From: Leuconostoc carnosum
GTDB lineage: Bacteria > Bacillota > Bacilli > Lactobacillales > Lactobacillaceae
Direction: 5' to 3'
Assembly (NCBI RefSeq): GCF_014207505.1
Contig: NZ_JACHGL010000002.1
Coordinates: forward strand, 60,971-124,970
Length of the DNA: 64,000 nt
Shown here: positions 1 through 64,000 of the stretch, one piece after another
How the letters are laid out: every line of letters starts with the position of its first letter
Position numbering within the stretch: the stretch's first letter is position 1
Position numbers and translations under genes: made by a program
The notes under the pieces: model-generated
Databases searched by the model: none
What the model was told of the DNA's origin: nothing
What the model saw: the letters and a program-made list of their open reading frames with translations, nothing else

Positions 1-1821
1 CATATCAGCCAACATTAAATCAACAATTGTTAAGAGATGTTCTTGAGATAGCTGTTGAAATTCAATAATATCGTCGAAACGATTGAGAAATTCAGGTCGG
101 AAATAGTTTTCTAGGCGTTGTAATAATCGACTTTTGGGGTCAGCTTGATTGAAACCTACTGGTGTGTTACCGGTATCTGTTGAACCAGCATTGGATGTCA
201 TAATAATTACTGTATCCTTAAAGCTGACAATATGACCTTGAGCATCTGTTAAACGACCATCATCCAAGATCTGTAAAAACATATTCATGACATCTGGATG
301 TGCCTTTTCAATTTCATCAATCAAGACTAATGAATAAGGATGACGGCGAACTTGCTCAGTTAATTGACCGGCTTCTTCATAGCCAATGTAACCAGCTGGG
401 GCACCAATCATTTTAGAAACAGAATGCTTTTCCATGTATTCTGACATGTCAAATCGAATTAAGGCATCTTTGCTACCAAACATTTCTTTAGCAAGTTGTT
501 TAGCTAGCTCAGTTTTACCGACACCGGTTGGGCCGACAAATAAAAACGAACCTATTGGTCGACCTGATTTTGTTAAACCAATGCGATTTCGGCGAATAGC
601 CTTGCTGACTGTTTGAACAGCTGAATCTTGACCAATCACATGTTTTGATAACTGTTTATCGAGATCTTGTAATTGGTTGACTTCATTTTCTTTCAAATCT
701 CCAACTGGAATATCAGTTTTGTCTTCGATGATTTTCAGAATATCTTTTTCAGTGACGGGTTGTGGTTTAAACATTTCAGGATGAGCTTCAACTTGTGCTT
801 TTTGAGACTCAAGTTGGTTTGTTTGATCCCGCCAGTAGCTGGCTTTTTCGAAATCTTCTTTATCGATGGCTTCTTGCTTTAACTGCTCAGCATTATCAAT
901 CTTAGTTTGAATAGATTTAGGATCAGCGATTGTCATTGTTAGGTTTTTACGTGAGCCGGCTTCATCAATCAAATCAATCGCCTTATCAGGTAAAAATCTT
1001 TCAGGAATGTAGCGATCAGAAAGTTCAACAGCGGATTGAATAGCGTCTTCTGTGAAGACGACGTGATGATAGTTTTCGTATCGCTTTTGGATACCTTTTA
1101 AAATCGTAACGGTTTCTTTCTTAGAAGGCTCTTCCACTTGTACAGGTTGAAAACGCCGTGCAATAGCACCGTCTTTTTCAATTTTACGGTACTCGTTGAG
1201 TGTTGTAGCACCAATAAGTTGGAATTCGCCTCGAGCCAATGCTGGTTTTAAGATATTACCGGCATCCATACCACCTTCCGCATTCCCGGCACCCATGATT
1301 TCATGAACTTCGTCAATGAATAGAATGACAGTATCATTGCTGCTAACTTCTTTCATCAATTGGCGCATACGTGCTTCGAATTGACCACGCATTGAAGTAC
1401 CTTGCACGAGCGCTGACATATCTAAACGAATGACGTCTTTTGATTGTAACTTTTCTGGGACTTTATTGGCAACAATTGCTTGGGCCAAGCCTTCAACAAC
1501 GGCTGTTTTACCAACACCAGGTTCTCCGATTAAGACAGGATTATTTTTGGTGCGGCGATTAAGAATTTCAATTGTCCGTGCGACTTCTTTATCACGTCCA
1601 ATCACTGGATCAAGCTTACCTTCACGCGCCTGTTGTGTTAGGTTAATACCATACTCTTCCAAAAATGTTGGCCGTTTATTATTTTTGTTTTTGTTATTTT
1701 TTTGCTGTGGTCCAGTGGTATTTTGACCACCATTTTGTGCGTCTTGCATTTGTTCATTCATTGCGCGCATCATGTCATCAAAATTAATATTGTTAAAGCC
1801 AAAGGGGTCTTGTGCTGCCAT
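1..1821 (-). CDS. clpE: ClpE-like Clp protease ATPase subunit, C-terminus beyond the window
   Basis: Hsp100 AAA+ unfoldase that would feed damaged proteins to ClpP in the cytoplasm. About 607 codons are visible and the C-terminus lies off the left edge. Order: a Gln/Asn-rich N-terminus to about residue 50, AAA1 with Walker A GEPGVGKT near residues 99-106, a UVR-like stretch near 310-330 ([12 protein letters not shown]), and AAA2 with Walker A GPTGVGKT near 430. Family knowledge: ClpE normally starts with a zinc finger. None is present here, and the double-Clp N domain of ClpC is also missing, so the start resembles ClpL although the AAA1 and UVR regions look like ClpE. An in-frame stop lies about 30 nt upstream of the ATG. 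No Shine-Dalgarno sequence is adjacent (see the leader hairpin). The promoter abuts a CIRCE operator. Confidence 0.9.
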
Positions 1822-1833
1822 AATTATCAGTAG

Positions 1834-1895
1834 TTTTTGTAGTGGTTAAATCATGTTGAAGATCGATATATTAGAGTGATTTAACACTACAAGAA
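1834..1895 (-). promoter_or_regulatory. Hairpin in the 5' leader of the clpE-like gene
   Basis: On the clp mRNA an arm covering 1895-1877 can pair with an arm covering 1853-1834, about 19 bp with one bulge. The only purine-rich ribosome-binding sequence, AGAAAGG (1907-1901), lies just upstream of this hairpin, and the ATG lies 12 nt downstream of it. A mini-frame ATG TTC TTG TAG (1898-1887) sits in the 5' arm. The pairing is seen directly; any regulatory role is inference. Confidence 0.6.
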
Positions 1896-1922
1896 CATTT
1901 CCTTTCTATATATTATGTATTA

Positions 1923-1950
1923 ATTATAACAGTTCAACATTAAATTGCAA
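1923..1950 (-). promoter_or_regulatory. SigA-type promoter of the clpE-like gene
   Basis: Reading the minus strand: -35 TTGCAA (1950-1945), 16-bp spacer, -10 TATAAT (1928-1923). The -35 touches the edge of the CIRCE palindrome, so a repressor bound there should block it. Confidence 0.75.
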
Positions 1951-1956
1951 TTAAAG

Positions 1957-1983
1957 TTAGCACTCTGATAGTTTGAGTGCTAA
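1957..1983. promoter_or_regulatory. CIRCE operator (HrcA binding site)
   Basis: TTAGCACTC - 9 nt - GAGTGCTAA, an exact CIRCE inverted repeat. The palindrome extends perfectly to 1950-1990. HrcA is the known repressor at CIRCE elements of dnaK and groE operons. Here the site lies between two divergent promoters, touching the -35 of the clp gene and overlapping the -35 of the small gene to the right. Confidence 0.95.
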
Positions 1984-2001
1984 CTTTAATTATTGTATAC
2001 T
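1973..2001 (+). promoter_or_regulatory. Promoter of the small gene at 2018
   Basis: TTGAGT (1973-1978), 17-bp spacer, TATACT (1996-2001). The -35 is inside the right arm of CIRCE, so this promoter should also be HrcA-repressed. Confidence 0.7.
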
Positions 2002-2017
2002 AGAAGTGAGGTGTATT

Positions 2018-2191
2018 ATGGATTATAAACAACTATTAAATGATTTGCGTGATGGTAAAATTGATGAGATTAACATGACGCCAGAGGCATTTCCGGAATT
2101 TCAAAAAGTTTGGCGGGAATTTCCATCACAGAATCGTATTCGTGGTATAGCGGGTAAGCAGGGTCAAGTCAAGTATGTTCGTGTAAATTAA
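2018..2191 (+). CDS. Small conserved hypothetical protein, 57 aa
   Basis: Soluble, charged protein with no transmembrane segment and no motif I can tie to a function. The start at 2018 is preceded by GAAGTGAGGTG, a good ribosome binding site. An upstream in-frame ATG would place the start inside the CIRCE element and is rejected. From memory, short proteins with a similar opening occur near clpE in other lactobacilli. Divergence from the clp gene across a shared CIRCE suggests a heat-inducible accessory role, which is inference. Confidence 0.75.
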   Translation: MDYKQLLNDLRDGKIDEINMTPEAFPEFQKVWREFPSQNRIRGIAGKQGQVKYVRVN

Positions 2192-2288
2192 TTAGTCAAA
2201 AAATGTGTTTCTATGCTACAATACTATCAGTTAAACATAAAATAAAATTGCGCATATTTTACATTCTAAGTATAAAAGGGGCAGCATT

Positions 2289-3296
2289 GTGGCATTTTCA
2301 TTTGGACAACGTAACGTCGGTATCGATCTTGGTACGGCCAGTACATATGTATATATAGAGGGACGTGGTATCGTATTGCGTGAACCATCTGTAGTTGCAC
2401 GTAATACAGAGACAAACGAAGTTGTAGCCGTTGGTTCTGAAGCAAAAGATATGTTGGGTCGCACACCAGCTAGTATTGCTGCAATTCGTCCAATGCGTGA
2501 CGGTGTGATTGCCGACTATGATACAACAGTAGCAATGATCCGATACTACCTACAAAAAGCACTTGGTGGGCGTATTGGAAAACCATATGTGACAATTGGT
2601 GTACCATCAGGTGTCACAGCGGTTGAACGTCGTGCAGTTATTGATGCGGCTCGTGTTGCAGGTGCACGCGATGCGTATGTGATTGAAGAACCTTTTGCTG
2701 CAGCTGTTGGTGCAGGGCTACCAGTGATGGATCCAACAGGATCAATGGTTGTTGATATGGGTGGTGGAACGACTGATGTGGCCACTATTTCATTGGGTGG
2801 TATTGTGTCTAGTCGATCAATACGTATTGCTGGTGATAAACTAGATGAATCAATTGCTAATTTTGTACGTAATAAGTACAATGTGACAATTGGTGAACCA
2901 ACTGCTAGTCGATTGAAGGTCGAGATTGGCGCTGCTTCTTTGGAATTAGCTAGAACTTTGCCAAATGCTTCCGTGCGCGGACGTGACCTGTTGACTGGTT
3001 TGCCAAAAACAATTGATGTGACTGCCGAAGATGTGGCAACTGCTATTCAGGAACCAGTTCAAGAAATTGTTGCTGCAATAAGAGAAACGTTGGAATCAAC
3101 ACAACCAGAATTAGCTGCTGATGTAATTGATCATGGTATGGTCTTAACAGGTGGTGGTGCATTACTTCGTGATATGGATAAAATTATTCAAGAAGCAACT
3201 AAAGTACCTGTTTTGATTGCTAATGAACCATTAGATGCCGTTGCAATTGGTACTGGTGAAGCACTAAAATCAATTGATGTTATGCGTCAAAACTAA
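2289..3296 (+). CDS. mreB: Rod shape-determining actin homologue MreB
   Basis: Membrane-associated actin-like ATPase that positions the elongation machinery for side-wall peptidoglycan. 335 aa, normal for the family. The phosphate-1 motif GIDLGTAST is at residues 11-19 and the phosphate-2 region [10 protein letters not shown] is near 156-165. Adenosine-site glycines follow near residue 285 (TGGGALL). The start is GTG, preceded by AAAAGGGG at 7 nt. A hairpin terminator separates it from mreC, so mreCD probably receive only part of its transcription. Leuconostoc cells are ovoid, yet the whole mreBCD set is kept. Confidence 0.96.
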
Positions 3297-3322
3297 ATAT
3301 AAGATGAGCTTAATTGAACACT

Positions 3323-3353
3323 AGCGTGGCGCTTGCGCTACGCTTTTATTTTT
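3323..3353 (+). terminator. Intercistronic terminator/attenuator between mreB and mreC
   Basis: Hairpin arms AGCGTGGCGC and GCGCTACGCT with a TT loop and one G-U pair, followed by TTTATTTTT. Confidence 0.75.
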
Positions 3354-3372
3354 AAAACAAGGGGACAACAAA

Positions 3373-4230
3373 ATGCGTAAAATATTTTCATCACGCACCG
3401 TTGTAACAATTATTATTGCCGTCATTGTGATTGTAGGGTTAATTGCGGGATCGAACTGGTGGGCGAAAAGAACGAATACACCACCATTTATACAACGCTT
3501 TGGTAATGATTTAGCTGGTGGCGTAAGCCGAGTGATTGCTATGCCGACAAATGCTGTTGGACGAACAGCTAATAGTATCGGGAATTTATTGGATACTTTT
3601 TCGGAAAATCGTGATTTGAAATCAAAAATTGATGAGTATGCGCAAAACAAAGTACGTTTGCAAACTATTGAAGAAGAAAATGCGTCACTTAAAAAGCAAC
3701 TTAAGTTACAAGCAACGTTAACTGATTACAAAACAGTTTCTGCTGTGACGATTAGTCGTTCACCAACAACATGGCAATCACAGCTAGTTATTAATAAAGG
3801 ATTAAATTCTGGGCTGAAAAAAGGCATGCCAGTGCTAGCTGGAGCAGGAATTATTGGTCGTATTAGTGAAGTAAATACCACGAACGCTAAAGTGGCTTTG
3901 ATTTCTGATACGAGTGAAGAAGCTAATCGTTTTGCTATTACGATTAAAGGTGACGATGGCGATGTTAATGGTATTGTGACTAATTTTAATAGGGAAAAAA
4001 ATCAGTTGATCATGGGCCAAGTTACCTCTGATAACAAAATTAAAAAGGGTGATTTGGTAAAAACTTCGGGTCTAGGTGGCATCATTCCAGCAGGCATATT
4101 TGTAGGAACAGTTACTAGCGTGACGAAAGATGATTATGGTCTATCTAAGCAAATCAATATTGAACCAGCAGCAGACTTAGGTAATATTACAACAGTTGTT
4201 GTTGCGGTATCAGAGATTGGAGCGCAATAG
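3373..4230 (+). CDS. mreC: Rod shape-determining protein MreC
   Basis: Bitopic membrane protein that links MreB to penicillin-binding proteins outside the cell. 285 aa. N-terminal transmembrane helix at about residues 8-28, then a coiled coil at about 70-115 rich in Lys, Glu and Leu, then the beta-rich MreC domain to the end (LVINKGLNSGLKKGMPVL and later Gly-Val repeats). Starts after a GGGGACA site. The stop abuts the mreD start. Confidence 0.95.
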   Translation: MRKIFSSRTVVTIIIAVIVIVGLIAGSNWWAKRTNTPPFIQRFGNDLAGGVSRVIAMPTNAVGRTANSIGNLLDTFSENRDLKSKIDEYAQNKVRLQTIEEENASLKKQLKLQATLTDYKTVSAVTISRSPTTWQSQLVINKGLNSGLKKGMPVLAGAGIIGRISEVNTTNAKVALISDTSEEANRFAITIKGDDGDVNGIVTNFNREKNQLIMGQVTSDNKIKKGDLVKTSGLGGIIPAGIFVGTVTSVTKDDYGLSKQINIEPAADLGNITTVVVAVSEIGAQ

Positions 4231-4758
4231 ATGGCATTTTGGCAGTTAACACGCTTACGTGTTGTATATCCAATTGTATTATTGTTTTTATTATTTGTTG
4301 ATGGTAGTTTAATGTCTGGAATGGGTGGTATATTTACTGCGTTTCCATGGCATATACTACCTGTATTAACCCTAGGATGGTTATTTTACGCTGTACAATT
4401 TGATGCTGAAACAGATATGCCATTCTGGTTATATGTCATCTTAATTGGCGTGCTGTTTGATATGTATTATACTGGTATTTTTGGGACATATACATTAGCA
4501 TTTGTTAGTTCAGTGGCTGTCATGATGCAGCTTCATAAAGTATTAGATGAGCGCCTATTAAGTGGATTATTTATGTTTTTAGTTGGTCTGATTGTTTATC
4601 TGTTGGTCACTTATGTGGCAGGTTTTATTACAGGTGTATCAAGTGTTGGTTTAACGGCATTTATGTTATTTGAAGTGATGCCGACGGTTATTTTAAACGT
4701 AATGATTGCCGCAGTCGGTTATTATCCTGTTTGGTCGCTATTTCAATTTTTGAGATAG
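4231..4758 (+). CDS. mreD: Rod shape-determining protein MreD
   Basis: Polytopic partner of MreC, 175 aa, with five or six predicted membrane helices and almost no soluble part. Starts immediately after the mreC stop, with GGAG in the mreC end as ribosome binding site. Last gene of the mre cluster. The T-box promoter begins 4 nt after its stop. Confidence 0.92.
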   Translation: MAFWQLTRLRVVYPIVLLFLLFVDGSLMSGMGGIFTAFPWHILPVLTLGWLFYAVQFDAETDMPFWLYVILIGVLFDMYYTGIFGTYTLAFVSSVAVMMQLHKVLDERLLSGLFMFLVGLIVYLLVTYVAGFITGVSSVGLTAFMLFEVMPTVILNVMIAAVGYYPVWSLFQFLR

Positions 4759-4761
4759 TTC

Positions 4762-4789
4762 TTGACAAATAACTTGAAAAGAATATAAT
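4762..4789 (+). promoter_or_regulatory. Promoter of the T-box transporter operon
   Basis: TTGACA (4762-4767), 16-bp spacer, TATAAT (4784-4789). Confidence 0.85.
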
Positions 4790-4796
4790 AAGAAAT

Positions 4797-5055
4797 ATAT
4801 TAAAAAACGTTGAGTAGAAGAGTAGGTTAATGTATCCTTCAGAGAGTTTGTGGTTAGTGCGAGCAAACGGTTATATTAAACGAAACACATCTGCGAGTGT
4901 GTGATTGAATTGAGTAGGTCATATCGGGAATGCCCGTTACCGCATACAGTCTTTTGACTGACTGAGATGTAACTAGTGATAGTTATATAATCAAGAGGTG
5001 GCACCGCGGAAAAACGCCCTCTAAATACGACTGTATTTAGAGGGCGTTTTCTTAT
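4797..5055 (+). promoter_or_regulatory. T-box riboswitch (tRNA-sensing leader), complete copy
   Basis: Stem I landmarks are visible: the K-turn/S-turn purine tracts (GAGTAGAAGAG), AGAGAG before the distal hairpin, and a specifier-loop strand around GAAACACATCTG. The T-box AGAGGTGGCACCGCGG is at 4994-5009. The terminator is a perfect 18-bp stem (5011-5028 with 5033-5050). The specifier could be CAC (His), placed by the conserved A after the codon, or AAC (Asn). The UGGN base is C, which predicts discriminator G73. That suits tRNA-Asn better than bacterial tRNA-His, so the amino acid is unresolved. Confidence 0.93.
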
Positions 5056-5059
5056 TTTG

Positions 5060-5163
5060 GGTGGAAAGACTGACAGAGTGGTTTTGTGTGAGCAAAATCA
5101 AAATCTGAGGTGGTATCACGCTCAAGCGTCCTCTTGTAATTAATTTTGCAGGAGGATTTTTTT
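5060..5163 (+). promoter_or_regulatory. Second, truncated T-box antiterminator/terminator module
   Basis: After the first terminator comes a stem III-like hairpin (GGTTTTG with CAAAATC). A second T-box sequence, GAGGTGGTATCACGC, follows at 5107-5121, then a second terminator (5129-5136 with 5149-5156) and a run of seven T. There is no room for stem I or a specifier loop, so only the 3' half is duplicated. Confidence 0.8.
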
Positions 5164-5208
5164 AATCAAAAAAATGAAATTAATGTTGTCAGTTAGAAGG
5201 AGATAAAG

Positions 5209-5850
5209 ATGAATTATTTGATGGAAATATTGCCAAGCTTATTAGCCGGCTTGAAAATGACACTAGGTGTATTTTTCCTAACCATTATTGGCTCGGTGCC
5301 CTTAGGAATTATTGTTTCATTAGGCATGAAGTCACCTTATTTTACGATTCGTTGGATTATTAATGGCTATATTTGGATTATGCGTGGAACGCCACTATTA
5401 TTACAGCTGATTTTCGTTTATTATGGTTTGGGTATGATAGGCATCACGTTTCCAAGATTTGAAGCAGCAGTGATTGCTTTTATTATTAACTATGCCGCTT
5501 ATTTAGCAGAAATTTTCCGTGGTGGACTACAGTCAATGCCACGTGGACAATATGATGCTGCAAAAGTGCTTGGTTTTAATAAATTTCAAACTTTTTTCAA
5601 GATTATCCTGCCACAGGTGATTAAAATTATTGTGCCATCGTTTGGAAATGAAGTGATTAATTTAGTTAAAGATACGTCATTAGTCTATGTAATTGGCTTA
5701 GGAGATATTCTGCGTGCGGGAAACATTGCAGCGAGTCGTGATGTGACATTATTACCATATTTGTTGGTTGGCTTGATTTATTTACTCATGACAGCAATTG
5801 TCACAGTGGCATTGCGCCGTAGCGAAAAACGTTTAAATATTTGGAGATAA
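5209..5850 (+). CDS. Polar amino acid ABC transporter permease
   Basis: Inner-membrane channel subunit of a polar amino acid importer (HisM/GlnP type). 213 aa with about five membrane helices. The EAA-like loop (GQYDAAKVLGFN, near residues 108-120) docks the ATPase. Start preceded by AGAAGGAGA. First of three tightly linked genes (permease, ATPase, binding protein) behind the T-box, so the cargo should be the amino acid whose tRNA is sensed. The order resembles the hisXYZ-type operons known under T-box control, but substrate assignment is inference. Confidence 0.9.
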   Translation: MNYLMEILPSLLAGLKMTLGVFFLTIIGSVPLGIIVSLGMKSPYFTIRWIINGYIWIMRGTPLLLQLIFVYYGLGMIGITFPRFEAAVIAFIINYAAYLAEIFRGGLQSMPRGQYDAAKVLGFNKFQTFFKIILPQVIKIIVPSFGNEVINLVKDTSLVYVIGLGDILRAGNIAASRDVTLLPYLLVGLIYLLMTAIVTVALRRSEKRLNIWR

Positions 5851-5853
5851 GCT

Positions 5854-6492
5854 ATGTTAGAAATTAAAAAATTAACCAAAAAATATGATACGAATACAAT
5901 TTTTAGAGATTTGAATTTAACGGTTAACGATGGCGAGGTGTTAAGCATTGTTGGCCCATCAGGTATTGGTAAAACAACCTTAATTAAAATTTTAGCCGGG
6001 TTAGAAACAGCTAATTCTGGTCATATTATGCTTAATGGTGATGAGCTGCCAGTAGACGGCACACGCTTTGATGCTAAAGTTGGTTTGATTTTTCAAGACT
6101 TTAACCTTTTTCCGCAATATACTGTGATAGAAAATATTACACTAGCACCCATTAATGTTAGAAAAACAGATAAAGTTGTAGCACGGCAACAAGCAAACAA
6201 TATTTTGACGACTTTAGGTATGCTGGACAAAGCTGATTTATATCCATATCAATTATCTGGTGGACAAAAACAACGCGTGGCTATTGCCCGTGCATTGGCT
6301 ATGAATCCGCAAATATTAGCTTATGATGAACCAACCAGTGGTTTGGATGAAGTGGCTACCAAGCAAGTCGGTGACATCGTGCAAACGTTAAAAGGGCAAG
6401 GGGTGACACAACTCATTATCACTCACGATCAAACTTTTGCAGAGATGGTGTCAGATCGCGTGTTTGATTTTGCAACGGAGGTACAACGTTAA
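5854..6492 (+). CDS. Polar amino acid ABC transporter ATPase
   Basis: ATP-binding subunit of the same importer, 212 aa, shorter than the usual 240 or so. Walker A GPSGIGKT at residues 34-41, Q-loop FQDFNLF, signature LSGGQKQR, Walker B ILAYDEPT and H-loop ITHD are all present. Three nt separate it from the permease, and its stop codon overlaps the next start (TAATG). Confidence 0.93.
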   Translation: MLEIKKLTKKYDTNTIFRDLNLTVNDGEVLSIVGPSGIGKTTLIKILAGLETANSGHIMLNGDELPVDGTRFDAKVGLIFQDFNLFPQYTVIENITLAPINVRKTDKVVARQQANNILTTLGMLDKADLYPYQLSGGQKQRVAIARALAMNPQILAYDEPTSGLDEVATKQVGDIVQTLKGQGVTQLIITHDQTFAEMVSDRVFDFATEVQR

Positions 6493-7346
6493 TGGTAACA
6501 AAGAAAAAGAAAATTATAGTTAATACAATTGTCGCTCTCATATTCTTTGCATTGATTGGTTGGGTTGCAATTGGACTAAATGAAAATTCAAAGAAGACAT
6601 CACAAAATAATCAAACAACATCTCAAGTTGATGAGTGGAATCGTATTAAAAAGACAAAACAAATTACAATTGGTCTAGATGATACCTTTGTACCGATGGG
6701 ATTTCGTGATAAAAATGGAAAACTTATAGGATTTGATGTTGACTTAGCAAATGCGGTATTTAAAACAATGGGTATCACGGTTAAATGGCAACCAATTGAT
6801 TGGTCAATGAAAGAAACAGAATTAAACACAGGAAACATCGATGCCATTTGGAATGGCTATACTAAGACAGCTGCACGAGAAAAGCAGGTCGCTTTTTCTG
6901 AAACTTACCACAATGCGACACAAGTACTTGTAACGCTCAAAAAGAATAATATTAATCATTTTACTGATATGAAAGATAAAGTTCTTGGTGATCAAACAGC
7001 ATCAAGTGGTGATGAAGGCTTTAGTAAGTATCCAAAGGTATTAAAGCAGTATGTAAAAGACCAAAAAGTCGTTGGTTACGATACGTTTGATAAAGCGTTT
7101 AATGATTTGAATGCTGGACGTATTGATGGTTTATTAATTGATGAAGACTATGCAAGGTATTATGTTGCCCACCAGCCAAATCCAAAAAATTATACAATAA
7201 CGGTTGGTGACTTTCCGGTTGACCAAACTGGTGTCGGTTTCCGAAAATCGGACAATGGATTGCGTCGTGCTGTTAACAAAACATTGGCCGCATTTAAGGC
7301 TGACGGTCGTATGAATGAGATAGAAGATAAGTGGTTTTCAAAGTAA
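6492..7346 (+). CDS. Polar amino acid substrate-binding protein, membrane-anchored
   Basis: Extracellular receptor of the importer, family-3 binding protein fold from about residue 55 to 284. The N-terminus has a Lys patch (VTKKKKK) and one hydrophobic helix (about 9-29). There is no cysteine, so it is not a lipoprotein and is probably held by an uncleaved helix. That is unusual for a Gram-positive binding protein and is shared by both PstS proteins here. Translationally coupled to the ATPase and followed by a strong terminator. Confidence 0.92.
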   Translation: MVTKKKKIIVNTIVALIFFALIGWVAIGLNENSKKTSQNNQTTSQVDEWNRIKKTKQITIGLDDTFVPMGFRDKNGKLIGFDVDLANAVFKTMGITVKWQPIDWSMKETELNTGNIDAIWNGYTKTAAREKQVAFSETYHNATQVLVTLKKNNINHFTDMKDKVLGDQTASSGDEGFSKYPKVLKQYVKDQKVVGYDTFDKAFNDLNAGRIDGLLIDEDYARYYVAHQPNPKNYTITVGDFPVDQTGVGFRKSDNGLRRAVNKTLAAFKADGRMNEIEDKWFSK

Positions 7347-7362
7347 TTGAATACGTTTTAAT

Positions 7363-7404
7363 AAGCAATTAAGGTTGTCTGGTGACAATGCTAATTGCTT
7401 TTTT
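7363..7404 (+). terminator. Terminator of the T-box transporter operon
   Basis: AAGCAATTA pairs with TAATTGCTT across an inner GTTGTC/GACAAT pairing, followed by a T run. Confidence 0.85.
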
Positions 7405-7494
7405 GTGCTTAATTATATAATTGATTATTTGATATAAAATAATGTAAAAAATGGTAAACTAGTAGTATTATGAAAATAGTAGATAGGGAGTGAC

Positions 7495-8949
7495 ATGCTA
7501 GAAAATTCCGTTCTAATCGTTTTATGGCTTATTTTGTTAGGTAATACAGCTGTTGCTATAATTGCTGTTTTCAGTCAAAAACGTGATATTGCAACAATTT
7601 GGGCATGGTTGTTAGTGTTAATATTGATGCCTGTTGTAGGCTTCTTTATTTTCTTTCTGGTGGGTAGCCGCATATCTAATAAAAAAATCTTTCGTTTACG
7701 CACACAAGAACAACGTGGGTTAGAACAAATTGCAGAAAATCAGCGTCAGCAATTAGAAGCAATTGAACAGTTATTACCAATTCCTGATTCAGCATCTGAA
7801 CTAGTGAATTTATTTCTAACATCAGATGATGCAGTCCTAACACGTGGTAATGAAATTAATATTTACAGTAATGGTAAAGATAAATTTGCAGCACTATTTG
7901 ACGACATTAAAAAAGCTACTAGCCACATCCATTTAGAATATTTTACAATTTATGATGATGAGATTGGCAATCAACTCGTTGATTTATTAACACAAAAAGC
8001 TGGTCAAGGTGTTGAAGTACGTGTGATTTTTGATCAATATGGCTCGCGTGGTCAACATCATGACATGTATAAAAGATTACGTGATGCTGGTGGTGTGGCA
8101 GAACCATTTTTAATGCGCCATTTTCAATTATTGACTATACGATTTAACTTTCGAAATCACCGTAAAATAGCTATTATTGATGGTAATGTGGGTTATATTG
8201 GTGGTTTCAACGTTGGAGACCAATATTTAAGCAAGTTTAAAAAATTTGGTCATTGGCGTGATACACATATTCGGATTCACGGTGACGCCGTACTATCATT
8301 ACAGAGCCGTTTTTTAATGGATTGGAATGCTACTGCACCAGCTCAAGAATTACTCACTCAAACAGTTGATTATTTTCCAGAAATTACAGAATTACCTGGT
8401 CGTGCAATGGTTCAAATTGTTTCAAGTGGACCTGATAATGATTTAAAGCAAATTAAACAAGGTTTTATGCGCATGTTCGCTTCTGCACGCGAAGAAATTA
8501 CAATTGAAACACCATACTTCATACCAGATGCAGCTATTCTAGAAACCTTACAAATGGCTATTATGTCAGGTGTACGCGTCAGACTAGCAATCCCAAACAA
8601 ACCGGATCATCCGCTTGTCTATCGAGCAACACAATATTATGCTAGAGAATTAATCGAACTCGGAGCGGAAGTTTATCGATATGATGGTGGATTTTTACAT
8701 AGTAAAGTTGTCATAATTGACCATGAAATTAGTACCGTTGGTTCAGCTAACATGGATATTCGCTCATTTGCTTTGAATTTTGAAGCAAATGCATTTATTT
8801 ATGACCCAGATATTGCTGTACAATTAGAAAATTTATTTGAGAACGATATGCAACACGCTACATTATTAACAATTGAAGATTTCGAAAGGCAATCATTTTG
8901 GATGACTTGTTTACAAAAATTTAGTCGTCTATTCTCACCAATTTTATGA
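7495..8949 (+). CDS. cls: Cardiolipin synthase
   Basis: Phospholipase D-family membrane enzyme that joins two phosphatidylglycerols into cardiolipin and glycerol. 484 aa, standard length. Two N-terminal membrane helices (about 5-25 and 35-57) are followed by two PLD repeats. The HxK-D motifs are HRKIAIID near residue 221 and HSKVVIID near 401. Ribosome binding site AGGGAG. The last codons overlap the next gene by 4 nt. pgsA, which makes the precursor, lies 3.4 kb downstream. Confidence 0.95.
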   Translation: MLENSVLIVLWLILLGNTAVAIIAVFSQKRDIATIWAWLLVLILMPVVGFFIFFLVGSRISNKKIFRLRTQEQRGLEQIAENQRQQLEAIEQLLPIPDSASELVNLFLTSDDAVLTRGNEINIYSNGKDKFAALFDDIKKATSHIHLEYFTIYDDEIGNQLVDLLTQKAGQGVEVRVIFDQYGSRGQHHDMYKRLRDAGGVAEPFLMRHFQLLTIRFNFRNHRKIAIIDGNVGYIGGFNVGDQYLSKFKKFGHWRDTHIRIHGDAVLSLQSRFLMDWNATAPAQELLTQTVDYFPEITELPGRAMVQIVSSGPDNDLKQIKQGFMRMFASAREEITIETPYFIPDAAILETLQMAIMSGVRVRLAIPNKPDHPLVYRATQYYARELIELGAEVYRYDGGFLHSKVVIIDHEISTVGSANMDIRSFALNFEANAFIYDPDIAVQLENLFENDMQHATLLTIEDFERQSFWMTCLQKFSRLFSPIL

Positions 8950-10208
8950 AAAAAATACAACTTAAATCTGGCGTGAACCTTGTCGTTCTGCCAACAACAC
9001 AATTTAAAACATTGCACATTGCAGTTGATTTTGCAGCGCCGTTGCAGACAGATAGTGTATCTTCGCGTTCTTTATTATCTTATTTAACTGCAGTGAGCTC
9101 TAAAATTTATCGAAATCAACAAGCTGTTGCGCAAAAGACGATTGATTTATATGGTGCACAGTATGAAACTGATGTTATGCGCTTTGGACAAACACATCAT
9201 GTGAGATATAGTATGCAGTTACCTGCACCGGTTTATCTTGAAAATACATCGTATTTACTCCATGATGCTTTTTCATTTTTAAGAGAAATGATTTTCAATC
9301 CATTAGCTGATGGGGCACAATTTGATCAAGAAACTTTTGAAAAAGAGCGACAGAGTTTGGTTAATGAATTGTCAAGTTTAATGGATGATAAGCGACGCTA
9401 CGCTGTGACTAAGCTGCGTCAGTTAACTTATACCACGCCTGAGATGCGGGTATTATCATCAGGTGTTGTAGCAGATGTTGCGAAATTAACTGCTAGCGAT
9501 GTATACGATGCATATCAGGATATGATTAACCATGATACAATGAACATTATCGTTTTCGGCGATATTGATGAAATGCAAGTATTGTCAGAGTTAGAATATT
9601 GGCCGCTTAAGCAACGTGAACCACGTCAATTGAAGCCATTTTATCGGCAACCGGTTCATACTTCAGTGGATGAATTATCTGAAAAACAACCAGATATTAA
9701 CCAAGCCATTTTAACTTTAGGTTATCACTTGAACTTATCACCTGACGATCCTAGACGTTTTGTCGCCTTGGTTTTCAATACCTTGTTCGGTGGCTCACCC
9801 TTATCAAAGTTATTTACCAACGTACGTGAGAAAGAGTCATTGGCTTATAGTATTTATTCACGCTGGCAAAATGATACTGGTTTTATTACGGTAGCTGCTG
9901 GATTGGATAAAGCTAAAATTGCTCAAACAGAAAGCATGATTGCAGAACAAATTGCAGATATTCAAAATGGCAATTTTAGTGAAGAAACATTAGCAGCGAT
10001 TAAAACGAGTCTGATTAATGATTATCTCAGCCAACAAGACTCACCAGCAAGTGAAATTGAACTTGTATTTTCACGTTTGCTAACACAACGTGAAACCCCA
10101 GTAGCACAATGGGTAGCTGAGGTTTCTGCTGTTACACCTGTTCAAGTTGCTGAACTCGCTCAACAATTAACGCTGCAAAGCCGGTTTATATTGCTGCCCA
10201 AAGGTTAA
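8946..10208 (+). CDS. ymfF: M16-like protein YfmF/YmfF, catalytically silent member
   Basis: 420 aa with the two-lobed M16 peptidase fold, but with no HxxEH zinc motif where the family has one, so presumably an inactive partner. In databases the pair is described as associated with 5-aminopentanol modification of elongation factor P in Firmicutes. The start overlaps cls. It is separated by one base from the active-site-bearing paralogue, which fits an obligate heterodimer. Confidence 0.88.
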   Translation: MKKIQLKSGVNLVVLPTTQFKTLHIAVDFAAPLQTDSVSSRSLLSYLTAVSSKIYRNQQAVAQKTIDLYGAQYETDVMRFGQTHHVRYSMQLPAPVYLENTSYLLHDAFSFLREMIFNPLADGAQFDQETFEKERQSLVNELSSLMDDKRRYAVTKLRQLTYTTPEMRVLSSGVVADVAKLTASDVYDAYQDMINHDTMNIIVFGDIDEMQVLSELEYWPLKQREPRQLKPFYRQPVHTSVDELSEKQPDINQAILTLGYHLNLSPDDPRRFVALVFNTLFGGSPLSKLFTNVREKESLAYSIYSRWQNDTGFITVAAGLDKAKIAQTESMIAEQIADIQNGNFSEETLAAIKTSLINDYLSQQDSPASEIELVFSRLLTQRETPVAQWVAEVSAVTPVQVAELAQQLTLQSRFILLPKG

Positions 10209-10209
10209 T

Positions 10210-11481
10210 ATGATAGAAAAAAATTATAAACAATTTAAAGAAAAAGTGATTACTGAAACACTAGCTAATGGGTTGAAAGTGATCATGATACCAAAACGAA
10301 ATTATCACAAAACATTTGCTGTTATTACTACGCCATTTGGCTCCTTGGATCGTCAATTTCAAATTAATGACGAAGCACCCATCACGGTACCTGCTGGTAC
10401 GGCACATTTTTTAGAGCATAAACTTTTTGAAAAAGAGCATAGTGATGCTTTTACACGTTTTGGCGAGTTGGGAGCAGATGCGAATGCATTTACTAATGCT
10501 TTCCAGACGAGTTATTTGTTCTCGACAACACAAAATTTGAAATTAGCTGTGACACATTTATTAGATTTTGTGCAGACACCGTATTTTAGTGACCAAACAA
10601 TTGCTAAAGAGCAAGGGATTATTGGTCAAGAAATTCAAATGTATGATGATGATGCGAATTGGGCAGTGTATATGGGTTTGTTGCAACTATTGTATCCTGA
10701 TTCGCCGTTGGCTGAGGATATTGCTGGTACGAAGCAATCAATTTCAAAAATCACGCCCCAACTGCTTTATAGTATTCATCGAGCATTTTATCAACCAAAT
10801 CAGTTGACTTTACAATTAGTTGGTTGTTTTGACCCAGTTGAGGCATTGTCAGTCATTCGGGCTAATCAAGAGAGTAAACAATTTGAAAATGTTGCCGTGA
10901 CACGTTTTGAAGCGCCAATTACTGTGTCTAGAAAAAAAGAAGTCATTCAATCATTTGATGTATCTCGACCCAAGATTGCTTTAGGTATTCGGTTAGAAGG
11001 TACGCAATTAACTGGTTCAGAAGCCACGAAGTTCATTTTAGCAACTGACATTCTAGCTGATATGTTATTTGGAGAGCAGACAGACTGGTACCAAAACCTG
11101 TATAATAAAGGTATCATTGATACGGAATTTACAACCTCTTTTGATTTACTTCATGGTTATCAATTTGTTAGTTTTTTCTCTGAAACAACTGAGTATGAGC
11201 TATTAACGAAAGCAATTTCAAATCAAATGGCTAGCTATGAAGATGTATTGTCACGCCAAGAAGAGACATTTGAAGCCTTACGTCGCGCGACATTGGGAGA
11301 AGGTATTCAACGTCTTAATTCTCTAGAAAGTATTGCTTTACGTGGGGATGATACATTATTTGGTACGAATTTGTTTGATAAAGTGATGTTATTACAAGAG
11401 TTAACGTATAATGATATATTAGAGAGCGCTAAAAAAATATACCAAAATGCGACTTTAAAACGTTTTATTTTGAAAAAATAA
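10210..11481 (+). CDS. ymfH: M16-family zinc peptidase YfmH/YmfH
   Basis: 423 aa. The inverse zinc motif HFLEH is intact (His66, Glu69, His70), and a distal acidic cluster follows near residues 138-150 (GQEIQMYDDD). Probable catalytic partner of the preceding gene. The substrate is not evident from sequence. Followed at 13 nt by rodZ, the conserved ymfF-ymfH-ymfM-pgsA order of Firmicutes. Confidence 0.9.
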   Translation: MIEKNYKQFKEKVITETLANGLKVIMIPKRNYHKTFAVITTPFGSLDRQFQINDEAPITVPAGTAHFLEHKLFEKEHSDAFTRFGELGADANAFTNAFQTSYLFSTTQNLKLAVTHLLDFVQTPYFSDQTIAKEQGIIGQEIQMYDDDANWAVYMGLLQLLYPDSPLAEDIAGTKQSISKITPQLLYSIHRAFYQPNQLTLQLVGCFDPVEALSVIRANQESKQFENVAVTRFEAPITVSRKKEVIQSFDVSRPKIALGIRLEGTQLTGSEATKFILATDILADMLFGEQTDWYQNLYNKGIIDTEFTTSFDLLHGYQFVSFFSETTEYELLTKAISNQMASYEDVLSRQEETFEALRRATLGEGIQRLNSLESIALRGDDTLFGTNLFDKVMLLQELTYNDILESAKKIYQNATLKRFILKK

Positions 11482-11494
11482 TAATAGGAAAATC

Positions 11495-12376
11495 ATGAAC
11501 GAAACTTTAATAAATCAAATTGGGGAACAGCTAAAAGCTGCTCGGCTGAATCAAAATTTAACATTAGATGATATCCAAGCAACGACTAAAATACAAGTAC
11601 GTTATCTGGATGCTATTGAAAATAATAATCTCAGCATTTTGCCGGGAGATTTTTACGTGCGTGCCTTTATTCGTCAATATGCACTAGCTGTAGGTTTGAA
11701 TCCCGAAGATTTACTTGGTGAAGTAGCACCTGAATCTATTTCTCGAAGTCATGATTTGAGTCGTGCGCATCGTGATAATGATGGGATTGTGCGTGCAGGA
11801 ATTGATCATCGTCAAACCGCGAAGTCGCGAATATCAGGTATGATGCCCACAATTTGGCTAGGCATTTTAGTCGTTGTGGTATTGATCATGATTTGGTTTG
11901 TTTTAACGCACATAGGTATTGGTAGTCAAAATTCGAGTAACGATACTGACAATGTATCAGTATCGACGTCGACTGTGCCAAGTTCGTCTTCTGCACGCGA
12001 ATCCTCCTCTAGTGCATCATCATCTCGTAAACCAGCGAAGAAGGCAGCCACTAAATTAGATTTAGGAACCCCAGAACAAAATGCAGCATTACAAACTACA
12101 ATTTATAATCTATCAGGTCAAGAAAGCAAAAAACACACTGTTAAAATTACAGCAAGAGGTACAGGGACTAATGTTAAGGTTAGTGTTGGCGCAAATGTCT
12201 TATTAGATGAAAATGTTACAACTGATCAAACAATTAGTATTCCGGCAGATAGTGAAGCAGTCAATGTTCAATTTACCAATGTGGTTAATGCAACAATGAC
12301 ATTTGATGGGCAAAAGGTCACCGTACTTGACACGGCAACCCCGTTTTGGAATGTGCTTTTTAACTTAGATAAGTGA
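11495..12376 (+). CDS. rodZ: RodZ/YmfM-like membrane protein with HTH domain
   Basis: Cell-shape protein that couples MreB to the membrane. 293 aa: an Xre-type HTH at about residues 8-75, an Arg/Asp-rich linker, one transmembrane helix at about 117-140, a Ser/Ala-rich extracellular linker at about 150-182, then a beta domain of the DUF4115 type to the end. Its partner mreB is 8 kb upstream. AATAGGAAAA serves as ribosome binding site. Confidence 0.92.
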   Translation: MNETLINQIGEQLKAARLNQNLTLDDIQATTKIQVRYLDAIENNNLSILPGDFYVRAFIRQYALAVGLNPEDLLGEVAPESISRSHDLSRAHRDNDGIVRAGIDHRQTAKSRISGMMPTIWLGILVVVVLIMIWFVLTHIGIGSQNSSNDTDNVSVSTSTVPSSSSARESSSSASSSRKPAKKAATKLDLGTPEQNAALQTTIYNLSGQESKKHTVKITARGTGTNVKVSVGANVLLDENVTTDQTISIPADSEAVNVQFTNVVNATMTFDGQKVTVLDTATPFWNVLFNLDK

Positions 12377-12386
12377 GAAAAAAAGA

Positions 12387-12968
12387 ATGAATCTACCTAA
12401 TAAATTAACAGTTTTTCGTATCGTTTTAATACCCGTTTTTATTTTAGTATTATCTGTACCACATAATTGGGCTACACTCCTTTTTTCTGGTGAGGCAATT
12501 CCTGTGAATTGGATTATAGCGGCGATTGTATTTGCCATTGCTTCAATTACTGATTTTTTAGACGGGCAAATTGCTCGGCGCCAACATTTAGTGACTAATT
12601 TTGGTAAATTTGCAGATCCTTTAGCAGATAAGCTGTTAGTGATGACTGCCTTAATTTTTCTAACCAGCTTTAACGTTGTATCTGCTTGGATGACTGCAGT
12701 AATTATTATTCGAGAATTAGCCGTTACTGGTCTTCGTACACTTATTGTTGAAAATAATGGTAAAGTACTTGCAGCACAAATGCCTGGTAAAATTAAAACA
12801 TTTTCACAAATGTTTGCTATCTTTTTCTTGTACTTAAAAGATATGCCATTTGCTGCTATTCATTTGCCAATTGGTCATATTTTAATTTGGATTGCTGTTA
12901 TTTTTACTGTTTATTCAGGTCTTGATTATTTTTGGAAGAATCGCGATGTTTTTTCTGATGGGATGTAA
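12387..12968 (+). CDS. pgsA: CDP-diacylglycerol--glycerol-3-phosphate 3-phosphatidyltransferase
   Basis: Makes phosphatidylglycerol phosphate, the committed step to phosphatidylglycerol, in the membrane. 193 aa with multiple helices. The complete CDP-alcohol phosphotransferase motif DGx2ARx8Gx3Dx3D is visible (Asp59, Gly60, Ala63, Arg64, Gly73, Asp77, Asp81). Its substrate comes from gpsA, also in this window, and its product feeds cls. Unlike in many Firmicutes, cinA does not intervene before recA. Confidence 0.95.
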   Translation: MNLPNKLTVFRIVLIPVFILVLSVPHNWATLLFSGEAIPVNWIIAAIVFAIASITDFLDGQIARRQHLVTNFGKFADPLADKLLVMTALIFLTSFNVVSAWMTAVIIIRELAVTGLRTLIVENNGKVLAAQMPGKIKTFSQMFAIFFLYLKDMPFAAIHLPIGHILIWIAVIFTVYSGLDYFWKNRDVFSDGM

Positions 12969-12975
12969 AAGTGTC

Positions 12976-13004
12976 TTGCGTTGATTTTTCGTATCATCTA
13001 TACA
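12976..13004 (+). promoter_or_regulatory. recA promoter
   Basis: TTGCGT (12976-12981), 17-bp spacer, TATACA (12999-13004). The LexA box begins 15 bp downstream. Confidence 0.65.
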
Positions 13005-13018
13005 GAGAGCAAGTAGTG

Positions 13019-13032
13019 CGAACAATTGTTCG
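13019..13032. promoter_or_regulatory. LexA (SOS/DinR) box of recA
   Basis: CGAACAATTGTTCG, a perfect dyad matching the Gram-positive LexA consensus CGAAC-N4-GTTCG. It lies just downstream of the predicted transcription start. Confidence 0.9.
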
Positions 13033-13100
13033 ATAAATGCTTGCTTTTTATAGTAGAAACAGGTAAACTGATTGAGTAAGATAAAAGGAGTTAGCCGCAA

Positions 13101-14243
13101 ATGGTAACGAAAAAAACGACTAAAAAAGAAGACAAAGAAAACCAAGCTAAGGGTCGCAAAGCAGCACTTGATGAGGCACTGAAGAAAATCGAAAAAAACT
13201 TTGGGAAAGGGTCTGTGATGTTGTTGGGTGAAAACGCAACAACGCAAGTGGACACTTACCCATCAGGATCAGTTAAATTAGATGTTGCACTTGGTGTTGG
13301 TGGTTATCCAAAGGGTCGTATTATTGAGATATATGGACCAGAATCATCAGGTAAAACGACACTGGCATTGCATGCTGTCGCTGAAGTACAAAAAGCTGGT
13401 GGCACAGCAGCGTATATTGATGCTGAAAACGCTTTAGATGTTAAATATGCTGAAGCATTGGGCATTCATAAAGATGAATTATTGTTATCACAGCCAGATA
13501 CTGGTGAACAAGGATTGGAAATTGCCGATGCTTTGGTACAATCTGGAGCAGTTGATATTATCGTTATTGATTCAGTTGCAGCATTGGTGCCTAGGGCTGA
13601 AATTGAAGGCGAGATGGGTGATGCCCATGTCGGATTACAAGCTCGTTTAATGAGTCAAGCGTTACGTAAATTAGCCGGTACATTAAATCGTACAGGAACG
13701 ATTGCTATCTTTATTAACCAAATCCGTGAAAAGATTGGGGTGATGTTTGGTAATCCTGAAACAACACCTGGTGGTCGTGCGCTAAAGTTTTATTCAACGA
13801 TTCGTTTAGAAGTACGTCGATCAACACAAATTAAAGATGGTACAGATGTTACAGGAAACTTAACTAAGGTCAAAGTTGTTAAAAATAAGGTAGCACCACC
13901 ATTTAAAGTTGCTGAAGTCGATATTATGTACGGAAAAGGAATTTCACAAACTGGGGAAATTCTTGATTTAGGTGCTGATACAGAAATTATCCGTAAAGCT
14001 GGGGCATTCTACTATTATGATGATGTCAAAATAGGGCAAGGACGTGAAAAGGCGAAGGAATTTTTGGATAGTCCTGAAAATGCCGAGATGCGTCAAGAAA
14101 TTTATGCTAAAGTACGTGATATTTTTGGTATCGGTGATGGTAGTACAACTGAAGTCGCACCAGAAACAGAAGAATCAGTGGATGAACCAGATACATTGGA
14201 TTTGGGGAATAATGATGATTTGACTGACGAACCAATTGTATAA
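13101..14243 (+). CDS. recA: Recombinase A
   Basis: ATP-dependent strand-exchange protein and co-protease for LexA. 380 aa. Walker A GPESSGKT at residues 79-86. Walker B region [15 protein letters not shown]-binding loop 1 near [17 protein letters not shown], and loop 2 near [13 protein letters not shown]. The Lys-rich N-terminus and Asp/Glu-rich C-terminal tail are typical. AAAAGGAG ribosome binding site. Own promoter with LexA box, and its own terminator. Confidence 0.98.
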
Positions 14244-14257
14244 ATCCTGTAAAGGTA

Positions 14258-14289
14258 AGGAGAAGTGCTAGGGCATTTCTCCTTTTTTT
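14258..14289 (+). terminator. recA terminator
   Basis: Arms GGAGAAGTGC and GCATTTCTCC with a TAGG loop and one G-U pair, then a run of seven T. Confidence 0.88.
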
Positions 14290-14297
14290 GTTACAAT
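14289..14297 (+). promoter_or_regulatory. Extended -10 promoter of phoP
   Basis: TGTTACAAT: a TG motif one base before a TACAAT -10 box, directly after the recA terminator. Predicted start near 14304, giving a leader of about 50 nt. Confidence 0.6.
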
Positions 14298-14315
14298 GCA
14301 ATTAAGAAAACAAAT

Positions 14316-14354
14316 GGAGGATGGCACTTTAATACGTTAAAGTGTATACATGTC
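14316..14354 (+). promoter_or_regulatory. phoP leader: Shine-Dalgarno separated from the start by a hairpin
   Basis: GGAGG at 14316-14320 is 34 nt from the ATG. Between them lies a perfect 8-bp hairpin, CACTTTAA-TACG-TTAAAGTG (14325-14344). Looping it out leaves about 14 nt. A mini-frame ATG GCA CTT TAA (14321-14332) runs into the 5' arm. Bridging by the ribosome is inference. Confidence 0.6.
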
Positions 14355-15047
14355 ATGACAAGTATTTTAGTGGTGGATGATGAATTAGCGATTGCAACGT
14401 TGTTAAAGTATAATCTAGAGCAAAATGGATTTGACGTCACTTTAGCCGAAACAGGTGATCAAGCCTACGAACTTGCTTCTAAACAGGCATTTGATGCTAT
14501 TCTATTAGATTTGATGCTACCAGTGATGGATGGCATGACAGTATTAAAAAATTTACGGCAAGATAAAATTAGCACACCAGTAATTCTGATTACAGCTAAG
14601 GGTGATGAATTTGATCGTATTTTTGGTTTAGAATTAGGTGCAGATGATTATATTACCAAACCTTTTAGTCCACGTGAAGTTATTGCCCGACTAAAAGCCG
14701 TGTTACGCCGTTCGCAGCAAACAAAACAGCAGAATGCGACACAGCTTGATGTGATTGAGATTCAAAATTTAACGATTGATGATAGTAAAAAAGTAGTGAC
14801 TAAAGATGGTGTGATCTTAACTTTGACACCTCGAGAATATGAGTTATTATTGTATTTTGCCCAACGGCTAGGACGTGTGATTGATCGTGAGACAATTTTG
14901 ACAGCAGTATGGGGTTATGAATTCACTGGTGAAAGCCGCATGGTTGACATGCATATCAGTAATTTACGGGAAAAGATTGAGCGTAATCCAAAGACACCAA
15001 AGTTACTCAAAACTGTACGTGGCTTTGGCTATACGATGGTTGTGTAG
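14355..15047 (+). CDS. phoP: Phosphate response regulator PhoP (OmpR family)
   Basis: Transcription factor of the phosphate-starvation two-component system. 230 aa from the ATG at 14355. A longer in-frame start would read through the recA terminator and has no receiver homology. Receiver domain: Asp8 and Asp9, phospho-acceptor Asp52 (LLDLMLPVMDG), Lys in the TKPF motif near 103. Winged-helix effector from about 125 with LTPREYELL and RGFGY. Its cognate kinase gene is displaced 1.1 kb downstream by pstS1. Confidence 0.93.
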   Translation: MTSILVVDDELAIATLLKYNLEQNGFDVTLAETGDQAYELASKQAFDAILLDLMLPVMDGMTVLKNLRQDKISTPVILITAKGDEFDRIFGLELGADDYITKPFSPREVIARLKAVLRRSQQTKQQNATQLDVIEIQNLTIDDSKKVVTKDGVILTLTPREYELLLYFAQRLGRVIDRETILTAVWGYEFTGESRMVDMHISNLREKIERNPKTPKLLKTVRGFGYTMVV

Positions 15048-15062
15048 ATTTGTAAAGACACA

Positions 15063-15132
15063 TTTACATCTATTTACACAATAGTGACCGTTTTATGAAG
15101 CTTTCTCTTACATAGCGTGTGTAGTATATAAA
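15063..15132 (+). promoter_or_regulatory. PhoP-box-like repeats and promoter of pstS1
   Basis: TTTACA occurs at 15063-15068 and 15073-15078, with a related CTTACA at 15107-15112, upstream of a TATAAA -10 box (15127-15132). Known PhoP boxes are TTTACA/TTAACA direct repeats about one helical turn apart. Confidence 0.6.
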
Positions 15133-15133
15133 T

Positions 15134-15183
15134 TGTAAACAAGGAACGGTTACCAAGAACTGCTACTACAAACCTTGTTTACA
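15134..15183 (+). repeat. Perfect 11-bp inverted repeat in the pstS1 leader
   Basis: TGTAAACAAGG (15134-15144) and CCTTGTTTACA (15173-15183) flank a 28-nt loop. The arms contain TTTACA/TGTAAA, so this could be an additional PhoP site or an mRNA stem. It ends about 25 nt before the ribosome binding site. Confidence 0.6.
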
Positions 15184-15222
15184 TCATATAGACTTCTGCG
15201 ATATAAAAAGGGAGAATGCGTT

Positions 15223-16137
15223 ATGAACAAAAAAGTTGTTGGCATTATTGGCGGTCTTGTTGTGATTGCGGCAGGAATGATATTGTATACTAGTTCTGGT
15301 GCAAACCAAAATGCTAAAAAAGCAGGTGATTCAACGTCTAGTGGTGCGAGTGTCGGTGGGAAAGTGTTGGCACTAGGATCTACTGCGTTACAACCATTGG
15401 CTGAGCAAGTTAGTAAATCTTTTCAAGATAAGAATCCAGGAGTCACAATTACCGTACAGGGTGGTGGATCAGGTGCTGGATTAAGTCAAGTATCTGATGG
15501 TTCAGCTCAAATTGGTAATTCTGATGTTTTTGCTGAAGAAAAAGAAGGTGTAGATGCTTCTAAATTGATGGATCATAAGGTTGCGGTTGTTGGTATTGCA
15601 CCTGTTGTTAATTCTGATGTACAAGTATCAAACCTGACGAAAGCTCAACTACGTGATATATTTACGGGTAAAATTACGAACTGGCAAAAAGTCGGCGGTA
15701 AAGATCAAAAAATTGTGGTAGTTAATCGTGCTACTGGTTCAGGAACGCGTGCAGTCTTTGAGAAGAATATTCTAGACAATCAAAAAGCCGTCCAGGCTAC
15801 CGAACAAGATTCAAATGGCACGGTTCAAAAAATTATTGCTACAACACCGGGATCAATCTCATATCTGGCTTTTGCTTATCTTGATACCTCAGGTATCAAG
15901 GCGTTGAATATTGATAAGGTACTACCAGAAAAGAAAAATGTTGAAGATAACACTTGGCCAATATGGGCCTATGAACATATGTATACTAAAGGAGAACCCA
16001 AAGGTGCAACCAAAGAATTCTTGAATTATTTTATGACAAAAGAAGTTCAAAAATCAATTGTGCCCAAGTTAGGTTATATCGGTTTAACTGATATGCAAGT
16101 GACACGTGATGCTAAGGGCAATGTGAGTGAAAAGTAA
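15223..16137 (+). CDS. pstS1: Phosphate-binding protein PstS, copy 1
   Basis: Extracellular phosphate receptor for the PstCAB importer. 304 aa from the ATG at 15223, chosen for AAAAGGGAG 9 nt upstream. One N-terminal hydrophobic helix (about 5-24), no cysteine and so no lipobox. Phosphate-contact motifs: GSTALQPL near 50, GGGSGAGL near 78, NRATGSGTR near 170. Paralogous over its length to the second PstS (17660). It lies between phoP and phoR and has its own terminator, so it can be made in excess of the membrane complex. Confidence 0.93.
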   Translation: MNKKVVGIIGGLVVIAAGMILYTSSGANQNAKKAGDSTSSGASVGGKVLALGSTALQPLAEQVSKSFQDKNPGVTITVQGGGSGAGLSQVSDGSAQIGNSDVFAEEKEGVDASKLMDHKVAVVGIAPVVNSDVQVSNLTKAQLRDIFTGKITNWQKVGGKDQKIVVVNRATGSGTRAVFEKNILDNQKAVQATEQDSNGTVQKIIATTPGSISYLAFAYLDTSGIKALNIDKVLPEKKNVEDNTWPIWAYEHMYTKGEPKGATKEFLNYFMTKEVQKSIVPKLGYIGLTDMQVTRDAKGNVSEK

Positions 16138-16151
16138 CCTTAATTAGGACT

Positions 16152-16178
16152 AAAGCCGTCGATTTAGACGGCTTTTTT
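16152..16178 (+). terminator. Terminator after pstS1
   Basis: AAAGCCGTC - GATTTA - GACGGCTTT followed by T. It separates pstS1 from phoR. Confidence 0.88.
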
Positions 16179-16206
16179 GTTATGATAGATGTATTGGAGT
16201 AATGTT

Positions 16207-17562
16207 ATGAAAACAGTGATACTTAAATTTATATCGTTTTTAGTAATAAATATTGTTTGTTTAGTATTAGTTAATCATGTCATGTTATTTAGTGGTCAAC
16301 AGTTACTTGCACTTTTTTTTATGATATTGATTAGCACTACGGGTGTTGTTTGGGTAGCTGATTTATGGGTGTATTATCAAAAAAAAGAATTAAGAGTGAT
16401 GCAACAGCGAATGGCTTTAACGATTAAAGGGGATTCACCACGTATCGTATTGACCGAACCCAATCTACCCTACTATGATGTTATTCGACAGTTCAATGCA
16501 CTGCAAAGTTATATTCGCGACGAACAACTCTCAGCTAGACGTGATATTAATAATTATCAATCATTACTAGCGAGTCTACCGGTTGGTGTGATTAATGTTA
16601 ACCGTCAACACGTTGTTGATGTATTTAATCAAACGGCAGCAGACTTATTAGGTGTTGAATTACGCCAAACGCCAGTTACAGAAAGTTTAGTCATACAGCA
16701 ATTTACTTTGTCAGAATTAATTAATCAGACATTCAATGCACAAAAGAATCAACGGTCTGTTTTAAATTTACAAATTAATGGTGAAACTAAACAATTTGAA
16801 GCAAGTACACTTTATCACAAAAATGATTCACAATATGCCGAGGTGATGGTGATTTTATATGATCTTACCTCAGTTTTACAAATCGAGCGTATGCAATCAG
16901 ACTTTTTGGCAAATGCTTCTCATGAATTGAAAACACCATTGACAGCTATTACTGGGTTTGTAGAGACCTTGCAGGGTAAGGCAGGTGAGGATCCGACGGT
17001 ACGTGCACAGTTTTTAAAAATTGTGGCCGATGAAACCAGCCGGTTAGCATTGTTAGTTAATGATATTTTATCCATATCACGATCATACCAGAATAGCGAT
17101 GATAAGCAGGTATCATTAGCTGTTCATACTATTGTCACAGACCAATGGCAACATATGAAAACTATAGCTGCCTCTAAGAACGTGACCTTTATAAATAATG
17201 TACCACAGGACTTTACGATTTATGGTTTCAAACATGATTTGCAAACGATTTTGCAGAACTTGATCGGGAATGCCATTAAATATAATGTGTTAAATGGTAG
17301 TGTTACGGTTTCAGCGTACCAACATGATAGTTATTGGCAATTGGAAGTTAAGGATACAGGTATTGGCATTCCAAAGCAGCAACAGTCGCGTATTTTTGAA
17401 CGCTTTTATCGTGGTGATGAATCACGACAAAGGCATATCGCTAGTGGTACTGGGTTAGGTTTAGCAATTGTCAATGAACTTGTTTCGAAACACCACGGTG
17501 AAATCAATGTTAACTCTCAAGTAGCTGTGGGGACAACGATAGTTATCAAATTACCGCTATAA
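16207..17562 (+). CDS. phoR: Phosphate sensor histidine kinase PhoR
   Basis: Membrane kinase partner of PhoP. 451 aa from the ATG at 16207, which has TTGGAG at 7-nt spacing and is preferred over an in-frame ATG 18 nt upstream. Two N-terminal helices with only a few residues between them, so it has almost no external sensor. A PAS-like domain follows (about 90-215). HisKA box ASHELKTPLTAI places the phospho-histidine near residue 239. ATPase boxes: NLIGNAIKYN, DTGIGIP and GTGLGLAIV. A short external loop fits sensing through the Pst/PhoU complex. Confidence 0.94.
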   Translation: MKTVILKFISFLVINIVCLVLVNHVMLFSGQQLLALFFMILISTTGVVWVADLWVYYQKKELRVMQQRMALTIKGDSPRIVLTEPNLPYYDVIRQFNALQSYIRDEQLSARRDINNYQSLLASLPVGVINVNRQHVVDVFNQTAADLLGVELRQTPVTESLVIQQFTLSELINQTFNAQKNQRSVLNLQINGETKQFEASTLYHKNDSQYAEVMVILYDLTSVLQIERMQSDFLANASHELKTPLTAITGFVETLQGKAGEDPTVRAQFLKIVADETSRLALLVNDILSISRSYQNSDDKQVSLAVHTIVTDQWQHMKTIAASKNVTFINNVPQDFTIYGFKHDLQTILQNLIGNAIKYNVLNGSVTVSAYQHDSYWQLEVKDTGIGIPKQQQSRIFERFYRGDESRQRHIASGTGLGLAIVNELVSKHHGEINVNSQVAVGTTIVIKLPL

Positions 17563-17570
17563 AAATAGTC

Positions 17571-17624
17571 TTTACACAACCTTTACAAAACCATGCTTTT
17601 ACATTTACATAACTTTAAGATAAT
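17571..17624 (+). promoter_or_regulatory. PhoP box and promoter of the pstS2-pstCAB-phoU operon
   Basis: TTTACA at 17571, 17582 and 17604 keeps an 11-bp phase, with a further TTTACA at 17598. A -10-like GATAAT is at 17619-17624. Stronger and better phased than the pstS1 region. Confidence 0.75.
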
Positions 17625-17659
17625 AAAAGGGTAGTAGTTTAATCTTGGGAGGCATCATA

Positions 17660-18541
17660 ATGTCGAAATCGCATCGCGCAACAATTGTAGCTACAGTTGT
17701 TGCGGTGGGTATTGTTGCGGCGCTTGGAACCGCTTATGCAACACGTGATCAGGGGTCAAGTGGTACATCAATTACTGCTGTTGGCTCTACAGCACTTCAA
17801 CCATTTGTTGAAGCAGCTGGTGAGGAATACGCTAAAACTAATGTCGGCACATTTGTTAATGTGCAAGGTGGCGGTACCGGTACAGGATTGAGCCAAGTAT
17901 CGCAAGGCGCTGTTGATCTTGGTAATTCTGATGTTTTCGCGGAGGAAAAAGAAGGTATTGATGCTAAGTCTTTAGTTGATCATCGCGTAGCTGTTGTAGG
18001 AATTACACCATTGCTAAACAAAGATAATGGTGTCAAAAATTTGACCACAGCACAGTTAAAATCAATTTTTACTGGGAAAGTAACTAATTGGAATCAAGTT
18101 GGCGGGAGAAATCAAAATATTGTGATTATCAATCGTGCAACTGGTTCTGGTACAAGGGCTACTTTTGAAAAATGGGGACTACAAGGTGCTAAGAGTACTG
18201 AAGCACAAGAACAAGATTCATCAGGAATGGTACGTTCAATTGTGTCCACGACACCAGGAGCTATCTCATATGCTGCTTTTGGTTATATCGACAAAAGCGT
18301 ACTAGTACCTTCTGTGAATGGTGTTGAACCAAATAACAAAAATGTTGCTAATGGTCAATATGGTATTTGGTCATATGAGCATATTTACACAAAGGGTCAA
18401 CCTACTCGACACGTTGCAAAATTTTTAGCATATCTAACCTCTGATAATATTCAACGTACATTAGTTCCAAAGTTGGGCTATATTTCCATTCATGATATGA
18501 ATGTCGAACGTAGTGCCACTGGTGAGCTTGTCAAAAAATAA
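17660..18541 (+). CDS. pstS2: Phosphate-binding protein PstS, copy 2
   Basis: Second phosphate receptor, 293 aa from the ATG at 17660 (GGGAGG 7 nt upstream). N-terminal hydrophobic segment ending in ALGTAYA, with no cysteine, so either signal-peptidase cleaved or anchored by the helix, and not a lipoprotein. Same motifs as copy 1: GSTALQPF, GGGTGTGLSQV, NRATGSGTR. First gene of the transporter operon. A structured intergenic segment separates it from pstC. Confidence 0.93.
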   Translation: MSKSHRATIVATVVAVGIVAALGTAYATRDQGSSGTSITAVGSTALQPFVEAAGEEYAKTNVGTFVNVQGGGTGTGLSQVSQGAVDLGNSDVFAEEKEGIDAKSLVDHRVAVVGITPLLNKDNGVKNLTTAQLKSIFTGKVTNWNQVGGRNQNIVIINRATGSGTRATFEKWGLQGAKSTEAQEQDSSGMVRSIVSTTPGAISYAAFGYIDKSVLVPSVNGVEPNNKNVANGQYGIWSYEHIYTKGQPTRHVAKFLAYLTSDNIQRTLVPKLGYISIHDMNVERSATGELVKK

Positions 18542-18615
18542 GTCATTGCATACTTAATAAACTTATCTATGGCTATGCCATATTTTATAGAATATAAAAT
18601 AGAGTTTAATGACTT
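18540..18615 (+). repeat. Branched hairpin element between pstS2 and pstC
   Basis: An outer stem AAGTCATT (18540-18547) with AATGACTT (18608-18615) is reinforced by TAAACT/AGTTTA. It encloses two perfect hairpins: ATGGC-TAT-GCCAT (18569-18581) and ATTTTATA-GAA-TATAAAAT (18582-18600). There is no T run, so it is not a classic terminator. Probable mRNA-processing or stabilising structure that sets the ratio of binding protein to permease. Confidence 0.65.
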
Positions 18616-18633
18616 AAACATTTTGGAGAAAAA

Positions 18634-19557
18634 ATGGATAATATTACAAAAAAGTTGATGCAAAAATCTGAATCAACAAAAAAAGATTCGATGGGACGAG
18701 CTATTAGTTTAGCTGCTTTAGCCTTGATTGTCATTGTTGTTGTCTCAATTTTTGCTTTTGTTATGAGCAGAGGTTTATCAACCTTTGTTCGTGATGGTGT
18801 GAGTGTTAAAGATTTTTTATTTGGCACAACATGGAATCCGTCCGTTGTTAATCCACAAACAAAACAACCATACATTGGTGCACTGCCAATGATATTAGGG
18901 TCATTTTTGGTTACTTTTTTAGCTGCCATTGTTGCAACACCATTTGCTATTGGTACGTCATTGTTTATGACTGAAATTGCCCAAAAAAAAGGTGCCAAAT
19001 TGATGCAACCAGTGATTGAATTATTAGTTGGTATTCCGTCAGTTGTTTATGGATTCATTGGCTTGACAGTTGTTGTACCGTTCATTCGTCATTTATTTGG
19101 TGGTTCTGGATTTGGTATTTTATCAGGTACGATTGTTTTGTTTGTTATGATTTTACCAACAATTACTTCGATGACTGTTGATACATTGAAGTCTGTGCCG
19201 CGCCATTATCGAGAATCTGCGCTAGCTATTGGCGCAACTCGTTGGCAAATGATTTACAAAGTAGTGCTGAGAGCAGCAACACCAGGTATACTGACAGCTA
19301 TTGTGTTTGGCATGGCACGTGCCTTTGGTGAAGCACTAGCTGTACAGATGGTTATCGGTAATGCAGCTTTGATGCCAAATGATTTGATTTCACCGGCATC
19401 AACATTAACATCAGTATTAACTATGGGTATTGGTAATACTGTCATGGGCTCTTTGCAAAATGACGTTTTGTGGACATTGGCTATGATCTTATTGTTGATG
19501 TCATTAATCTTTAATTTGATTGTACGTGCCATTGGTCGTAAAGGAGAAATGAAATAA
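18634..19557 (+). CDS. pstC: Phosphate ABC transporter permease PstC
   Basis: One of two channel subunits of the high-affinity phosphate importer. 307 aa with six membrane helices. The permease loop near residues 190-215 (RHYRESALAIGATRWQM) contacts the ATPase. TTTTGGAGA ribosome binding site. Overlaps pstA by one base. Confidence 0.95.
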   Translation: MDNITKKLMQKSESTKKDSMGRAISLAALALIVIVVVSIFAFVMSRGLSTFVRDGVSVKDFLFGTTWNPSVVNPQTKQPYIGALPMILGSFLVTFLAAIVATPFAIGTSLFMTEIAQKKGAKLMQPVIELLVGIPSVVYGFIGLTVVVPFIRHLFGGSGFGILSGTIVLFVMILPTITSMTVDTLKSVPRHYRESALAIGATRWQMIYKVVLRAATPGILTAIVFGMARAFGEALAVQMVIGNAALMPNDLISPASTLTSVLTMGIGNTVMGSLQNDVLWTLAMILLLMSLIFNLIVRAIGRKGEMK

Positions 19558-20441
19558 TGAATGCAAAAACTGCTGATAAACTAGCAACTGGTGTGATTTA
19601 TGCTATTTCTGGTACAGTCGCTTTGATCTTAATTGCCATGTTGTCTTTCATTTTAGTACGTGGATTACCTCATCTATCGTGGCATTTTTTAACCACGCCT
19701 GCTAAAGCCTTCGAAGCAGGTGGTGGTATTGGTATACAGTTATTTAATTCGTTTTATTTACTTATTTTAGCTATGTTGATTAGTTTTCCAATTGCTTTGG
19801 GTGCCGCAATTTACTTGAACGAGTACGCTAAAAAAGGACCGATTACAACAATTGTGCGTACAGCAATTGAAATTTTGAGTTCTTTACCATCAGTTGTTGT
19901 GGGGTTGTTTGGTTTTCTGTTGTTTGTTGTTAAGCTACATTTAGGTTTTTCAATTTTATCTGGTGCCATTGCATTGACTTTATTTAACTTACCGCTACTC
20001 ACACGATCAATTGAGACAAGTTTAGCGCAAATCCCTAATTTACAACGTGAAGCTGGATCTGCACTTGGTTTATCAAGATGGGAAACGGTTATTCATGTTA
20101 TTTTACCAGCAGCAGTGCCTTCAATTATAACAGGAGTTGTTTTATCTGCTGGTCGCGTATTTGGAGAAGCCGCTGCCTTAATTTATACAGCTGGTCAATC
20201 AGCACCAGCACTTAATTTTTCAGACTGGAATCCATTCAATATATCTAGTCCGCTAAGCCCAATGCGTCCAGCTGAAACTTTAGCTGTTCATATTTGGAAA
20301 ATTAATTCTGAAGGAATTATGCCAGATGTATCTGCTGTATCTGCTGGCGCTTCAGCTGTTTTGATTATAGTTGTACTTTTGTTTAATTTCAGTGCGCGTA
20401 AACTTGGCGCAAAACTGCATAAGAAATTAACAAGTGCTTAA
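19557..20441 (+). CDS. pstA: Phosphate ABC transporter permease PstA
   Basis: Second channel subunit, 294 aa, six helices. Cytoplasmic loop LQREAGSALGLSRWETV near 162-178. Translationally coupled to pstC (ATAATG overlap with the AAGGAG in its end). Confidence 0.95.
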   Translation: MNAKTADKLATGVIYAISGTVALILIAMLSFILVRGLPHLSWHFLTTPAKAFEAGGGIGIQLFNSFYLLILAMLISFPIALGAAIYLNEYAKKGPITTIVRTAIEILSSLPSVVVGLFGFLLFVVKLHLGFSILSGAIALTLFNLPLLTRSIETSLAQIPNLQREAGSALGLSRWETVIHVILPAAVPSIITGVVLSAGRVFGEAAALIYTAGQSAPALNFSDWNPFNISSPLSPMRPAETLAVHIWKINSEGIMPDVSAVSAGASAVLIIVVLLFNFSARKLGAKLHKKLTSA

Positions 20442-20461
20442 TTTTTAGAAATCTGAATTGA

Positions 20462-20490
20462 TTGAATATGAAATAGTAAATACTTAACAT
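20462..20490 (+). promoter_or_regulatory. Internal promoter directly at the start of pstB1
   Basis: TTGAAT (20462-20467), exactly 17 bp, TAACAT (20485-20490). The predicted transcription start coincides with the ATG at 20498, so this transcript would have no leader. Confidence 0.55.
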
Positions 20491-20497
20491 TTGCTAA

Positions 20498-21355
20498 ATG
20501 AGTGATGAAGAAAGTGTGGCAAGCCTTATGGAGTTAAAACCAGTTAGTGAGTTTATCACTGATGACGCCCCAGAGCGTTATATCTATGATATGCAATCAA
20601 AAAAGCATGAAATTGCTTTATCAACAAAAGATTTACAAGTTTATTATGGCGACAATTTAGCCCTCAGTGAAGGGGATTTATCATTTGAACGGTATAAGAT
20701 CACAAGCTTGATTGGTGCCTCTGGTTCAGGAAAATCAACTTTCTTGCGGTCGTTAAACCGTATGAATGATGGTGTGGCAACAGTCAAAGGGAATATTATG
20801 TATCGTGGGGTGGATATTAACACCAAGGCAATTGATGTTTATGAGATGCGCCGTCACATTGGGATGGTATTCCAGCGACCTAATCCATTTGCCAAGTCAA
20901 TTTATAATAATATTACGTTTGCGTTGACACAACGAGATCACTATACAAAAGAAGCACTTGATGAAATTGTTGAAACGAGTTTAAAACAAGCTGCTTTATG
21001 GGATCAAGTAAAAGATGATTTGAATAAATCAGCCCTTGCATTGTCAGGTGGGCAAGCGCAACGCTTAGTAATTGCCCGTGCATTGGCGTTAAAACCAGAC
21101 ATCTTGTTATTGGACGAACCATCGAGTGCGCTTGATCCAATATCATCAGCTCAGGTAGAAGATACGTTGCTTGAATTAAAAAAGCAATATACTATCATTG
21201 TAGTGACGCACAATATGCAACAGGCTGCACGAATTAGTGACTATACGGCATTCTTCCATATGGGTAAAGTGATTGAGTATGATTTAACGCGTAAAATTTT
21301 CACACGACCTAAAGTTGCACTTACTAATGATTATATTTCGGGGAATTTCGGATGA
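20498..21355 (+). CDS. pstB1: Phosphate ABC transporter ATPase PstB, copy 1
   Basis: ATP-hydrolysing subunit. 285 aa, with an acidic N-terminal extension of about 45 residues relative to PstB2. Walker [10 protein letters not shown] near residue 74, LSGGQAQR signature, Walker [13 protein letters not shown]. No Shine-Dalgarno sequence precedes this ATG. A second in-frame ATG at 20528 also lacks one. Overlaps pstB2 by 4 nt. Confidence 0.92.
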
Positions 21356-22122
21356 CAGATAATAATCACAAAAATATACTAGAAACGCGTGATGTCAAGT
21401 TGTGGTATGGTCACGCAGAAGCGCTACATGGGATTAATTTAGATTTTCCAGAAAAAGGAATTACCGCACTTATTGGTCCCTCAGGCTCTGGTAAGTCAAC
21501 TTACCTGCGTGCGTTAAACCGTATGCATGATTTGGAAGACAATGTCACAGTGACGGGTTCATTTAATTTTAATGGGCAAGATATCTATGCACCAACGACA
21601 GATACGGTAGATTTACGTAAACGTATTGGCATGGTATTTCAACAGCCCAATCCTTTTCCGTTTTCAATTTATGAAAATGTTATTTTCGGATTGAAATTAG
21701 CCGGTGTGAAAGAGAAGGCTGTGCTTGACGAGGCGGTTGAACGCTCATTAAAACAGGCATCAGTTTGGGATGAAGTAAAAGATGATTTACATAAATCAGC
21801 ATTAGGATTGTCAGGTGGGCAGCAACAGCGTGTTTCACTTGCCCGTGTTTTGGCCACAGCGCCAGAACTATTATTACTAGATGAGCCAACATCTGCCCTT
21901 GATCCAGTTTCTAGTCACAATATCGAAGAAACATTGTTGAATTTACGTGACGATTATGCGATGATAATTGTGACACACTCTATGTCCCAAGCCTCACGTA
22001 TTTCAGATCGAACAGCCTTCTTTTTGAGTGGTGATTTGGTTGAGGTTGATGCGACAAAGCATATTTTTTTAAATCCAACAAAGCAGGAAACACAAGATTA
22101 TGTGAGTGGTCGATTCGGTTAA
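21352..22122 (+). CDS. pstB2: Phosphate ABC transporter ATPase PstB, copy 2
   Basis: Tandem paralogue of the preceding ATPase, 256 aa. Walker [10 protein letters not shown], signature LSGGQQQR, Walker [13 protein letters not shown] and H-loop VTHSMSQ. Two PstB genes in tandem are known from streptococci and lactobacilli; they may form a heterodimer or alternate. Confidence 0.94.
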
Positions 22123-22176
22123 TTATGAAGAATACTAACAGATGATGCATACGTTAACAGAAAAAGGAGCAAGAAC

Positions 22177-22851
22177 ATGCGACGATTATTTGATGAAGAA
22201 TTAGCAGATTTAGATAATTCATTTACAGAAATGGGCATGCTCGTTGCCCAGACGATTCAAAGGTCTGTGCAGTCATTTGTGGATCATGATCGCGAAGGTG
22301 CCAGAGACATCTTAGAAAATGATCACCAAATCAATGAACGTGAAGCAGCAATTGAAAAGAAAACATTTGAAATGATAGCACTCTATCAACCAGTGACAAC
22401 AGATTTACGAGAAATTGTCACCATCTTAAAAGCTGTATCTGTTTTAGAACGTATGGGAGATCAAGCACGTAACATTGCCAACTCAACTATACGAGTAAAA
22501 GGTACGAAACATATTTCTGGGGTTGAACAAGAGCTTGGTAAAATGGGCGAACAAGTTGCGAAAATGGTTGCTGAAGTCATGGATTATTATATTAAAAATG
22601 ATGCTCATGGTGCTCAGACTATTGCTGATGAAAACCAATCGTTATCAAAGCGGGCAGCTAAAGTACGTTCTGATGCTTTGGAGGGAATGAAAGAGGATGC
22701 AGAATTAGTTGATTCAGCTGCAGACTATTTAGTTATTGCTGGATATCTTAAGCGTATTGGTGATTACACAACTGACATTGCAGAATGGATTGTTTATAAA
22801 CGTACAGGTAAAATTATTGAATTAAACCCTGGTTATAATTATTTTATTTAA
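22177..22851 (+). CDS. phoU: Phosphate transport regulator PhoU
   Basis: Helical negative regulator linking Pst transport state to PhoR. 224 aa with two PhoU repeats, each with an acidic helix motif: ERMGDQARNIAN near 90 and KRIGDYTTDIAEW near 192. AAAAGGAGC ribosome binding site. Last gene of the pst operon. Confidence 0.95.
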   Translation: MRRLFDEELADLDNSFTEMGMLVAQTIQRSVQSFVDHDREGARDILENDHQINEREAAIEKKTFEMIALYQPVTTDLREIVTILKAVSVLERMGDQARNIANSTIRVKGTKHISGVEQELGKMGEQVAKMVAEVMDYYIKNDAHGAQTIADENQSLSKRAAKVRSDALEGMKEDAELVDSAADYLVIAGYLKRIGDYTTDIAEWIVYKRTGKIIELNPGYNYFI

Positions 22852-22869
22852 TCGGTAGTTAATTCTTGT

Positions 22870-22908
22870 AAAAACAGCTAAACAAATATTGTTTAGTTGT
22901 TTTTATTT
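22870..22908 (+). terminator. Terminator of the pst-phoU operon
   Basis: AAAAACAGCTAAAC pairs with GTTTAGTTGTTTTT (one G-U), then a T-rich tail. Confidence 0.85.
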
Positions 22909-22926
22909 CTCATAGTGTCTAAATTT

Positions 22927-22935
22927 TGGTATAAT
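22927..22935 (+). promoter_or_regulatory. Extended -10 promoter of the yvlD-hprK operon
   Basis: TTGGTATAAT: TG one base before a perfect TATAAT (22930-22935). Confidence 0.6.
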
Positions 22936-23010
22936 ATAGATATTAGTCAGATTCATAAGTGCATGATAACAACACATTAAGCGCTTACATAACCATCCAA
23001 GGAGGAAACA

Positions 23011-23367
23011 ATGCGATTCATTGCAAGATTAGCAACAACGATGCTAGTTTTCTTGATTTTATCATCTTTGTTTTATGATGCGTTACGCGTTGACAATTGG
23101 CTAGTTGCACTTGGATCTGCACTAGTCTTATCCATTCTAAATACCATTATTAAACCAATTTTAATTATTTTAACCTTACCGTTAACTTTGATCACATTTG
23201 GTTTATTTACAATTATTGTAGATGCCATTATGCTTGAAATAACAGCAGGTTTTATTCAAGGTTTCGAGTTTTCTAGTTTTGGCTGGGCAATATTCACAGC
23301 TATTATTTTGTCTATTGTGAATGCTTTATTGACACCTAATATACGTATATATACAGAAAGAAAGTAA
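23011..23367 (+). CDS. YvlD-like four-helix membrane protein (phage holin family 4 by name only)
   Basis: 118 aa with four membrane helices and a motif NTIIKPILIILTLPLT typical of the YvlD family. Databases label the family holin-like, but nothing phage-like is nearby. The conserved neighbour is hprK. AAGGAGGA ribosome binding site. One base separates it from hprK. Molecular role unknown; in bacilli relatives are linked to envelope stress. Confidence 0.85.
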   Translation: MRFIARLATTMLVFLILSSLFYDALRVDNWLVALGSALVLSILNTIIKPILIILTLPLTLITFGLFTIIVDAIMLEITAGFIQGFEFSSFGWAIFTAIILSIVNALLTPNIRIYTERK

Positions 23368-23368
23368 A

Positions 23369-24331
23369 ATGGCAAAAAATTCAGTGACAGTAAAACAATT
23401 AATCGAGAACACACGTTTAGAGATTATATCTGGTAAAGAATATCTAGAAAGGCCAATTACAACCGCAGATATTTCTCGCCCCGGTCTTGAAATGACAGGA
23501 TATTTTAATTACTATGCACCAGAACGTGTGCAATTATTAGGTATTACGGAAACATCGTTTTCAGAGCGTATGGATCATGATGAGTTACTGATGGTTTATC
23601 GACGAATGGCTGACCAAAAGACACCAGCATTTGTGGTGTCAACAGGATTAGAAATTAGCGAAGAATTAAAACAAGCGGCAAAAGAAGCACATATTCCTAT
23701 TTTAACGTCTACTTTAACATCGTCACGTATCTTATCAAATATGACCTATTATTTAGGTGGACAGTTAGCACCTAGAGAAAATGTACATGGTGTTTTGATT
23801 GATGTTCATGGCTTAGGTGTGCTAATTACTGGTGATGCAGGTATTGGTAAAACTGAAGCTGCCTTAGAATTAATTCAGCAAGACAAAGCACGTTTAGTTG
23901 CTGATGATCGTGTTGATATTTATCAAGAGGACGAAGAACGTTTAATTGGCGAACCCAGCGCAGTTTTGCGCAATATGATGGAAGTTCGTGGGGTTGGAAT
24001 CATTGACGTGCAGCAAGTTTACGGTGCTGTTTCTGTGCGTTCTCATGCAACGATTGCACTTAATATTCATCTTTCTAGTGGCAAAATCGGTGAAGCCAAT
24101 TTTGATCGACTAGGGAATGATAATGATACCTTGGAAATCTTAGGTGTTAAAATTAAGCGTATGATTGTGCCAGTAACACCTGGTCGTAACACGGCAAGTG
24201 TAATTGATGCCGCCGCAGTTAAGTTTAGGACTGCCAATATGGGAATTGATGCATTAAAAACGTTGGAAGAACGTATGACCGCAGAGATGGTTAAAAATGA
24301 GAAGATAGATTTGGAGAATAAAAATGACTAA
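23369..24331 (+). CDS. hprK: HPr kinase/phosphorylase
   Basis: Phosphorylates HPr on Ser46 and reverses this, the sensor step of catabolite control in Firmicutes. 320 aa. Walker A GDAGIGKT at residues 155-162 (the usual Ser is Thr here), and the family signature VRGVGIIDV near 207. Overlaps gpsA by 8 nt. In many lactobacilli lgt lies between these genes, and it is absent here. A cre site before the PTS operon at 54.7 kb is a likely target of this pathway. Confidence 0.95.
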   Translation: MAKNSVTVKQLIENTRLEIISGKEYLERPITTADISRPGLEMTGYFNYYAPERVQLLGITETSFSERMDHDELLMVYRRMADQKTPAFVVSTGLEISEELKQAAKEAHIPILTSTLTSSRILSNMTYYLGGQLAPRENVHGVLIDVHGLGVLITGDAGIGKTEAALELIQQDKARLVADDRVDIYQEDEERLIGEPSAVLRNMMEVRGVGIIDVQQVYGAVSVRSHATIALNIHLSSGKIGEANFDRLGNDNDTLEILGVKIKRMIVPVTPGRNTASVIDAAAVKFRTANMGIDALKTLEERMTAEMVKNEKIDLENKND

Positions 24332-25334
24332 AATAGCAGTGCTGGGTGCTGGCTCATGGGGGACTGCGTTAGCTAATACTGCTGCAGAAAATGGACATGA
24401 TGTACGTTTGTGGACACATAATACGGATCAAGCAGAAGAGATAAACACACAGCATACAAATACAAAGTATTTACCCCAAGCTAAATTGATCGATAAACTT
24501 ATGGCAACTAGTAATATGGCTTTAGCAGTTTCGGATGTCGAGATTGTTTTGAGTGTTGTACCAACAAAAGCAGTCCGTGAAGTGGCTAAACAGCTGGGTG
24601 AAGTTTTAAAGAAACAATCCCATACTGTTATTTTAGCTCATGCAACTAAAGGATTAGAACAGGGCACGTATAAGCGTATTTCAGAAATGTTAGCAGAAGA
24701 AGTGCCAGCGTTATATCGTTCAGCTTTGGTTGTGGTCTCTGGACCATCCCATGCTGAAGATGTTATCAAACATGATTTGACAGCGGTGTCTATTGCTAGT
24801 TCTGATGAATCAGCAGCGCGCTTGCTGCAAAAAGTTTTATCCAATAATACATTCCGAGCATATACAAATGATGATTTATTAGGTTCAGAGTTATTTGCGG
24901 CATTAAAAAATATAGTAGCTATTGGTTCAGGTGCATTAATTGGCTTAGGCTATGGTGCCAATGCACAAGCAGCTTTACTAACTAGAAGTTTGGTAGAGAT
25001 GCGTGCTTTAGGTTTAGCCATGGGAGCGAAAGAAAAGACATTGTACGAGTTAGCTGGTATCGGTGATCTTATTGTGACGGGTATGTCACCGAATTCTAGA
25101 AATTATCGTGCAGGTCTAGGATTAGGACAAGGAAAGACTTTAGAGCAGGTTGAAAGTGACATGGGTATGGTCATTGAAGGTGTCAATACAACAAAAGCTG
25201 TATACGACTTTGCTCAGGATTACAAAGTAGACATGCCAATTACCGTTGCTATTTATCAAGTCTTGTATGAAAATAAACCTATTCGCGAAGCTATTTCTGA
25301 TTTGATGGGACGACCGCTAAAATCAGAAGACTAA
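24324..25334 (+). CDS. gpsA: NAD(P)H-dependent glycerol-3-phosphate dehydrogenase
   Basis: Reduces dihydroxyacetone phosphate to sn-glycerol-3-phosphate for phospholipid and teichoic acid synthesis. 336 aa. Rossmann motif GAGSWGTALA at 8-17. Catalytic-region Lys in LKNIVAIGSG near 193. GIGDLIVT follows. TTGGAGA ribosome binding site lies inside hprK. Confidence 0.96.
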   Translation: MTKIAVLGAGSWGTALANTAAENGHDVRLWTHNTDQAEEINTQHTNTKYLPQAKLIDKLMATSNMALAVSDVEIVLSVVPTKAVREVAKQLGEVLKKQSHTVILAHATKGLEQGTYKRISEMLAEEVPALYRSALVVVSGPSHAEDVIKHDLTAVSIASSDESAARLLQKVLSNNTFRAYTNDDLLGSELFAALKNIVAIGSGALIGLGYGANAQAALLTRSLVEMRALGLAMGAKEKTLYELAGIGDLIVTGMSPNSRNYRAGLGLGQGKTLEQVESDMGMVIEGVNTTKAVYDFAQDYKVDMPITVAIYQVLYENKPIREAISDLMGRPLKSED

Positions 25335-25382
25335 TGTCGGTCTATTATTTCTAAACTTTGAATATAGAAAGAGAGTATTATA

Positions 25383-26255
25383 ATGAAACCAGTACGTAAA
25401 GCAATTATTCCCGCAGCCGGATTAGGCACACGTTTTTTGCCAGCTACAAAGGCATTGGCAAAGGAAATGTTACCAATTGTTGACACACCAACAATTGAAT
25501 ATATCGTTCGTGAAGCAATTGCCTCAGGTATTGAAGATATTGTCATTGTTGATGGTAAGTCAAAGCGATCAATTGAAGATCATTTTGACTCAAACCCTGA
25601 GTTGGAAAATAATTTACGAGAAAAAGGCAAGGAAGAGCTGTTAAAGGTAGTCGAAGAAACAACAGATATCAATATATACTTCATTCGCCAATCACATCCT
25701 AAGGGCTTGGGGGATGCTGTTCTAACAGCGAAAGCATTTATTGGCGATGAACCATTTGTTGTTCTCCTCGGTGATGATTTAATGGAAGATGATGTACCAC
25801 TAACAAAGCAGTTGATACAACGTTATGAAGAAACTGGTGAATCAACCTTGGCAGTGATGCAAGTACCACGTGATCAGGTCTCAGAATATGGTGTTATTGA
25901 TCCAGCCGCCGAAGCATCTGACGGACTGTACCGCGTTAAGTCATTTGTTGAAAAGCCAAAGCCCGAGGATGCACCATCAAACTTAGCTATTATCGGTCGT
26001 TATTTGTTAACACCAGAAATTTTTGAAGAGTTAGAAAATACACAACCTGGTAAGGGAAATGAAATCCAGTTAACTGATGCTATTGATTCATTAAATAATC
26101 GTCAACATGTTTACGCGCATGAATTTAAGGGTAATCGTTATGATATTGGATCAAAGATTGGCTTTTTGGAAACTAATATTGAGTTTGGCTTAAAGCACCC
26201 TCAAACAAAAGATAAGTTACGTGCCTATATTAAAGAAATCGCTTCAAAATTATAA
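25383..26255 (+). CDS. galU: UTP--glucose-1-phosphate uridylyltransferase
   Basis: Makes UDP-glucose from glucose-1-phosphate and UTP. 290 aa. Nucleotide-binding start [20 protein letters not shown], product-site motif [11 protein letters not shown], and EKP near 193. GAAAGAGAG ribosome binding site. Together with sucrose phosphorylase and phosphoglucomutase downstream it forms a glucose-1-phosphate hub for glycolipid and teichoic acid precursors. Confidence 0.96.
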
Positions 26256-26267
26256 TCAATAAATTAG

Positions 26268-26291
26268 AATCGGGCTAATCTCGATTTTTTT
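26268..26291 (+). terminator. galU terminator
   Basis: AATCGGG - CTAAT - CTCGATT with one G-U pair and a T tail. Confidence 0.75.
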
Positions 26292-26388
26292 AGTTAACTT
26301 GGCTTTTAAATAATCAGGTTACTCGACAAAAGAATTAAACACGTGTAGACTAAATGTAACTAAAAGTAAGTAAAGCGAGGCCACTTAA

Positions 26389-27342
26389 ATGGTAGAATAC
26401 AAACAATATGATGTGATCATTATTGGTGCTGGACCTGCAGGTATGACAGCAGCAACATATGCATCACGTGCTAATTTATCTGTTTTGATGTTGGACCGTG
26501 GTATTTATGGTGGTCAAATGAATAACACAGCCGAAGTAGAAAATTATCCAGGATTTAATTCAATTATGGGACCAGATTTGGCAGAAAAAATGTATGCCTC
26601 ATCTACTCAGTTTGGTGCTGAATATGGTTTTGGTACCGTTGAAAGTATCGAAATGGCTGGTGATTTAAAGATAGTTCACACAGATATGGATCATTATATT
26701 GCTAAAGCAATTATCATTGGTACTGGATCAGAACATATTCATTTAGGTGTTACCGGTGAAGAAGATTATCAAGGCCGTGGTGTGAGTTATTGTGCAGTTT
26801 GTGATGGGGCTTTTTTCCGTGATGAGGATGTGCTGGTTATTGGCGGTGGTGATTCGGCTATCGAAGAAGGATTATATTTAACTAATTTAGCCAAGTCTGT
26901 TACTGTATTACATCGACGTGATAAATTACGTGCACAACAAATCATTCAAGACCGTGCATTTGCTAATGATAAAATTAATTTTAAATGGCATACTGAAGTT
27001 GTGGGAATTATTGGTGATAAAGAAAAGGTTACTGGTGTAACAGTCATTAATAACCAAACACAGGAAAAATCACATATTGATGCCAGTGGTATTTTCATTT
27101 ATGTTGGTTTGGAACCCAATACACAAGTTTTTGGCAATTTAAATATTACTAATGATGAAGGTTGGATAATTACAGACGAACATATGCAAACAAGTATTCC
27201 TGGCATTTTCGCTATTGGGGACGTACGTGCCACAGAATTACGTCAAATTACCACAGCAGTTGGTGATGGCGGTGTAGCTGGTCAGGGTGCTTATGATTAT
27301 ATTAGTCAATTATCAGTACAAGATACAGATAAAGTGAAATAA
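26389..27342 (+). CDS. trxB: Thioredoxin reductase
   Basis: FAD flavoenzyme passing electrons from NADPH to thioredoxin. 317 aa. FAD motif GAGPAGMTAA near 14-23, redox pair CAVC near 136-139, NADPH motif GGGDSAIEEG near 153, and the C-terminal FAD motif IFAIGDVR. AAAGCGAGG ribosome binding site. Monocistronic, with its own terminator. Confidence 0.96.
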   Translation: MVEYKQYDVIIIGAGPAGMTAATYASRANLSVLMLDRGIYGGQMNNTAEVENYPGFNSIMGPDLAEKMYASSTQFGAEYGFGTVESIEMAGDLKIVHTDMDHYIAKAIIIGTGSEHIHLGVTGEEDYQGRGVSYCAVCDGAFFRDEDVLVIGGGDSAIEEGLYLTNLAKSVTVLHRRDKLRAQQIIQDRAFANDKINFKWHTEVVGIIGDKEKVTGVTVINNQTQEKSHIDASGIFIYVGLEPNTQVFGNLNITNDEGWIITDEHMQTSIPGIFAIGDVRATELRQITTAVGDGGVAGQGAYDYISQLSVQDTDKVK

Positions 27343-27346
27343 TCGT

Positions 27347-27382
27347 AAAAGCAGAAACAGGATACGCTGTTTCTGCTTTTTT
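27347..27382 (+). terminator. trxB terminator
   Basis: AAAAGCAGAAACAG - GATACG - CTGTTTCTGCTTTT with a T tail. Confidence 0.9.
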
Positions 27383-27522
27383 GTGATTTTATCAAATAAT
27401 AGTATAAAATTAATATAAAAAATTTTTTCTAATAAAAATAGTAATAAAGGTGTAAAAATAATATTGTAACTCTAATGAAAGTTTCTGTAAAGTGATTTTA
27501 TAAGTTACATTCTATAAAACGT

Positions 27523-27613
27523 TTGACAATTAAACTGCAAGCGATTACAATTATTTGTGTTAACTTGCACAAGTAATTGTTTTGCGCAAAAAAGGAACCG
27601 GTTCTAAACCGGT
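27523..27613 (+). promoter_or_regulatory. Promoter and stacked operators of the MFS transporter
   Basis: TTGACA (27523-27528), 17 bp, TACAAT (27546-27551). A cre-like sequence TGCAAGCGATTACA (27536-27549, one mismatch) overlaps the spacer and -10. Over and after the predicted start lies a 13-bp inverted repeat (27547-27559 with 27568-27580, one mismatch). A second dyad ACCGGTT-CTA-AACCGGT is at 27597-27613. Three possible operators for one gene suggest tight control. Confidence 0.7.
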
Positions 27614-27632
27614 ATACTCAAGGAGAATAATA

Positions 27633-28826
27633 ATGCAAAGTCAAGATAAGTGGATAACCAAAATTGCGTTTCTTGGTATTTCATTCATGTTAACCAGTGC
27701 ATATGCGATTAATGGGGCTATGCCTCATATGACCAAAGCACTTGGTGTTTCAGCAACAGAGGTACAAGCGCTGGCAACGACACCATCAATTGTGGTAACT
27801 GTATTTGTGTTACTCAGTTCATTTATTGCTGCGAAGTTAGGTGATAAGCGCACAATAATGCTTGGTATGTTGTTAGTTGGTTTTTCTGGTGTAGTGCCAT
27901 TCTTTGTTACATCATACCCAGTTATTCTTATATCTCGTATGGTTTTAGGTGCCGGTTTTGGTATTTTTAATTCATTAGCTGTATCAATGATCGCGGTGAT
28001 GTATCAAGGTAACACACGAGCTACAATGCTTGGCTGGCGTGCGGCAGTTGAACAAATTGGACAGGCAGTGTTAACTTTTGTTGCTGGTTTATTGCTGAAC
28101 TTTGGTTGGCAAGCTACTTTCTTAGTTTATTTATTAGCTTTTCCAATTTTATATCTCTTTTATATCCGCGTACCTGACACAACAGAAATGTTGGCAGAAA
28201 ATCAAAATAAAAAAACAGGAACTAATATTCCAGTATCATCACCTGAATCAATTAGCCCACTTGTTTGGGTATTAACACTATTTGCTGCTTTCCTAGTGAT
28301 TGATTATATGGCAATTCAATTGAGTTTTCCATTTATGGCACAAAACTTGGGTGTTGGTGGCTTGCTTGTATCAACTATCTTGTCTTTGATGCTTGTGGCA
28401 GCTATGGTCGGTGGACTTGTTTACGGTGGTATTCAAAAAATATTTGGTCGTTTTACATTGCAAGTTGGGTTACTACTCATGGCAGTTTCTAACGCACTAG
28501 TGATGTTGTCAGATGGTAATTTTATTATACTAACCATTGGTGTGTTACTAATTGGATTCCCAATGCAGTTAATTTCACCATTCATATTTAGTCAGTTACC
28601 TAATTTGGCACCGTTGAAAAAACAGCCATTTGTGACTTCAATTGTGTTAATTGGATTTAACGTCGGCGTGTTCATTGAACCATTTGTTATTTCATTTTTG
28701 GCAGGGGTCATGGGACATCCAACAACTAGTGTATCTGCTGCTGCTTATACAACACTTCCATTATTGATCGTTATTTTGCTTATCATAACAGTAGTAACAT
28801 TTATAGTAGGTCGTAAAAAAAGTTAA
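27633..28826 (+). CDS. Major facilitator superfamily transporter
   Basis: 397 aa from the ATG at 27633 (CAAGGAGAA 8 nt upstream; a longer frame has no ribosome binding site). About 12 membrane helices in two halves, with the MFS loop-2 motif AAKLGDKRTIMLG near residues 67-79. Looks like the drug:H+ antiporter (DHA) type more than a sugar porter. The substrate cannot be read from sequence. Lies just before sucrose phosphorylase in the same direction, separated by a GC-rich stem without a T run, so the two may be partly co-transcribed. Confidence 0.85.
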   Translation: MQSQDKWITKIAFLGISFMLTSAYAINGAMPHMTKALGVSATEVQALATTPSIVVTVFVLLSSFIAAKLGDKRTIMLGMLLVGFSGVVPFFVTSYPVILISRMVLGAGFGIFNSLAVSMIAVMYQGNTRATMLGWRAAVEQIGQAVLTFVAGLLLNFGWQATFLVYLLAFPILYLFYIRVPDTTEMLAENQNKKTGTNIPVSSPESISPLVWVLTLFAAFLVIDYMAIQLSFPFMAQNLGVGGLLVSTILSLMLVAAMVGGLVYGGIQKIFGRFTLQVGLLLMAVSNALVMLSDGNFIILTIGVLLIGFPMQLISPFIFSQLPNLAPLKKQPFVTSIVLIGFNVGVFIEPFVISFLAGVMGHPTTSVSAAAYTTLPLLIVILLIITVVTFIVGRKKS

Positions 28827-28912
28827 TAAAGTTTGCGCGGCAGGTGGCGCACTATAAGTAACCTTAAATTGATTGAAAAATTATATAACTTACACAAGGA
28901 GAACAAAAAATC

Positions 28913-30364
28913 ATGAAAAAGCTTACAAATGAAGCGATGCTTATCACATATGCTGATTCACTCGGTAAGAACTTGAAGGAATTAAACCAAGTTTTGTCAA
29001 ACGAATTGGATGGTGTTGTTGGTGGTGTGCACGTCTTACCATTCTTCCCATCAACAGGGGATCGCGGATTTGCACCTGAAGAATATGAAACAGTTGACCC
29101 AAAGTTTGGTGACTGGTTTGACATCGATAAGTTGGCAGATAAGTACTACTTGATGTTTGATTTTATGTTGAACCATATTTCACCACAATCAAAGTACTTC
29201 CAAGACTTTTTGGAAAAGAAAGAGGAATCAGAATATTATGACATGTTCTTGAAGTATTCTGAATTCTGGCCAGAAAACCGCCCAACTGAAGCGGATATTG
29301 ACATGATTTACAAGCGTAAGGATAAAGCACCATTTGCACCTGTTACTTTCGCTGACGGCACAACAGATCAAGTTTGGAATACATTTGGTGATCAACAAAT
29401 GGATTTGGATGTAACCAAAGAAGTTACAAAAAAGTTCATCAAGGATTCATTAGTTAACTTGGCACATCATGGTGCTTCTGTTATCCGTTTAGATGCCTTT
29501 GCTTATGCTATTAAGAAGTTGGATACAAACGATTTCTTCGTTGAACCTGAAATTTGGGAAATATTAGATGAAGTCCGTGCTATCTTAACTGCTGAAGGTT
29601 CAGAAGTTTTGCCTGAAATTCATGAACATTACACTATTGTTCGTAAGATTACAGAACATGACATGTATTCATATGACTTTGCTTTGCCATTGATTACATT
29701 GTATTCATTGTACTCAGGTAAGACGAATCGCATTGCTGACTGGTTGCGTCAAAGCCCAATGAAGCAATTCACAACATTAGACACGCATGATGGTATTGGT
29801 GTTGTTGATGCTAAGGACTTGTTGACGCAAGAAGAAACTGACTTTACTACTGAAGAAATGTACAAAGTTGGTGCTAATGTTAAGAAGATTTTCTCTTCAG
29901 CAGCATACAATAACTTGGATATTTACCAAATTAATACAACTTACTATTCAGCATTGGGTAACAACGATGCATCATACTTGCTAGCCCGTGCAACACAAAT
30001 TTTCGCACCTGGTATTCCACAAATTTACTATGTTGGTTTACTTGCTGGTGAAAATGATATTGAATTATTAGAAAGTTCAAAAGAAGGTCGTAATATCAAC
30101 CGTCATTATTATGATTTGGCTGAAATTGCTGAAACAACAAAGCGTCCTGTTGTTTCAAACTTGTTTGATCTATTGCGTTTCCGTAACACAAGTGCTGCCT
30201 TTGACTTGGATGGTTCAATCGAAGTTGTTAACAACGGCGAAAATGAATTAACTGTTACACGTACATCAGCAGATGGTAAGACAACTGCCACACTAGATGC
30301 TAACTTTGCAACTAAAGAATTCACTGTGACTGAAAATGGTGAAGAAATTTTTGCAACAAAGTAA
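28913..30364 (+). CDS. sucP: Sucrose phosphorylase
   Basis: Splits sucrose with phosphate into alpha-glucose-1-phosphate and fructose in the cytoplasm, saving one ATP. 483 aa, family GH13. The N-terminus carries [18 protein letters not shown]. Nucleophile Asp is in [10 protein letters not shown] (near 191) and acid/base Glu in LPEIHEHY (near 232). Transition-state Asp is in LDTHDGIG (near 290). Codon use (TTG, AAG, TTC, TAC) is far more biased than in neighbours, a sign of high expression. AAGGAGAA ribosome binding site, strong terminator. Very typical of Leuconostoc. Confidence 0.97.
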
Positions 30365-30370
30365 TAGGTT

Positions 30371-30394
30371 AAAAAAGCGCTTCGGCGCTTTTTT
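30371..30394 (+). terminator. Sucrose phosphorylase terminator
   Basis: AAAAAAGCGC - TTCG - GCGCTTTTTT, a perfect UUCG tetraloop hairpin. Confidence 0.95.
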
Positions 30395-30501
30395 GGTAGA
30401 AATAGAAATGATTGTTTGTTGATTACGTATTATAAACATTGCAGAAAGATACGTATAGGGCTATTATTACTGAGTGATTTGAGCGCAAGTAAGTCGAACT
30501 T

Positions 30502-30510
30502 TGTTATAAT
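30502..30510 (+). promoter_or_regulatory. Extended -10 promoter of the phosphoglucomutase gene
   Basis: TGTTATAAT (TATAAT at 30505-30510), followed by a leader with AGGAG before the ATG at 30541. Confidence 0.6.
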
Positions 30511-30540
30511 TAAGTTTAGAAATATAAATAGGAGAAAAAC

Positions 30541-32241
30541 ATGAGCTATCAAAAAAAATTAGCACTATGGCAGGCTGCACAACTACCTGATTATTTGGCT
30601 AAAGATTTAGAAAAGTATACACCAGAAGAACAAGAAGATGCATTTTATCAGAACTTGAGTTTTGGGACAGCTGGTATGCGTGGCGTTTTGGGTGCGGGTA
30701 CGAATCGTATAAATATTTTTACAGTTCGTCAAGTAACAGAAGCGTTAGCTCGTTATATTGATGCACAAGGTGTAACAGCTCAAAAACGTGGTGTAGCAAT
30801 TAGTTTTGACTCACGTCATTTTTCACCGGAATTTGCTTCAGATGCAGCAGCTGTTTTATCAGCGCATGGGATCAAATCATATTTGTTTAGCAGTTTACGA
30901 CCAACTCCTGAACTATCCTTTGCTGTTCGTGAGCTAAATGCTTTTGCTGGTATTATGATCACTGCATCACATAATCCTAAAGAATATAATGGCTACAAGG
31001 TCTATGGTGAAGATGGCGGACAAATGGTACCAGAAGCTGTTAATATCGTAGTCGAAGAACTTGAGAAAGTGTCTGATGTATTTAGCATAAAACTTGATGA
31101 ATCAAGAGCTAATGTTGAAATCATTGATCAAGTCATTGATGATAAATATTTGGAAAAGATGACCACAGTCACAGTGGATAAAGCTCTAGTTGCCAAAGAA
31201 GGTGCTTCATTAAAGTTTGTTTATTCGCCACTTCATGGTACGGGTCAATATATCGGTGAAAAAGCGCTGCAACAAGCAGGATTTACCAACTATTCAATTG
31301 TTAAAGAACAAGCAGTCATTGATGGTGATTTTCCAACTGTTAAAAAGCCAAATCCTGAAGATGCAGCTGCATTAGAATTAGCGATTGAATATGCTAAACG
31401 TGACGGGGCAGATGCGGTTGTCGCCACAGATCCTGATGCTGATAGAATGGGTACTGCTGTTAAATTAGCTGATGGTACATTCCAAGTATTAACTGGTAAT
31501 CAAATTGCGGCAGTCTTGGTTAATTATTTGTTAACTGCTAAGAAAAAGACTAATACATTACCTGCTGATGGTGCAATTGTGACATCTATTGTATCTTCAC
31601 GATTTGCTTCAACAGTTGCTGAGAGCTTTGGTGTAACAACTGCTGATGTATTAACAGGATTTAAGTATATCGCTGCAACAATTGATGAATATGAAGCTAC
31701 AAAATCAAACACATTTTTGTTTGGCTTTGAGGAGAGTTTTGGTTATCTTGTAAAGCCATTCTCACATGATAAAGATGCTATTCAAGCGTTGGTATTGTTT
31801 GCAGAAGTGGCAGCTTATTATAAGTCACAAGGTAAGACATTTGCAGATGGGGTACAAGAATTATTTGAAAAGTTTGGTTATTTTGAAGAAAAGACAATCA
31901 GTTTAGACTTCCCAGGTATTCATGGTAATGATGAAATGGCCGCAATTATTGCCAAATTCCGTGATAATCAACCAGAAACCATTGGTGGCGTGGCAGTTAC
32001 GCGCATTCAAGACTTTTCAACTGCTACTGAAACACGGGCTGACCGCACAAGCATCACGTTACCACAACCTAAAGCAAATGTTTTGAAGTATTGGTTAGCT
32101 GATGGTTCATGGGTTGCTGTACGACCATCTGGAACAGAACCAAAGCTAAAATTCTACATTGGGGTTGTATCAGATACACAAGAAAAATCACAGGCAAAAA
32201 TCAATGTGATTGCTGATGATTTGATGTCGTACGCTAAATAA
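30541..32241 (+). CDS. pgcA: Alpha-phosphoglucomutase
   Basis: Interconverts glucose-1-phosphate and glucose-6-phosphate. 566 aa, the long Firmicute type. GTAGMRGVLG near the start, phosphoserine loop TASHNPKEYNGYK near 141, metal loop DPDADRMG near 297, sugar loop GFEESFGY near 395, phosphate-binding RPSGTEPKLK near 526. Adjacent to the enzyme that makes glucose-1-phosphate from sucrose, so it links sucrose to the phosphoketolase pathway. Confidence 0.96.
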   Translation: MSYQKKLALWQAAQLPDYLAKDLEKYTPEEQEDAFYQNLSFGTAGMRGVLGAGTNRINIFTVRQVTEALARYIDAQGVTAQKRGVAISFDSRHFSPEFASDAAAVLSAHGIKSYLFSSLRPTPELSFAVRELNAFAGIMITASHNPKEYNGYKVYGEDGGQMVPEAVNIVVEELEKVSDVFSIKLDESRANVEIIDQVIDDKYLEKMTTVTVDKALVAKEGASLKFVYSPLHGTGQYIGEKALQQAGFTNYSIVKEQAVIDGDFPTVKKPNPEDAAALELAIEYAKRDGADAVVATDPDADRMGTAVKLADGTFQVLTGNQIAAVLVNYLLTAKKKTNTLPADGAIVTSIVSSRFASTVAESFGVTTADVLTGFKYIAATIDEYEATKSNTFLFGFEESFGYLVKPFSHDKDAIQALVLFAEVAAYYKSQGKTFADGVQELFEKFGYFEEKTISLDFPGIHGNDEMAAIIAKFRDNQPETIGGVAVTRIQDFSTATETRADRTSITLPQPKANVLKYWLADGSWVAVRPSGTEPKLKFYIGVVSDTQEKSQAKINVIADDLMSYAK

Positions 32242-32244
32242 CAT

Positions 32245-32273
32245 TAGACAAATTATTTAATATTTGATATAAT
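32245..32273 (+). promoter_or_regulatory. rplS promoter
   Basis: TAGACA (32245-32250), 17 bp, TATAAT (32268-32273) with an extended TG. Confidence 0.8.
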
Positions 32274-32279
32274 TAAAGA

Positions 32280-32350
32280 CGGCTTAGTTGCCAAATTAAC
32301 GGTAATCCGCTGTGCGTTAAGCCCAAGGGCAAGTGTAAGATTATCGACTA
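32280..32350 (+). promoter_or_regulatory. Structured leader of rplS (L19-leader type)
   Basis: Between promoter and start the RNA can fold: GGCTTA at the 5' side pairs with TAAGCC. Inside are AACG/CGTT and a CGG-TAAT-CCG hairpin. An autoregulatory L19 leader is known before rplS in Firmicutes. Assignment by position and folding only. Confidence 0.55.
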
Positions 32351-32360
32351 GGAGAAGACC

Positions 32361-32720
32361 ATGCGTCAAAATAGTATTTTAGAAAATGTTACCTCAGTAC
32401 AGTTACGTTCAGACATTCCTGAGTTCCGTGCTGGTGATACTGTTAAAGTATTCGCCAAGATTGTCGAAGGTTCACGTGAACGTGTTCAATTGTTTGAGGG
32501 TGTTGTTATTAAGCGTAAGGGTGCTGGAATTCAAGCAACTTACACTGTACGTAAGATTTCATCAGGTGTTGGTGTGGAACGTACTTTTGCATTGCACTCA
32601 CCACGTGTTGAAAAGATCGAAGTTACTCGCTTTGGTGCCGTACGTCGTGCCAAGTTGTACTACTTGCGTTCATTGCAAGGTAAAGCAGCTCGTATCAAGG
32701 AACGTCGTCGCGACGTATAA
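32361..32720 (+). CDS. rplS: 50S ribosomal protein L19
   Basis: Large-subunit protein at the interface with the small subunit. 119 aa, standard. Typical N-terminal block [16 protein letters not shown] and C-terminal [19 protein letters not shown]. Strong codon bias. Usually the last gene of rpsP-rimM-trmD-rplS, but here it stands alone with its own promoter, leader and terminator, more than 20 kb from the others. Confidence 0.98.
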
Positions 32721-32727
32721 TCTTTCT

Positions 32728-32752
32728 AAAAATATCCCTCGGGATATTTTTT
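32728..32752 (+). terminator. rplS terminator
   Basis: AAAATATCCC - TC - GGGATATTTT with a T run. Confidence 0.9.
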
Positions 32753-32856
32753 GTTTGACCAATTAAATGATGATTTTTATATAGTTATTTATGTTTTGTC
32801 ATTTTCATGTAATCAAATCGCAAGATTTATGATATATAAATTGTAACGTAAGGGTA

Positions 32857-32862
32857 TATAAT
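32857..32862 (+). promoter_or_regulatory. -10 box of the putative small RNA
   Basis: TATAAT in an AT-rich context; no convincing -35 at 17 bp, so an activator may be required. Predicted start near 32869. Confidence 0.55.
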
Positions 32863-32868
32863 TAATAC

Positions 32869-33005
32869 ATACTCAAATAACATTTGAGTTTCATTACTCC
32901 CCCCAGTAATGCTTCAATCAGCTCCCCCAATTACTGATTGATTCAATTGATAGTTTCGGCTATCATCCCCCTGACCATTGCCCTCTTCGGTCAGGGGTTT
33001 TTTTT
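32869..33005 (+). ncRNA. Candidate small RNA with C-rich anti-Shine-Dalgarno loops
   Basis: About 137 nt with no credible coding frame, between rplS and dinB. Hairpins: ACTCAAAT-AAC-ATTTGAGT (32871-32889); CATTACT-CCCCCC-AGTAATG (32892-32911); TCAATCAG-CTCCCCCAATTA-CTGATTGA (32914-32941); TGATAG-TTTCGG-CTATCA (32948-32965). The terminator is CCCCTGACC with GGTCAGGGG (32968-32997) plus eight T. Six Cs fill the second loop, CTCCCCC lies in the third, and TCCCCC follows the fourth hairpin. Unpaired C-rich segments of this kind target GGAG-type ribosome binding sites in known Firmicute small RNAs (RsaE, LhrC, csRNAs). It has its own -10 box and terminator, and dinB has a separate promoter, so it is not a dinB leader. 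Confidence 0.75.
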
Positions 33006-33040
33006 GTAAAAATATGAATAGTAGTTGTTTGAACAGAGTT

Positions 33041-33073
33041 TTGAGCGAACTTTTGTTCGCTTTATGCTAAAAT
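33041..33073 (+). promoter_or_regulatory. dinB promoter with embedded LexA box
   Basis: LexA box CGAACTTTTGTTCG at 33046-33059, inside an 8-bp dyad GCGAACTT..GTTCGC. Extended -10 TGCTAAAAT at 33065-33073 (alternative TATGCT at 33063-33068, 16 bp from TTGAGC at 33041). Either start site gives an mRNA with 0-5 nt before the ATG at 33080. Confidence 0.85.
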
Positions 33074-33079
33074 AGGATT

Positions 33080-34165
33080 ATGCCAGAGTTTTTGATAACA
33101 ACTGATACCCGTAAAATTCTACACGTAGATCTTGATGCTTTTTATGCGCAGGTTGAAATGCGGGACAACCCGTTTTTGCGGGACAAGCCGTTAATTATTG
33201 CACGTAATCCAGAAGAATCAGGTGGACGTGGTGTCGTGGCGACAGCGAATTATATGGCACGACAACTTGGTGTACATTCAGCAATGAGCTCAGTTGAAGC
33301 CAAAAAATTAGCGCCCAATGCAGTGTTTTTATCGCCGAATTTTGTTAAATACAAAGCAATTTCTAAACAAGTGCATGATATTTTCTATCAAGTGACAGAA
33401 AAAGTTGAACCTGTAGCTTTCGATGAAGCCTATTTGGATGTGACAGCATTACCGCAATCAGGTGCAAGCATTGCTGCAAAGATACGCCATGAAATTTTTA
33501 AAATCACACATTTGACTAGTTCAGTTGGGGTATCTCATAATAAGTTATTAGCTAAGTTAGGATCGGAATATAATAAACCAAATGGCGTCACGGTCATTAC
33601 AATCGATAACATGTTAGCGTTTCTCGATGACCTACCTATTGGTGAATTTCGTGGTGTCGGTAAAAAAACTGAAGCGCACTTTGAAAAATTGCATATTAAC
33701 AATGGGGCACAGTTACGTCAGATGTCACATGAGAATCTACGTGCTTTATTTGGTAAAATGGGTGAACATTTCTATTGGCAAGCACGTGGGGTTCATTTTG
33801 GAGAAGTTCAGTGGCAACGTCAGCGTCAGTCTATAGGTAAAGAAGAAACGTTTGATAAAATGTTACACCGAGAATTTGAAATCCAATCAGAATTTAGAAA
33901 ATTAGCTTTTGGTGTGATTAAGATTATGACAGAACGACACATTGTTGGTCGTACACTCAATATTAAAATACGTGATGATATGTTCAATACAGTGACACGT
34001 GCTATAACTTTGACAGAACCATGGCAACTCTCGGAAGATGTGTTAGTCAAACAAGCACAAAATATTTTTGATGAAGTGATGGGGACATCATTTTCGATTC
34101 GATTATTAGGTATTTCCATGAGTAATTTACAATCGAATACATTTGAAGAAATGACGTTGTTTTAA
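33080..34165 (+). CDS. dinB: DNA polymerase IV (Y family)
   Basis: Error-prone translesion polymerase. 361 aa. Catalytic residues: Asp in DLDAFYAQVE near 18-27 and the Asp-Glu pair in FDEAYLDV near 113-120. Steric and lesion loop VVATANYMAR near 52. HhH region with RGVGKKTEAHF near 190, and a little-finger domain to the end. No upstream Met and no separable Shine-Dalgarno sequence. SOS-regulated through the LexA box together with recA. Confidence 0.95.
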   Translation: MPEFLITTDTRKILHVDLDAFYAQVEMRDNPFLRDKPLIIARNPEESGGRGVVATANYMARQLGVHSAMSSVEAKKLAPNAVFLSPNFVKYKAISKQVHDIFYQVTEKVEPVAFDEAYLDVTALPQSGASIAAKIRHEIFKITHLTSSVGVSHNKLLAKLGSEYNKPNGVTVITIDNMLAFLDDLPIGEFRGVGKKTEAHFEKLHINNGAQLRQMSHENLRALFGKMGEHFYWQARGVHFGEVQWQRQRQSIGKEETFDKMLHREFEIQSEFRKLAFGVIKIMTERHIVGRTLNIKIRDDMFNTVTRAITLTEPWQLSEDVLVKQAQNIFDEVMGTSFSIRLLGISMSNLQSNTFEEMTLF

Positions 34166-34222
34166 ACATGGTATACTAATATGTAGTAATAAATATACCT
34201 CTAAATTTAGAAAGATAAAATA

Positions 34223-35194
34223 ATGGCAACGATTGAAGAACAGTTACTTGAACAAATTAAACACTATGATACAATTATTATTCATCGACATCAGCGACCT
34301 GATCCAGATGCATATGGGTCACAATTAGGACTTAAGGCATTGTTGAAAGCCAGTTTCCCAGAGAAAAACATTTACGCAGTTGGTAAGGCTGTGCCTGGTT
34401 TATCTTGGATGAGTGATGATGAGCACTTCATGGATGACATACCAGATAAAACTTATCGTAATGCTTTGGTTATCATGGTTGATACAGCTAATGCACCACG
34501 TATCGACGATCAACGGTGGCAAAATGGTTTAGAAACAATCAAAATTGATCACCATCCAAATGATGATGCTTATGCTGATTGGCAGTGGGTCAAAGAGGGT
34601 CATTCGGCGACCAGTACAATGATATACGAATTTTATGAAGTCCTAAAGAATCAAGGATTGGTTATGACGGCTGAAGCAGCCAGGTTGCTTTATATTGGTA
34701 TTTTAGGTGATACAGGTCATTTCATGTACAGTATGGATAAGGAAACATTTCGTGTAGTTTCAGAGTTATTTGGTTATAATTTTGATTATGAATCAATTCA
34801 CCATAATATGGCAACAATTTCTGAAAATGCCGCAAAATTGTCAGGTTATGTTTTACAAAATCTAACACTGTTACCATCCGGATTAGCATATATTGTGTTA
34901 ACTAAAGAACTTGTAAAGCAGTTTGATTTAGGCGAGGCAGGCACTTCTTTTGTTGTGTCATTACCTTCTAAAATTGATCGTGTCAAGGCATGGGCGATAT
35001 TTGAAGAACAAGATGAGGGAAATTATCGTGTGCGCCTACGATCACGTACAATTGTGATTAATAAAATTGCTAATCAATTTGAGGGTGGCGGACATCCGAT
35101 GGCTTCAGGTGCTTGGGCACAGACCAGCGAGGATATTGATCGTCTACTCCATGTGTTAGACAAGTCACTCGTTGCAACATATGGTGTAGAATAG
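34223..35194 (+). CDS. nrnA: DHH-DHHA1 nanoRNase / pAp phosphatase NrnA
   Basis: Degrades 2-5 nt RNA fragments and 3',5'-bisphosphate nucleosides (pAp). 323 aa. Metal ligands in RPDPDAYGSQ near 24, VDTAN near 89, IDHHPNDD near 111-118, GDTGHF near 166. DHHA1 substrate loop GGGHPMASGA near 288. Encoded just before the RNA helicase, suggesting a shared RNA-turnover role. Confidence 0.93.
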   Translation: MATIEEQLLEQIKHYDTIIIHRHQRPDPDAYGSQLGLKALLKASFPEKNIYAVGKAVPGLSWMSDDEHFMDDIPDKTYRNALVIMVDTANAPRIDDQRWQNGLETIKIDHHPNDDAYADWQWVKEGHSATSTMIYEFYEVLKNQGLVMTAEAARLLYIGILGDTGHFMYSMDKETFRVVSELFGYNFDYESIHHNMATISENAAKLSGYVLQNLTLLPSGLAYIVLTKELVKQFDLGEAGTSFVVSLPSKIDRVKAWAIFEEQDEGNYRVRLRSRTIVINKIANQFEGGGHPMASGAWAQTSEDIDRLLHVLDKSLVATYGVE

Positions 35195-35248
35195 AAAGAA
35201 ACAAGCGATGAGGGTATCGTTTGATAAGACTGAAAGTAGAGAAAATTG

Positions 35249-36616
35249 ATGGCAGAAGCTGCAAACCAATTTGGACAATTTAACTTAAAACCAGAAATTA
35301 TTAGTGTATTAACAGCGATAGGTTTTACAACACCAACACCAGTGCAAGCAAAATTAATTCCTGATGTATTACAAGGACGAGATGTGGTTGGACAATCACA
35401 GACTGGTTCAGGAAAGACACATACTTTTTTGATACCAATTTTTAATCAATTAGAAAGTGATCAACATTATGTGCAGGCAGTGATTACAACCCCTTCTCGT
35501 GAATTAGCTGCACAGATTACTAAGGCAACAAAGCTTTTTGCCGAAAAATTAGACCAAAACATTACCATTTCGGAGTTTGTCGGGGGTACAGATAAATTAC
35601 GACAAATTAAGCAACTTGAGAAGCAACAACCACAAATTGTCATTGGTACACCAGGGCGAATTAAAGATTTAGTTACATCTGGGGCATTGAAGTTACATGC
35701 CGTTAAGCAATTAGTTGTAGATGAAGCTGATATGACGCTAGATATGGGATTTTTAAGTGAAGTAGATTTCATTGCAGGTGCCATGCCAGAAGCTCTACAA
35801 ACTTTAGTATTCAGTGCAACTATGCCAGAAAAGCTCAAACCTTTCTTAAAAAAGTATCTAGATAATCCTCATTTTGAATCAATCCCAGTGTCAACGGTTA
35901 TTGCTGACACAATTGATAATTGGTTATTAGCCACTAAATCAAAAGATAAAAATGACGTGATTTATCAGGTTTTGACTACTGGTAATCCTTATTTAGCTTT
36001 AGTTTTTGCCAATACTAAAGAACGTGTTAAAAACATTGCATCAAACTTACGTGGTCGCGGATTAAAAGTAGCAGAAATTCATGGTGATATTGAACCGCGT
36101 GAACGTCGTCGCGTCATGAAGGCTATTCAAAATTTGGAATATCAGTATGTGATTGCAACTGATTTGGCAGCGCGAGGAATTGATATTGCAGGTGTTTCTC
36201 ATGTAATTAATGACGAGATTCCTGATGAGCTTGAGTTCTTTGTCCATCGTGTTGGTCGTACCGGACGTAATGGGTTACCAGGATTAGCTATTACGTTATA
36301 TGGACCTGATGAAGAAGCGGAAGTTGCTGAGTTAGAGGCATTAGGCATCAACTTTAAAGCCAAGCGCATCGAAAATGGTGAATTTACTGATGTTAAGGAT
36401 CGTCGTGCACGTAAGCAACGTGTTGCCACAACAAAAAAGCTTGATCCAACAATGGTTGGTATGGTGAAAAAGAAGAAAAAAATAGTTAAACCAGGTTATA
36501 AGCGCCGTATTAAAAGTGCAATTAAGCGTCAGGACCAAATGGACCGACGTGTATCAAAACGAGAAGATATGCGAGCTGAACGTAAGGCTAATAAAAGGCG
36601 TGGACAAGATAAGTAA
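35249..36616 (+). CDS. cshB: DEAD-box RNA helicase, CshB-like
   Basis: ATP-dependent RNA unwinding in RNA decay or ribosome assembly, often cold-induced. 455 aa from the ATG at 35249 (a TTG directly before it is less likely). Q motif, Walker A SQTGSGKT near 52, DEAD near 151, SATMP near 184, HRVGRTGRNG near 333. Basic tail of about 70 residues (KKKKKIVKPGYKRR) for RNA binding. Ribosome binding site weak (AGAGAA). Confidence 0.92.
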   Translation: MAEAANQFGQFNLKPEIISVLTAIGFTTPTPVQAKLIPDVLQGRDVVGQSQTGSGKTHTFLIPIFNQLESDQHYVQAVITTPSRELAAQITKATKLFAEKLDQNITISEFVGGTDKLRQIKQLEKQQPQIVIGTPGRIKDLVTSGALKLHAVKQLVVDEADMTLDMGFLSEVDFIAGAMPEALQTLVFSATMPEKLKPFLKKYLDNPHFESIPVSTVIADTIDNWLLATKSKDKNDVIYQVLTTGNPYLALVFANTKERVKNIASNLRGRGLKVAEIHGDIEPRERRRVMKAIQNLEYQYVIATDLAARGIDIAGVSHVINDEIPDELEFFVHRVGRTGRNGLPGLAITLYGPDEEAEVAELEALGINFKAKRIENGEFTDVKDRRARKQRVATTKKLDPTMVGMVKKKKKIVKPGYKRRIKSAIKRQDQMDRRVSKREDMRAERKANKRRGQDK

Positions 36617-36618
36617 AC

Positions 36619-36659
36619 AAAAAGGTTACCACAAGAAATTCTTGTGGTAACCTTTTTTT
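36619..36659. terminator. Bidirectional terminator between cshB and the DUF915 gene
   Basis: AAAAAGGTTACCACAAGAA with TTCTTGTGGTAACCTTTTT, almost no loop, A run and T run on either side. Confidence 0.92.
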
Positions 36660-37482
36660 ATTTATTTTGTGCATTTAAGGGATTGATAATATTAGTTTGT
36701 ATCAATTTAACAATTTCGGGATTGTCTGGTAAATTCGAGTGCTGCGCATTATCACCGGAAACGGTGATTTGTGTATAAGCTTTGATGCGTTTTTGATAAA
36801 TGTATCTACCAGCGATAACGCTTTGAATTGGCACGAGACCGTCATTTGTATAATCGTCAGTACCGGCAATTGAAAACATTGTTAAATCAGGCGGTAATTT
36901 GTCACTTGCTTGGATGAAATCTTTTAACATTTCAGTACGTTGTTGTAATGAGGGTTCTGAAAAATTAAAAGGTGTACCTAAAGTCATTAAAGTTGGTAAG
37001 TTAAAAGTTTGGCGATCATAATATTTTTCAAGGTAATTTGTCCAAATGAGACCGCCATTAGAATGGCCAACGGCTGAAAATGTTTTAAAATGGTAGCGTT
37101 CTTGCAATGACGTTAAGGCGGTTGTTAACCATTTAGTTTGCTTTTTGATGTTATTATAGCCATCATCATTATTTTCAAACCCAACAACAATAAACGGTTG
37201 CTGATCGTTGGCATTAATGTTACCTATATAAGTTAGTTTACCGTTACGATCCACCTGCACTTTTAAGACACTATGTGCTGGTGGTGTTTCATTGAGTAAT
37301 GAGAATAACTGGTCAAAGCGATTAATAGTAGCGCTAGAGCCTGGAATGAAAATAATGGGTGTCATACGTGAATTCTGAATTTTAGCTTGGTTAGTACTTG
37401 TTTGAGTAACCCAGTGATTACCATATATGCCTAAAATAATGAGGAATACTAGACTGATGCCTAATATGATTTTATTTTTCAT
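36658..37482 (-). CDS. Membrane-anchored alpha/beta hydrolase, DUF915 family
   Basis: 274 aa. N-terminal signal-anchor helix (about 5-24), then an external alpha/beta hydrolase domain. Nucleophile elbow GHSNGG near 139, oxyanion-side motif IFIPGSSATINRF near 49-61, probable acid Asp in AGTDDYTNDG and catalytic His near QHSNLPDN. Family described as cell-surface hydrolases of lactic acid bacteria; substrate unknown. The start overlaps the upstream IIC-like gene by 11 nt, so the two are coupled. Confidence 0.88.
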   Translation of the reverse strand: MKNKIILGISLVFLIILGIYGNHWVTQTSTNQAKIQNSRMTPIIFIPGSSATINRFDQLFSLLNETPPAHSVLKVQVDRNGKLTYIGNINANDQQPFIVVGFENNDDGYNNIKKQTKWLTTALTSLQERYHFKTFSAVGHSNGGLIWTNYLEKYYDRQTFNLPTLMTLGTPFNFSEPSLQQRTEMLKDFIQASDKLPPDLTMFSIAGTDDYTNDGLVPIQSVIAGRYIYQKRIKAYTQITVSGDNAQHSNLPDNPEIVKLIQTNIINPLNAQNK

Positions 37483-38692
37483 TTAATTCCTCCATGGTCA
37501 GTTGTTTAATGAATGGTTTGTATATTAAAATAGATAAACCAAAAATAATGATAGTGACAATAATGGCACTAAGGTGACTGTTACTAGCTAAAGTAGGGGT
37601 CAATATGGTTGGCATACCAACTGGTGTCATAAATACTGGTGGCGCCATTAAGTGTAGAGCAATGGTGAGGTAACTAATTGTTATGCTCATGATACTGACT
37701 AAAATCATAGGCACTAGTATGAGAGGACGCAAAAACATCGGCAACCCATTATATAGTAGTTGATTATTATTAAATAAGCTTGGAAACCACGAAATAAGCC
37801 CTAATTGTCGGTGCCTTTTTGAATGTGCAAATAATAATAAAATACTGATGACTAAACTATTTCCGATACCGCCAAATAAACTAAAAGCACCATAAGTGCT
37901 ATAAAGATTTTCTGGGAAAGGCAGTAGTACATTTGCATGACTTAACATCGTATCTAAGTTTAACACGACAACATTAAGTGTTGTTTGGTCGCTCATTAAT
38001 TCTGTTGGTAGACGTAAGCCAAGTACGAAGAGAATAGGTGTTAATAAAGCAACTAGCAGCAGACCAATAAATGACGTGAAAAATGGTTGATATAAGATTT
38101 CAGATAACCAAATTTGTATATTTGATTGTTGCACAATTGGATGAGCGCTAACACATAACATGATGATAAAGCCAGACCATAATAAATACCGAATGGCATA
38201 GGGTTGTACATTGGGATTCATTCGCTTTTGGTACCAATTGTAACTTTGACTACTAAATAAAGTAACACCAGTTAATAGTAAATACTGCATGGTGCTGTGA
38301 TCAGGAATTTGATATTTCTCAACAAGTAAAAAATAAGTTGCAACGACATTTGTTAAAATAGGGACAATGACATGTTTAACATTTCTAACCGTAAGGAAAC
38401 TGTGCGTCAGACTAGTGACATAAACCATAACTACAATGGTATCAAGTATACTTAAGGCAAATTGTGACTGAGTGGGATTGGCAATTGAATGAAAAAATGA
38501 TAAATGAACATTGAATACATTAGCAAAAAGAGAATCAGGTGAGAAAAAAAGTTTAAATATCAATCTTAGATAGACATCAATTGCTAATATTGGGAGCGTT
38601 TGCTTCATAGCAATTCTAACAGCTTGCATCGTTCTTTTTTGATATATTTTTTGATCCCAGTTTAGGATCAAGTTCATTAAATAGGTTGCCAT
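37472..38692 (-). CDS. Orphan PTS IIC-like membrane protein (lactose/cellobiose family fold)
   Basis: 406 aa with about ten membrane helices. The C-terminal half follows the CelB-type IIC pattern: FGGIGNSLVISILLLFAHSKRHRQLG, then a loop before GLPMFLRPLILVPMIL. In real transporters the loop reads NINEP and binds sugar. Here it is FNNNQLLYNG, so the key Glu-Pro is lost. No IIA or IIB is encoded nearby. It is coupled to a surface hydrolase and divergent from dlt, so it may be a repurposed flippase or sensor rather than a PTS porter; that is inference. The ribosome binding site before the ATG is weak. Confidence 0.75.
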   Translation of the reverse strand: MATYLMNLILNWDQKIYQKRTMQAVRIAMKQTLPILAIDVYLRLIFKLFFSPDSLFANVFNVHLSFFHSIANPTQSQFALSILDTIVVMVYVTSLTHSFLTVRNVKHVIVPILTNVVATYFLLVEKYQIPDHSTMQYLLLTGVTLFSSQSYNWYQKRMNPNVQPYAIRYLLWSGFIIMLCVSAHPIVQQSNIQIWLSEILYQPFFTSFIGLLLVALLTPILFVLGLRLPTELMSDQTTLNVVVLNLDTMLSHANVLLPFPENLYSTYGAFSLFGGIGNSLVISILLLFAHSKRHRQLGLISWFPSLFNNNQLLYNGLPMFLRPLILVPMILVSIMSITISYLTIALHLMAPPVFMTPVGMPTILTPTLASNSHLSAIIVTIIIFGLSILIYKPFIKQLTMEELNEK

Positions 38693-38736
38693 GCTACTAC
38701 TCCAATATCATTATTAATCTCACAACATAATACTTT

Positions 38737-38765
38737 TTACTTTACTGAGTCAACTATGCTATAAT
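38737..38765 (+). promoter_or_regulatory. dlt operon promoter
   Basis: Extended -10 TGCTATAAT (TATAAT at 38760-38765), with TTACTT at 38737-38742 at 17 bp. Confidence 0.7.
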
Positions 38766-38848
38766 AGTTTCAATTGTTCTTCATAGCATATTTTACTATT
38801 TACTATGTTGATTATACATTAAAATCAAAGACTCGGGGGAGACAGAGC

Positions 38849-38989
38849 ATGTTTCAACGTTTTTTTCAGCGGCCAGTGGTTAATTTTATTAGTCGGTCAT
38901 TATTCTATTTTGTTATTATCTTAATACTTGTTTATTTATATAGTTATTCAGGTGTTGGTGGTGGGCACTTTATTTATAACGAATTTTAA
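38849..38989 (+). CDS. dltX: D-Ala teichoic acid accessory peptide DltX
   Basis: 46-aa single-helix membrane peptide (helix about 16-34) required for D-alanyl transfer in the Dlt pathway. The conserved C-terminal end HFIYNEF is present; its final Phe is now linked to acyl relay with DltB/DltD. GGGGGAGA ribosome binding site before the ATG at 38849. First gene of dltXABCD. Confidence 0.93.
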   Translation: MFQRFFQRPVVNFISRSLFYFVIILILVYLYSYSGVGGGHFIYNEF

Positions 38990-39004
38990 CTGGGGGAATG
39001 AATC

Positions 39005-40537
39005 ATGGTTATTAACAATGTCATCAAGGTCATTGACCAATTTGCGCAATCAAATGGTAAACGTATTGCTTATGATGAATTAGGTGATACACACACTTAC
39101 GAGGAATTAAAAGTAGTTTCAGATCATTTAGCTGCCTTTATTGATAATTCAAATATTTCTGACAAGGCACCTATTATGATTTATGGTGGCCAGCAATTTG
39201 CTATGATTGCTAGTTTTCTAGGTAGTGTTAAATCAGGGCACGCCTATATACCGGTTGATGTTAACTCAGCAGACGAGCGGTTATTAGATATTCTTGAAAT
39301 AGGACAACCAGGATTAGTTATAGCTATTGATAAATTACCAATTAATATTGAGAATGTACCAGTGATTAACAGCTCAAAATTAAAAGATATATTCGATACG
39401 CCAGCAGAATATCAGTTAACACATCCTGTAACTGAAAATGATAATTTTTATATTATTTTTACATCGGGTACTACTGGTAAGCCAAAAGGTGTGCAAATTT
39501 CACACAATAATTTACTGAGTTTTGCCAATTGGATGCTGGGGGATGATTTTGGTTGGGATGCTGAAAGCAATGTATTATCACAACCGCCATATTCATTTGA
39601 TTTATCTGTCATGGATTGGGTACCAACTTTATTATCACAAGGTACTTTAAAAGCCGTACCCAAGGATGTTTCAGATGATTTCAAAACACTGTTTACTACG
39701 TTGCCAACCCTTGAACTTAATCGCTGGGTGTCTACACCATCATTTGCAGATGTGGCATTGTTAGATCCTGAATTTAATCAAACAACACATCCAAACCTGA
39801 GGGCTTTTTATTTCTGCGGTGAAGTACTCACCAAAACAACAGCAGAGAAGTTACTTGATCGTTTTCCAGATACAAAAGTATACAATACATATGGACCGAC
39901 TGAAGCAACTGTCGCGGTTACTAGTTTAGAAATTACCAAAAAAATTATCGCACAAAATGATAAGATGCCAATTGGTTATGTTAAAAACGATACAACAATC
40001 ACAATCCGTGATGCTGACGGTGCCTTGCTTGACGATGGGCAAGCTGGTGAAATTGTTATTGCCGGTCCTTCTGTCTCAAAGGGATACTTAAATAATGCTG
40101 AAAAAACAGCCGCCGCCTTTACAACAATTGATGGTGTGCAAGCATATCGGACAGGTGACCTTGCAGTAAAGGATGCAGATGGCTTGTTACACTATAAAGG
40201 TCGCAGTGATTTCCAGATTAAATTGCATGGATTCCGCATTGAACTAGAGGAAGTTGCTCAACAATTACAACAAAGCCAATGGGTTGAACAAGCAGTCGCA
40301 GTACCACGCTATGATGCAGATGGCAAAGTTAAGCAATTATTGGCTATTATCGTTGCAAATACCCATCATTTTGAAAAACCTATTCAATTGACGCAAGCCA
40401 TTAAGTTAGAACTTGAGAACGTGATGATGCCATATATGGTCCCTAATCGTTTTATGTATCGAGAAAGCTTACCACTTACGCCTAATGGTAAGATCGATTT
40501 GAAAGGGTTGATTACTGAGGTGAATGGTAATGCTTAA
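39005..40537 (+). CDS. dltA: D-alanine--DltC ligase DltA
   Basis: Adenylates D-alanine and loads it onto the carrier DltC in the cytoplasm. 510 aa, ANL superfamily. P-loop FTSGTTGKPKGVQ near 152-164, NTYGPTEATV near 296, GYLNNAEKT, and catalytic Lys in PNGKIDLKGL near the end. GGGGGAATG ribosome binding site. Confidence 0.97.
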   Translation: MVINNVIKVIDQFAQSNGKRIAYDELGDTHTYEELKVVSDHLAAFIDNSNISDKAPIMIYGGQQFAMIASFLGSVKSGHAYIPVDVNSADERLLDILEIGQPGLVIAIDKLPINIENVPVINSSKLKDIFDTPAEYQLTHPVTENDNFYIIFTSGTTGKPKGVQISHNNLLSFANWMLGDDFGWDAESNVLSQPPYSFDLSVMDWVPTLLSQGTLKAVPKDVSDDFKTLFTTLPTLELNRWVSTPSFADVALLDPEFNQTTHPNLRAFYFCGEVLTKTTAEKLLDRFPDTKVYNTYGPTEATVAVTSLEITKKIIAQNDKMPIGYVKNDTTITIRDADGALLDDGQAGEIVIAGPSVSKGYLNNAEKTAAAFTTIDGVQAYRTGDLAVKDADGLLHYKGRSDFQIKLHGFRIELEEVAQQLQQSQWVEQAVAVPRYDADGKVKQLLAIIVANTHHFEKPIQLTQAIKLELENVMMPYMVPNRFMYRESLPLTPNGKIDLKGLITEVNGNA

Positions 40538-41735
40538 CATACAACCCTATGCTGATCCAAAATACTTTGTCATTTTGTTATTAGCGTTAGCCCCATTAGC
40601 AATTGGTTTGTATTTTGGGAAACGTTTTGCTTTGTATGAAGTGATTGTGTCGCTTGTTTTTATTTTCCTTATGTTTAACGGGTCAAAGTATCATGAAGGC
40701 TACGCACTTGTCATATACATGATATGGCAGTGGCTACTGGTATGGGCGTATACGTTATACCGAAAAAAGTCAAATAACAGTTGGGTCTTTTATGGTGCAA
40801 CGTTTCTAGGTGCTCTACCTCTAGTTCTGATTAAAATTGCCCCGGCAGCAAATTGGACGCATGTGTCTACATTATTAGGATTTATGGGTATTTCTTACCT
40901 GACATTCCGTTCTGTTGCTATGATTATGGAAACACGTGATGGTTCGATTAAAGATTTTGATCCTTGGTTATTCTTACGCTTTATGCTATTTATGCCAGCC
41001 ATTTCATCAGGACCAATTGATCGGTACCGTCGTTTTGTGAAAGATATAGTCACTGTACCAACGCGTGAAAAATATGTAGCTATGCTTGAAAAAGCTGTTT
41101 GGTACTTTTTCCTAGGATTTTTATATAAATTTATTCTGGCATATATTCTGGGTACATTGCTATTACCTCATGTAGAACATTTGACTTTATTATCTGCAAG
41201 TGCACATCATGGATGGTCATGGTGGTTGATTGCTGTAATGTATGTTGATGGTTTATACTTATTCTTTGATTTTGCTGGTTATTCATTATTTGCTGTGGCA
41301 ACAAGTTACGTTATGGGCATTGAGTTACCAATGAACTTTAATAAGCCGTTCCTAGCGAAAAATTTGAAAGATTTTTGGAATCGCTGGCATATGTCATTAT
41401 CATTTTGGTTCAGAGATTATATCTTTATGCGCCTAGTATTCTTGATGATGAAAAAGAAGTGGTTTAAGAGTCGTGTAACCATATCAAATATTGCTTATAT
41501 TGCTAATATGTTGATAATGGGATTCTGGCATGGATTAACATGGTACTATATTGCTTATGGGTTGTTCCATGGTGTTGGCTTAGTTATAAATGATGCGTGG
41601 TTACGATACAAGAAAAAGCATAACGTGCCACATAATAAGTTTACAGAGATACTTGCAATTATTATCACTTTCCATGTTGTTATGATCAGTTTCTTATTGT
41701 TCCTAGGATTTTTAGATAAATTGTGGTTTCAATGA
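40524..41735 (+). CDS. dltB: D-alanyl transfer protein DltB (MBOAT)
   Basis: Membrane O-acyltransferase taking D-Ala from DltC toward the outer leaflet. 403 aa with about 11 helices. MBOAT signatures: NFNKPFLAKNLKDFWNRWH near 270 and catalytic His in GFWHGLTWYY near 334. The start overlaps dltA by 14 nt. The second ATG (40530) has better spacing from GAGG and may be the true one. Confidence 0.96.
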   Translation: MVMLNIQPYADPKYFVILLLALAPLAIGLYFGKRFALYEVIVSLVFIFLMFNGSKYHEGYALVIYMIWQWLLVWAYTLYRKKSNNSWVFYGATFLGALPLVLIKIAPAANWTHVSTLLGFMGISYLTFRSVAMIMETRDGSIKDFDPWLFLRFMLFMPAISSGPIDRYRRFVKDIVTVPTREKYVAMLEKAVWYFFLGFLYKFILAYILGTLLLPHVEHLTLLSASAHHGWSWWLIAVMYVDGLYLFFDFAGYSLFAVATSYVMGIELPMNFNKPFLAKNLKDFWNRWHMSLSFWFRDYIFMRLVFLMMKKKWFKSRVTISNIAYIANMLIMGFWHGLTWYYIAYGLFHGVGLVINDAWLRYKKKHNVPHNKFTEILAIIITFHVVMISFLLFLGFLDKLWFQ

Positions 41736-41787
41736 TTTGTGATAGAATGGTTTTAGTTGGTAGTATTTGAAGAAAGAGGAAAAAATA

Positions 41788-42024
41788 ATGGCAGTAAAAG
41801 AAGAAGTAATTGATATTTTGAACACAATTATTGGTGAAGATATTAGTGACCAAATGGATGATGATTTTTTTGAAAGTGGCTTACTAGATTCAATGGCAAC
41901 AGTCGAATTGTTGCTTGATTTAGAAGGTAAGTTCGATATTCAAGCACCCGTATCTGAATTTGATCGTAATGAATGGAACACACCTAATAAAGTTGTTAAC
42001 AAAGTCGAGTCACTGATCGGATAA
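41788..42024 (+). CDS. dltC: D-alanyl carrier protein DltC
   Basis: Acyl-carrier-like protein, 78 aa from the ATG at 41788 (AAAGAGGA upstream). The phosphopantetheine serine is in GLLDSMATVELLL (Ser36). Acidic helix II typical of DltC. Confidence 0.97.
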   Translation: MAVKEEVIDILNTIIGEDISDQMDDDFFESGLLDSMATVELLLDLEGKFDIQAPVSEFDRNEWNTPNKVVNKVESLIG

Positions 42025-42028
42025 CACA

Positions 42029-43312
42029 ATGAAAAAACGGGGGCTTTGGTGGGTTTTTGGACCGGTGCTAGTAGCGTTTATTTTAATTGGCGCATTATTT
42101 TTAGCACCATTTTCCCTAAATCACACCACACAAAAGAATATTCAAGATGCATCAGTATCCTTTTCTAAAGATGTTGTTAAGGGACAGACAATTAAAACAG
42201 CGGCATTTAGTGATAAGCAAATGCGTTATGTACCATTTTTCGGATCAAGTGAGCTGTTACGTTTAGATACAATGCATCCAACAATGTTAGCTGAAAAGTA
42301 TGATCGAAATTATCGTCCGTTTTTACTAGGACAAGCGGGAACAGAGTCATTAACGCATTATTTAAGTATGCAAGAAATGCAGCCGGCATTGCATAAAAAG
42401 CAAGCTGTGTTTGTTGTATCACGGCAATGGTTTACTAAAAAGCAAAGTAAGTTAGCTTTTTCAGAATTTTACTCACCGTTGCAAACGTTAAATTGGTTAA
42501 AAAGTATTCAACATATTACACCAACAGATCGTTATATAGCTCATGAGTTGTTGCAAGAAGCTAGAATCAAAAATAGTCCATTTTATGCTAATTTGGTGAC
42601 AAAAATTAGTGGAAACAAATTACTATCAAATCACGATAAGAAAATTATTGCGTTACGATATCATACATTGTTGCGAGAAGATCAACTGTTTTCAAATGTA
42701 ACGGTATCTAATAATTGGAACAAAAAAGTTATACCAGCAATGAAACATTTACCAGAGCAGGATGATGAAGATTCATTGTTGCATGAAGCAACACGTATTG
42801 GTAAAGCACAGACAACAAATAATTCGTTTGGTATTAAAAACTCGTTCTATAAATATCGTGTTAAAAACAATGTCAAAAAATTGGCTAATTCTCAAAAGCA
42901 ATTTGACTATCGTCAATCAGAAGAATACGCTGATTTTCAAGCTGTGTTATCTGAATTTGCAAAACAACATACAGACGTACTATTTGTTATTCAACCAGTT
43001 AACCAAAAATGGGCAAATTATACTGGATTAAATAAAGAAATGTATTATCAAAGTGTCAATAAGGTTAAGCAACAATTAACATCACAGGGCTTTAATAATA
43101 TTGCTGATTTCTCTCATGAGGGGAATAAAAAGTATTTCATGCAAGATACAATCCATATGGGTTGGAATGGTTGGGTAGCTGCTGATCGGCATATTAAGCC
43201 ATTCTTAACTGATGGTTATCAGCCGACAAATTATCATATAAATGATCGCTATTTGACTCGTGAATGGCAAAATTTAATACCTACTGATGATAATTTATCT
43301 GAATTCAAATAA
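42029..43312 (+). CDS. dltD: D-alanyl transfer protein DltD
   Basis: Extracellular membrane-anchored thioesterase-like protein completing transfer to teichoic acid. 427 aa. N-terminal helix about 8-26. GDSL-like serine in FFGSSELLRLD near 70, and a distal Asp/His in DTIHMGWNGW near 373. Starts 4 nt after dltC. Confidence 0.96.
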   Translation: MKKRGLWWVFGPVLVAFILIGALFLAPFSLNHTTQKNIQDASVSFSKDVVKGQTIKTAAFSDKQMRYVPFFGSSELLRLDTMHPTMLAEKYDRNYRPFLLGQAGTESLTHYLSMQEMQPALHKKQAVFVVSRQWFTKKQSKLAFSEFYSPLQTLNWLKSIQHITPTDRYIAHELLQEARIKNSPFYANLVTKISGNKLLSNHDKKIIALRYHTLLREDQLFSNVTVSNNWNKKVIPAMKHLPEQDDEDSLLHEATRIGKAQTTNNSFGIKNSFYKYRVKNNVKKLANSQKQFDYRQSEEYADFQAVLSEFAKQHTDVLFVIQPVNQKWANYTGLNKEMYYQSVNKVKQQLTSQGFNNIADFSHEGNKKYFMQDTIHMGWNGWVAADRHIKPFLTDGYQPTNYHINDRYLTREWQNLIPTDDNLSEFK

Positions 43313-43334
43313 AAAACACCGGAAGGTGTTTTTT
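43311..43334. terminator. Bidirectional terminator between dltD and the yslB-like gene
   Basis: AAAAAACACC - GGAA - GGTGTTTTTT. Confidence 0.9.
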
Positions 43335-43338
43335 ATTT

Positions 43339-44058
43339 TTATGAAAATGGTGATTGTGAATCTTTTTTTGGTACAGTTGGAATATTAAATGGATCTATTT
43401 CGTCACCACTAGATAAGGCACTTAATGGTGATGAATCATCAGTAGGTAAAACGGTGTCGTCAAAATTAAAAGCAAGCAATGAATCTGTAATGGATTGTTC
43501 ACGCGAAATGTCGTAATCGTTTGGAATAGTCACAATTTTAGCGTGTTCAACGGTGTCGTGAGTTTGTTTTAGGAAAGATTCACGTTTGGCAACTCGTTGT
43601 TTGATATCTGAGACATCGACTGTTTCATTCAAATCAGTCACAACTTCAAAGCTGACACCTTCATTTTTTTTCATTAATTTGAAAGTCGCTTCAGCAATGG
43701 CACCTGTTTGTACTTCAAGCTGCTGTGCTAAGAAACCAGCTTCCAAACTGAAATCAGCTGTTTTATCAAGAGATATACGTTGTTTTACTAGCTCACCGGT
43801 TAAGTACCAACGCTGATTTTTACTATCTTGTGAGGCAATCTCTAAGTTACCGAATCCAGAATGCTCAAAAAATTCAATCACTGAGGATAAGGTATCTGTT
43901 GGAAACTGGCGTGCAATTTCTTTACCAGCCCAATAAAGAATATGAGGATAATCCTCTTGTAATAGGTTTTTAAGTAACCCATCCCTAAGAAGCGTCAAGG
44001 CAAAACTATTGACTTGAAAATTAGTTTGTAAAATTTTGTTGTAATCGTTGATATTCAT
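43339..44058 (-). CDS. YslB-like protein (DUF2507) with acidic C-terminal extension
   Basis: 239 aa from the ATG at 44058. Residues 1-150 or so match the DUF2507 pattern (GRELARxxP-like GKEIARQFP, FFEHSGFGNLE). About 85 further residues are rich in Asp, Ser and Pro and look disordered; the Bacillus relative is about 148 aa. Function unknown. A GAAAGG sits 13 nt before the ATG with a short GTTTATATAAAC palindrome between. Divergent from murI. Confidence 0.82.
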   Translation of the reverse strand: MNINDYNKILQTNFQVNSFALTLLRDGLLKNLLQEDYPHILYWAGKEIARQFPTDTLSSVIEFFEHSGFGNLEIASQDSKNQRWYLTGELVKQRISLDKTADFSLEAGFLAQQLEVQTGAIAEATFKLMKKNEGVSFEVVTDLNETVDVSDIKQRVAKRESFLKQTHDTVEHAKIVTIPNDYDISREQSITDSLLAFNFDDTVLPTDDSSPLSALSSGDEIDPFNIPTVPKKDSQSPFS

Positions 44059-44113
44059 ATGTTTATATAAACCTTTCAGAACTTTATTATACCAAATTTT
44101 AAGCATGAAAAAC

Positions 44114-44141
44114 TTGCATTCTTCGTTTTTCCGTTCATAAT
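44114..44141 (+). promoter_or_regulatory. murI promoter, leaderless geometry
   Basis: TTGCAT (44114-44119), 16 bp, CATAAT (44136-44141). Predicted start at 44148-44149, the A of the ATG. Confidence 0.65.
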
Positions 44142-44148
44142 TATAGAT

Positions 44149-44994
44149 ATGAATAAAAATAATCCAATTGGTATGGTGGATTCTGGCGTGGGTGGCTTAA
44201 CTGTCATCAAAGAAGCACAGAAACAATTACCCAACGAACAATTTATCTTTATTGGTGATACAGCACGAATGCCTTATGGGCAACGTCCTGTTGATGAAGT
44301 CATTGCCTATACATTCCAAATGGCAAATTATTTGATGACAGAAAAACATATTAAATTATTAGTTATCGCTTGTAATACAGCTACGGCTGCTGCGTTACCA
44401 CAGTTACAGCTGCAACTATCAATTCCAGTCATTGGGGTTATCCAACCTGGTGCAGAAGCTGCTGCGTTACGTACAAAAAATAAAAAAATTGGCTTAATAG
44501 CAACGGCGGGCACGGTTAATTCCAAAGCTTACGAAAACCAAATTGCTGATTATGGACAAGATATTACTTTGATGTCACAGGCTGAACCGGATTTTGTTCA
44601 ACTCGTTGAAAGTAATCACTACAAAACGGCTATAGCTCAAAAGGTAGTGAGCGAGCATTTAGCAACTTTTAAGGAAACGGCCATTGATACATTGATATTA
44701 GGTTGTACACATTTTCCATTACTGTCGTCTTTTATTCAAGTAGCAGTTGGACCAGAAGTCCAATTGATTGATGCAGGACGTGAAACTGTTAATTTAATTA
44801 GCAGCTATCTTGATAGATATGACTTAAAATCAGAAATTAAATATCAACATGATAATGATACTTATTATACAACCAGTGACCCAGAAATGTTTAAATTGAT
44901 TGCCACACAGTGGCTAGAACGTCATAATGAGCTTGATGTTCGTCATTTGAATATTATTGGTACTGGTGAAGCACAACATTTGGAGGGTAAATAA
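44149..44994 (+). CDS. murI: Glutamate racemase
   Basis: Makes D-glutamate for peptidoglycan. 281 aa. Acid-base cysteines in IACNTATAAALP near 73 and LGCTHFPLL near 185. N-terminal DSGVGGLTV and PYGQRP loops. No Shine-Dalgarno sequence upstream. Its last base overlaps the rdgB start. Confidence 0.96.
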   Translation: MNKNNPIGMVDSGVGGLTVIKEAQKQLPNEQFIFIGDTARMPYGQRPVDEVIAYTFQMANYLMTEKHIKLLVIACNTATAAALPQLQLQLSIPVIGVIQPGAEAAALRTKNKKIGLIATAGTVNSKAYENQIADYGQDITLMSQAEPDFVQLVESNHYKTAIAQKVVSEHLATFKETAIDTLILGCTHFPLLSSFIQVAVGPEVQLIDAGRETVNLISSYLDRYDLKSEIKYQHDNDTYYTTSDPEMFKLIATQWLERHNELDVRHLNIIGTGEAQHLEGK

Positions 44995-45599
44995 TGTCTA
45001 GATTAATTATTGCCAGTAACAATGCGCATAAAATTTCAGAATTCAAAAAAATGCTTACTGATATTAAGGTAGACCTAACGGTTGTGCCATTGCGTGAATT
45101 GGGAGATAATGTACCGGAAATTATTGAAGATGGGACGACTTTTGAGGAAAATGCCACTAAAAAAGCGATGACTATCGCACAAGTAGCACCAAATGACTAT
45201 ATTTTGGCAGATGATTCTGGCTTATCAGTTGATGCTTTAAATGGCGAACCTGGTGTCTATTCAGCACGTTATGCTGGTGATCATAATGATGAAGCAAATA
45301 TTGACAAAGTATTAGATAAATTGGGCGATACATCAAATAGGCAGGCACATTTTAATAGTGTATTAGTTTTGGTTGGACCAAATAAGCCAACGCTAGTTAC
45401 TCATGGACAAATTGACGGCGACATAACTAGCCAACGACGTGGAAATAACGGTTTTGGTTATGACCCAATTTTCTTTGTACCGCAGTTTAGTAAAACTTTC
45501 TCGGAATTAACTGGTGAAGAAAAAAATAAAGTGAGTCATCGAGGACTTGCTTTGCAGGCGTTGATGGCAAAGTTACCTCGATGGTTGGAAGGAGAATAG
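44994..45599 (+). CDS. rdgB: XTP/dITP diphosphatase (RdgB/HAM1)
   Basis: Removes non-canonical purine nucleotides (ITP, XTP) from the pool. 201 aa. SNNAHKISEFK near the start, ADDSGLSVDALNG near 72, GFGYDPIFFVP near 151, SHRGLAL near 182. GGAGGGTAA before the start. In the conserved murI-rdgB-yfcE order. Confidence 0.95.
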   Translation: MSRLIIASNNAHKISEFKKMLTDIKVDLTVVPLRELGDNVPEIIEDGTTFEENATKKAMTIAQVAPNDYILADDSGLSVDALNGEPGVYSARYAGDHNDEANIDKVLDKLGDTSNRQAHFNSVLVLVGPNKPTLVTHGQIDGDITSQRRGNNGFGYDPIFFVPQFSKTFSELTGEEKNKVSHRGLALQALMAKLPRWLEGE

Positions 45600-45604
45600 T
45601 CAGC

Positions 45605-46138
45605 ATGTCAAAATTTCTAATTGTTTCAGATATTCACGGTGACCGTGCGATTCTTGTTGATATATTAAAGCAATGGCATCATCAAGTAGATGGTGTTTTT
45701 TATAATGGTGATTCTGAGTTGCCAGCAACTGATGATGTCTTTCACGGCGTATCAACCGTAATAGGAAATATGGATGATGATCAATTTGCTGATGATCAAG
45801 TGGTTACAATTGATGGGGTCACTTTTTTCCAGACACATGGTCACTTATATCGTGCCACAAAAGCTAATACTTGGGCAAACCTCGACTTAATGAATCAAGC
45901 AGCCAATAAGGCTAAGGCACAAGTTGTGTTATTTGGACATACGCATATCGATGGTGCTACAATTTTTGATCATAAATTATTTATTAATCCAGGATCAACA
46001 ACTATTCCAAAAGGTCCACGGGCTGTTCTAGGTGGCACATACGCAATATTGACCGCTAGTGACAAAAGTTATGTTGTTAACTTTTATACACGAACGCATC
46101 AATTATTGCCTGATTTAACTGTTGAAGTGTCACGTTAA
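45605..46138 (+). CDS. YfcE/MJ0936-family metallophosphoesterase
   Basis: 177 aa from the ATG at 45605. Complete motif set of the small calcineurin-like family: SDIHGD, GNMDDD, HGH, GHTHID, NPGSTTIP. Likely a phosphodiesterase of unknown substrate. Follows rdgB at 5 nt. Confidence 0.92.
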   Translation: MSKFLIVSDIHGDRAILVDILKQWHHQVDGVFYNGDSELPATDDVFHGVSTVIGNMDDDQFADDQVVTIDGVTFFQTHGHLYRATKANTWANLDLMNQAANKAKAQVVLFGHTHIDGATIFDHKLFINPGSTTIPKGPRAVLGGTYAILTASDKSYVVNFYTRTHQLLPDLTVEVSR

Positions 46139-46142
46139 TTTG

Positions 46143-46166
46143 TATTGTCTATCAGACAATATTTTT
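46143..46166 (+). terminator. Terminator of the murI-rdgB-yfcE operon
   Basis: TATTGTC - TATCA - GACAATA then five T. Confidence 0.75.
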
Positions 46167-46222
46167 GTACGCATGAAGTCAGAAATTTAGTGTTTGTTGA
46201 GGTCATGAAACGCGCGGAAACG

Positions 46223-46231
46223 TGTTAAAAT
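46223..46231 (+). promoter_or_regulatory. ruvB extended -10 promoter, leaderless geometry
   Basis: TGTTAAAAT; the hexamer TAAAAT (46226-46231) begins 13 nt before the ATG at 46239. Confidence 0.55.
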
Positions 46232-46238
46232 TAAAGAT

Positions 46239-47297
46239 ATGGAAAATCAACAGGAACCACAATTTAATCAATGGTATGAGACGAATAGTGAGGCTGATCA
46301 ACTGTTGCGTGATGCGGCTGCCAATGCCACAGAACAACATGATGAGCTTTCTTTGCGACCACAATTTTTGCGTGAATATATAGGTCAAGCTGCCTTAAAA
46401 GATGAATTAAGTGTTTATATTTCAGCGGCTAGGCAGCGTGAAGAGGCATTAGACCATGTGTTGCTTTTTGGACCACCCGGATTAGGTAAAACAACATTGG
46501 CAATGATTATTGCTAATGAAATGGGTGTTAACATTAAAACAACATCTGGACCTGCCATTGAAAAACCTGGTGATTTAGTTGCGTTACTCAATGAATTAGA
46601 ACCAGGGGATATTTTGTTTATTGATGAAATCCATCGGTTACCAACTAACATCGAAGAAATTATGTATTCAGCCATGGAAGATTATTTTGTTGATATTATG
46701 GTGGGACAAGGTCCTACGGCACGTGCGGTTCATTTTCCTTTACCACCGTTTACTCTCATCGGGGCGACAACACGTCCAGGGATGCTTTCTAAGCCATTAC
46801 GTGATCGGTTTGGTATTATCAATGCGATGGCATATTATACATCAGATGAACTGCAAGAAATTGTCGTACGTTCATCAGATATTTTTAACGCACCTATCAA
46901 ACCAGAAGGTGCCTACGAGATTGCCCTACGGTCGCGTGGTACACCACGTATCGCCAATCGATTGTTGAAACGTGTACGTGATTTTGCACAAGTTCAGGGT
47001 AAAGATGCCATTGATAAGGGAATTGTTGACATTGCCTTAGATAAATTGCGTGTTGATAATCGTGGTTTAGATGAAACGGATCACAAATTTTTAGGTACGA
47101 TGATTGATTATTATAATGGCGGACCAGTGGGTCTAAGTACAATAGCGGCTAATATTGGTGAAGAGGCTGAAACCCTTGAATCAATGGTGGAACCTTATTT
47201 GTTACAGATTGGTTTTTTGCAACGGACACCACGCGGTCGTGTGGTGACAGAATCCGCATATAGACATCTCAATGTACCCTATCAAAAGGAACTTTAA
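46239..47297 (+). CDS. ruvB: Holliday junction helicase subunit RuvB
   Basis: Hexameric AAA+ motor for branch migration with RuvA. 352 aa. Walker [10 protein letters not shown] near 76, Walker B FIDEIHR near 127, GATTRPG sensor 1, RGTPRIANR near 233, C-terminal winged helix [13 protein letters not shown]-terminus about 13 residues longer than usual, with no other Met before the conserved block [13 protein letters not shown]. No Shine-Dalgarno sequence. It precedes ruvA by 2 kb, the reverse of the usual ruvAB order. Confidence 0.96.
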
Positions 47298-48154
47298 TGG
47301 ATTATATTATTTCAGATACGCATTTTAATCATGAAAAAATTTTGTATTTTGATAAATCACGAGCTGATTCACTGCGGGCGTTAGGCATAGAGCCAACCAT
47401 TGAAAACATGGATGAGTATCTTGAAAAGAAATGGAATGAAACCATTGGCAATGAAGACATGGTCTATTTTCTTGGCGACTTGGGCATGTTTAGCAAAAAG
47501 CAAGCCTTTGTGGCACAACTTGTTCGACTGAATGGCCAAAAGATTTTTTTCAAAGGTAATCATGATCATTCAGATCAATTAAAGGCAGCATTAAAAGAGC
47601 CGGCAACACAATTAATTGAAGTGGTAGAAACAGCAAAAATATTGAAAATCAATGGTCATACGGTGTGGTTAAGTCATTACGCCATTGATGTGCCATATCC
47701 TTTAATATCGGTCCATGGACATATTCATGAGGCAGAATATCGATCAGCAGGGATGGTAAATGTATCATTGGATTCTGCTTTAATGCAAACACGACCATTT
47801 GGACAACCAATGCCATTAGATGAGTTGGACGCTGTGTTAGTTAAAAATAAAGCAATCATAGCACAAGAATATCATATTGAATCAGAAAACAAGCGCTATG
47901 ATCGGTTAATTGAACGTGCCTTTGATGAAACAATTACAATTAATAAACCAACTGCTACACAACGCCATGAATTGGCATTATTGGTGGCATATCTTAATCA
48001 AAATAATTTAACTTATGCAGATGTTTTGACAAAATTCAATATTCCTAATGTGAATAAGGTTTTGTCATCAGCGGAGAAAGAACAAGTAACGCAAACTGGG
48101 TTTGAATTTGAAAAATTAATCGGTATGAAGGGTAATTCAGGTGGAGAAATATGA
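47297..48154 (+). CDS. Calcineurin-like metallophosphoesterase
   Basis: 285 aa. Motifs [10 protein letters not shown] (5-14), LGDLG, GNHDHS, LSHYAID and HGHIHEA give all metal ligands. C-terminal 100 residues look helical and are not part of the catalytic domain. One-base overlap with ruvB and 4-nt overlap with queA. Substrate not evident. Confidence 0.88.
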
Positions 48155-49218
48155 CAGAAGAACAACATTATCAATTATCAGATTTTGATTATGATTTGCC
48201 AGAAAGTTTAATTGCGCAAACACCATTGAAGCAACGTGATTCATCACGTTTGTTGGTACTCGATGCTGATACTGGGAGTTATGAAGACAAACATTTTTAC
48301 GATATTTTAGACTATGTTGCGCCAGGTGATGCCATTGTCATGAATAATTCTCGCGTATTACCAGCACGTCTGCACGGTGCTCGTCCAGAGACTGGGGGAC
48401 ATGCAGAAGTTTTATTATTGCGTCAAGATCATGGCGATGTTTGGGAAACGTTGGTTAAGCCAGCAAAAAAATCACCTGTCGGATCAACAATTGTGTTTGG
48501 TGATGATATTGATAACCCAATAATGACAGCTACAATTGTTGGTGAACTTGAGCATGGTGGCCGTTATATCGAATTTCATTATGAAGGTATTTTCATGGAA
48601 CTGTTGGAGCAATTAGGTGAAATGCCTTTGCCGCCATACATTAAGGAAAAGCTCGCCGATCAAGAGCGATATCAGACAGTTTATTCAAAGGTTGAAGGCT
48701 CTGCTGCAGCACCAACAGCTGGTTTACACTGGACACCGGAATTACTGGATAAAATTCGTCAAAAAGGGGTTAAGACAGTAGAACTCACATTACATGTTGG
48801 TTTAGGCACTTTCCGACCAGTTGAAGAAGAAAACATCGAAGATCACAAGATGCATTCTGAGTTTTATCAACTTAGTCAAGAAGCGGCCGATACTTTAAAT
48901 GAAGTGCATGAGTATGGTGGCCGTATTATTGCTACAGGAACTACATCAATTCGTACGTTGGAAACAATTGGCTCAAAGTTTGATGGCCATTTACAAGCGG
49001 ACTCCGGTTGGACTGATATTTTCATTAAGCCAGGTTATCACTGGACGATGGTTGATGCTTTCATCACTAATTTTCACTTACCAAAATCAACACTTGTGAT
49101 GTTGGTAGCTGCTTTTACAGGGCGCGAGAATATTTTAAATGCCTATCAGCATGCTGTTAATGACAAATATCGTTTCTTTAGTTTTGGGGATGCTATGTTC
49201 ATTAAACGAGAGCGGTAA
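48151..49218 (+). CDS. queA: S-adenosylmethionine:tRNA ribosyltransferase-isomerase
   Basis: Adds the epoxycyclopentane precursor to tRNA queuosine. 355 aa. [15 protein letters not shown] near 18, [10 protein letters not shown] near 65, [11 protein letters not shown] near 190, GTTSIRTLE near 264, [12 protein letters not shown] near 308. GGTGGAGA ribosome binding site. The usual neighbour tgt is not in the window. Confidence 0.96.
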
Positions 49219-49338
49219 TATCTTATTAATCAACAAATAAATGCGTCAGGTCATTGTGTGTGACGTATTTTTCTTGTGCTATTACAGGCTAATTCATTGA
49301 ATAATAAATTAGCATAAACCAGTTAAGGGAGACAAAGG

Positions 49339-49923
49339 GTGTACGAATATATCAATGGACTTGTTACGAATATCTATCCGGCTTATTTAGTGATTGCCGA
49401 TCGTAGTGGTGTTGGCTATAAATTATTTGTGGCAAATCCTTATCGATTTGAGCAAAACGTTGAATCACACGTATATGTAGAGCAAGTAGTTCGTGAAAAT
49501 GAGCTCACATTATATGGTTTTATTGATGAAAATGAAAAGGCTTTATTCAATAAATTGATCAACGTGTCAGGCATTGGACCTAAAAGTGCATTGGCAATTT
49601 TGGCGAATGGTGATTCAGAAGGACTAGTTAATGCCATAGCTAATGAAGATCCGACCTATTTAATGCAATTTCCTGGGGTTGGTAAAAAAACGGCTCAGCA
49701 AATTGTACTTGATTTGAAAGGTAAGTTGGATGACATGGCAGTTTCAGTTGGTATGCCAGCTTCTAAAGCAAAAACAAATCAAGCGCTAACTGATGCATTA
49801 GAAGCCTTGGAGTCGTTAGGCTACAGCGCAAAGGAAGTTGCAAAACTTGAGAAACAACTGGCTGCTAATCATGACACTACTGACGGTTATATTCGTTCAG
49901 CTTTGAAATTACTGGTCAAATAA
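49339..49923 (+). CDS. ruvA: Holliday junction-binding subunit RuvA
   Basis: Tetrameric junction-recognition partner of RuvB. 194 aa, GTG start after AAGGGAGA. N-terminal OB fold. HhH motifs NVSGIGPKSALAIL near 74 and QFPGVGKKTAQQIVL near 110. C-terminal RuvB-binding helix bundle (ALEALESLGYSAKEV). Separate transcription unit from ruvB. Confidence 0.96.
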   Translation: MYEYINGLVTNIYPAYLVIADRSGVGYKLFVANPYRFEQNVESHVYVEQVVRENELTLYGFIDENEKALFNKLINVSGIGPKSALAILANGDSEGLVNAIANEDPTYLMQFPGVGKKTAQQIVLDLKGKLDDMAVSVGMPASKAKTNQALTDALEALESLGYSAKEVAKLEKQLAANHDTTDGYIRSALKLLVK

Positions 49924-49954
49924 AAAACACATTTCAATTTGAAATGTGTTTTTT
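49922..49954. terminator. Bidirectional terminator between ruvA and the deoxynucleoside kinase
   Basis: AAAAAACACATTTCAA facing TTGAAATGTGTTTTTT. Confidence 0.9.
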
Positions 49955-49955
49955 A

Positions 49956-50588
49956 TTAACGAATAGTTTTTAAAGCATCTTCAATTTGTTGAAGAATAAT
50001 CTGTTGGTTTTTTTCATTCTCTAGGTCATAAGTTTGTAGATCAATTTTGATTTTTGGTGAGGCATCATATGAATTAAACCAATTTTGATATGCTGACCAC
50101 ATGCGGAAATAATATTGCCGCAAATCGTCATTACCCTCAAATTGTTCATAATCACGTCCACGTTTTTTAATACGATATAAAATCGTTTCAAAATCAGTTT
50201 CGGCATATACCATTAAATCAGGTGCTTTTTTTGGTAACTGCTGTAATTCTGACATCATATTGTCAAGTAACTGAGTATAGACAGTCATTTCAGAATCTGT
50301 AATATTACCATCTTTGTGGTTTTCAGATGTAAATAGGGCATCTTCATAAATTGAACGGTCTAGGACATTATTGTCATCTGCTAGTGCACGTTTAATCATA
50401 TCAAAACGACGGTTTAAAAAATAAATTTGTAGCAAAAAACCATACTGCTTTGGGTCTGAGTAATAAAGTGGGAGGACAGGATTGTCACCCACAGGTTCGT
50501 AAAATGCTTTTGTACCAAAATGTTCAGCAATTAATCCAGTTAAGGTTGTTTTGCCAACGCCAATCATGCCCGCCGTAATAATCACCAT
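49956..50588 (-). CDS. Deoxynucleoside kinase (dAK/dGK type)
   Basis: Phosphorylates purine or pyrimidine deoxynucleosides for salvage. 210 aa from the ATG at 50588, placed by GGAGG 5 nt upstream. P-loop GMIGVGKTT near 8-16, EPVGDNP near 31, DRSIYEDALF near 77 (the DRS motif) and the Arg-rich lid RIKKRGRDYE. Monocistronic between two terminators. Confidence 0.92.
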   Translation of the reverse strand: MVIITAGMIGVGKTTLTGLIAEHFGTKAFYEPVGDNPVLPLYYSDPKQYGFLLQIYFLNRRFDMIKRALADDNNVLDRSIYEDALFTSENHKDGNITDSEMTVYTQLLDNMMSELQQLPKKAPDLMVYAETDFETILYRIKKRGRDYEQFEGNDDLRQYYFRMWSAYQNWFNSYDASPKIKIDLQTYDLENEKNQQIILQQIEDALKTIR

Positions 50589-50623
50589 AACGACCTCCAA
50601 TAATTTAATAACTCATTAACTAT

Positions 50624-50668
50624 ACAAAAAAACTACCCAAACGACAAGGACAGCGAATGGGTAGTTTT
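50624..50668 (-). terminator. mscL terminator
   Basis: On the minus strand AAAACTACCCA pairs with TGGGTAGTTTT and is followed by a T run. Confidence 0.88.
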
Positions 50669-50685
50669 GGAACAAAACACGAACG

Positions 50686-51069
50686 TTATGCTTTTTTCTG
50701 AGCATCTAACAAATCACGAATTTCTGAAAGTATTTCCAATTCAGGGTTAACGGGCACTTCTTCTTCGACTTTTTTGGTACGTAGTACACGGTTTATGACT
50801 TTGATAATCATGAATACAACAAAGGCTGTGATCAAGAAATTAATGAAATCATTGATGAAAGCACCATATTTAAATGTAAGTTGCTTAGTAATTATTAATT
50901 CAAGATTGGCAAGATCAGTCGTACCACCAGTACAGAAACCAATAATTGGTGAGATTAGGTTAGTGGTCAATGATTTAACTAACCCTGTGAATGCACCACC
51001 AATAATGACACCAACGGCTAAATCGAGCACATTACCACGCATGATAAATGTTTTAAATTCTGAAAACAT
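50686..51069 (-). CDS. mscL: Large-conductance mechanosensitive channel
   Basis: Pentameric safety valve opening under hypo-osmotic stress. 127 aa from the ATG at 51069. Family start FKTFIMRGNVLDLAVGVIIG (TM1), TM2 about 75-98, amphipathic C-terminal helix with EILSEIRDLL. No adjacent Shine-Dalgarno sequence; see its leader. A TTG 57 nt upstream would add a tail foreign to MscL and is rejected. Confidence 0.95.
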   Translation of the reverse strand: MFSEFKTFIMRGNVLDLAVGVIIGGAFTGLVKSLTTNLISPIIGFCTGGTTDLANLELIITKQLTFKYGAFINDFINFLITAFVVFMIIKVINRVLRTKKVEEEVPVNPELEILSEIRDLLDAQKKA

Positions 51070-51080
51070 AGTTATTAATT

Positions 51081-51157
51081 TGCGATTAGGCACAGCGGGA
51101 CAACAGTTAAATGGTTTTATTGCCAAACAGTGTTATGATTTCTAATCGCACTCCCTT
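51081..51157 (-). promoter_or_regulatory. mscL leader: Shine-Dalgarno displaced by a long-range stem
   Basis: On the mscL strand AAGGGAG (51157-51151) is directly followed by TGCGATTAG (51150-51142). That arm is a perfect complement of CTAATCGCA (51089-51081), which ends 11 nt before the ATG. Folding would bring the Shine-Dalgarno sequence to 11 nt from the start codon. Confidence 0.55.
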
Positions 51158-51158
51158 C

Positions 51159-51407
51159 AAAAGTATATATATTTATTTTACATGAGTTTGGAATGATTAT
51201 AAAGACATACTTAGAACTTTACTTAATTTTGATTTAATTTATAGAACTTTAATGTTTCTGGTCGTGATATATGTGTCAAAAATTAAACATAAATAGGTTA
51301 AGCTTACTTACAATATGTAGTATATCAGTCTATAACCTCGTTTTCTCATGCAATAAAATGATAGTCATGATAAAATAAACCTAATCGTCTACAGGGAGAA
51401 TATTAAG
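51159..51407. other. AT-rich intergenic segment
   Basis: No credible gene. It holds two direct copies of TAGAACTTTA (51212-51221 and 51242-51251, 30 bp apart), with unknown significance. The end carries the ribosome binding site of the next gene (CAGGGAGA). Confidence 0.5.
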
Positions 51408-51596
51408 ATGGAAAAAGATCAACTATCATTATGGCATGAACAACTCATTGCCATTATTAAGGATGTCAACACACCACATACATTGGGTGGTATTACTAAT
51501 GAAGCTAATCGTGCACATGACGCACGATTAGCCCGTCGTGCGCTTGATCAATTAATTATCTTGAGTGAAGAAATTAACGCACAACGTGAAGAATAA
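51408..51596 (+). CDS. Small hypothetical protein, 62 aa
   Basis: Soluble, helical, His/Arg/Glu-rich protein with a good ribosome binding site (CAGGGAGA). No motif recognised. It precedes the PH-domain pair at 22 nt and may be co-transcribed. Confidence 0.65.
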   Translation: MEKDQLSLWHEQLIAIIKDVNTPHTLGGITNEANRAHDARLARRALDQLIILSEEINAQREE

Positions 51597-51618
51597 TGCT
51601 TCGGGGGGAGTGAATATT

Positions 51619-52110
51619 ATGTTACCAGATAACGCGCAAAAACTACCAAAATCAGTCAAAATTGTTTGGCTGATTCATACAAGTATCGCTTTTGTTTTGA
51701 TTTTGGCTGTTGGTTTAGTCATCAATAGTTTTTTCTTAAACCATTGGCAAAATATTTTAGCCACTATTATTCAAGTTATTTTTGTACTAGTACTACTGTG
51801 TTTACTTGCTTATGCTTTACTGATTCCTTATTACTATCGTTTTCATCAGTATGTCATTAATCCGCATTCTGTCTCAATTTATAAGGGCTTTTTCTGGCGT
51901 CAGTCACAAACAATTCCGTTAAATCGTATTCAAAATGTTGATACTGTGCAAGGCCCAATCTTAAACATTTTCAAGTTGCAAAAATTATCAATTGTCACTG
52001 CAGCCAATGCTTTCACTATTAATGCAATTGATGAAAAGACGGCGCTACAGTTACGTGATCAATTAATTCAAGCTGCACGACAAGCACGTGAGGTGGATAC
52101 CGATGACTAA
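51619..52110 (+). CDS. YdbS-like membrane protein with bacterial PH domain
   Basis: 163 aa from the ATG at 51619 (GGGGGGAG upstream). Two membrane helices (about 14-36 and 45-66) followed by one bPH2 domain (VSIYKGFFWRQSQTIPLNRIQNVDTVQGP). Pairs with the next gene; the YdbS-YdbT pair of bacilli is linked to resistance to bacteriocins and envelope stress. Confidence 0.88.
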   Translation: MLPDNAQKLPKSVKIVWLIHTSIAFVLILAVGLVINSFFLNHWQNILATIIQVIFVLVLLCLLAYALLIPYYYRFHQYVINPHSVSIYKGFFWRQSQTIPLNRIQNVDTVQGPILNIFKLQKLSIVTAANAFTINAIDEKTALQLRDQLIQAARQAREVDTDD

Positions 52111-53581
52111 GGAAATAGGGCATCGCCAGCCAAAGGTTGCCATCATACGTGAGGTGCTCAATGTTTTTGTATCATTGATTTGGCCGGCTTTTTTTGGTAT
52201 TTTGCGATTTTCTGGTTCAAGGGTATTTCAATTAGGAATTGTAGTTATTCTTTTATTAGTTTCATTAGCATTTGGTTTTCTTAAGTGGTATTTTTTTACT
52301 TATATCACGACGGAACACGAAATTTCTTTAAAACGTGGTATTTTTGCTAAAAAACATGTGCATTTACCTTTTGAAAGAATACAAACAATTACCCGTAATC
52401 AGCCGATTTATTTTCAACCGTTTGATGTGTTCCATGTCACAATCGAAACATCTGGTAAAAGTCAGGATAAAATAGAATTTAGTGCACTGACGCTGCCTCA
52501 AATTGAACATATTGAAAATCTACGTCGACGATCACAAACTAAAAGTGCTGAAGTTATTAAAACTTTATCAGAGCAACCTGCCATTGCGGCAAGTTATCAA
52601 ATCAATGATCGTGATTTATGTTTATTTGCGTTGACTTCATTAGGTAGTTTAGGAACAGTAGGGGCAATATTCCTTATTTTTTCGCAAGTCCAAGAGTTTC
52701 TGCCAGCAACATTGTCAAGACAATTCACTGCTTGGTTAAATCAGCAAAATGTAACAATTTTTATTGGGCTAGTGATGATATTTATTATTTTTGGTTTTCT
52801 GCTGTCATTTTTTAAATTATACAGCCAATATTTTCAGTTTAAAATATCACGAATCGGTCAGCATTTAGCAATCACGCGTGGTTTATTCACTAAGCAAAAT
52901 GTCCAATTACGCGTATCACGTGTGCAAGCAGTGCATTTTCAACAATCATTGTTACGTCGGTTAGTCAAACTCGTCTCAGTCGATGTATTATTGGCTTCAT
53001 CTGTCAATAATACAAAAGGGGAAGTTAAACAGACTAGTATCATGCCAGTTGTGAGAATGAGCAGTGCAGGTGAAGTGATTCAGCCATTTTTGCCCCAATA
53101 TCATTTTATAAACCCGACTAATAGTATGAATGCTAACCGTGCCTTGTGGTATCGTCTGAATATGATTTTTTGGTTAGATATCTTCATTGCCAGCTTGATT
53201 TGGATCACTTATTATATCACTAAGTGGACAATTCATTTTCATTTGACCTATGATCTACCATTGTTAATTATTTGTACGATTTTATTAATTGGTTACTCAC
53301 TGTTAGCTAGTTGGTGGCAAATGATGGATCAACGCATACAAGTTGACGGTCAGTACTTGATTGTACAATTATCATCAAATTTCACAAAGCACACTTATTA
53401 TATGCCACGTGAAAAAATTCAAAGTATTGCAACATCGCGTAGTATGTTGTTAATCAACAAGCACATAACACATTTACATATTACAGTGCGTGATGGTGAT
53501 AGTGCGCGAAGGTTAACATTGCGCTATTTACAAGAACCTTTAGTTAAAAAAATCAATAGCTGGATTGTCGATGTCAAGTAA
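52103..53581 (+). CDS. YdbT-like membrane protein with several bacterial PH domains
   Basis: 492 aa from the ATG at 52103, overlapping ydbS by 8 nt. Helix pairs near 20-60, 180-225 and 355-415 alternate with three bPH2 domains. Each begins with an ISLKRGIFAKKHVHLPFERIQ-like pattern (residues near 76, 255, 425). Polytopic; function inferred only from the family. Confidence 0.88.
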   Translation: MTKEIGHRQPKVAIIREVLNVFVSLIWPAFFGILRFSGSRVFQLGIVVILLLVSLAFGFLKWYFFTYITTEHEISLKRGIFAKKHVHLPFERIQTITRNQPIYFQPFDVFHVTIETSGKSQDKIEFSALTLPQIEHIENLRRRSQTKSAEVIKTLSEQPAIAASYQINDRDLCLFALTSLGSLGTVGAIFLIFSQVQEFLPATLSRQFTAWLNQQNVTIFIGLVMIFIIFGFLLSFFKLYSQYFQFKISRIGQHLAITRGLFTKQNVQLRVSRVQAVHFQQSLLRRLVKLVSVDVLLASSVNNTKGEVKQTSIMPVVRMSSAGEVIQPFLPQYHFINPTNSMNANRALWYRLNMIFWLDIFIASLIWITYYITKWTIHFHLTYDLPLLIICTILLIGYSLLASWWQMMDQRIQVDGQYLIVQLSSNFTKHTYYMPREKIQSIATSRSMLLINKHITHLHITVRDGDSARRLTLRYLQEPLVKKINSWIVDVK

Positions 53582-53587
53582 AACCCC

Positions 53588-53616
53588 TTGACATCAAATG
53601 CTGTTCGTGGCATAAT
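53588..53616 (+). promoter_or_regulatory. rpsP promoter
   Basis: TTGACA (53588-53593), 17 bp, CATAAT (53611-53616). Confidence 0.85.
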
Positions 53617-53669
53617 AAGAGAGTAATATAAGTGTAAAAAGCACATAAGAAATATGGAGGACATATAAT

Positions 53670-54083
53670 ATGTCAGTAAAAATTCGTTTGAAGCGTATGG
53701 GTGCTAAGAAGCGTCCTTTCTACCGTGTCGTTATCGCTGATTCACGTTCACCACGTGATGGTCGTTTTATTGAAACTGTTGGAACATACAACCCAATTAC
53801 ACAACCTGCTGAAATCAATTTGGATGAAGCAAAGATTTTGTCATGGTTGAGCAATGGTGCACAACCATCAGATACTGTACGTAACTTGTTGACACATACT
53901 GGTATTTTAGCAAAGTATGCTGCATCAAAGGCAGGTAAGAAGCCAGCATCAGCAAAGACTGCTACTTCATCTGCAAAGCCAACAGAAAAGAACACAGTTG
54001 CCGAAATCAAGGCATACTTGGATGCTAATGGTACAACTTATGCATCATCAGCTAAGAAGGCTGATTTGTTGGCATTGGTATAA
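53670..54083 (+). CDS. rpsP: 30S ribosomal protein S16 with C-terminal HeH-like extension
   Basis: Small-subunit assembly protein. 137 aa against about 90 in Bacillus. Residues 1-85 are canonical ([21 protein letters not shown]). A Lys/Ala/Ser linker (86-108) leads to a module at 109-137, [13 protein letters not shown] then [14 protein letters not shown]. This looks like a helix-extension-helix (HeH/SAP-like) nucleic-acid-binding fold. Strong codon bias continues into the extension, so it is expressed. Single-gene unit; khpA, rimM, trmD and rplS do not follow. Confidence 0.96.
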
Positions 54084-54092
54084 TTAAGTGAG

Positions 54093-54132
54093 AAAGTAAT
54101 TGCCATAATTATTATGGCAATTACTTTTTTTT
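54093..54132 (+). terminator. rpsP terminator
   Basis: AAAGTAATTGCCAT with ATGGCAATTACTTT and a T run. Confidence 0.92.
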
Positions 54133-54306
54133 ACTGTTGTTAGAGTAGTTTCATCAATCAATTTTATTTTATCCAGTATTAGATAGGTGACATATTATCA
54201 ATACTACTGTTTAATATTTTACTGTCGGTAATTAATATCGGTCTGAATAATTTCCTATCTGGTTTAGATGGTGCCATTCAGTATAGTTAGGTGCTATACT
54301 TGGCGT
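54133..54306. other. AT-rich intergenic segment before the 64-codon ORF
   Basis: No gene seen. A heptamer AGATAGG near 54181 has its complement CCTATCT near 54254. An extended -10 TGCTATACT lies at 54292-54300, directly before the ATG at 54307. Confidence 0.5.
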
Positions 54307-54501
54307 ATGTTATTCATTGATATGGGTGGTTCAATAACCAAAGAGAGCCATGTATTAGGGACAGGCACTTTGGTTGAAATAGATTCACTTGGTGGAACAG
54401 TGATAAAAGGTGCGATTATGTCTGATACAATATATTTAGCACATGCACTTCTAAGTTTTATAACTGCACCAGTTCTGTCAGGTGTTGTTAGGTTGGCTTG
54501 A
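54307..54501 (+). CDS. Hypothetical protein, 64 aa, possible remnant
   Basis: Frame opens with MLFIDMGGSITKESHV and ends in a hydrophobic stretch (about 38-62). No family recognised. No Shine-Dalgarno sequence, but TGCTATACT ends 6 nt before the ATG, which suggests a leaderless transcript. It could equally be a decayed gene end between rpsP and the PTS operon. Confidence 0.35.
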   Translation: MLFIDMGGSITKESHVLGTGTLVEIDSLGGTVIKGAIMSDTIYLAHALLSFITAPVLSGVVRLA

Positions 54502-54620
54502 CATTAAACTGTTAGTATCATATGGAGCTATTTTCATTATTGAAATGATAAATTCGCCATTGTTTTAAATATTCTTTATAATAATTTTAGGGTAATTGTT
54601 TTATGGTTTCTTTAAAAAAA
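54502..54620. other. Intergenic segment without visible features
   Basis: AT-rich, no frame or motif that I can support before the terminator hairpin. Confidence 0.4.
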
Positions 54621-54663
54621 TCAAAAAACCTAATCAGTCCATGTGCTGATTAGGTTTTTTTGA
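54621..54663. terminator. Terminator hairpin left of the PTS operon
   Basis: TCAAAAAACCTAATCAG pairs with CTGATTAGGTTTTTTTGA over a TCCATGTG loop. Works in both directions. Closely similar to the hairpin at the right end of the operon. Confidence 0.85.
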
Positions 54664-54715
54664 TGTCTTATTTTGCTTTTTTGAATAAATGTCTAAAGCA
54701 ATGGACATATTAAAG

Positions 54716-54744
54716 TGTAAGCGGTAACAATAGTGACGTATACT
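54716..54744 (+). promoter_or_regulatory. cre site and -10 of the PTS operon
   Basis: TGTAAGCGGTAACA (54716-54729) matches the CcpA cre consensus at every defined position. TATACT (54739-54744) is the -10. The cre covers the -35 position, as expected for catabolite repression. A cre this close can also mean the promoter needs the PRD activator. Confidence 0.8.
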
Positions 54745-54770
54745 ATATTTATAGAGATGGAGGTGAAAAA

Positions 54771-56159
54771 ATGAGCATGTTAGAAAATCGTGTGTTAATG
54801 TTTTTGGGAAAACAAGTTGATTTTGTAACTGCACAAGAAATTTCAGAAACATTAGGATCTTCAACAAAAACAGTTTATCGATTGATTAGTAAATTAAATA
54901 CAACCGAGAAAGTAATTCAATCTCAACGGGGACGAGGCTATCGCTTAGTTAAAAAAGTAGCCCTTCTAACAGAAGAGCAACAAGAGGCACAAAAATCAAT
55001 AAATCTAGCAATTACAATTTTGACACAATTCCCAAAAGCCGTGAATCGTTGGGAATTAACTGATCAATTTTATGTATCTGATTCTACATTATCACGGTAT
55101 TTATCATTTTTAAATACTAAATTACTGCAGTTTAGAATACAATTACAGCGATCGGATGGACAGGTGCGAGCTGTTGGTACAGAGGTGCAATTACGAAAAG
55201 CGCTGAATTATTTTTTATTAGAAGAAACAAGAACAGGAAAAGTTTTAGATAATATTAGTGATATTTTTCCAAATGTATCTGATAATGATCGTCAATTTAT
55301 AAGCGCGCAAATGGTACTTATTGAAACTGAATTATCTGTTCAAATTTTAGATCCGTACACGATTAATATTTTCTCACATTTGTATATTTTAATTCAGCGT
55401 GTACGTCAAAAACGGTATGAGGAACAATTAAATTTAACCAGTTTAACGCAATATGATGAAAAACTAACGGTTGTTGCAAGAAAAATCATTGATAATTTAG
55501 GTCACTATCTCAATGATTCCATTCACTCACAAGAAGTTGAAAATTTATTAGTCTACCTTGTAGGATTACGATACAACAAAAATTTAGATGATAGCAAAGA
55601 TGACGAAGCGCATCGATTAGTGAGTTTCATCATTCAAAATATATCGCTTGGGAAACACGTTAATCGTAACAATTTAATAAAAGGATTATTAGGGCACGTG
55701 AGACCTATGATTCATCGCATTACGGCGAATATATCAATCATTAATCCTCTGCTAAACGATATTAAATTTAATTATGAAGATGCTTTTAATAATATAAAAG
55801 AAATAACACAAAAATCGTCCTATATTATTTCAGATGATGAAGTGGGATTTCTAACACTGTACGTTGTCCGTGCTATAGAAGATGCTACAAACTATAAACG
55901 TGTACTAATTATGTGTTCAACAGGAGTTGGAACAGCACAACTATTGCAGACAAAGGTTAGACATTCATTTCCTGATTTTGATATTGTAGATGTTATATCA
56001 TCGAAAACATATCAAAAGGATTTAAAAAAATATCAAGATATTGATTTAGTGATTTCTACTGTTCAGGTACCTTATCCGACGGTGTCACCAATTATTCAAG
56101 TTAGTGCTTTATTTAATGAAGGTGATAAAAGACGCGTGAAGGATTTAGCTTATGGATAG
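54771..56159 (+). CDS. PRD-containing transcriptional regulator (MtlR/LicR type, lacks IIA)
   Basis: 462 aa. N-terminal HTH_11 (about 1-60) and a second HTH (about 85-140). Then PRD1 (about 175-280) and PRD2 (about 285-375, with GHVRPMIHRI), and a IIB-Gat-like domain with MCSTGVGTAQLL (Cys near 383). The usual C-terminal IIA-like domain is absent and is encoded by the next gene. Controls the PTS genes that follow, presumably through HPr and IIB phosphorylation. AGATGGAGG ribosome binding site. Confidence 0.9.
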   Translation: MSMLENRVLMFLGKQVDFVTAQEISETLGSSTKTVYRLISKLNTTEKVIQSQRGRGYRLVKKVALLTEEQQEAQKSINLAITILTQFPKAVNRWELTDQFYVSDSTLSRYLSFLNTKLLQFRIQLQRSDGQVRAVGTEVQLRKALNYFLLEETRTGKVLDNISDIFPNVSDNDRQFISAQMVLIETELSVQILDPYTINIFSHLYILIQRVRQKRYEEQLNLTSLTQYDEKLTVVARKIIDNLGHYLNDSIHSQEVENLLVYLVGLRYNKNLDDSKDDEAHRLVSFIIQNISLGKHVNRNNLIKGLLGHVRPMIHRITANISIINPLLNDIKFNYEDAFNNIKEITQKSSYIISDDEVGFLTLYVVRAIEDATNYKRVLIMCSTGVGTAQLLQTKVRHSFPDFDIVDVISSKTYQKDLKKYQDIDLVISTVQVPYPTVSPIIQVSALFNEGDKRRVKDLAYG

Positions 56160-56529
56160 ATATATTTTTGAAACAATGAGTGAGCAAAAATCTATATCAC
56201 AGTTAGTGGCAAAACATTTTAATTTAGTGCAACATGTGGTTGAACAGGCAATAATTCAACGTAATCAATTAGGGAGTGTGCAAATTGCTCCTGATATTGA
56301 TTTACCACATGTGGTCTTGCCGAATCTATCTTACCAGGGCATTTTGTTATTACGAAGCTGGGATAAATTCCATTTAATAATGATTATCGATAACCAATAT
56401 CCATCGAAAAATATTTTAACTGTACTTAATTTTTTTCTTAGCGATACTGGTTTAAAAAAATTGAGAACAATAATAACCCAACAAGATTTAACTTATATAA
56501 TAAAAGAGGTATTAAAACATGCTCGATGA
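56152..56529 (+). CDS. IIA-like domain protein, probably split from the PRD regulator
   Basis: 125 aa. Resembles the PTS IIA type-2 domain that usually ends MtlR/LicR regulators: VEQAIIQRNQLG helix, then DIDLPHVVLPN, where the PH dipeptide sits at the phospho-His position. The remainder is degenerate, and conserved glycines of transport IIA proteins are missing. Overlaps the regulator by 8 nt and the true IIA by 11 nt. Likely a regulatory partner rather than a transporter subunit. Confidence 0.65.
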   Translation: MDRYIFETMSEQKSISQLVAKHFNLVQHVVEQAIIQRNQLGSVQIAPDIDLPHVVLPNLSYQGILLLRSWDKFHLIMIIDNQYPSKNILTVLNFFLSDTGLKKLRTIITQQDLTYIIKEVLKHAR

Positions 56530-56968
56530 TAAAGTAATAGTACTAGATTCTGAAGCTCAGAATAGAACAGAAGCACTTAAACTGTTAGCAAAAAAATTTG
56601 TTGATCATAAGATTGTCCAGACGTCTTTTATAGAAGCAGTGTTAAAACGAGAAGAAAGTTTTCCAACTGGATTGGCAACTGAAATTATTGGTGTCGCAAT
56701 ACCGCATACTGATGTGCAACATGTTATACGTTCACAAATTGGTGTCATGAGATTAAAGGCACCTGTAAATTTTTTCCAAATGGGTGACGGGAAAGACGTA
56801 CCAGTCAAGATTATATTTATGCTAGCGTTAACGAAACCACATGAGCAGTTAGAGATGTTACAAAAACTAATTGGCCTTATTCAAAATAAAAAACTTTTAA
56901 TTAAAATTTTGAATACTAACAGTATTGAGAATGTTATTTCAATTTTGGAAACAGCAGGTATTGAGTAA
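56519..56968 (+). CDS. PTS IIA component, galactitol/fructose superfamily
   Basis: 149 aa. Carries the active-site His in GVAIPHTD near 62 and the typical start helix and EAVLKREESFPTGLA. Receives phosphate from HPr and passes it to the IIB encoded at 58323. Confidence 0.92.
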   Translation: MLDDKVIVLDSEAQNRTEALKLLAKKFVDHKIVQTSFIEAVLKREESFPTGLATEIIGVAIPHTDVQHVIRSQIGVMRLKAPVNFFQMGDGKDVPVKIIFMLALTKPHEQLEMLQKLIGLIQNKKLLIKILNTNSIENVISILETAGIE

Positions 56969-56982
56969 GAAAGGACATTATA

Positions 56983-58308
56983 ATGGGGATTATTAGATGG
57001 TTATTGAACGCAGGTCCAACCGTATTTTTACCAATGTTATTATTCGTATTTGGATTATTTTTACGAATTAAAGTAGGGAAAGCATTTAAAGCAGCTTTAA
57101 TGGTTGGTATTGGTTTTACGGGTTTAAATCTAGTTATTGAATTATTGACTGATAATTTAGGTCCGGCAGCTCAGTCGATGGTCCGGAATTTTGGGCTAAC
57201 ACTTAGCTCGATTGATGTTGGATGGCCAGCAGCATCGGCGATTTCATACGGCACAACATTAGGAAGTTTGGCCATTCCAATTGGTGTTGCTTTAAATGTT
57301 ATTTTGTTAGTTATAGGGCTAACTAAAACCTTAAACGTCGATCTATGGAATTACTGGCATATTGCATTTACTGGGTCGTTAGTGTATGCAGCGACAAATA
57401 ACTTTGCTTTGGGCTTGGCAACAATGATAGTTCATGCGATGTGGATTTATTTCTTAGCTGATTTGGCAGCACCTACGATTCAAAAACACTATGGGTTAGA
57501 AGGTATTTCTTTTCCTCAAGGTGCTTCTGCACCTGGATTTGTGATCGCATTACCTATTAATTGGGTTTTGGATCGAATTCCAGGTATTAAAAGTATTCAT
57601 TGGACACCAGAAACCATACAAAAACGATTAGGTGTTTTTGGCGATTCAGCAGTCATGGGCCTTATTATTGGGTTGATTATCGGATCATTAGCGCAGTATG
57701 ATATTACTAAAATTTTGAATTTAGGTATTACCACATCTGCTGTTTTAATTTTAATGCCGCGTATGGTAGCTTTATTGATGGAAGGACTATCACCAATTTC
57801 TGAAGCAGCCAATCAGTTAGTACAGAAAAAATTTCCTGGACGTGACTTGTACATCGGTATGGATTCTGCCTTGGCTGTTGGACAGGAAGCAGTGTTATCT
57901 GCTTCATTAATTTTAGTACCATTATCGCTATTGATTGCTGTTATTTTGCCAGGGAACACAGTGTTACCCTTTGGAGATTTAGCAACAATACCATTTATGA
58001 TTGCAGTTATGGCTGCAGTATTCGGTGGAAATGTTTTTAGAATTGTGATTGGTGGCATAATAGATATTGCTATCTCATTATGGATTGCGTCTTGGATTGC
58101 ACCATTGCTAACAATTGCTGCTAAATCAGCTCATTTCTCAATGAACGGCGCGTCTTCCATCTCAGTGTTGTCAGATGGAGGTGCTTGGACAACACTGCTA
58201 ATTGTTGGGTTAGGTAAATTATTAAGCTGGGGTGGTATCACGGTTGCTGGCATGATTGTTCTTGCTTTGATGATTTGGTTGAATAAATTTCATACGAAAC
58301 GTATATAA
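56983..58308 (+). CDS. PTS IIC component, galactitol (Gat) family
   Basis: 441 aa, about ten or more membrane helices. Typical GatC opening (LLNAGPTVFLPMLLFVFGLFL) and NFALGLATMIVHAMWIYFLAD. Sugar channel of the operon. No polyol dehydrogenase, aldolase or kinase accompanies it, so the substrate (galactitol, another polyol or a pentitol) cannot be assigned. AAGAAAGGA ribosome binding site. Confidence 0.93.
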   Translation: MGIIRWLLNAGPTVFLPMLLFVFGLFLRIKVGKAFKAALMVGIGFTGLNLVIELLTDNLGPAAQSMVRNFGLTLSSIDVGWPAASAISYGTTLGSLAIPIGVALNVILLVIGLTKTLNVDLWNYWHIAFTGSLVYAATNNFALGLATMIVHAMWIYFLADLAAPTIQKHYGLEGISFPQGASAPGFVIALPINWVLDRIPGIKSIHWTPETIQKRLGVFGDSAVMGLIIGLIIGSLAQYDITKILNLGITTSAVLILMPRMVALLMEGLSPISEAANQLVQKKFPGRDLYIGMDSALAVGQEAVLSASLILVPLSLLIAVILPGNTVLPFGDLATIPFMIAVMAAVFGGNVFRIVIGGIIDIAISLWIASWIAPLLTIAAKSAHFSMNGASSISVLSDGGAWTTLLIVGLGKLLSWGGITVAGMIVLALMIWLNKFHTKRI

Positions 58309-58322
58309 AAAGGAGTAATAAA

Positions 58323-58610
58323 ATGATAAAGTCACTGATGGTAGTGTGTGGTACAGGAATTGCAACATCAACAATTGCTACAGGAAAAATTAAAGAGTTT
58401 CTAACCTCAGAAGATAAAGTTAACGAAGTTAAATTTTTACAATCAAAAATTTCTGATGAGGTTAGCGCTATTCGAAACGGCGATTATGATATCGTAGTTT
58501 CAACGACAATGGTGCCACATGAAATTCAAGATAAGGTTATTAATGGTGTTGCTTTATTAACAGGTGTGGGCACACAGAAAGTTTTCGATCAAATTAAAGC
58601 AGCACTTTAA
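58323..58610 (+). CDS. PTS IIB component, galactitol family
   Basis: 95 aa. Phospho-Cys loop VVCGTGIATST near 8-18. Encoded after IIC and followed by a terminator. With the IIA and IIC genes it makes a complete three-protein PTS. Confidence 0.93.
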   Translation: MIKSLMVVCGTGIATSTIATGKIKEFLTSEDKVNEVKFLQSKISDEVSAIRNGDYDIVVSTTMVPHEIQDKVINGVALLTGVGTQKVFDQIKAAL

Positions 58611-58648
58611 TTTTTGGTCTATGCTTTCTTCAAAAAGTATCAGATTAT

Positions 58649-58686
58649 AAAACCTAATTGGGAAACATGCCAATTAGGTTTTTTGA
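58649..58686 (+). terminator. Terminator of the PTS operon
   Basis: AAAACCTAATTGG - GAAACATG - CCAATTAGGTTTT then T. Sequence relative of the hairpin at 54621-54663. Confidence 0.9.
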
Positions 58687-58787
58687 TTATCTACATAATG
58701 ATGGCTGTTTACTATCTTTGTTATCATTGTTACTTTATAATTGATAATGATAGATATGCTATTTTACGCACTGTTAAGGAGAATTTT

Positions 58788-60578
58788 ATGTTATTAGATT
58801 TTATCAACGTGACATTAGTGTTTAGTATTGGTATGTTACTGGCTAATGTTATTGCTGTTGCACTAAATAGGCGCTGGTTATGGTTTCTTACTACAACTAT
58901 CATTGAGTTCGTTGTTATTTATTTGGCACTTTATATTCAATTACCCCCTAAAAACCTAACGACATTATTAAATGTTAATATTTTTTTGGCAGTTGCTGCG
59001 GCAATTGTTAACTTTTTAGGTAATGCTGGTTTGTCAGCGATTGACAAGATACGCGAATTTGGTGAAAATAATAAGCATGTTAATGCGGTCAATATATCAC
59101 TGAAACAAACAAGCTTTTTGAAGCGCTATGTATGGGTATTATTAATTCCAATCGTACTTTGGATTATTGTTGGTGGGACGTCGTTCGTCACACGCATTAC
59201 CAGTATTAATAATGTATACGATTCCATTCCAACACAAAAGAAGCGGTCAGCAGAATTACTGACATCAGCTAAAGAAATGCCGATTGCTTTAGCGCCAGAA
59301 ACCGCTAAACGTAAGATGCAACAAAAGTTCAGTGTCATTCCTAATTCTAATATGTATGAACTGGATGGCATTACGGCTCAAACAATCAACGGGCAGTACG
59401 TTTACGTTGCAACCGTTGAATTTAATGGATTCTTCAAGTGGCTTAAAAATAGATCTGTGCCAGGATATTTCATGATTAGCGCCACAGATGTCAATGCACA
59501 ACCAAAATTTGTTAAAGAACCTTTGAAATATAGCCCATCGGCTTATCTTAATGATGATGCCGCACGTAAGATATATGCAGCCGCGCCCACATATGCTAGT
59601 ACGGGTCGTATGAATTTAGAAGTCGATGATAATGGGACACCATACTATGTTCAAACTTTGTACCGCGAGTACGGTGTTTCTGGTCGCATGAAGTTCAATG
59701 AATTTAAAACAGCGGTGCTGAATGCCCAAACGGGTGACGTTAATGTTTATGATGCGCAAAAAGCGCCAAAGTTTATTGATGCACCAATTACAAGTGCTGC
59801 TGCTAATCAAATGAATGAGTTCTATGGTCGTTATCAAAAGGGTTGGTGGAACCAGACAGCCTTTGGTGCCAAGCGTGATGTGAAGGTACCAACAGATAAT
59901 GGTGTCTATGCTGCGGGTCAAATTACGCCTTTGATCGATTCAAAGGGGAATTTAGTCTATTTCACTGATTTTACATCGGGGAATAATGATCAGGACTCTG
60001 CTTTAGGTTATTCATTGGTGGATGCTAAAACAGGACAATTGACGTATTATCGGGATACACGCTCAGGCTTAATGGATTCTGATGGTGCAATTAGTATTGC
60101 GGACAAAATCTATCCAGAAAAGAAATGGCAAGCAAAAATGCCGATCTTGTATAACATTGATGGCACACCAACTTGGGTAATATCCTTGCTAGATAGTAAA
60201 GGTATCTTTAAGAAGTATGTCTATATCAATGCAATTGATAACGATATTGTTATTGATGGTGATAATGCACAGGAAGCACTGGATGATTATCGTAATGATT
60301 TGGCTGAATCAAAGTCCAATAATCGATCAACTGATACTAAACTGGCAAAATCAATTTCGGGGAAAGTATCACGTGTAGCTTTGGTCAATGATGGTAAAAC
60401 AACCATTGTGAACTTCATGTTAGAGAATCAAGCGACTGTATTCCGTATAGACGCTGATAGCGCGCCAACAACTGTCTTTTTGAAGGTAGGCGATAATGTT
60501 AGCTTTAAAGCTAATATGTTGGATAAAGCTAAAGTAGCAACGATTGAAGATATCGATATTGATAGCTTGAAAAAATAA
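58788..60578 (+). CDS. Large membrane protein of unknown function, 596 aa
   Basis: Starts at the ATG at 58788 with AAGGAGAATTTT; a longer frame would run through the PTS terminator. Four N-terminal membrane helices (about 5-25, 32-50, 58-80, 112-132) precede a large external domain of about 450 residues. It is rich in Tyr, Trp and beta-prone stretches (GYFMISATDVNAQPKFV, YYVQTLYREYGVSGRM). A small beta-barrel-like end (KVSRVALVNDGKTTIVNF) resembles a nucleic-acid or sugar OB fold by pattern only. I do not recognise the family. TATAAT near 58736 may be the promoter. Confidence 0.8.
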   Translation: MLLDFINVTLVFSIGMLLANVIAVALNRRWLWFLTTTIIEFVVIYLALYIQLPPKNLTTLLNVNIFLAVAAAIVNFLGNAGLSAIDKIREFGENNKHVNAVNISLKQTSFLKRYVWVLLIPIVLWIIVGGTSFVTRITSINNVYDSIPTQKKRSAELLTSAKEMPIALAPETAKRKMQQKFSVIPNSNMYELDGITAQTINGQYVYVATVEFNGFFKWLKNRSVPGYFMISATDVNAQPKFVKEPLKYSPSAYLNDDAARKIYAAAPTYASTGRMNLEVDDNGTPYYVQTLYREYGVSGRMKFNEFKTAVLNAQTGDVNVYDAQKAPKFIDAPITSAAANQMNEFYGRYQKGWWNQTAFGAKRDVKVPTDNGVYAAGQITPLIDSKGNLVYFTDFTSGNNDQDSALGYSLVDAKTGQLTYYRDTRSGLMDSDGAISIADKIYPEKKWQAKMPILYNIDGTPTWVISLLDSKGIFKKYVYINAIDNDIVIDGDNAQEALDDYRNDLAESKSNNRSTDTKLAKSISGKVSRVALVNDGKTTIVNFMLENQATVFRIDADSAPTTVFLKVGDNVSFKANMLDKAKVATIEDIDIDSLKK

Positions 60579-60584
60579 TATTTT

Positions 60585-60616
60585 AAACGACGACTGATGA
60601 TGTGGTCGTTTTTTTA
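60585..60616 (+). terminator. Terminator after the large membrane protein
   Basis: AAACGAC pairs with GTCGTTT over a 13-nt loop, then a T run. Confidence 0.75.
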
Positions 60617-60633
60617 TTGTTATTGATTACTTA

Positions 60634-60642
60634 TGATAAACT
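60634..60642 (+). promoter_or_regulatory. ogt extended -10 promoter, leaderless geometry
   Basis: TGATAAACT; the hexamer TAAACT (60637-60642) starts 12 nt before the ATG. Confidence 0.5.
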
Positions 60643-60648
60643 AAAGGT

Positions 60649-61134
60649 ATGATTATTTATGAGACAATAACTTTTTTAGGTGGACAATTGACGTTGTTTA
60701 AACAAGATGATGCCTTGGTTTTTGTGAGCTTAGCAGACGATGGTGTTGCTGATTTTAAAAGCTTTTATCCAACAGTTGATGTGGCAGTAGGTAACGTGCT
60801 AGAAGTAGCATTGTTTAAGCAATACGCAGCAGGTGAAGTCATCGACTGGCGACAATTAAAAATTAATTATCTCTCAGGCACCAAATTTCAGCGAGAGGTA
60901 TGGCTAGCAATGCATAATATGTTGCCTCACGAATATTTGACTTACGCAGAATTGGCGCAACGTGCTAACCATCCAACGGCAATTCGTGCGGTTGCTAGTG
61001 CCATCGGGAAGAATCCGCTGACAATTATCAATGCTTGCCATCGTATTTTACCAAAAAATGGGGGCATTGGCCAATATCGCTATGGTTCGCACATAAAAGC
61101 AGAATTATTGGCGTTAGATAGGGTTAAAATCTGA
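60649..61134 (+). CDS. ogt: Methylated-DNA--protein-cysteine methyltransferase
   Basis: Suicide repair protein removing O6-alkyl groups from guanine. 161 aa. N-terminal lobe, then the HTH region FQREVWLAM and YAELAQRANHPTAIRAVASAIGKNP with the Arg finger. Active site INACHRILPKNG: the acceptor Cys is kept, but the usual Pro before it (PCHR) is Ala. A purine patch AAAGG lies only one base from the ATG, too close to serve as a ribosome binding site. Confidence 0.92.
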   Translation: MIIYETITFLGGQLTLFKQDDALVFVSLADDGVADFKSFYPTVDVAVGNVLEVALFKQYAAGEVIDWRQLKINYLSGTKFQREVWLAMHNMLPHEYLTYAELAQRANHPTAIRAVASAIGKNPLTIINACHRILPKNGGIGQYRYGSHIKAELLALDRVKI

Positions 61135-61140
61135 TATAAT
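61132..61140 (+). promoter_or_regulatory. rimM extended -10 promoter, leaderless geometry
   Basis: TGATATAAT; perfect TATAAT (61135-61140) beginning 12 nt before the ATG at 61147. Confidence 0.7.
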
Positions 61141-61146
61141 AACACT

Positions 61147-61668
61147 ATGACAAATACAGATAATTTATTTAAAGTTGGCACAATTGTCAACACACACGGT
61201 ATCCGTGGTGAAGTTAAAATCATGGCAATTACAGATTTCCCGGAAAATCGCTTTAAAAAAGGTGTTGAATTACAAATTGATACAAAACAAGGCTTAGTTC
61301 CCATGACGGTGCAATCTTCAAGATTGCATAAAAATATGTGGCTAGTTTTGTTTGAAGGTATCACGAATATCAACGAAATTGAAAAATATAAAACTGATGA
61401 TATCTATGTTGCTAGTGATGAGCGACAAGAACTTGAAGATGATGAATACTATTATGATGAGATCATCGATAGCCGGGTAGTTGACTTGACTGGTAATGTC
61501 ATTGGTATTGTTTCTGAAATTATGACCACAGGTGCTAATGATGTTTGGGTTGTGAAGCGTGAGGGACAACCTGATGCTTTGATTCCAATGATTGATGATG
61601 TTGTCAAATCAGTTGATGTTGACAATAAGTTAATCACGATTGACGCACTGGAAGGGCTTTTGGACTAA
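61147..61668 (+). CDS. rimM: 16S rRNA processing protein RimM
   Basis: Assembly factor for the 30S head, binding S19. 173 aa. N-terminal beta barrel with [18 protein letters not shown]-barrel from about 95 with [13 protein letters not shown] and [15 protein letters not shown]. No Shine-Dalgarno sequence before the ATG. Stop overlaps the trmD start (TAATG). Confidence 0.96.
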
Positions 61669-62393
61669 TGCGAATTGATGTTTTAAGTTTATTCCCTGAT
61701 ATGTTTACACCATTAAAACAATCCATTTTGGGTAAAGCTATTGATAAAGGCGCTTTAGATTTTCACGTGACTGATTTTCGTGATTATACTGAAAACAAGC
61801 ACAATAATGTGGATGATTATCCCTTTGGTGGGGGTGCGGGGATGCTACTCATGGCGCAACCCATTTTCGATGCGATGGCAGCTGTTGAAAAAGAAGCTGG
61901 TGATAAGGGACATGTGGTCTTGTTAGATCCCGCAGGTCGTCAGTTTGATCATCATGTTGCAGAAGAATTAGCGCAAAAAGAACATATTACTTTCATTGCT
62001 GGTCACTATGAGGGCTATGATGAGCGGATTCGTGAGTTGGTTGATGATGAAATTTCACTTGGTGATTATGTGCTGACCGGTGGCGAATTGGGGGCAATGG
62101 TCATTATTGATGCAACTGCTCGTTTTTTGCCTGATGTATTGGGTAACCAAGCCAGTGCTACTGAGGACTCATTCCAAGACAATCTCTTGGAATTTCCACA
62201 ATATACGCGTCCAGCTGATTTTAGAGGCCGTCAAGTACCTGATGTCTTGATGAGTGGTAACCATGCAAAAATCGCTGAATGGCGTTTGAAAGAATCGCTA
62301 CGTCGCACATGGCAACGCCGACCTGATTTATTGGAAGCACGACAGTTAACTAATGAAGAACGTGATTTACTAGATGATGTGAAGCAAGAGTAA
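61668..62393 (+). CDS. trmD: tRNA (guanine37-N1)-methyltransferase
   Basis: Methylates G37 next to the anticodon, preventing frameshifts. 241 aa, SPOUT knot. [18 protein letters not shown] at the start, [10 protein letters not shown] near 58, [10 protein letters not shown] near 111, [15 protein letters not shown] near 130, DSFQ catalytic region near 166. Coupled to rimM. Confidence 0.97.
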
Positions 62394-62483
62394 GCTAAGC
62401 GCTTGAGCATGATACCGTGATTATGTTATCAAAGTAGCGCGATATACATCTGAAAACACGTGTTAAAATAATATTTATTTTTC

Positions 62484-62516
62484 AATGACAATCATTAATA
62501 TGATTGTCATTTTTTT
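62484..62516 (+). terminator. Terminator after trmD
   Basis: AATGACAATCA - TTAATA - TGATTGTCATT with a T run. Confidence 0.9.
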
Positions 62517-62549
62517 GATTTAAGACTGTTAAGTGCTTAATATCAATAC

Positions 62550-62587
62550 GAAAGCCCTAAAATATTGTCAAATATTTTAGGGCTTTC
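62550..62587. repeat. Perfect 17-bp inverted repeat without T run
   Basis: GAAAGCCCTAAAATATT (62550-62566) and AATATTTTAGGGCTTTC (62571-62587) with a GTCA loop. Lies between the convergent trmD and Rgg-like genes. Neither strand has a downstream T run. Confidence 0.75.
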
Positions 62588-62676
62588 ACATTTAAAAACT
62601 ATTATATTTTTGTATTAAATGATAAAAATGAATGAAGCATCATTTAATAGAGAGATATCAAAAATTATCAATAACA

Positions 62677-63504
62677 TTATTTTAAGTAAATTGACTGAAT
62701 AAGATTGAATTTTTTTTTAAGATAAGGATTATTCAAATAGTCTGTAACGATGTATGCTTGGTTTATTTTTTTTGTATCATGCTGATATAGTGCAATTAAA
62801 AACAAAAACCATACTTTGAAATTTGAATTTTCTCTGATTTTTAGGTCATCTAATTTTAAAAGTATCCAATCAGTAATCACATCTTTTTTTTGTACAATAC
62901 TGCTTTCTAAGTATTTGACAATTAATGTCAGAATGATATCGCTCACATAAACTTTATTTTCTGTCCTTATGTATTGCACTAAAATATCAGAAATGTATGG
63001 TTTTATTTTTTCAGAAGGCATCATATTTAATGTACATTCTAATAAATAAATATCATAAAGTTGCCATCTCATGATTTGATCAAAATATTTTAAAAGTAAA
63101 TTCTGATCATTTAATGATGCTAACTTGAATGTCCTATGATAGATGGTTGCTTGTATCATAAGCATTTGGTGTTTATGTTTAAGTGTTAGCGCGTTGGTTG
63201 CTTGTATGTCTGAATATTTCTGTTCTAAAGCTGTTGTATCAGTAGACATATATTTTTCATTGAGATCATTTCTAAATTCAGTAATGTCTGTGCCAACTTT
63301 ATAATATGAGTGAAAATATTCTTCGATCGTAAGATCCAATGTTTTACAAATGAGATGAATGGTTTGAAGGTTTGGCAGTATCTGACCATTTTCTATTCTT
63401 GAAACCATTGCCTGTGAACCGATTATCCGGCCTAATTCACTTTGTGAGATATTTTTGATCTTACGCCTCTCCTTTATTAAATTGAAAGTGACATCTTTTT
63501 GCAT
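62677..63504 (-). CDS. Rgg/GadR/MutR-family transcriptional regulator
   Basis: 275 aa from the ATG at 63504 (AGAAAGGAA upstream). Xre-type HTH at about residues 10-62 (ISQSELGRIIGSQAMVSRIE), then a helical repeat domain to the end, as in peptide-sensing Rgg proteins. More AT-rich than its neighbours, with many Ile, Lys and Asn, suggesting later acquisition. Divergent from the surface-protein gene at 63741, as S. gordonii rgg lies beside the glucosyltransferase gene gtfG that it activates; a similar role here is inference. No clear small hydrophobic pheromone gene seen. Confidence 0.82.
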   Translation of the reverse strand: MQKDVTFNLIKERRKIKNISQSELGRIIGSQAMVSRIENGQILPNLQTIHLICKTLDLTIEEYFHSYYKVGTDITEFRNDLNEKYMSTDTTALEQKYSDIQATNALTLKHKHQMLMIQATIYHRTFKLASLNDQNLLLKYFDQIMRWQLYDIYLLECTLNMMPSEKIKPYISDILVQYIRTENKVYVSDIILTLIVKYLESSIVQKKDVITDWILLKLDDLKIRENSNFKVWFLFLIALYQHDTKKINQAYIVTDYLNNPYLKKKFNLIQSIYLK

Positions 63505-63640
63505 AGTATTTCCTTTCTGTTTGTAAAAAATATAACAATTAATTATTATCCTGCATTTTGACATAATTTCGACTTATTTATTATTGGATAATCAATATTG
63601 AATAAAGTGAAAAACTGTACAGCATGCGTTATAAAATAAC

Positions 63641-63751
63641 ATGGTAAAGGTCAATAACTTTTACAAGTACGTGGAATTCCTAAAAAATATAATGGAATTA
63701 AAAGAAAATCATCAGAAAAGAGAAGAATGGTGGCGATGGAATGAGGAATGA
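63641..63751 (+). CDS. Possible 36-aa leader peptide overlapping the next gene
   Basis: Frame MVKVNNFYKYVEFLKNIMEL to WRWNEE, charged with a Trp-rich end. No Shine-Dalgarno sequence. A TATAAAAT sits directly before the ATG. It ends 11 nt inside the next gene, so translation of the two would be coupled. Coding status uncertain. Confidence 0.3.
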   Translation: MVKVNNFYKYVEFLKNIMELKENHQKREEWWRWNEE

Positions 63752-64000
63752 AAGAGTAGTGTGTGAACGTAAGAAATTGTATAAATCAGGGAAAATATTG
63801 GTGACAGCTGGGATTTTTTCTCTAGCCATATTCGGTGCTACAATATCTGATAGTCGTGCTGATATAATAAATACTAATAGCACAACAATAACTGTTAATG
63901 AGGATTATGCAAAAAAACAACCCAACTTATCACCAACAGACAAAACAGTTGAAGCACCAGTAAAAGATACTACAACAGTACCAGCAACAGGCAAAACAGT
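63741..64000 (+). CDS. Secreted protein with KxYKxGK signal peptide, probably a glucansucrase (partial)
   Basis: 86 codons are visible and the gene continues past the right edge. KKLYKSGK at residues 11-18 followed by a hydrophobic core (LVTAGIFSLAIFGA) is the KxYKxGK export signal of Leuconostoc glucansucrases and some large adhesins. After a cleavage-like SRADI comes a Thr/Pro/Lys-rich variable region with short repeats (SPTDKTV, PATGKTV). ATG at 63741 preceded by GGTGG. A GH70 dextransucrase-type enzyme is the first guess; an LPXTG adhesin is the alternative. Confidence 0.7.
   Translation, partial: MRNERVVCERKKLYKSGKILVTAGIFSLAIFGATISDSRADIINTNSTTITVNEDYAKKQPNLSPTDKTVEAPVKDTTTVPATGKT

What the first reader, a model, noticed from the sequence alone, without database searches (positions are those of the whole stretch)
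32857..33005. Candidate trans-acting small RNA with three C-rich loops
Between rplS and dinB lies a free-standing unit: -10 box, four short perfect hairpins and a strong terminator, with no coding frame. Three unpaired segments (six C in loop 2, CTCCCCC in loop 3, TCCCCC after hairpin 4) could each pair with GGGGAG-type ribosome binding sites. Known Firmicute regulators such as RsaE, LhrC and the CiaR csRNAs work this way. Several strong sites in this window (for example dltX GGGGGAGA and ydbS GGGGGGAG) are natural targets, which hints at envelope-stress control.
Basis: partly seen in the sequence, partly recalled or inferred. Interest (0 to 1): 0.8.

Follow-up and report, generated by a model that had tools for sequence, protein, structure and literature searches.

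The report
LhrC-like small RNA of lactic bacteria
Next to the rplS gene of a Leuconostoc lies a structure-conserved, predicted small RNA gene whose relatives are spread over the lactic acid bacteria and whose covariance models also pick out RNAs of the LhrC type known from Listeria; its C-rich loops would pair with ribosome binding sites and likely shut down cell-envelope genes.

Summary
The unit is real: four hairpins plus terminator (z -7.4), no coding frame, no Rfam family. It occurs in 19 of 19 Leuconostoc genomes and one neighbouring genus. A model of Weissella-group relatives scores every Leuconostoc locus and reaches further Lactobacillaceae genera. Stems are rewritten by compensatory changes while C-rich loops mostly stay.

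A Lactobacillaceae-only model lands on LhrC: 14 of 14 hits in five fetched stretches; the Leuconostoc-group model finds 6 of these.

The promoter has no -35 and four half-sites 11 bp apart, resembling WalR boxes.

Of 19 downstream genes only dltX (11 of 12 genomes) and ydbS (6 of 10) recurrently carry GGGG in the ribosome binding site. ydbS leaders differ between species in step with the loops, with exceptions.

Against: 7 of 15 ydbS leaders lack a G tract; the wider GGGGAG set is not conserved; the WalR-like pattern is not enriched.

One detail is wrong: the C run after hairpin 4 is mostly terminator stem; the third open site is the terminator loop CCCUCUU. Transcription and regulation are untested.

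The parts
32797..32835 (+). Four tandem half-sites at 11-bp steps (TGTCAT 32797, TGTAAT 32808, CGCAAG 32819, TGATAT 32830), predicted response-regulator array
   Evidence: G invariant at -59, -48, -37, -26 from the start of the -10 in 16 of 16 sequences with equal spacing (4 of 20 with other spacing left out); the first two half-sites end 43-44 bp from the -10 in 19 of 20
32857..32862 (+). -10 hexamer TATAAT; no recognisable -35
   Evidence: Sequence
32869..33005 (+). Predicted small RNA transcript, about 137 nt (start inferred from the -10)
32871..32889 (+). Hairpin 1
   Evidence: two-sided changes in 1 of 8 pairs and 8 of 8 pairs
32892..32911 (+). Hairpin 2, loop CCCCCC; TTCATTACT followed within three letters by CCCC in all 20 Leuconostoc-group sequences, and also in Weissella
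32914..32941 (+). Hairpin 3, loop CTCCCCCAATTA; stem changes freely in relatives, CCCCCAATT invariant in the 20 Leuconostoc-group sequences
32948..32965 (+). Hairpin 4
32968..33005 (+). Intrinsic terminator; its loop ATTGCCCTCTTC holds the third accessible C-rich site
51603..51613 (+). Predicted target: ydbS ribosome binding site GGGGGGAGTGA, 11 bp with loop 2 (start codon 51619)
38835..38841 (+). Predicted target: dltX ribosome binding site GGGGGAG (start codon 38849)

Best explanation
The stretch is a free-standing gene for a predicted trans-acting small RNA of a likely LhrC-related superfamily, which would be switched on by an OmpR-type response regulator (most likely WalR in Leuconostoc) and would bind the G-rich ribosome binding sites of envelope genes such as ydbS and dltX through its C-rich loops, likely blocking their translation. 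Shown here: the conserved structure with compensatory changes, the mostly fixed C-rich loops, the phased promoter half-sites, the spread over Lactobacillaceae, the model matches to LhrC, and the recurring complementarity to ydbS and dltX in part of the genus. Inferred: transcription, which regulator binds, base pairing in the cell, repression rather than activation, and common descent with LhrC rather than convergence.
For: Structure: z -7.4. On 8 distinct Weissella-group sequences 23 of 50 pairs have two-sided changes and 94.7% of cells pair, against 35-47% when partners are slid; on 45 distinct sequences 42 of 50 and 93.0%, though that alignment was fitted to the model. Spread: 19 of 19 Leuconostoc genomes plus G025; model R2, without Leuconostoc, scores the window and 20 of 20 loci and matches 76 of 397 family genomes. 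Free-standing: rplS lies within the fetched flanks in 17 of 20 Leuconostoc-group loci and in none of 37 other loci. Kinship: R3 (Lactobacillaceae only) scores 25-34 bits on 14 LhrC places, and all 14 of its hits in those five stretches are LhrC, while the best non-RNA score in 416 kb of Leuconostoc DNA is 11.4 bits; R1 (Leuconostoc group) finds 6 of the 14. Promoter. WalR/YycF is encoded (403 bits, cut-off 340). Similar boxes lie before LysM and CpsB-like genes. Targets. Precedent: LhrC needs LisRK, and its C-rich loop A and terminator loop bind the lapB ribosome binding site (PMC4132741, passages read).
Against: No expression data. The LhrC link rests on models of a simple architecture and could be convergence; the Rfam LhrC model does not find this RNA, and only 2 of the 14 LhrC places reach Rfam's own cut-off. 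R2 missed 6 of 19 Leuconostoc genomes under the strict filters of the genome search. Three g18 relatives have lost the C run of loop 3, one of them also that of loop 2. Seven of 15 ydbS leaders have no G tract, and 4 of 19 genomes gave no ydbS match. Among GGGGAG sites of four species only three genes recur, each in two species. The dltA tract is in 1 of 12. In most species the dltX duplex is only 6-8 bp long. Leaders of G013 and G017 pair better with the RNA of G000 than with their own. The WalR-like pattern is not enriched: 145 sites against 190 for the reversed control at one mismatch in the own genome, 135 against 147 exact in 19 genomes. Many relatives have another promoter motif.
Confidence: 0.72

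Rival explanations
1. Same small RNA, but its input is not WalR: a PhoP-like or LisR-like response regulator drives it.
For: A YycF-like second regulator (247 bits, below the YycF cut-off) sits in the window beside genes that read by eye as a pst phosphate operon. Upstream regions there carry TTTACA repeats, a half-site close to the reverse complement of TGTAAT. LhrC in Listeria depends on LisRK (PMC4132741, passages). 18 of 52 upstream regions outside the Leuconostoc group have TTCAYA repeats just before a -10-like hexamer.
Against: The Leuconostoc half-sites end in Y (TGTMAY), unlike the pst repeats (TGTAAA when reversed), and face the other way; the same pattern precedes a LysM-CAP gene.
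Confidence: 0.35
2. The C-rich hairpins bind a protein (for example a KH-domain RNA-binding protein) and the RNA is a decoy, not an antisense regulator.
For: Several similar C-rich loops on short stems are also what a decoy would show; loop sequences are kept while stems vary.
Against: The ydbS leaders with G tracts pair with the loops and with flanking stem bases, in different registers in different species; LhrC loops act by base pairing (PMC4132741, passages).
Confidence: 0.1
3. The unit is only the 3' end or read-through terminator region of rplS.
For: It lies downstream of rplS in 17 of 20 Leuconostoc-group loci.
Against: A terminator-like hairpin with a T run follows the rplS stop codon at about 32729-32752 (sequence); the RNA has its own -10 and phased upstream sites; 37 relatives of other genera and 3 of the Leuconostoc group have no rplS in the fetched flanks.
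Confidence: 0.04
4. Kinship with LhrC is convergence: unrelated RNAs share hairpins with C-rich loops and a terminator.
For: R3 scores on LhrC are modest (25-34 bits), LhrC has fewer hairpins, and R1 finds none of the f5, f2 and f9 stretches given to it.
Against: The R3 hits in the fetched f8 stretches are the LhrC places themselves, several per genome; background reaches only 11.4 bits.
Confidence: 0.3

Closest known systems
LhrC family of Listeria (Rfam RF00616)
   Same: Free-standing RNA with C-rich accessible sites including the terminator loop, predicted to bind G-rich ribosome binding sites of envelope genes and to be controlled by a response regulator (shown for LhrC in PMC4132741, predicted here); models R1 and R3 hit LhrC.
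   Different: Four hairpins plus terminator here instead of a stem A plus terminator; one strong copy in the window's genome; CCCCC and CCCUCUU instead of repeated CUCCC; different promoter array; not found by the Rfam LhrC model.
Ref84, Enterococcus sRNA 84 (Rfam RF02846)
   Same: In 3 of 7 fetched g67 stretches (family f5) the R3 hit lies where Rfam scores Ref84 at 51.1, 45.1 and 45.1 bits, under its cut-off of 52; the hairpin TTTACTCCTCCAAAGTAAA there resembles hairpin 2.
   Different: About 90 nt with two hairpins; Rfam types it as antisense RNA; Rfam's Ref84 model does not find the window's RNA.
CiaR csRNAs, RsaE and FsrA (csRNAs recalled; RsaE and FsrA named in the passages of PMC4132741)
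   Same: C-rich single-stranded motifs aimed at Shine-Dalgarno sequences.
   Different: No specific test was made; similarity is of mode of action only.

Membership tests
LhrC (RF00616) | Reaches the curated score of the Rfam model | tested here: not met
   No match at gathering nor among matches up to E 10
LhrC (RF00616) | Found by a profile linking it to LhrC | tested here: met
   R3 and R1, built from Lactobacillaceae only, hit LhrC places; 2 of the 14 places reach Rfam's LhrC cut-off, 12 score 83-107 bits against 110
LhrC (RF00616) | Three accessible UCCC sites: loop A, linker, terminator loop | tested here: inconclusive
   Loops 2 and 3 hold UCCC; the terminator loop is CCCUCUU, not UCCC; the linker C run is paired
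LhrC (RF00616) | Dependence on the LisRK two-component system | not testable with these tools
   Only a phased response-regulator-like array is visible
LhrC (RF00616) | Several copies per genome | tested here: not met
   One strong copy in G000; other Lactobacillaceae can have more
Ref84 (RF02846) | Reaches the curated score of the Rfam model | tested here: not met
WalR regulon | TGTWAH-N5-TGTWAH site (PMC9210968, passages read) | tested here: inconclusive
   The window's TGTCATTTTCATGTAAT has C for W in the first half-site; TGTAAT-N5-TGTAAT of L003-L005 and L019 fits fully
Small protein gene | Open reading frame | tested here: not met
   No frame of 25 aa or more covers the unit in the window; not tested in relatives
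CiaR csRNA / RsaE | Family-specific promoter or structure | not tested
   Recalled only; no such name among the Rfam matches up to E 10

The most novel reading that the evidence does not exclude
LhrC of Listeria and Ref84 of Enterococcus are two outposts of one ancient envelope-stress small RNA that runs through the order Lactobacillales, kept by its C-rich loops while its stems, number of hairpins, genome position and controlling two-component system are replaced; in Leuconostoc it was rewired from a TTCACA-type regulator to a WalR-type array and co-evolves with the ydbS leader.
Probability: 0.45. Interest if true: 0.8.

Novelty: new variant of a known kind. Interest (0 to 1): 0.66.

Why it matters
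LhrC is filed in Rfam as a Listeria RNA. If its relatives sit in Leuconostoc, Weissella and other food bacteria, its role in envelope defence can be studied in harmless species, and its target rules can be read from differences between loops and ribosome binding sites across species. It would also give lactic acid bacteria a widespread envelope regulator that Rfam does not list.

Tried and rejected
Rfam at E up to 10 gave only unconvincing matches (TarA, ar14, NsiR1 and others). The weak R1 hits in G000 and G194 (L051) look unrelated. Six of 26 stretches of the pattern scan look like chance matches. A WalR regulon was not obtained: the pattern is no commoner than its reversed control; the rpoB group of 13 is probably a leader element beside the ribosome binding site. 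A GGGGAG regulon across four species was not conserved (60 of the 92 listed places of G003, G011 and G013 were examined, plus 20 own). dltA was dropped as a target. Alignment A4 misplaced hairpins and was not used for a model. Genera g16, g19 and g50 could not be named. One search aligned minus-strand loci unturned and was replaced. One search used wrong dltX coordinates and was replaced, for dltX; the dltX row has its start two bases off.

Full report
CHECK OF THE OBSERVATION. The stretch 32857-33005 lies between rplS and dinB. It folds with -42.7 kcal/mol against a shuffle mean of -20.5, z -7.4, 0 of 200 shuffles as good. The four hairpins and the terminator are as described. No reading frame of 25 aa or more covers it. 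Rfam gives nothing here at its cut-offs and only weak, unconvincing matches up to E 10. One detail is wrong: the C run after hairpin 4 belongs mostly to the terminator stem, and the third open C-rich site is the terminator loop CCCTCTT.

SPREAD IN LEUCONOSTOC. A search of 60 genomes found it in the own and in 18 of 18 other same-genus genomes, plus G025 of another genus; the matches in the remaining genomes were short and weak. Contig lengths tie the genus to Leuconostoc: G008:C1 (479544) and G013:C29 (25741) equal the records of L. miyukkimchii and L. falkenbergense. In the alignment of 20, four C of loop 2, CCCCCAATT of loop 3 and CCCTCT of the terminator loop are invariant, while hairpin 4 and the terminator stem vary.

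BEYOND LEUCONOSTOC. A model of these 20 sequences (R1) matched 21 of 301 family genomes at E 0.1 or better, including four of genus g18. A pattern scan of named genomes returned 26 stretches: 11 Leuconostoc, 7 Weissella, 2 Lactobacillaceae assemblies with the RNA, and 6 that look like chance. In the Weissella-group sequences the stems other than that of hairpin 2 are almost wholly different, but TTTCATTACTCCCC, TTCCC(C/T)AA and CCCCCTCTT are kept. A model from 8 of them (R2) scores the window and all 20 Leuconostoc-group loci at 29-50 bits. In the genome search it matched 76 of 397 family genomes: g18 24, g16 24, g1 13, g19 4, g50 4, g8 1 and six weak cases in g12, g14, g15, g54 and g55; 6 of 19 g1 genomes were missed under its strict filters. 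The 19 fetched g16, g19, g50 and other hits other than L415 show a hairpin with a C-rich loop like loop 2 and, mostly, a second one like loop 3; the g16 terminator lacks CCCTCTT. Of nine further loci read, L382, L385 and L387 have lost the C run of loop 3 and L387 also that of loop 2. Of 18 loci scanned, one had an Rfam match up to E 0.1, a microRNA model far under its cut-off.

COVARIATION. On the 8 Weissella-group sequences 94.7% of cells pair, 23 of 50 pairs show two-sided changes, and slid controls pair at 35-47%. Hairpin 2 never varies there and says nothing. On 45 distinct sequences the figures are 93.0% and 42 of 50, with the caution that the alignment was fitted to the structure. In Leuconostoc alone 4 of 31 pairs show two-sided changes.

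LOCATION. rplS lies within the fetched flanks in 17 of 20 Leuconostoc-group loci and in none of the other 37 loci compared, so the gene is not a tail of rplS.

LINK TO LhrC. Model R3, built from 51 Lactobacillaceae matches, was run on 395 genomes of the order: 91 match. I fetched 20 stretches chosen by their hits. In the five stretches from family f8 all 14 R3 hits coincide with Rfam LhrC matches of 83-112 bits; two of these reach the LhrC cut-off of 110. Two weaker LhrC matches there (44.5 and 37.9 bits) are not R3 hits. In family f5, three of seven g67 stretches score 45-51 bits for Ref84, cut-off 52. Apart from the RNA itself, R3 scores at most 11.4 bits in 416 kb of Leuconostoc DNA. R1 scores 22-29 bits on 6 of the 14 LhrC places and finds none of the f5, f2 and f9 stretches given to it. 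Names such as Listeria and Enterococcus are taken from the Rfam labels. The published LhrC work (PMC4132741, passages read) reports that LhrC needs LisRK, that loop A and the terminator loop bind the lapB ribosome binding site, and that promoter positions about -55 to -75 matter.

PROMOTER. In 16 sequences with equal spacing (L007, L008, L010 and L020 left out) a G is invariant at -59, -48, -37 and -26 from the -10, each 11 bp apart: four half-sites, of which the first two fit TGTMAY-N5-YGTAAY or nearly so. The WalR consensus in print is TGTWAH-N5-TGTWAH (PMC9210968, passages read). The own genome has 7 exact sites, among them this one, one upstream of a LysM-CAP protein and one upstream of a secreted protein without Pfam match. 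In 80 fetched places of other species plus 6 own loci, downstream genes found at least three times are rpoB 13, LysM 6, the secreted protein 6, a PTS gene 5, a CpsB-like gene 5 and dnaG 3 (names by eye except LysM); 26 of the 86 had no frame downstream. The other listed places, among them all of G012, G013 and G018, were not examined. The pattern as such is not enriched: 135 exact sites against 147 for the reversed control in 19 genomes. rpoB is probably a leader feature. WalR is encoded; so are a YycF-like second regulator beside pst-like genes in the window and four further OmpR-type regulators. Outside the Leuconostoc group, 18 of 52 upstream regions have TTCAYA-type repeats 8-10 bp before a -10-like hexamer, 4 have the Leuconostoc type and 30 fit neither strict pattern. 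I therefore hold WalR only as the likeliest of several.

TARGETS. GGGGAG-N2-10-ATG occurs 20 times in the own genome (one is the reverse strand of this RNA), control 15. Genes among them include ydbS, dltX, a signal peptidase, VIT1, DUF956 and DUF805. In four species (80 places, 54 with a frame of at least 40 aa) only three genes recur, each in two species, one of them ydbS. In the window, of 64 gene starts chosen by script, ydbS has the best predicted duplex (-23.2) and dltX the third (-17.7); the 1% level of 400 random stretches is -14.4, and six starts pass it. In 20 kb of shared gene order, GGGG before the start occurs for dltX in 11 of 12 genomes and for ydbS in 6 of 10, but in 0-3 of 10-12 for each of 17 other genes; mscL could not be scored. 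dltX ranks first or second in 9 of 12, ydbS first in 6 of 10. Swapping partners: the own ydbS leader pairs better with RNAs that have a long loop 2 (-23) than with the short-loop group (-17.8); the leaders of G002, G003, G007, G009 and G012 pair best with RNAs that have CAGCCCCCC in loop 3; the G013 and G017 leaders pair better with the RNA of G000 than with their own. Against: 7 of 15 ydbS leaders have no G tract, 4 of 19 genomes gave no ydbS match, and in four of 16 stretches no dltX was found.

LITERATURE. Searches for Leuconostoc small RNAs, WalR and small RNA, WalRK and noncoding RNA, Lactobacillus C-rich sRNA, Lactiplantibacillus sRNA, LhrC with Enterococcus, Ref84, and LhrC with Lactobacillus gave no listing that appears to report this RNA (titles and abstract starts only, capped lists). 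The library lacks most subscription papers.

Noticed in passing
window 14355-22851: A YycF/PhoP-like regulator followed by genes that read by eye as a pst phosphate-transport operon; upstream regions there carry TTTACA direct repeats.
   Followed up: partly
window 4801-5024: T-box leader, 117.5 bits, the only Rfam match in the window at the curated cut-offs.
   Followed up: no
L055, L146, L159 and ten more rpoB loci: TGTAAY-N5-TGTAAY lies about 45 nt upstream of rpoB in 13 loci, beside the ribosome binding site; perhaps part of a conserved rpoB leader.
   Followed up: no
L057 1541-2236: Secreted-looking protein of about 220-230 aa without Pfam match, preceded by the WalR-like box in six Leuconostoc genomes.
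   Followed up: partly
L344, L345 upstream of ydbS: Two G tracts stand in the ydbS leader of G003 (G6 and G6) and G009 (G6 and G5), so two loops could bind one mRNA.
   Followed up: partly
G078 (genus g55), L460 and L461: Five R3 matches in one Lactobacillaceae genome, three of them within 10 kb; a multicopy arrangement as in LhrC.
   Followed up: no
L152 / L284 (G011, CpsB-like gene): One gene with both a WalR-like box and a GGGGAG ribosome binding site: a possible feed-forward loop.
   Followed up: no
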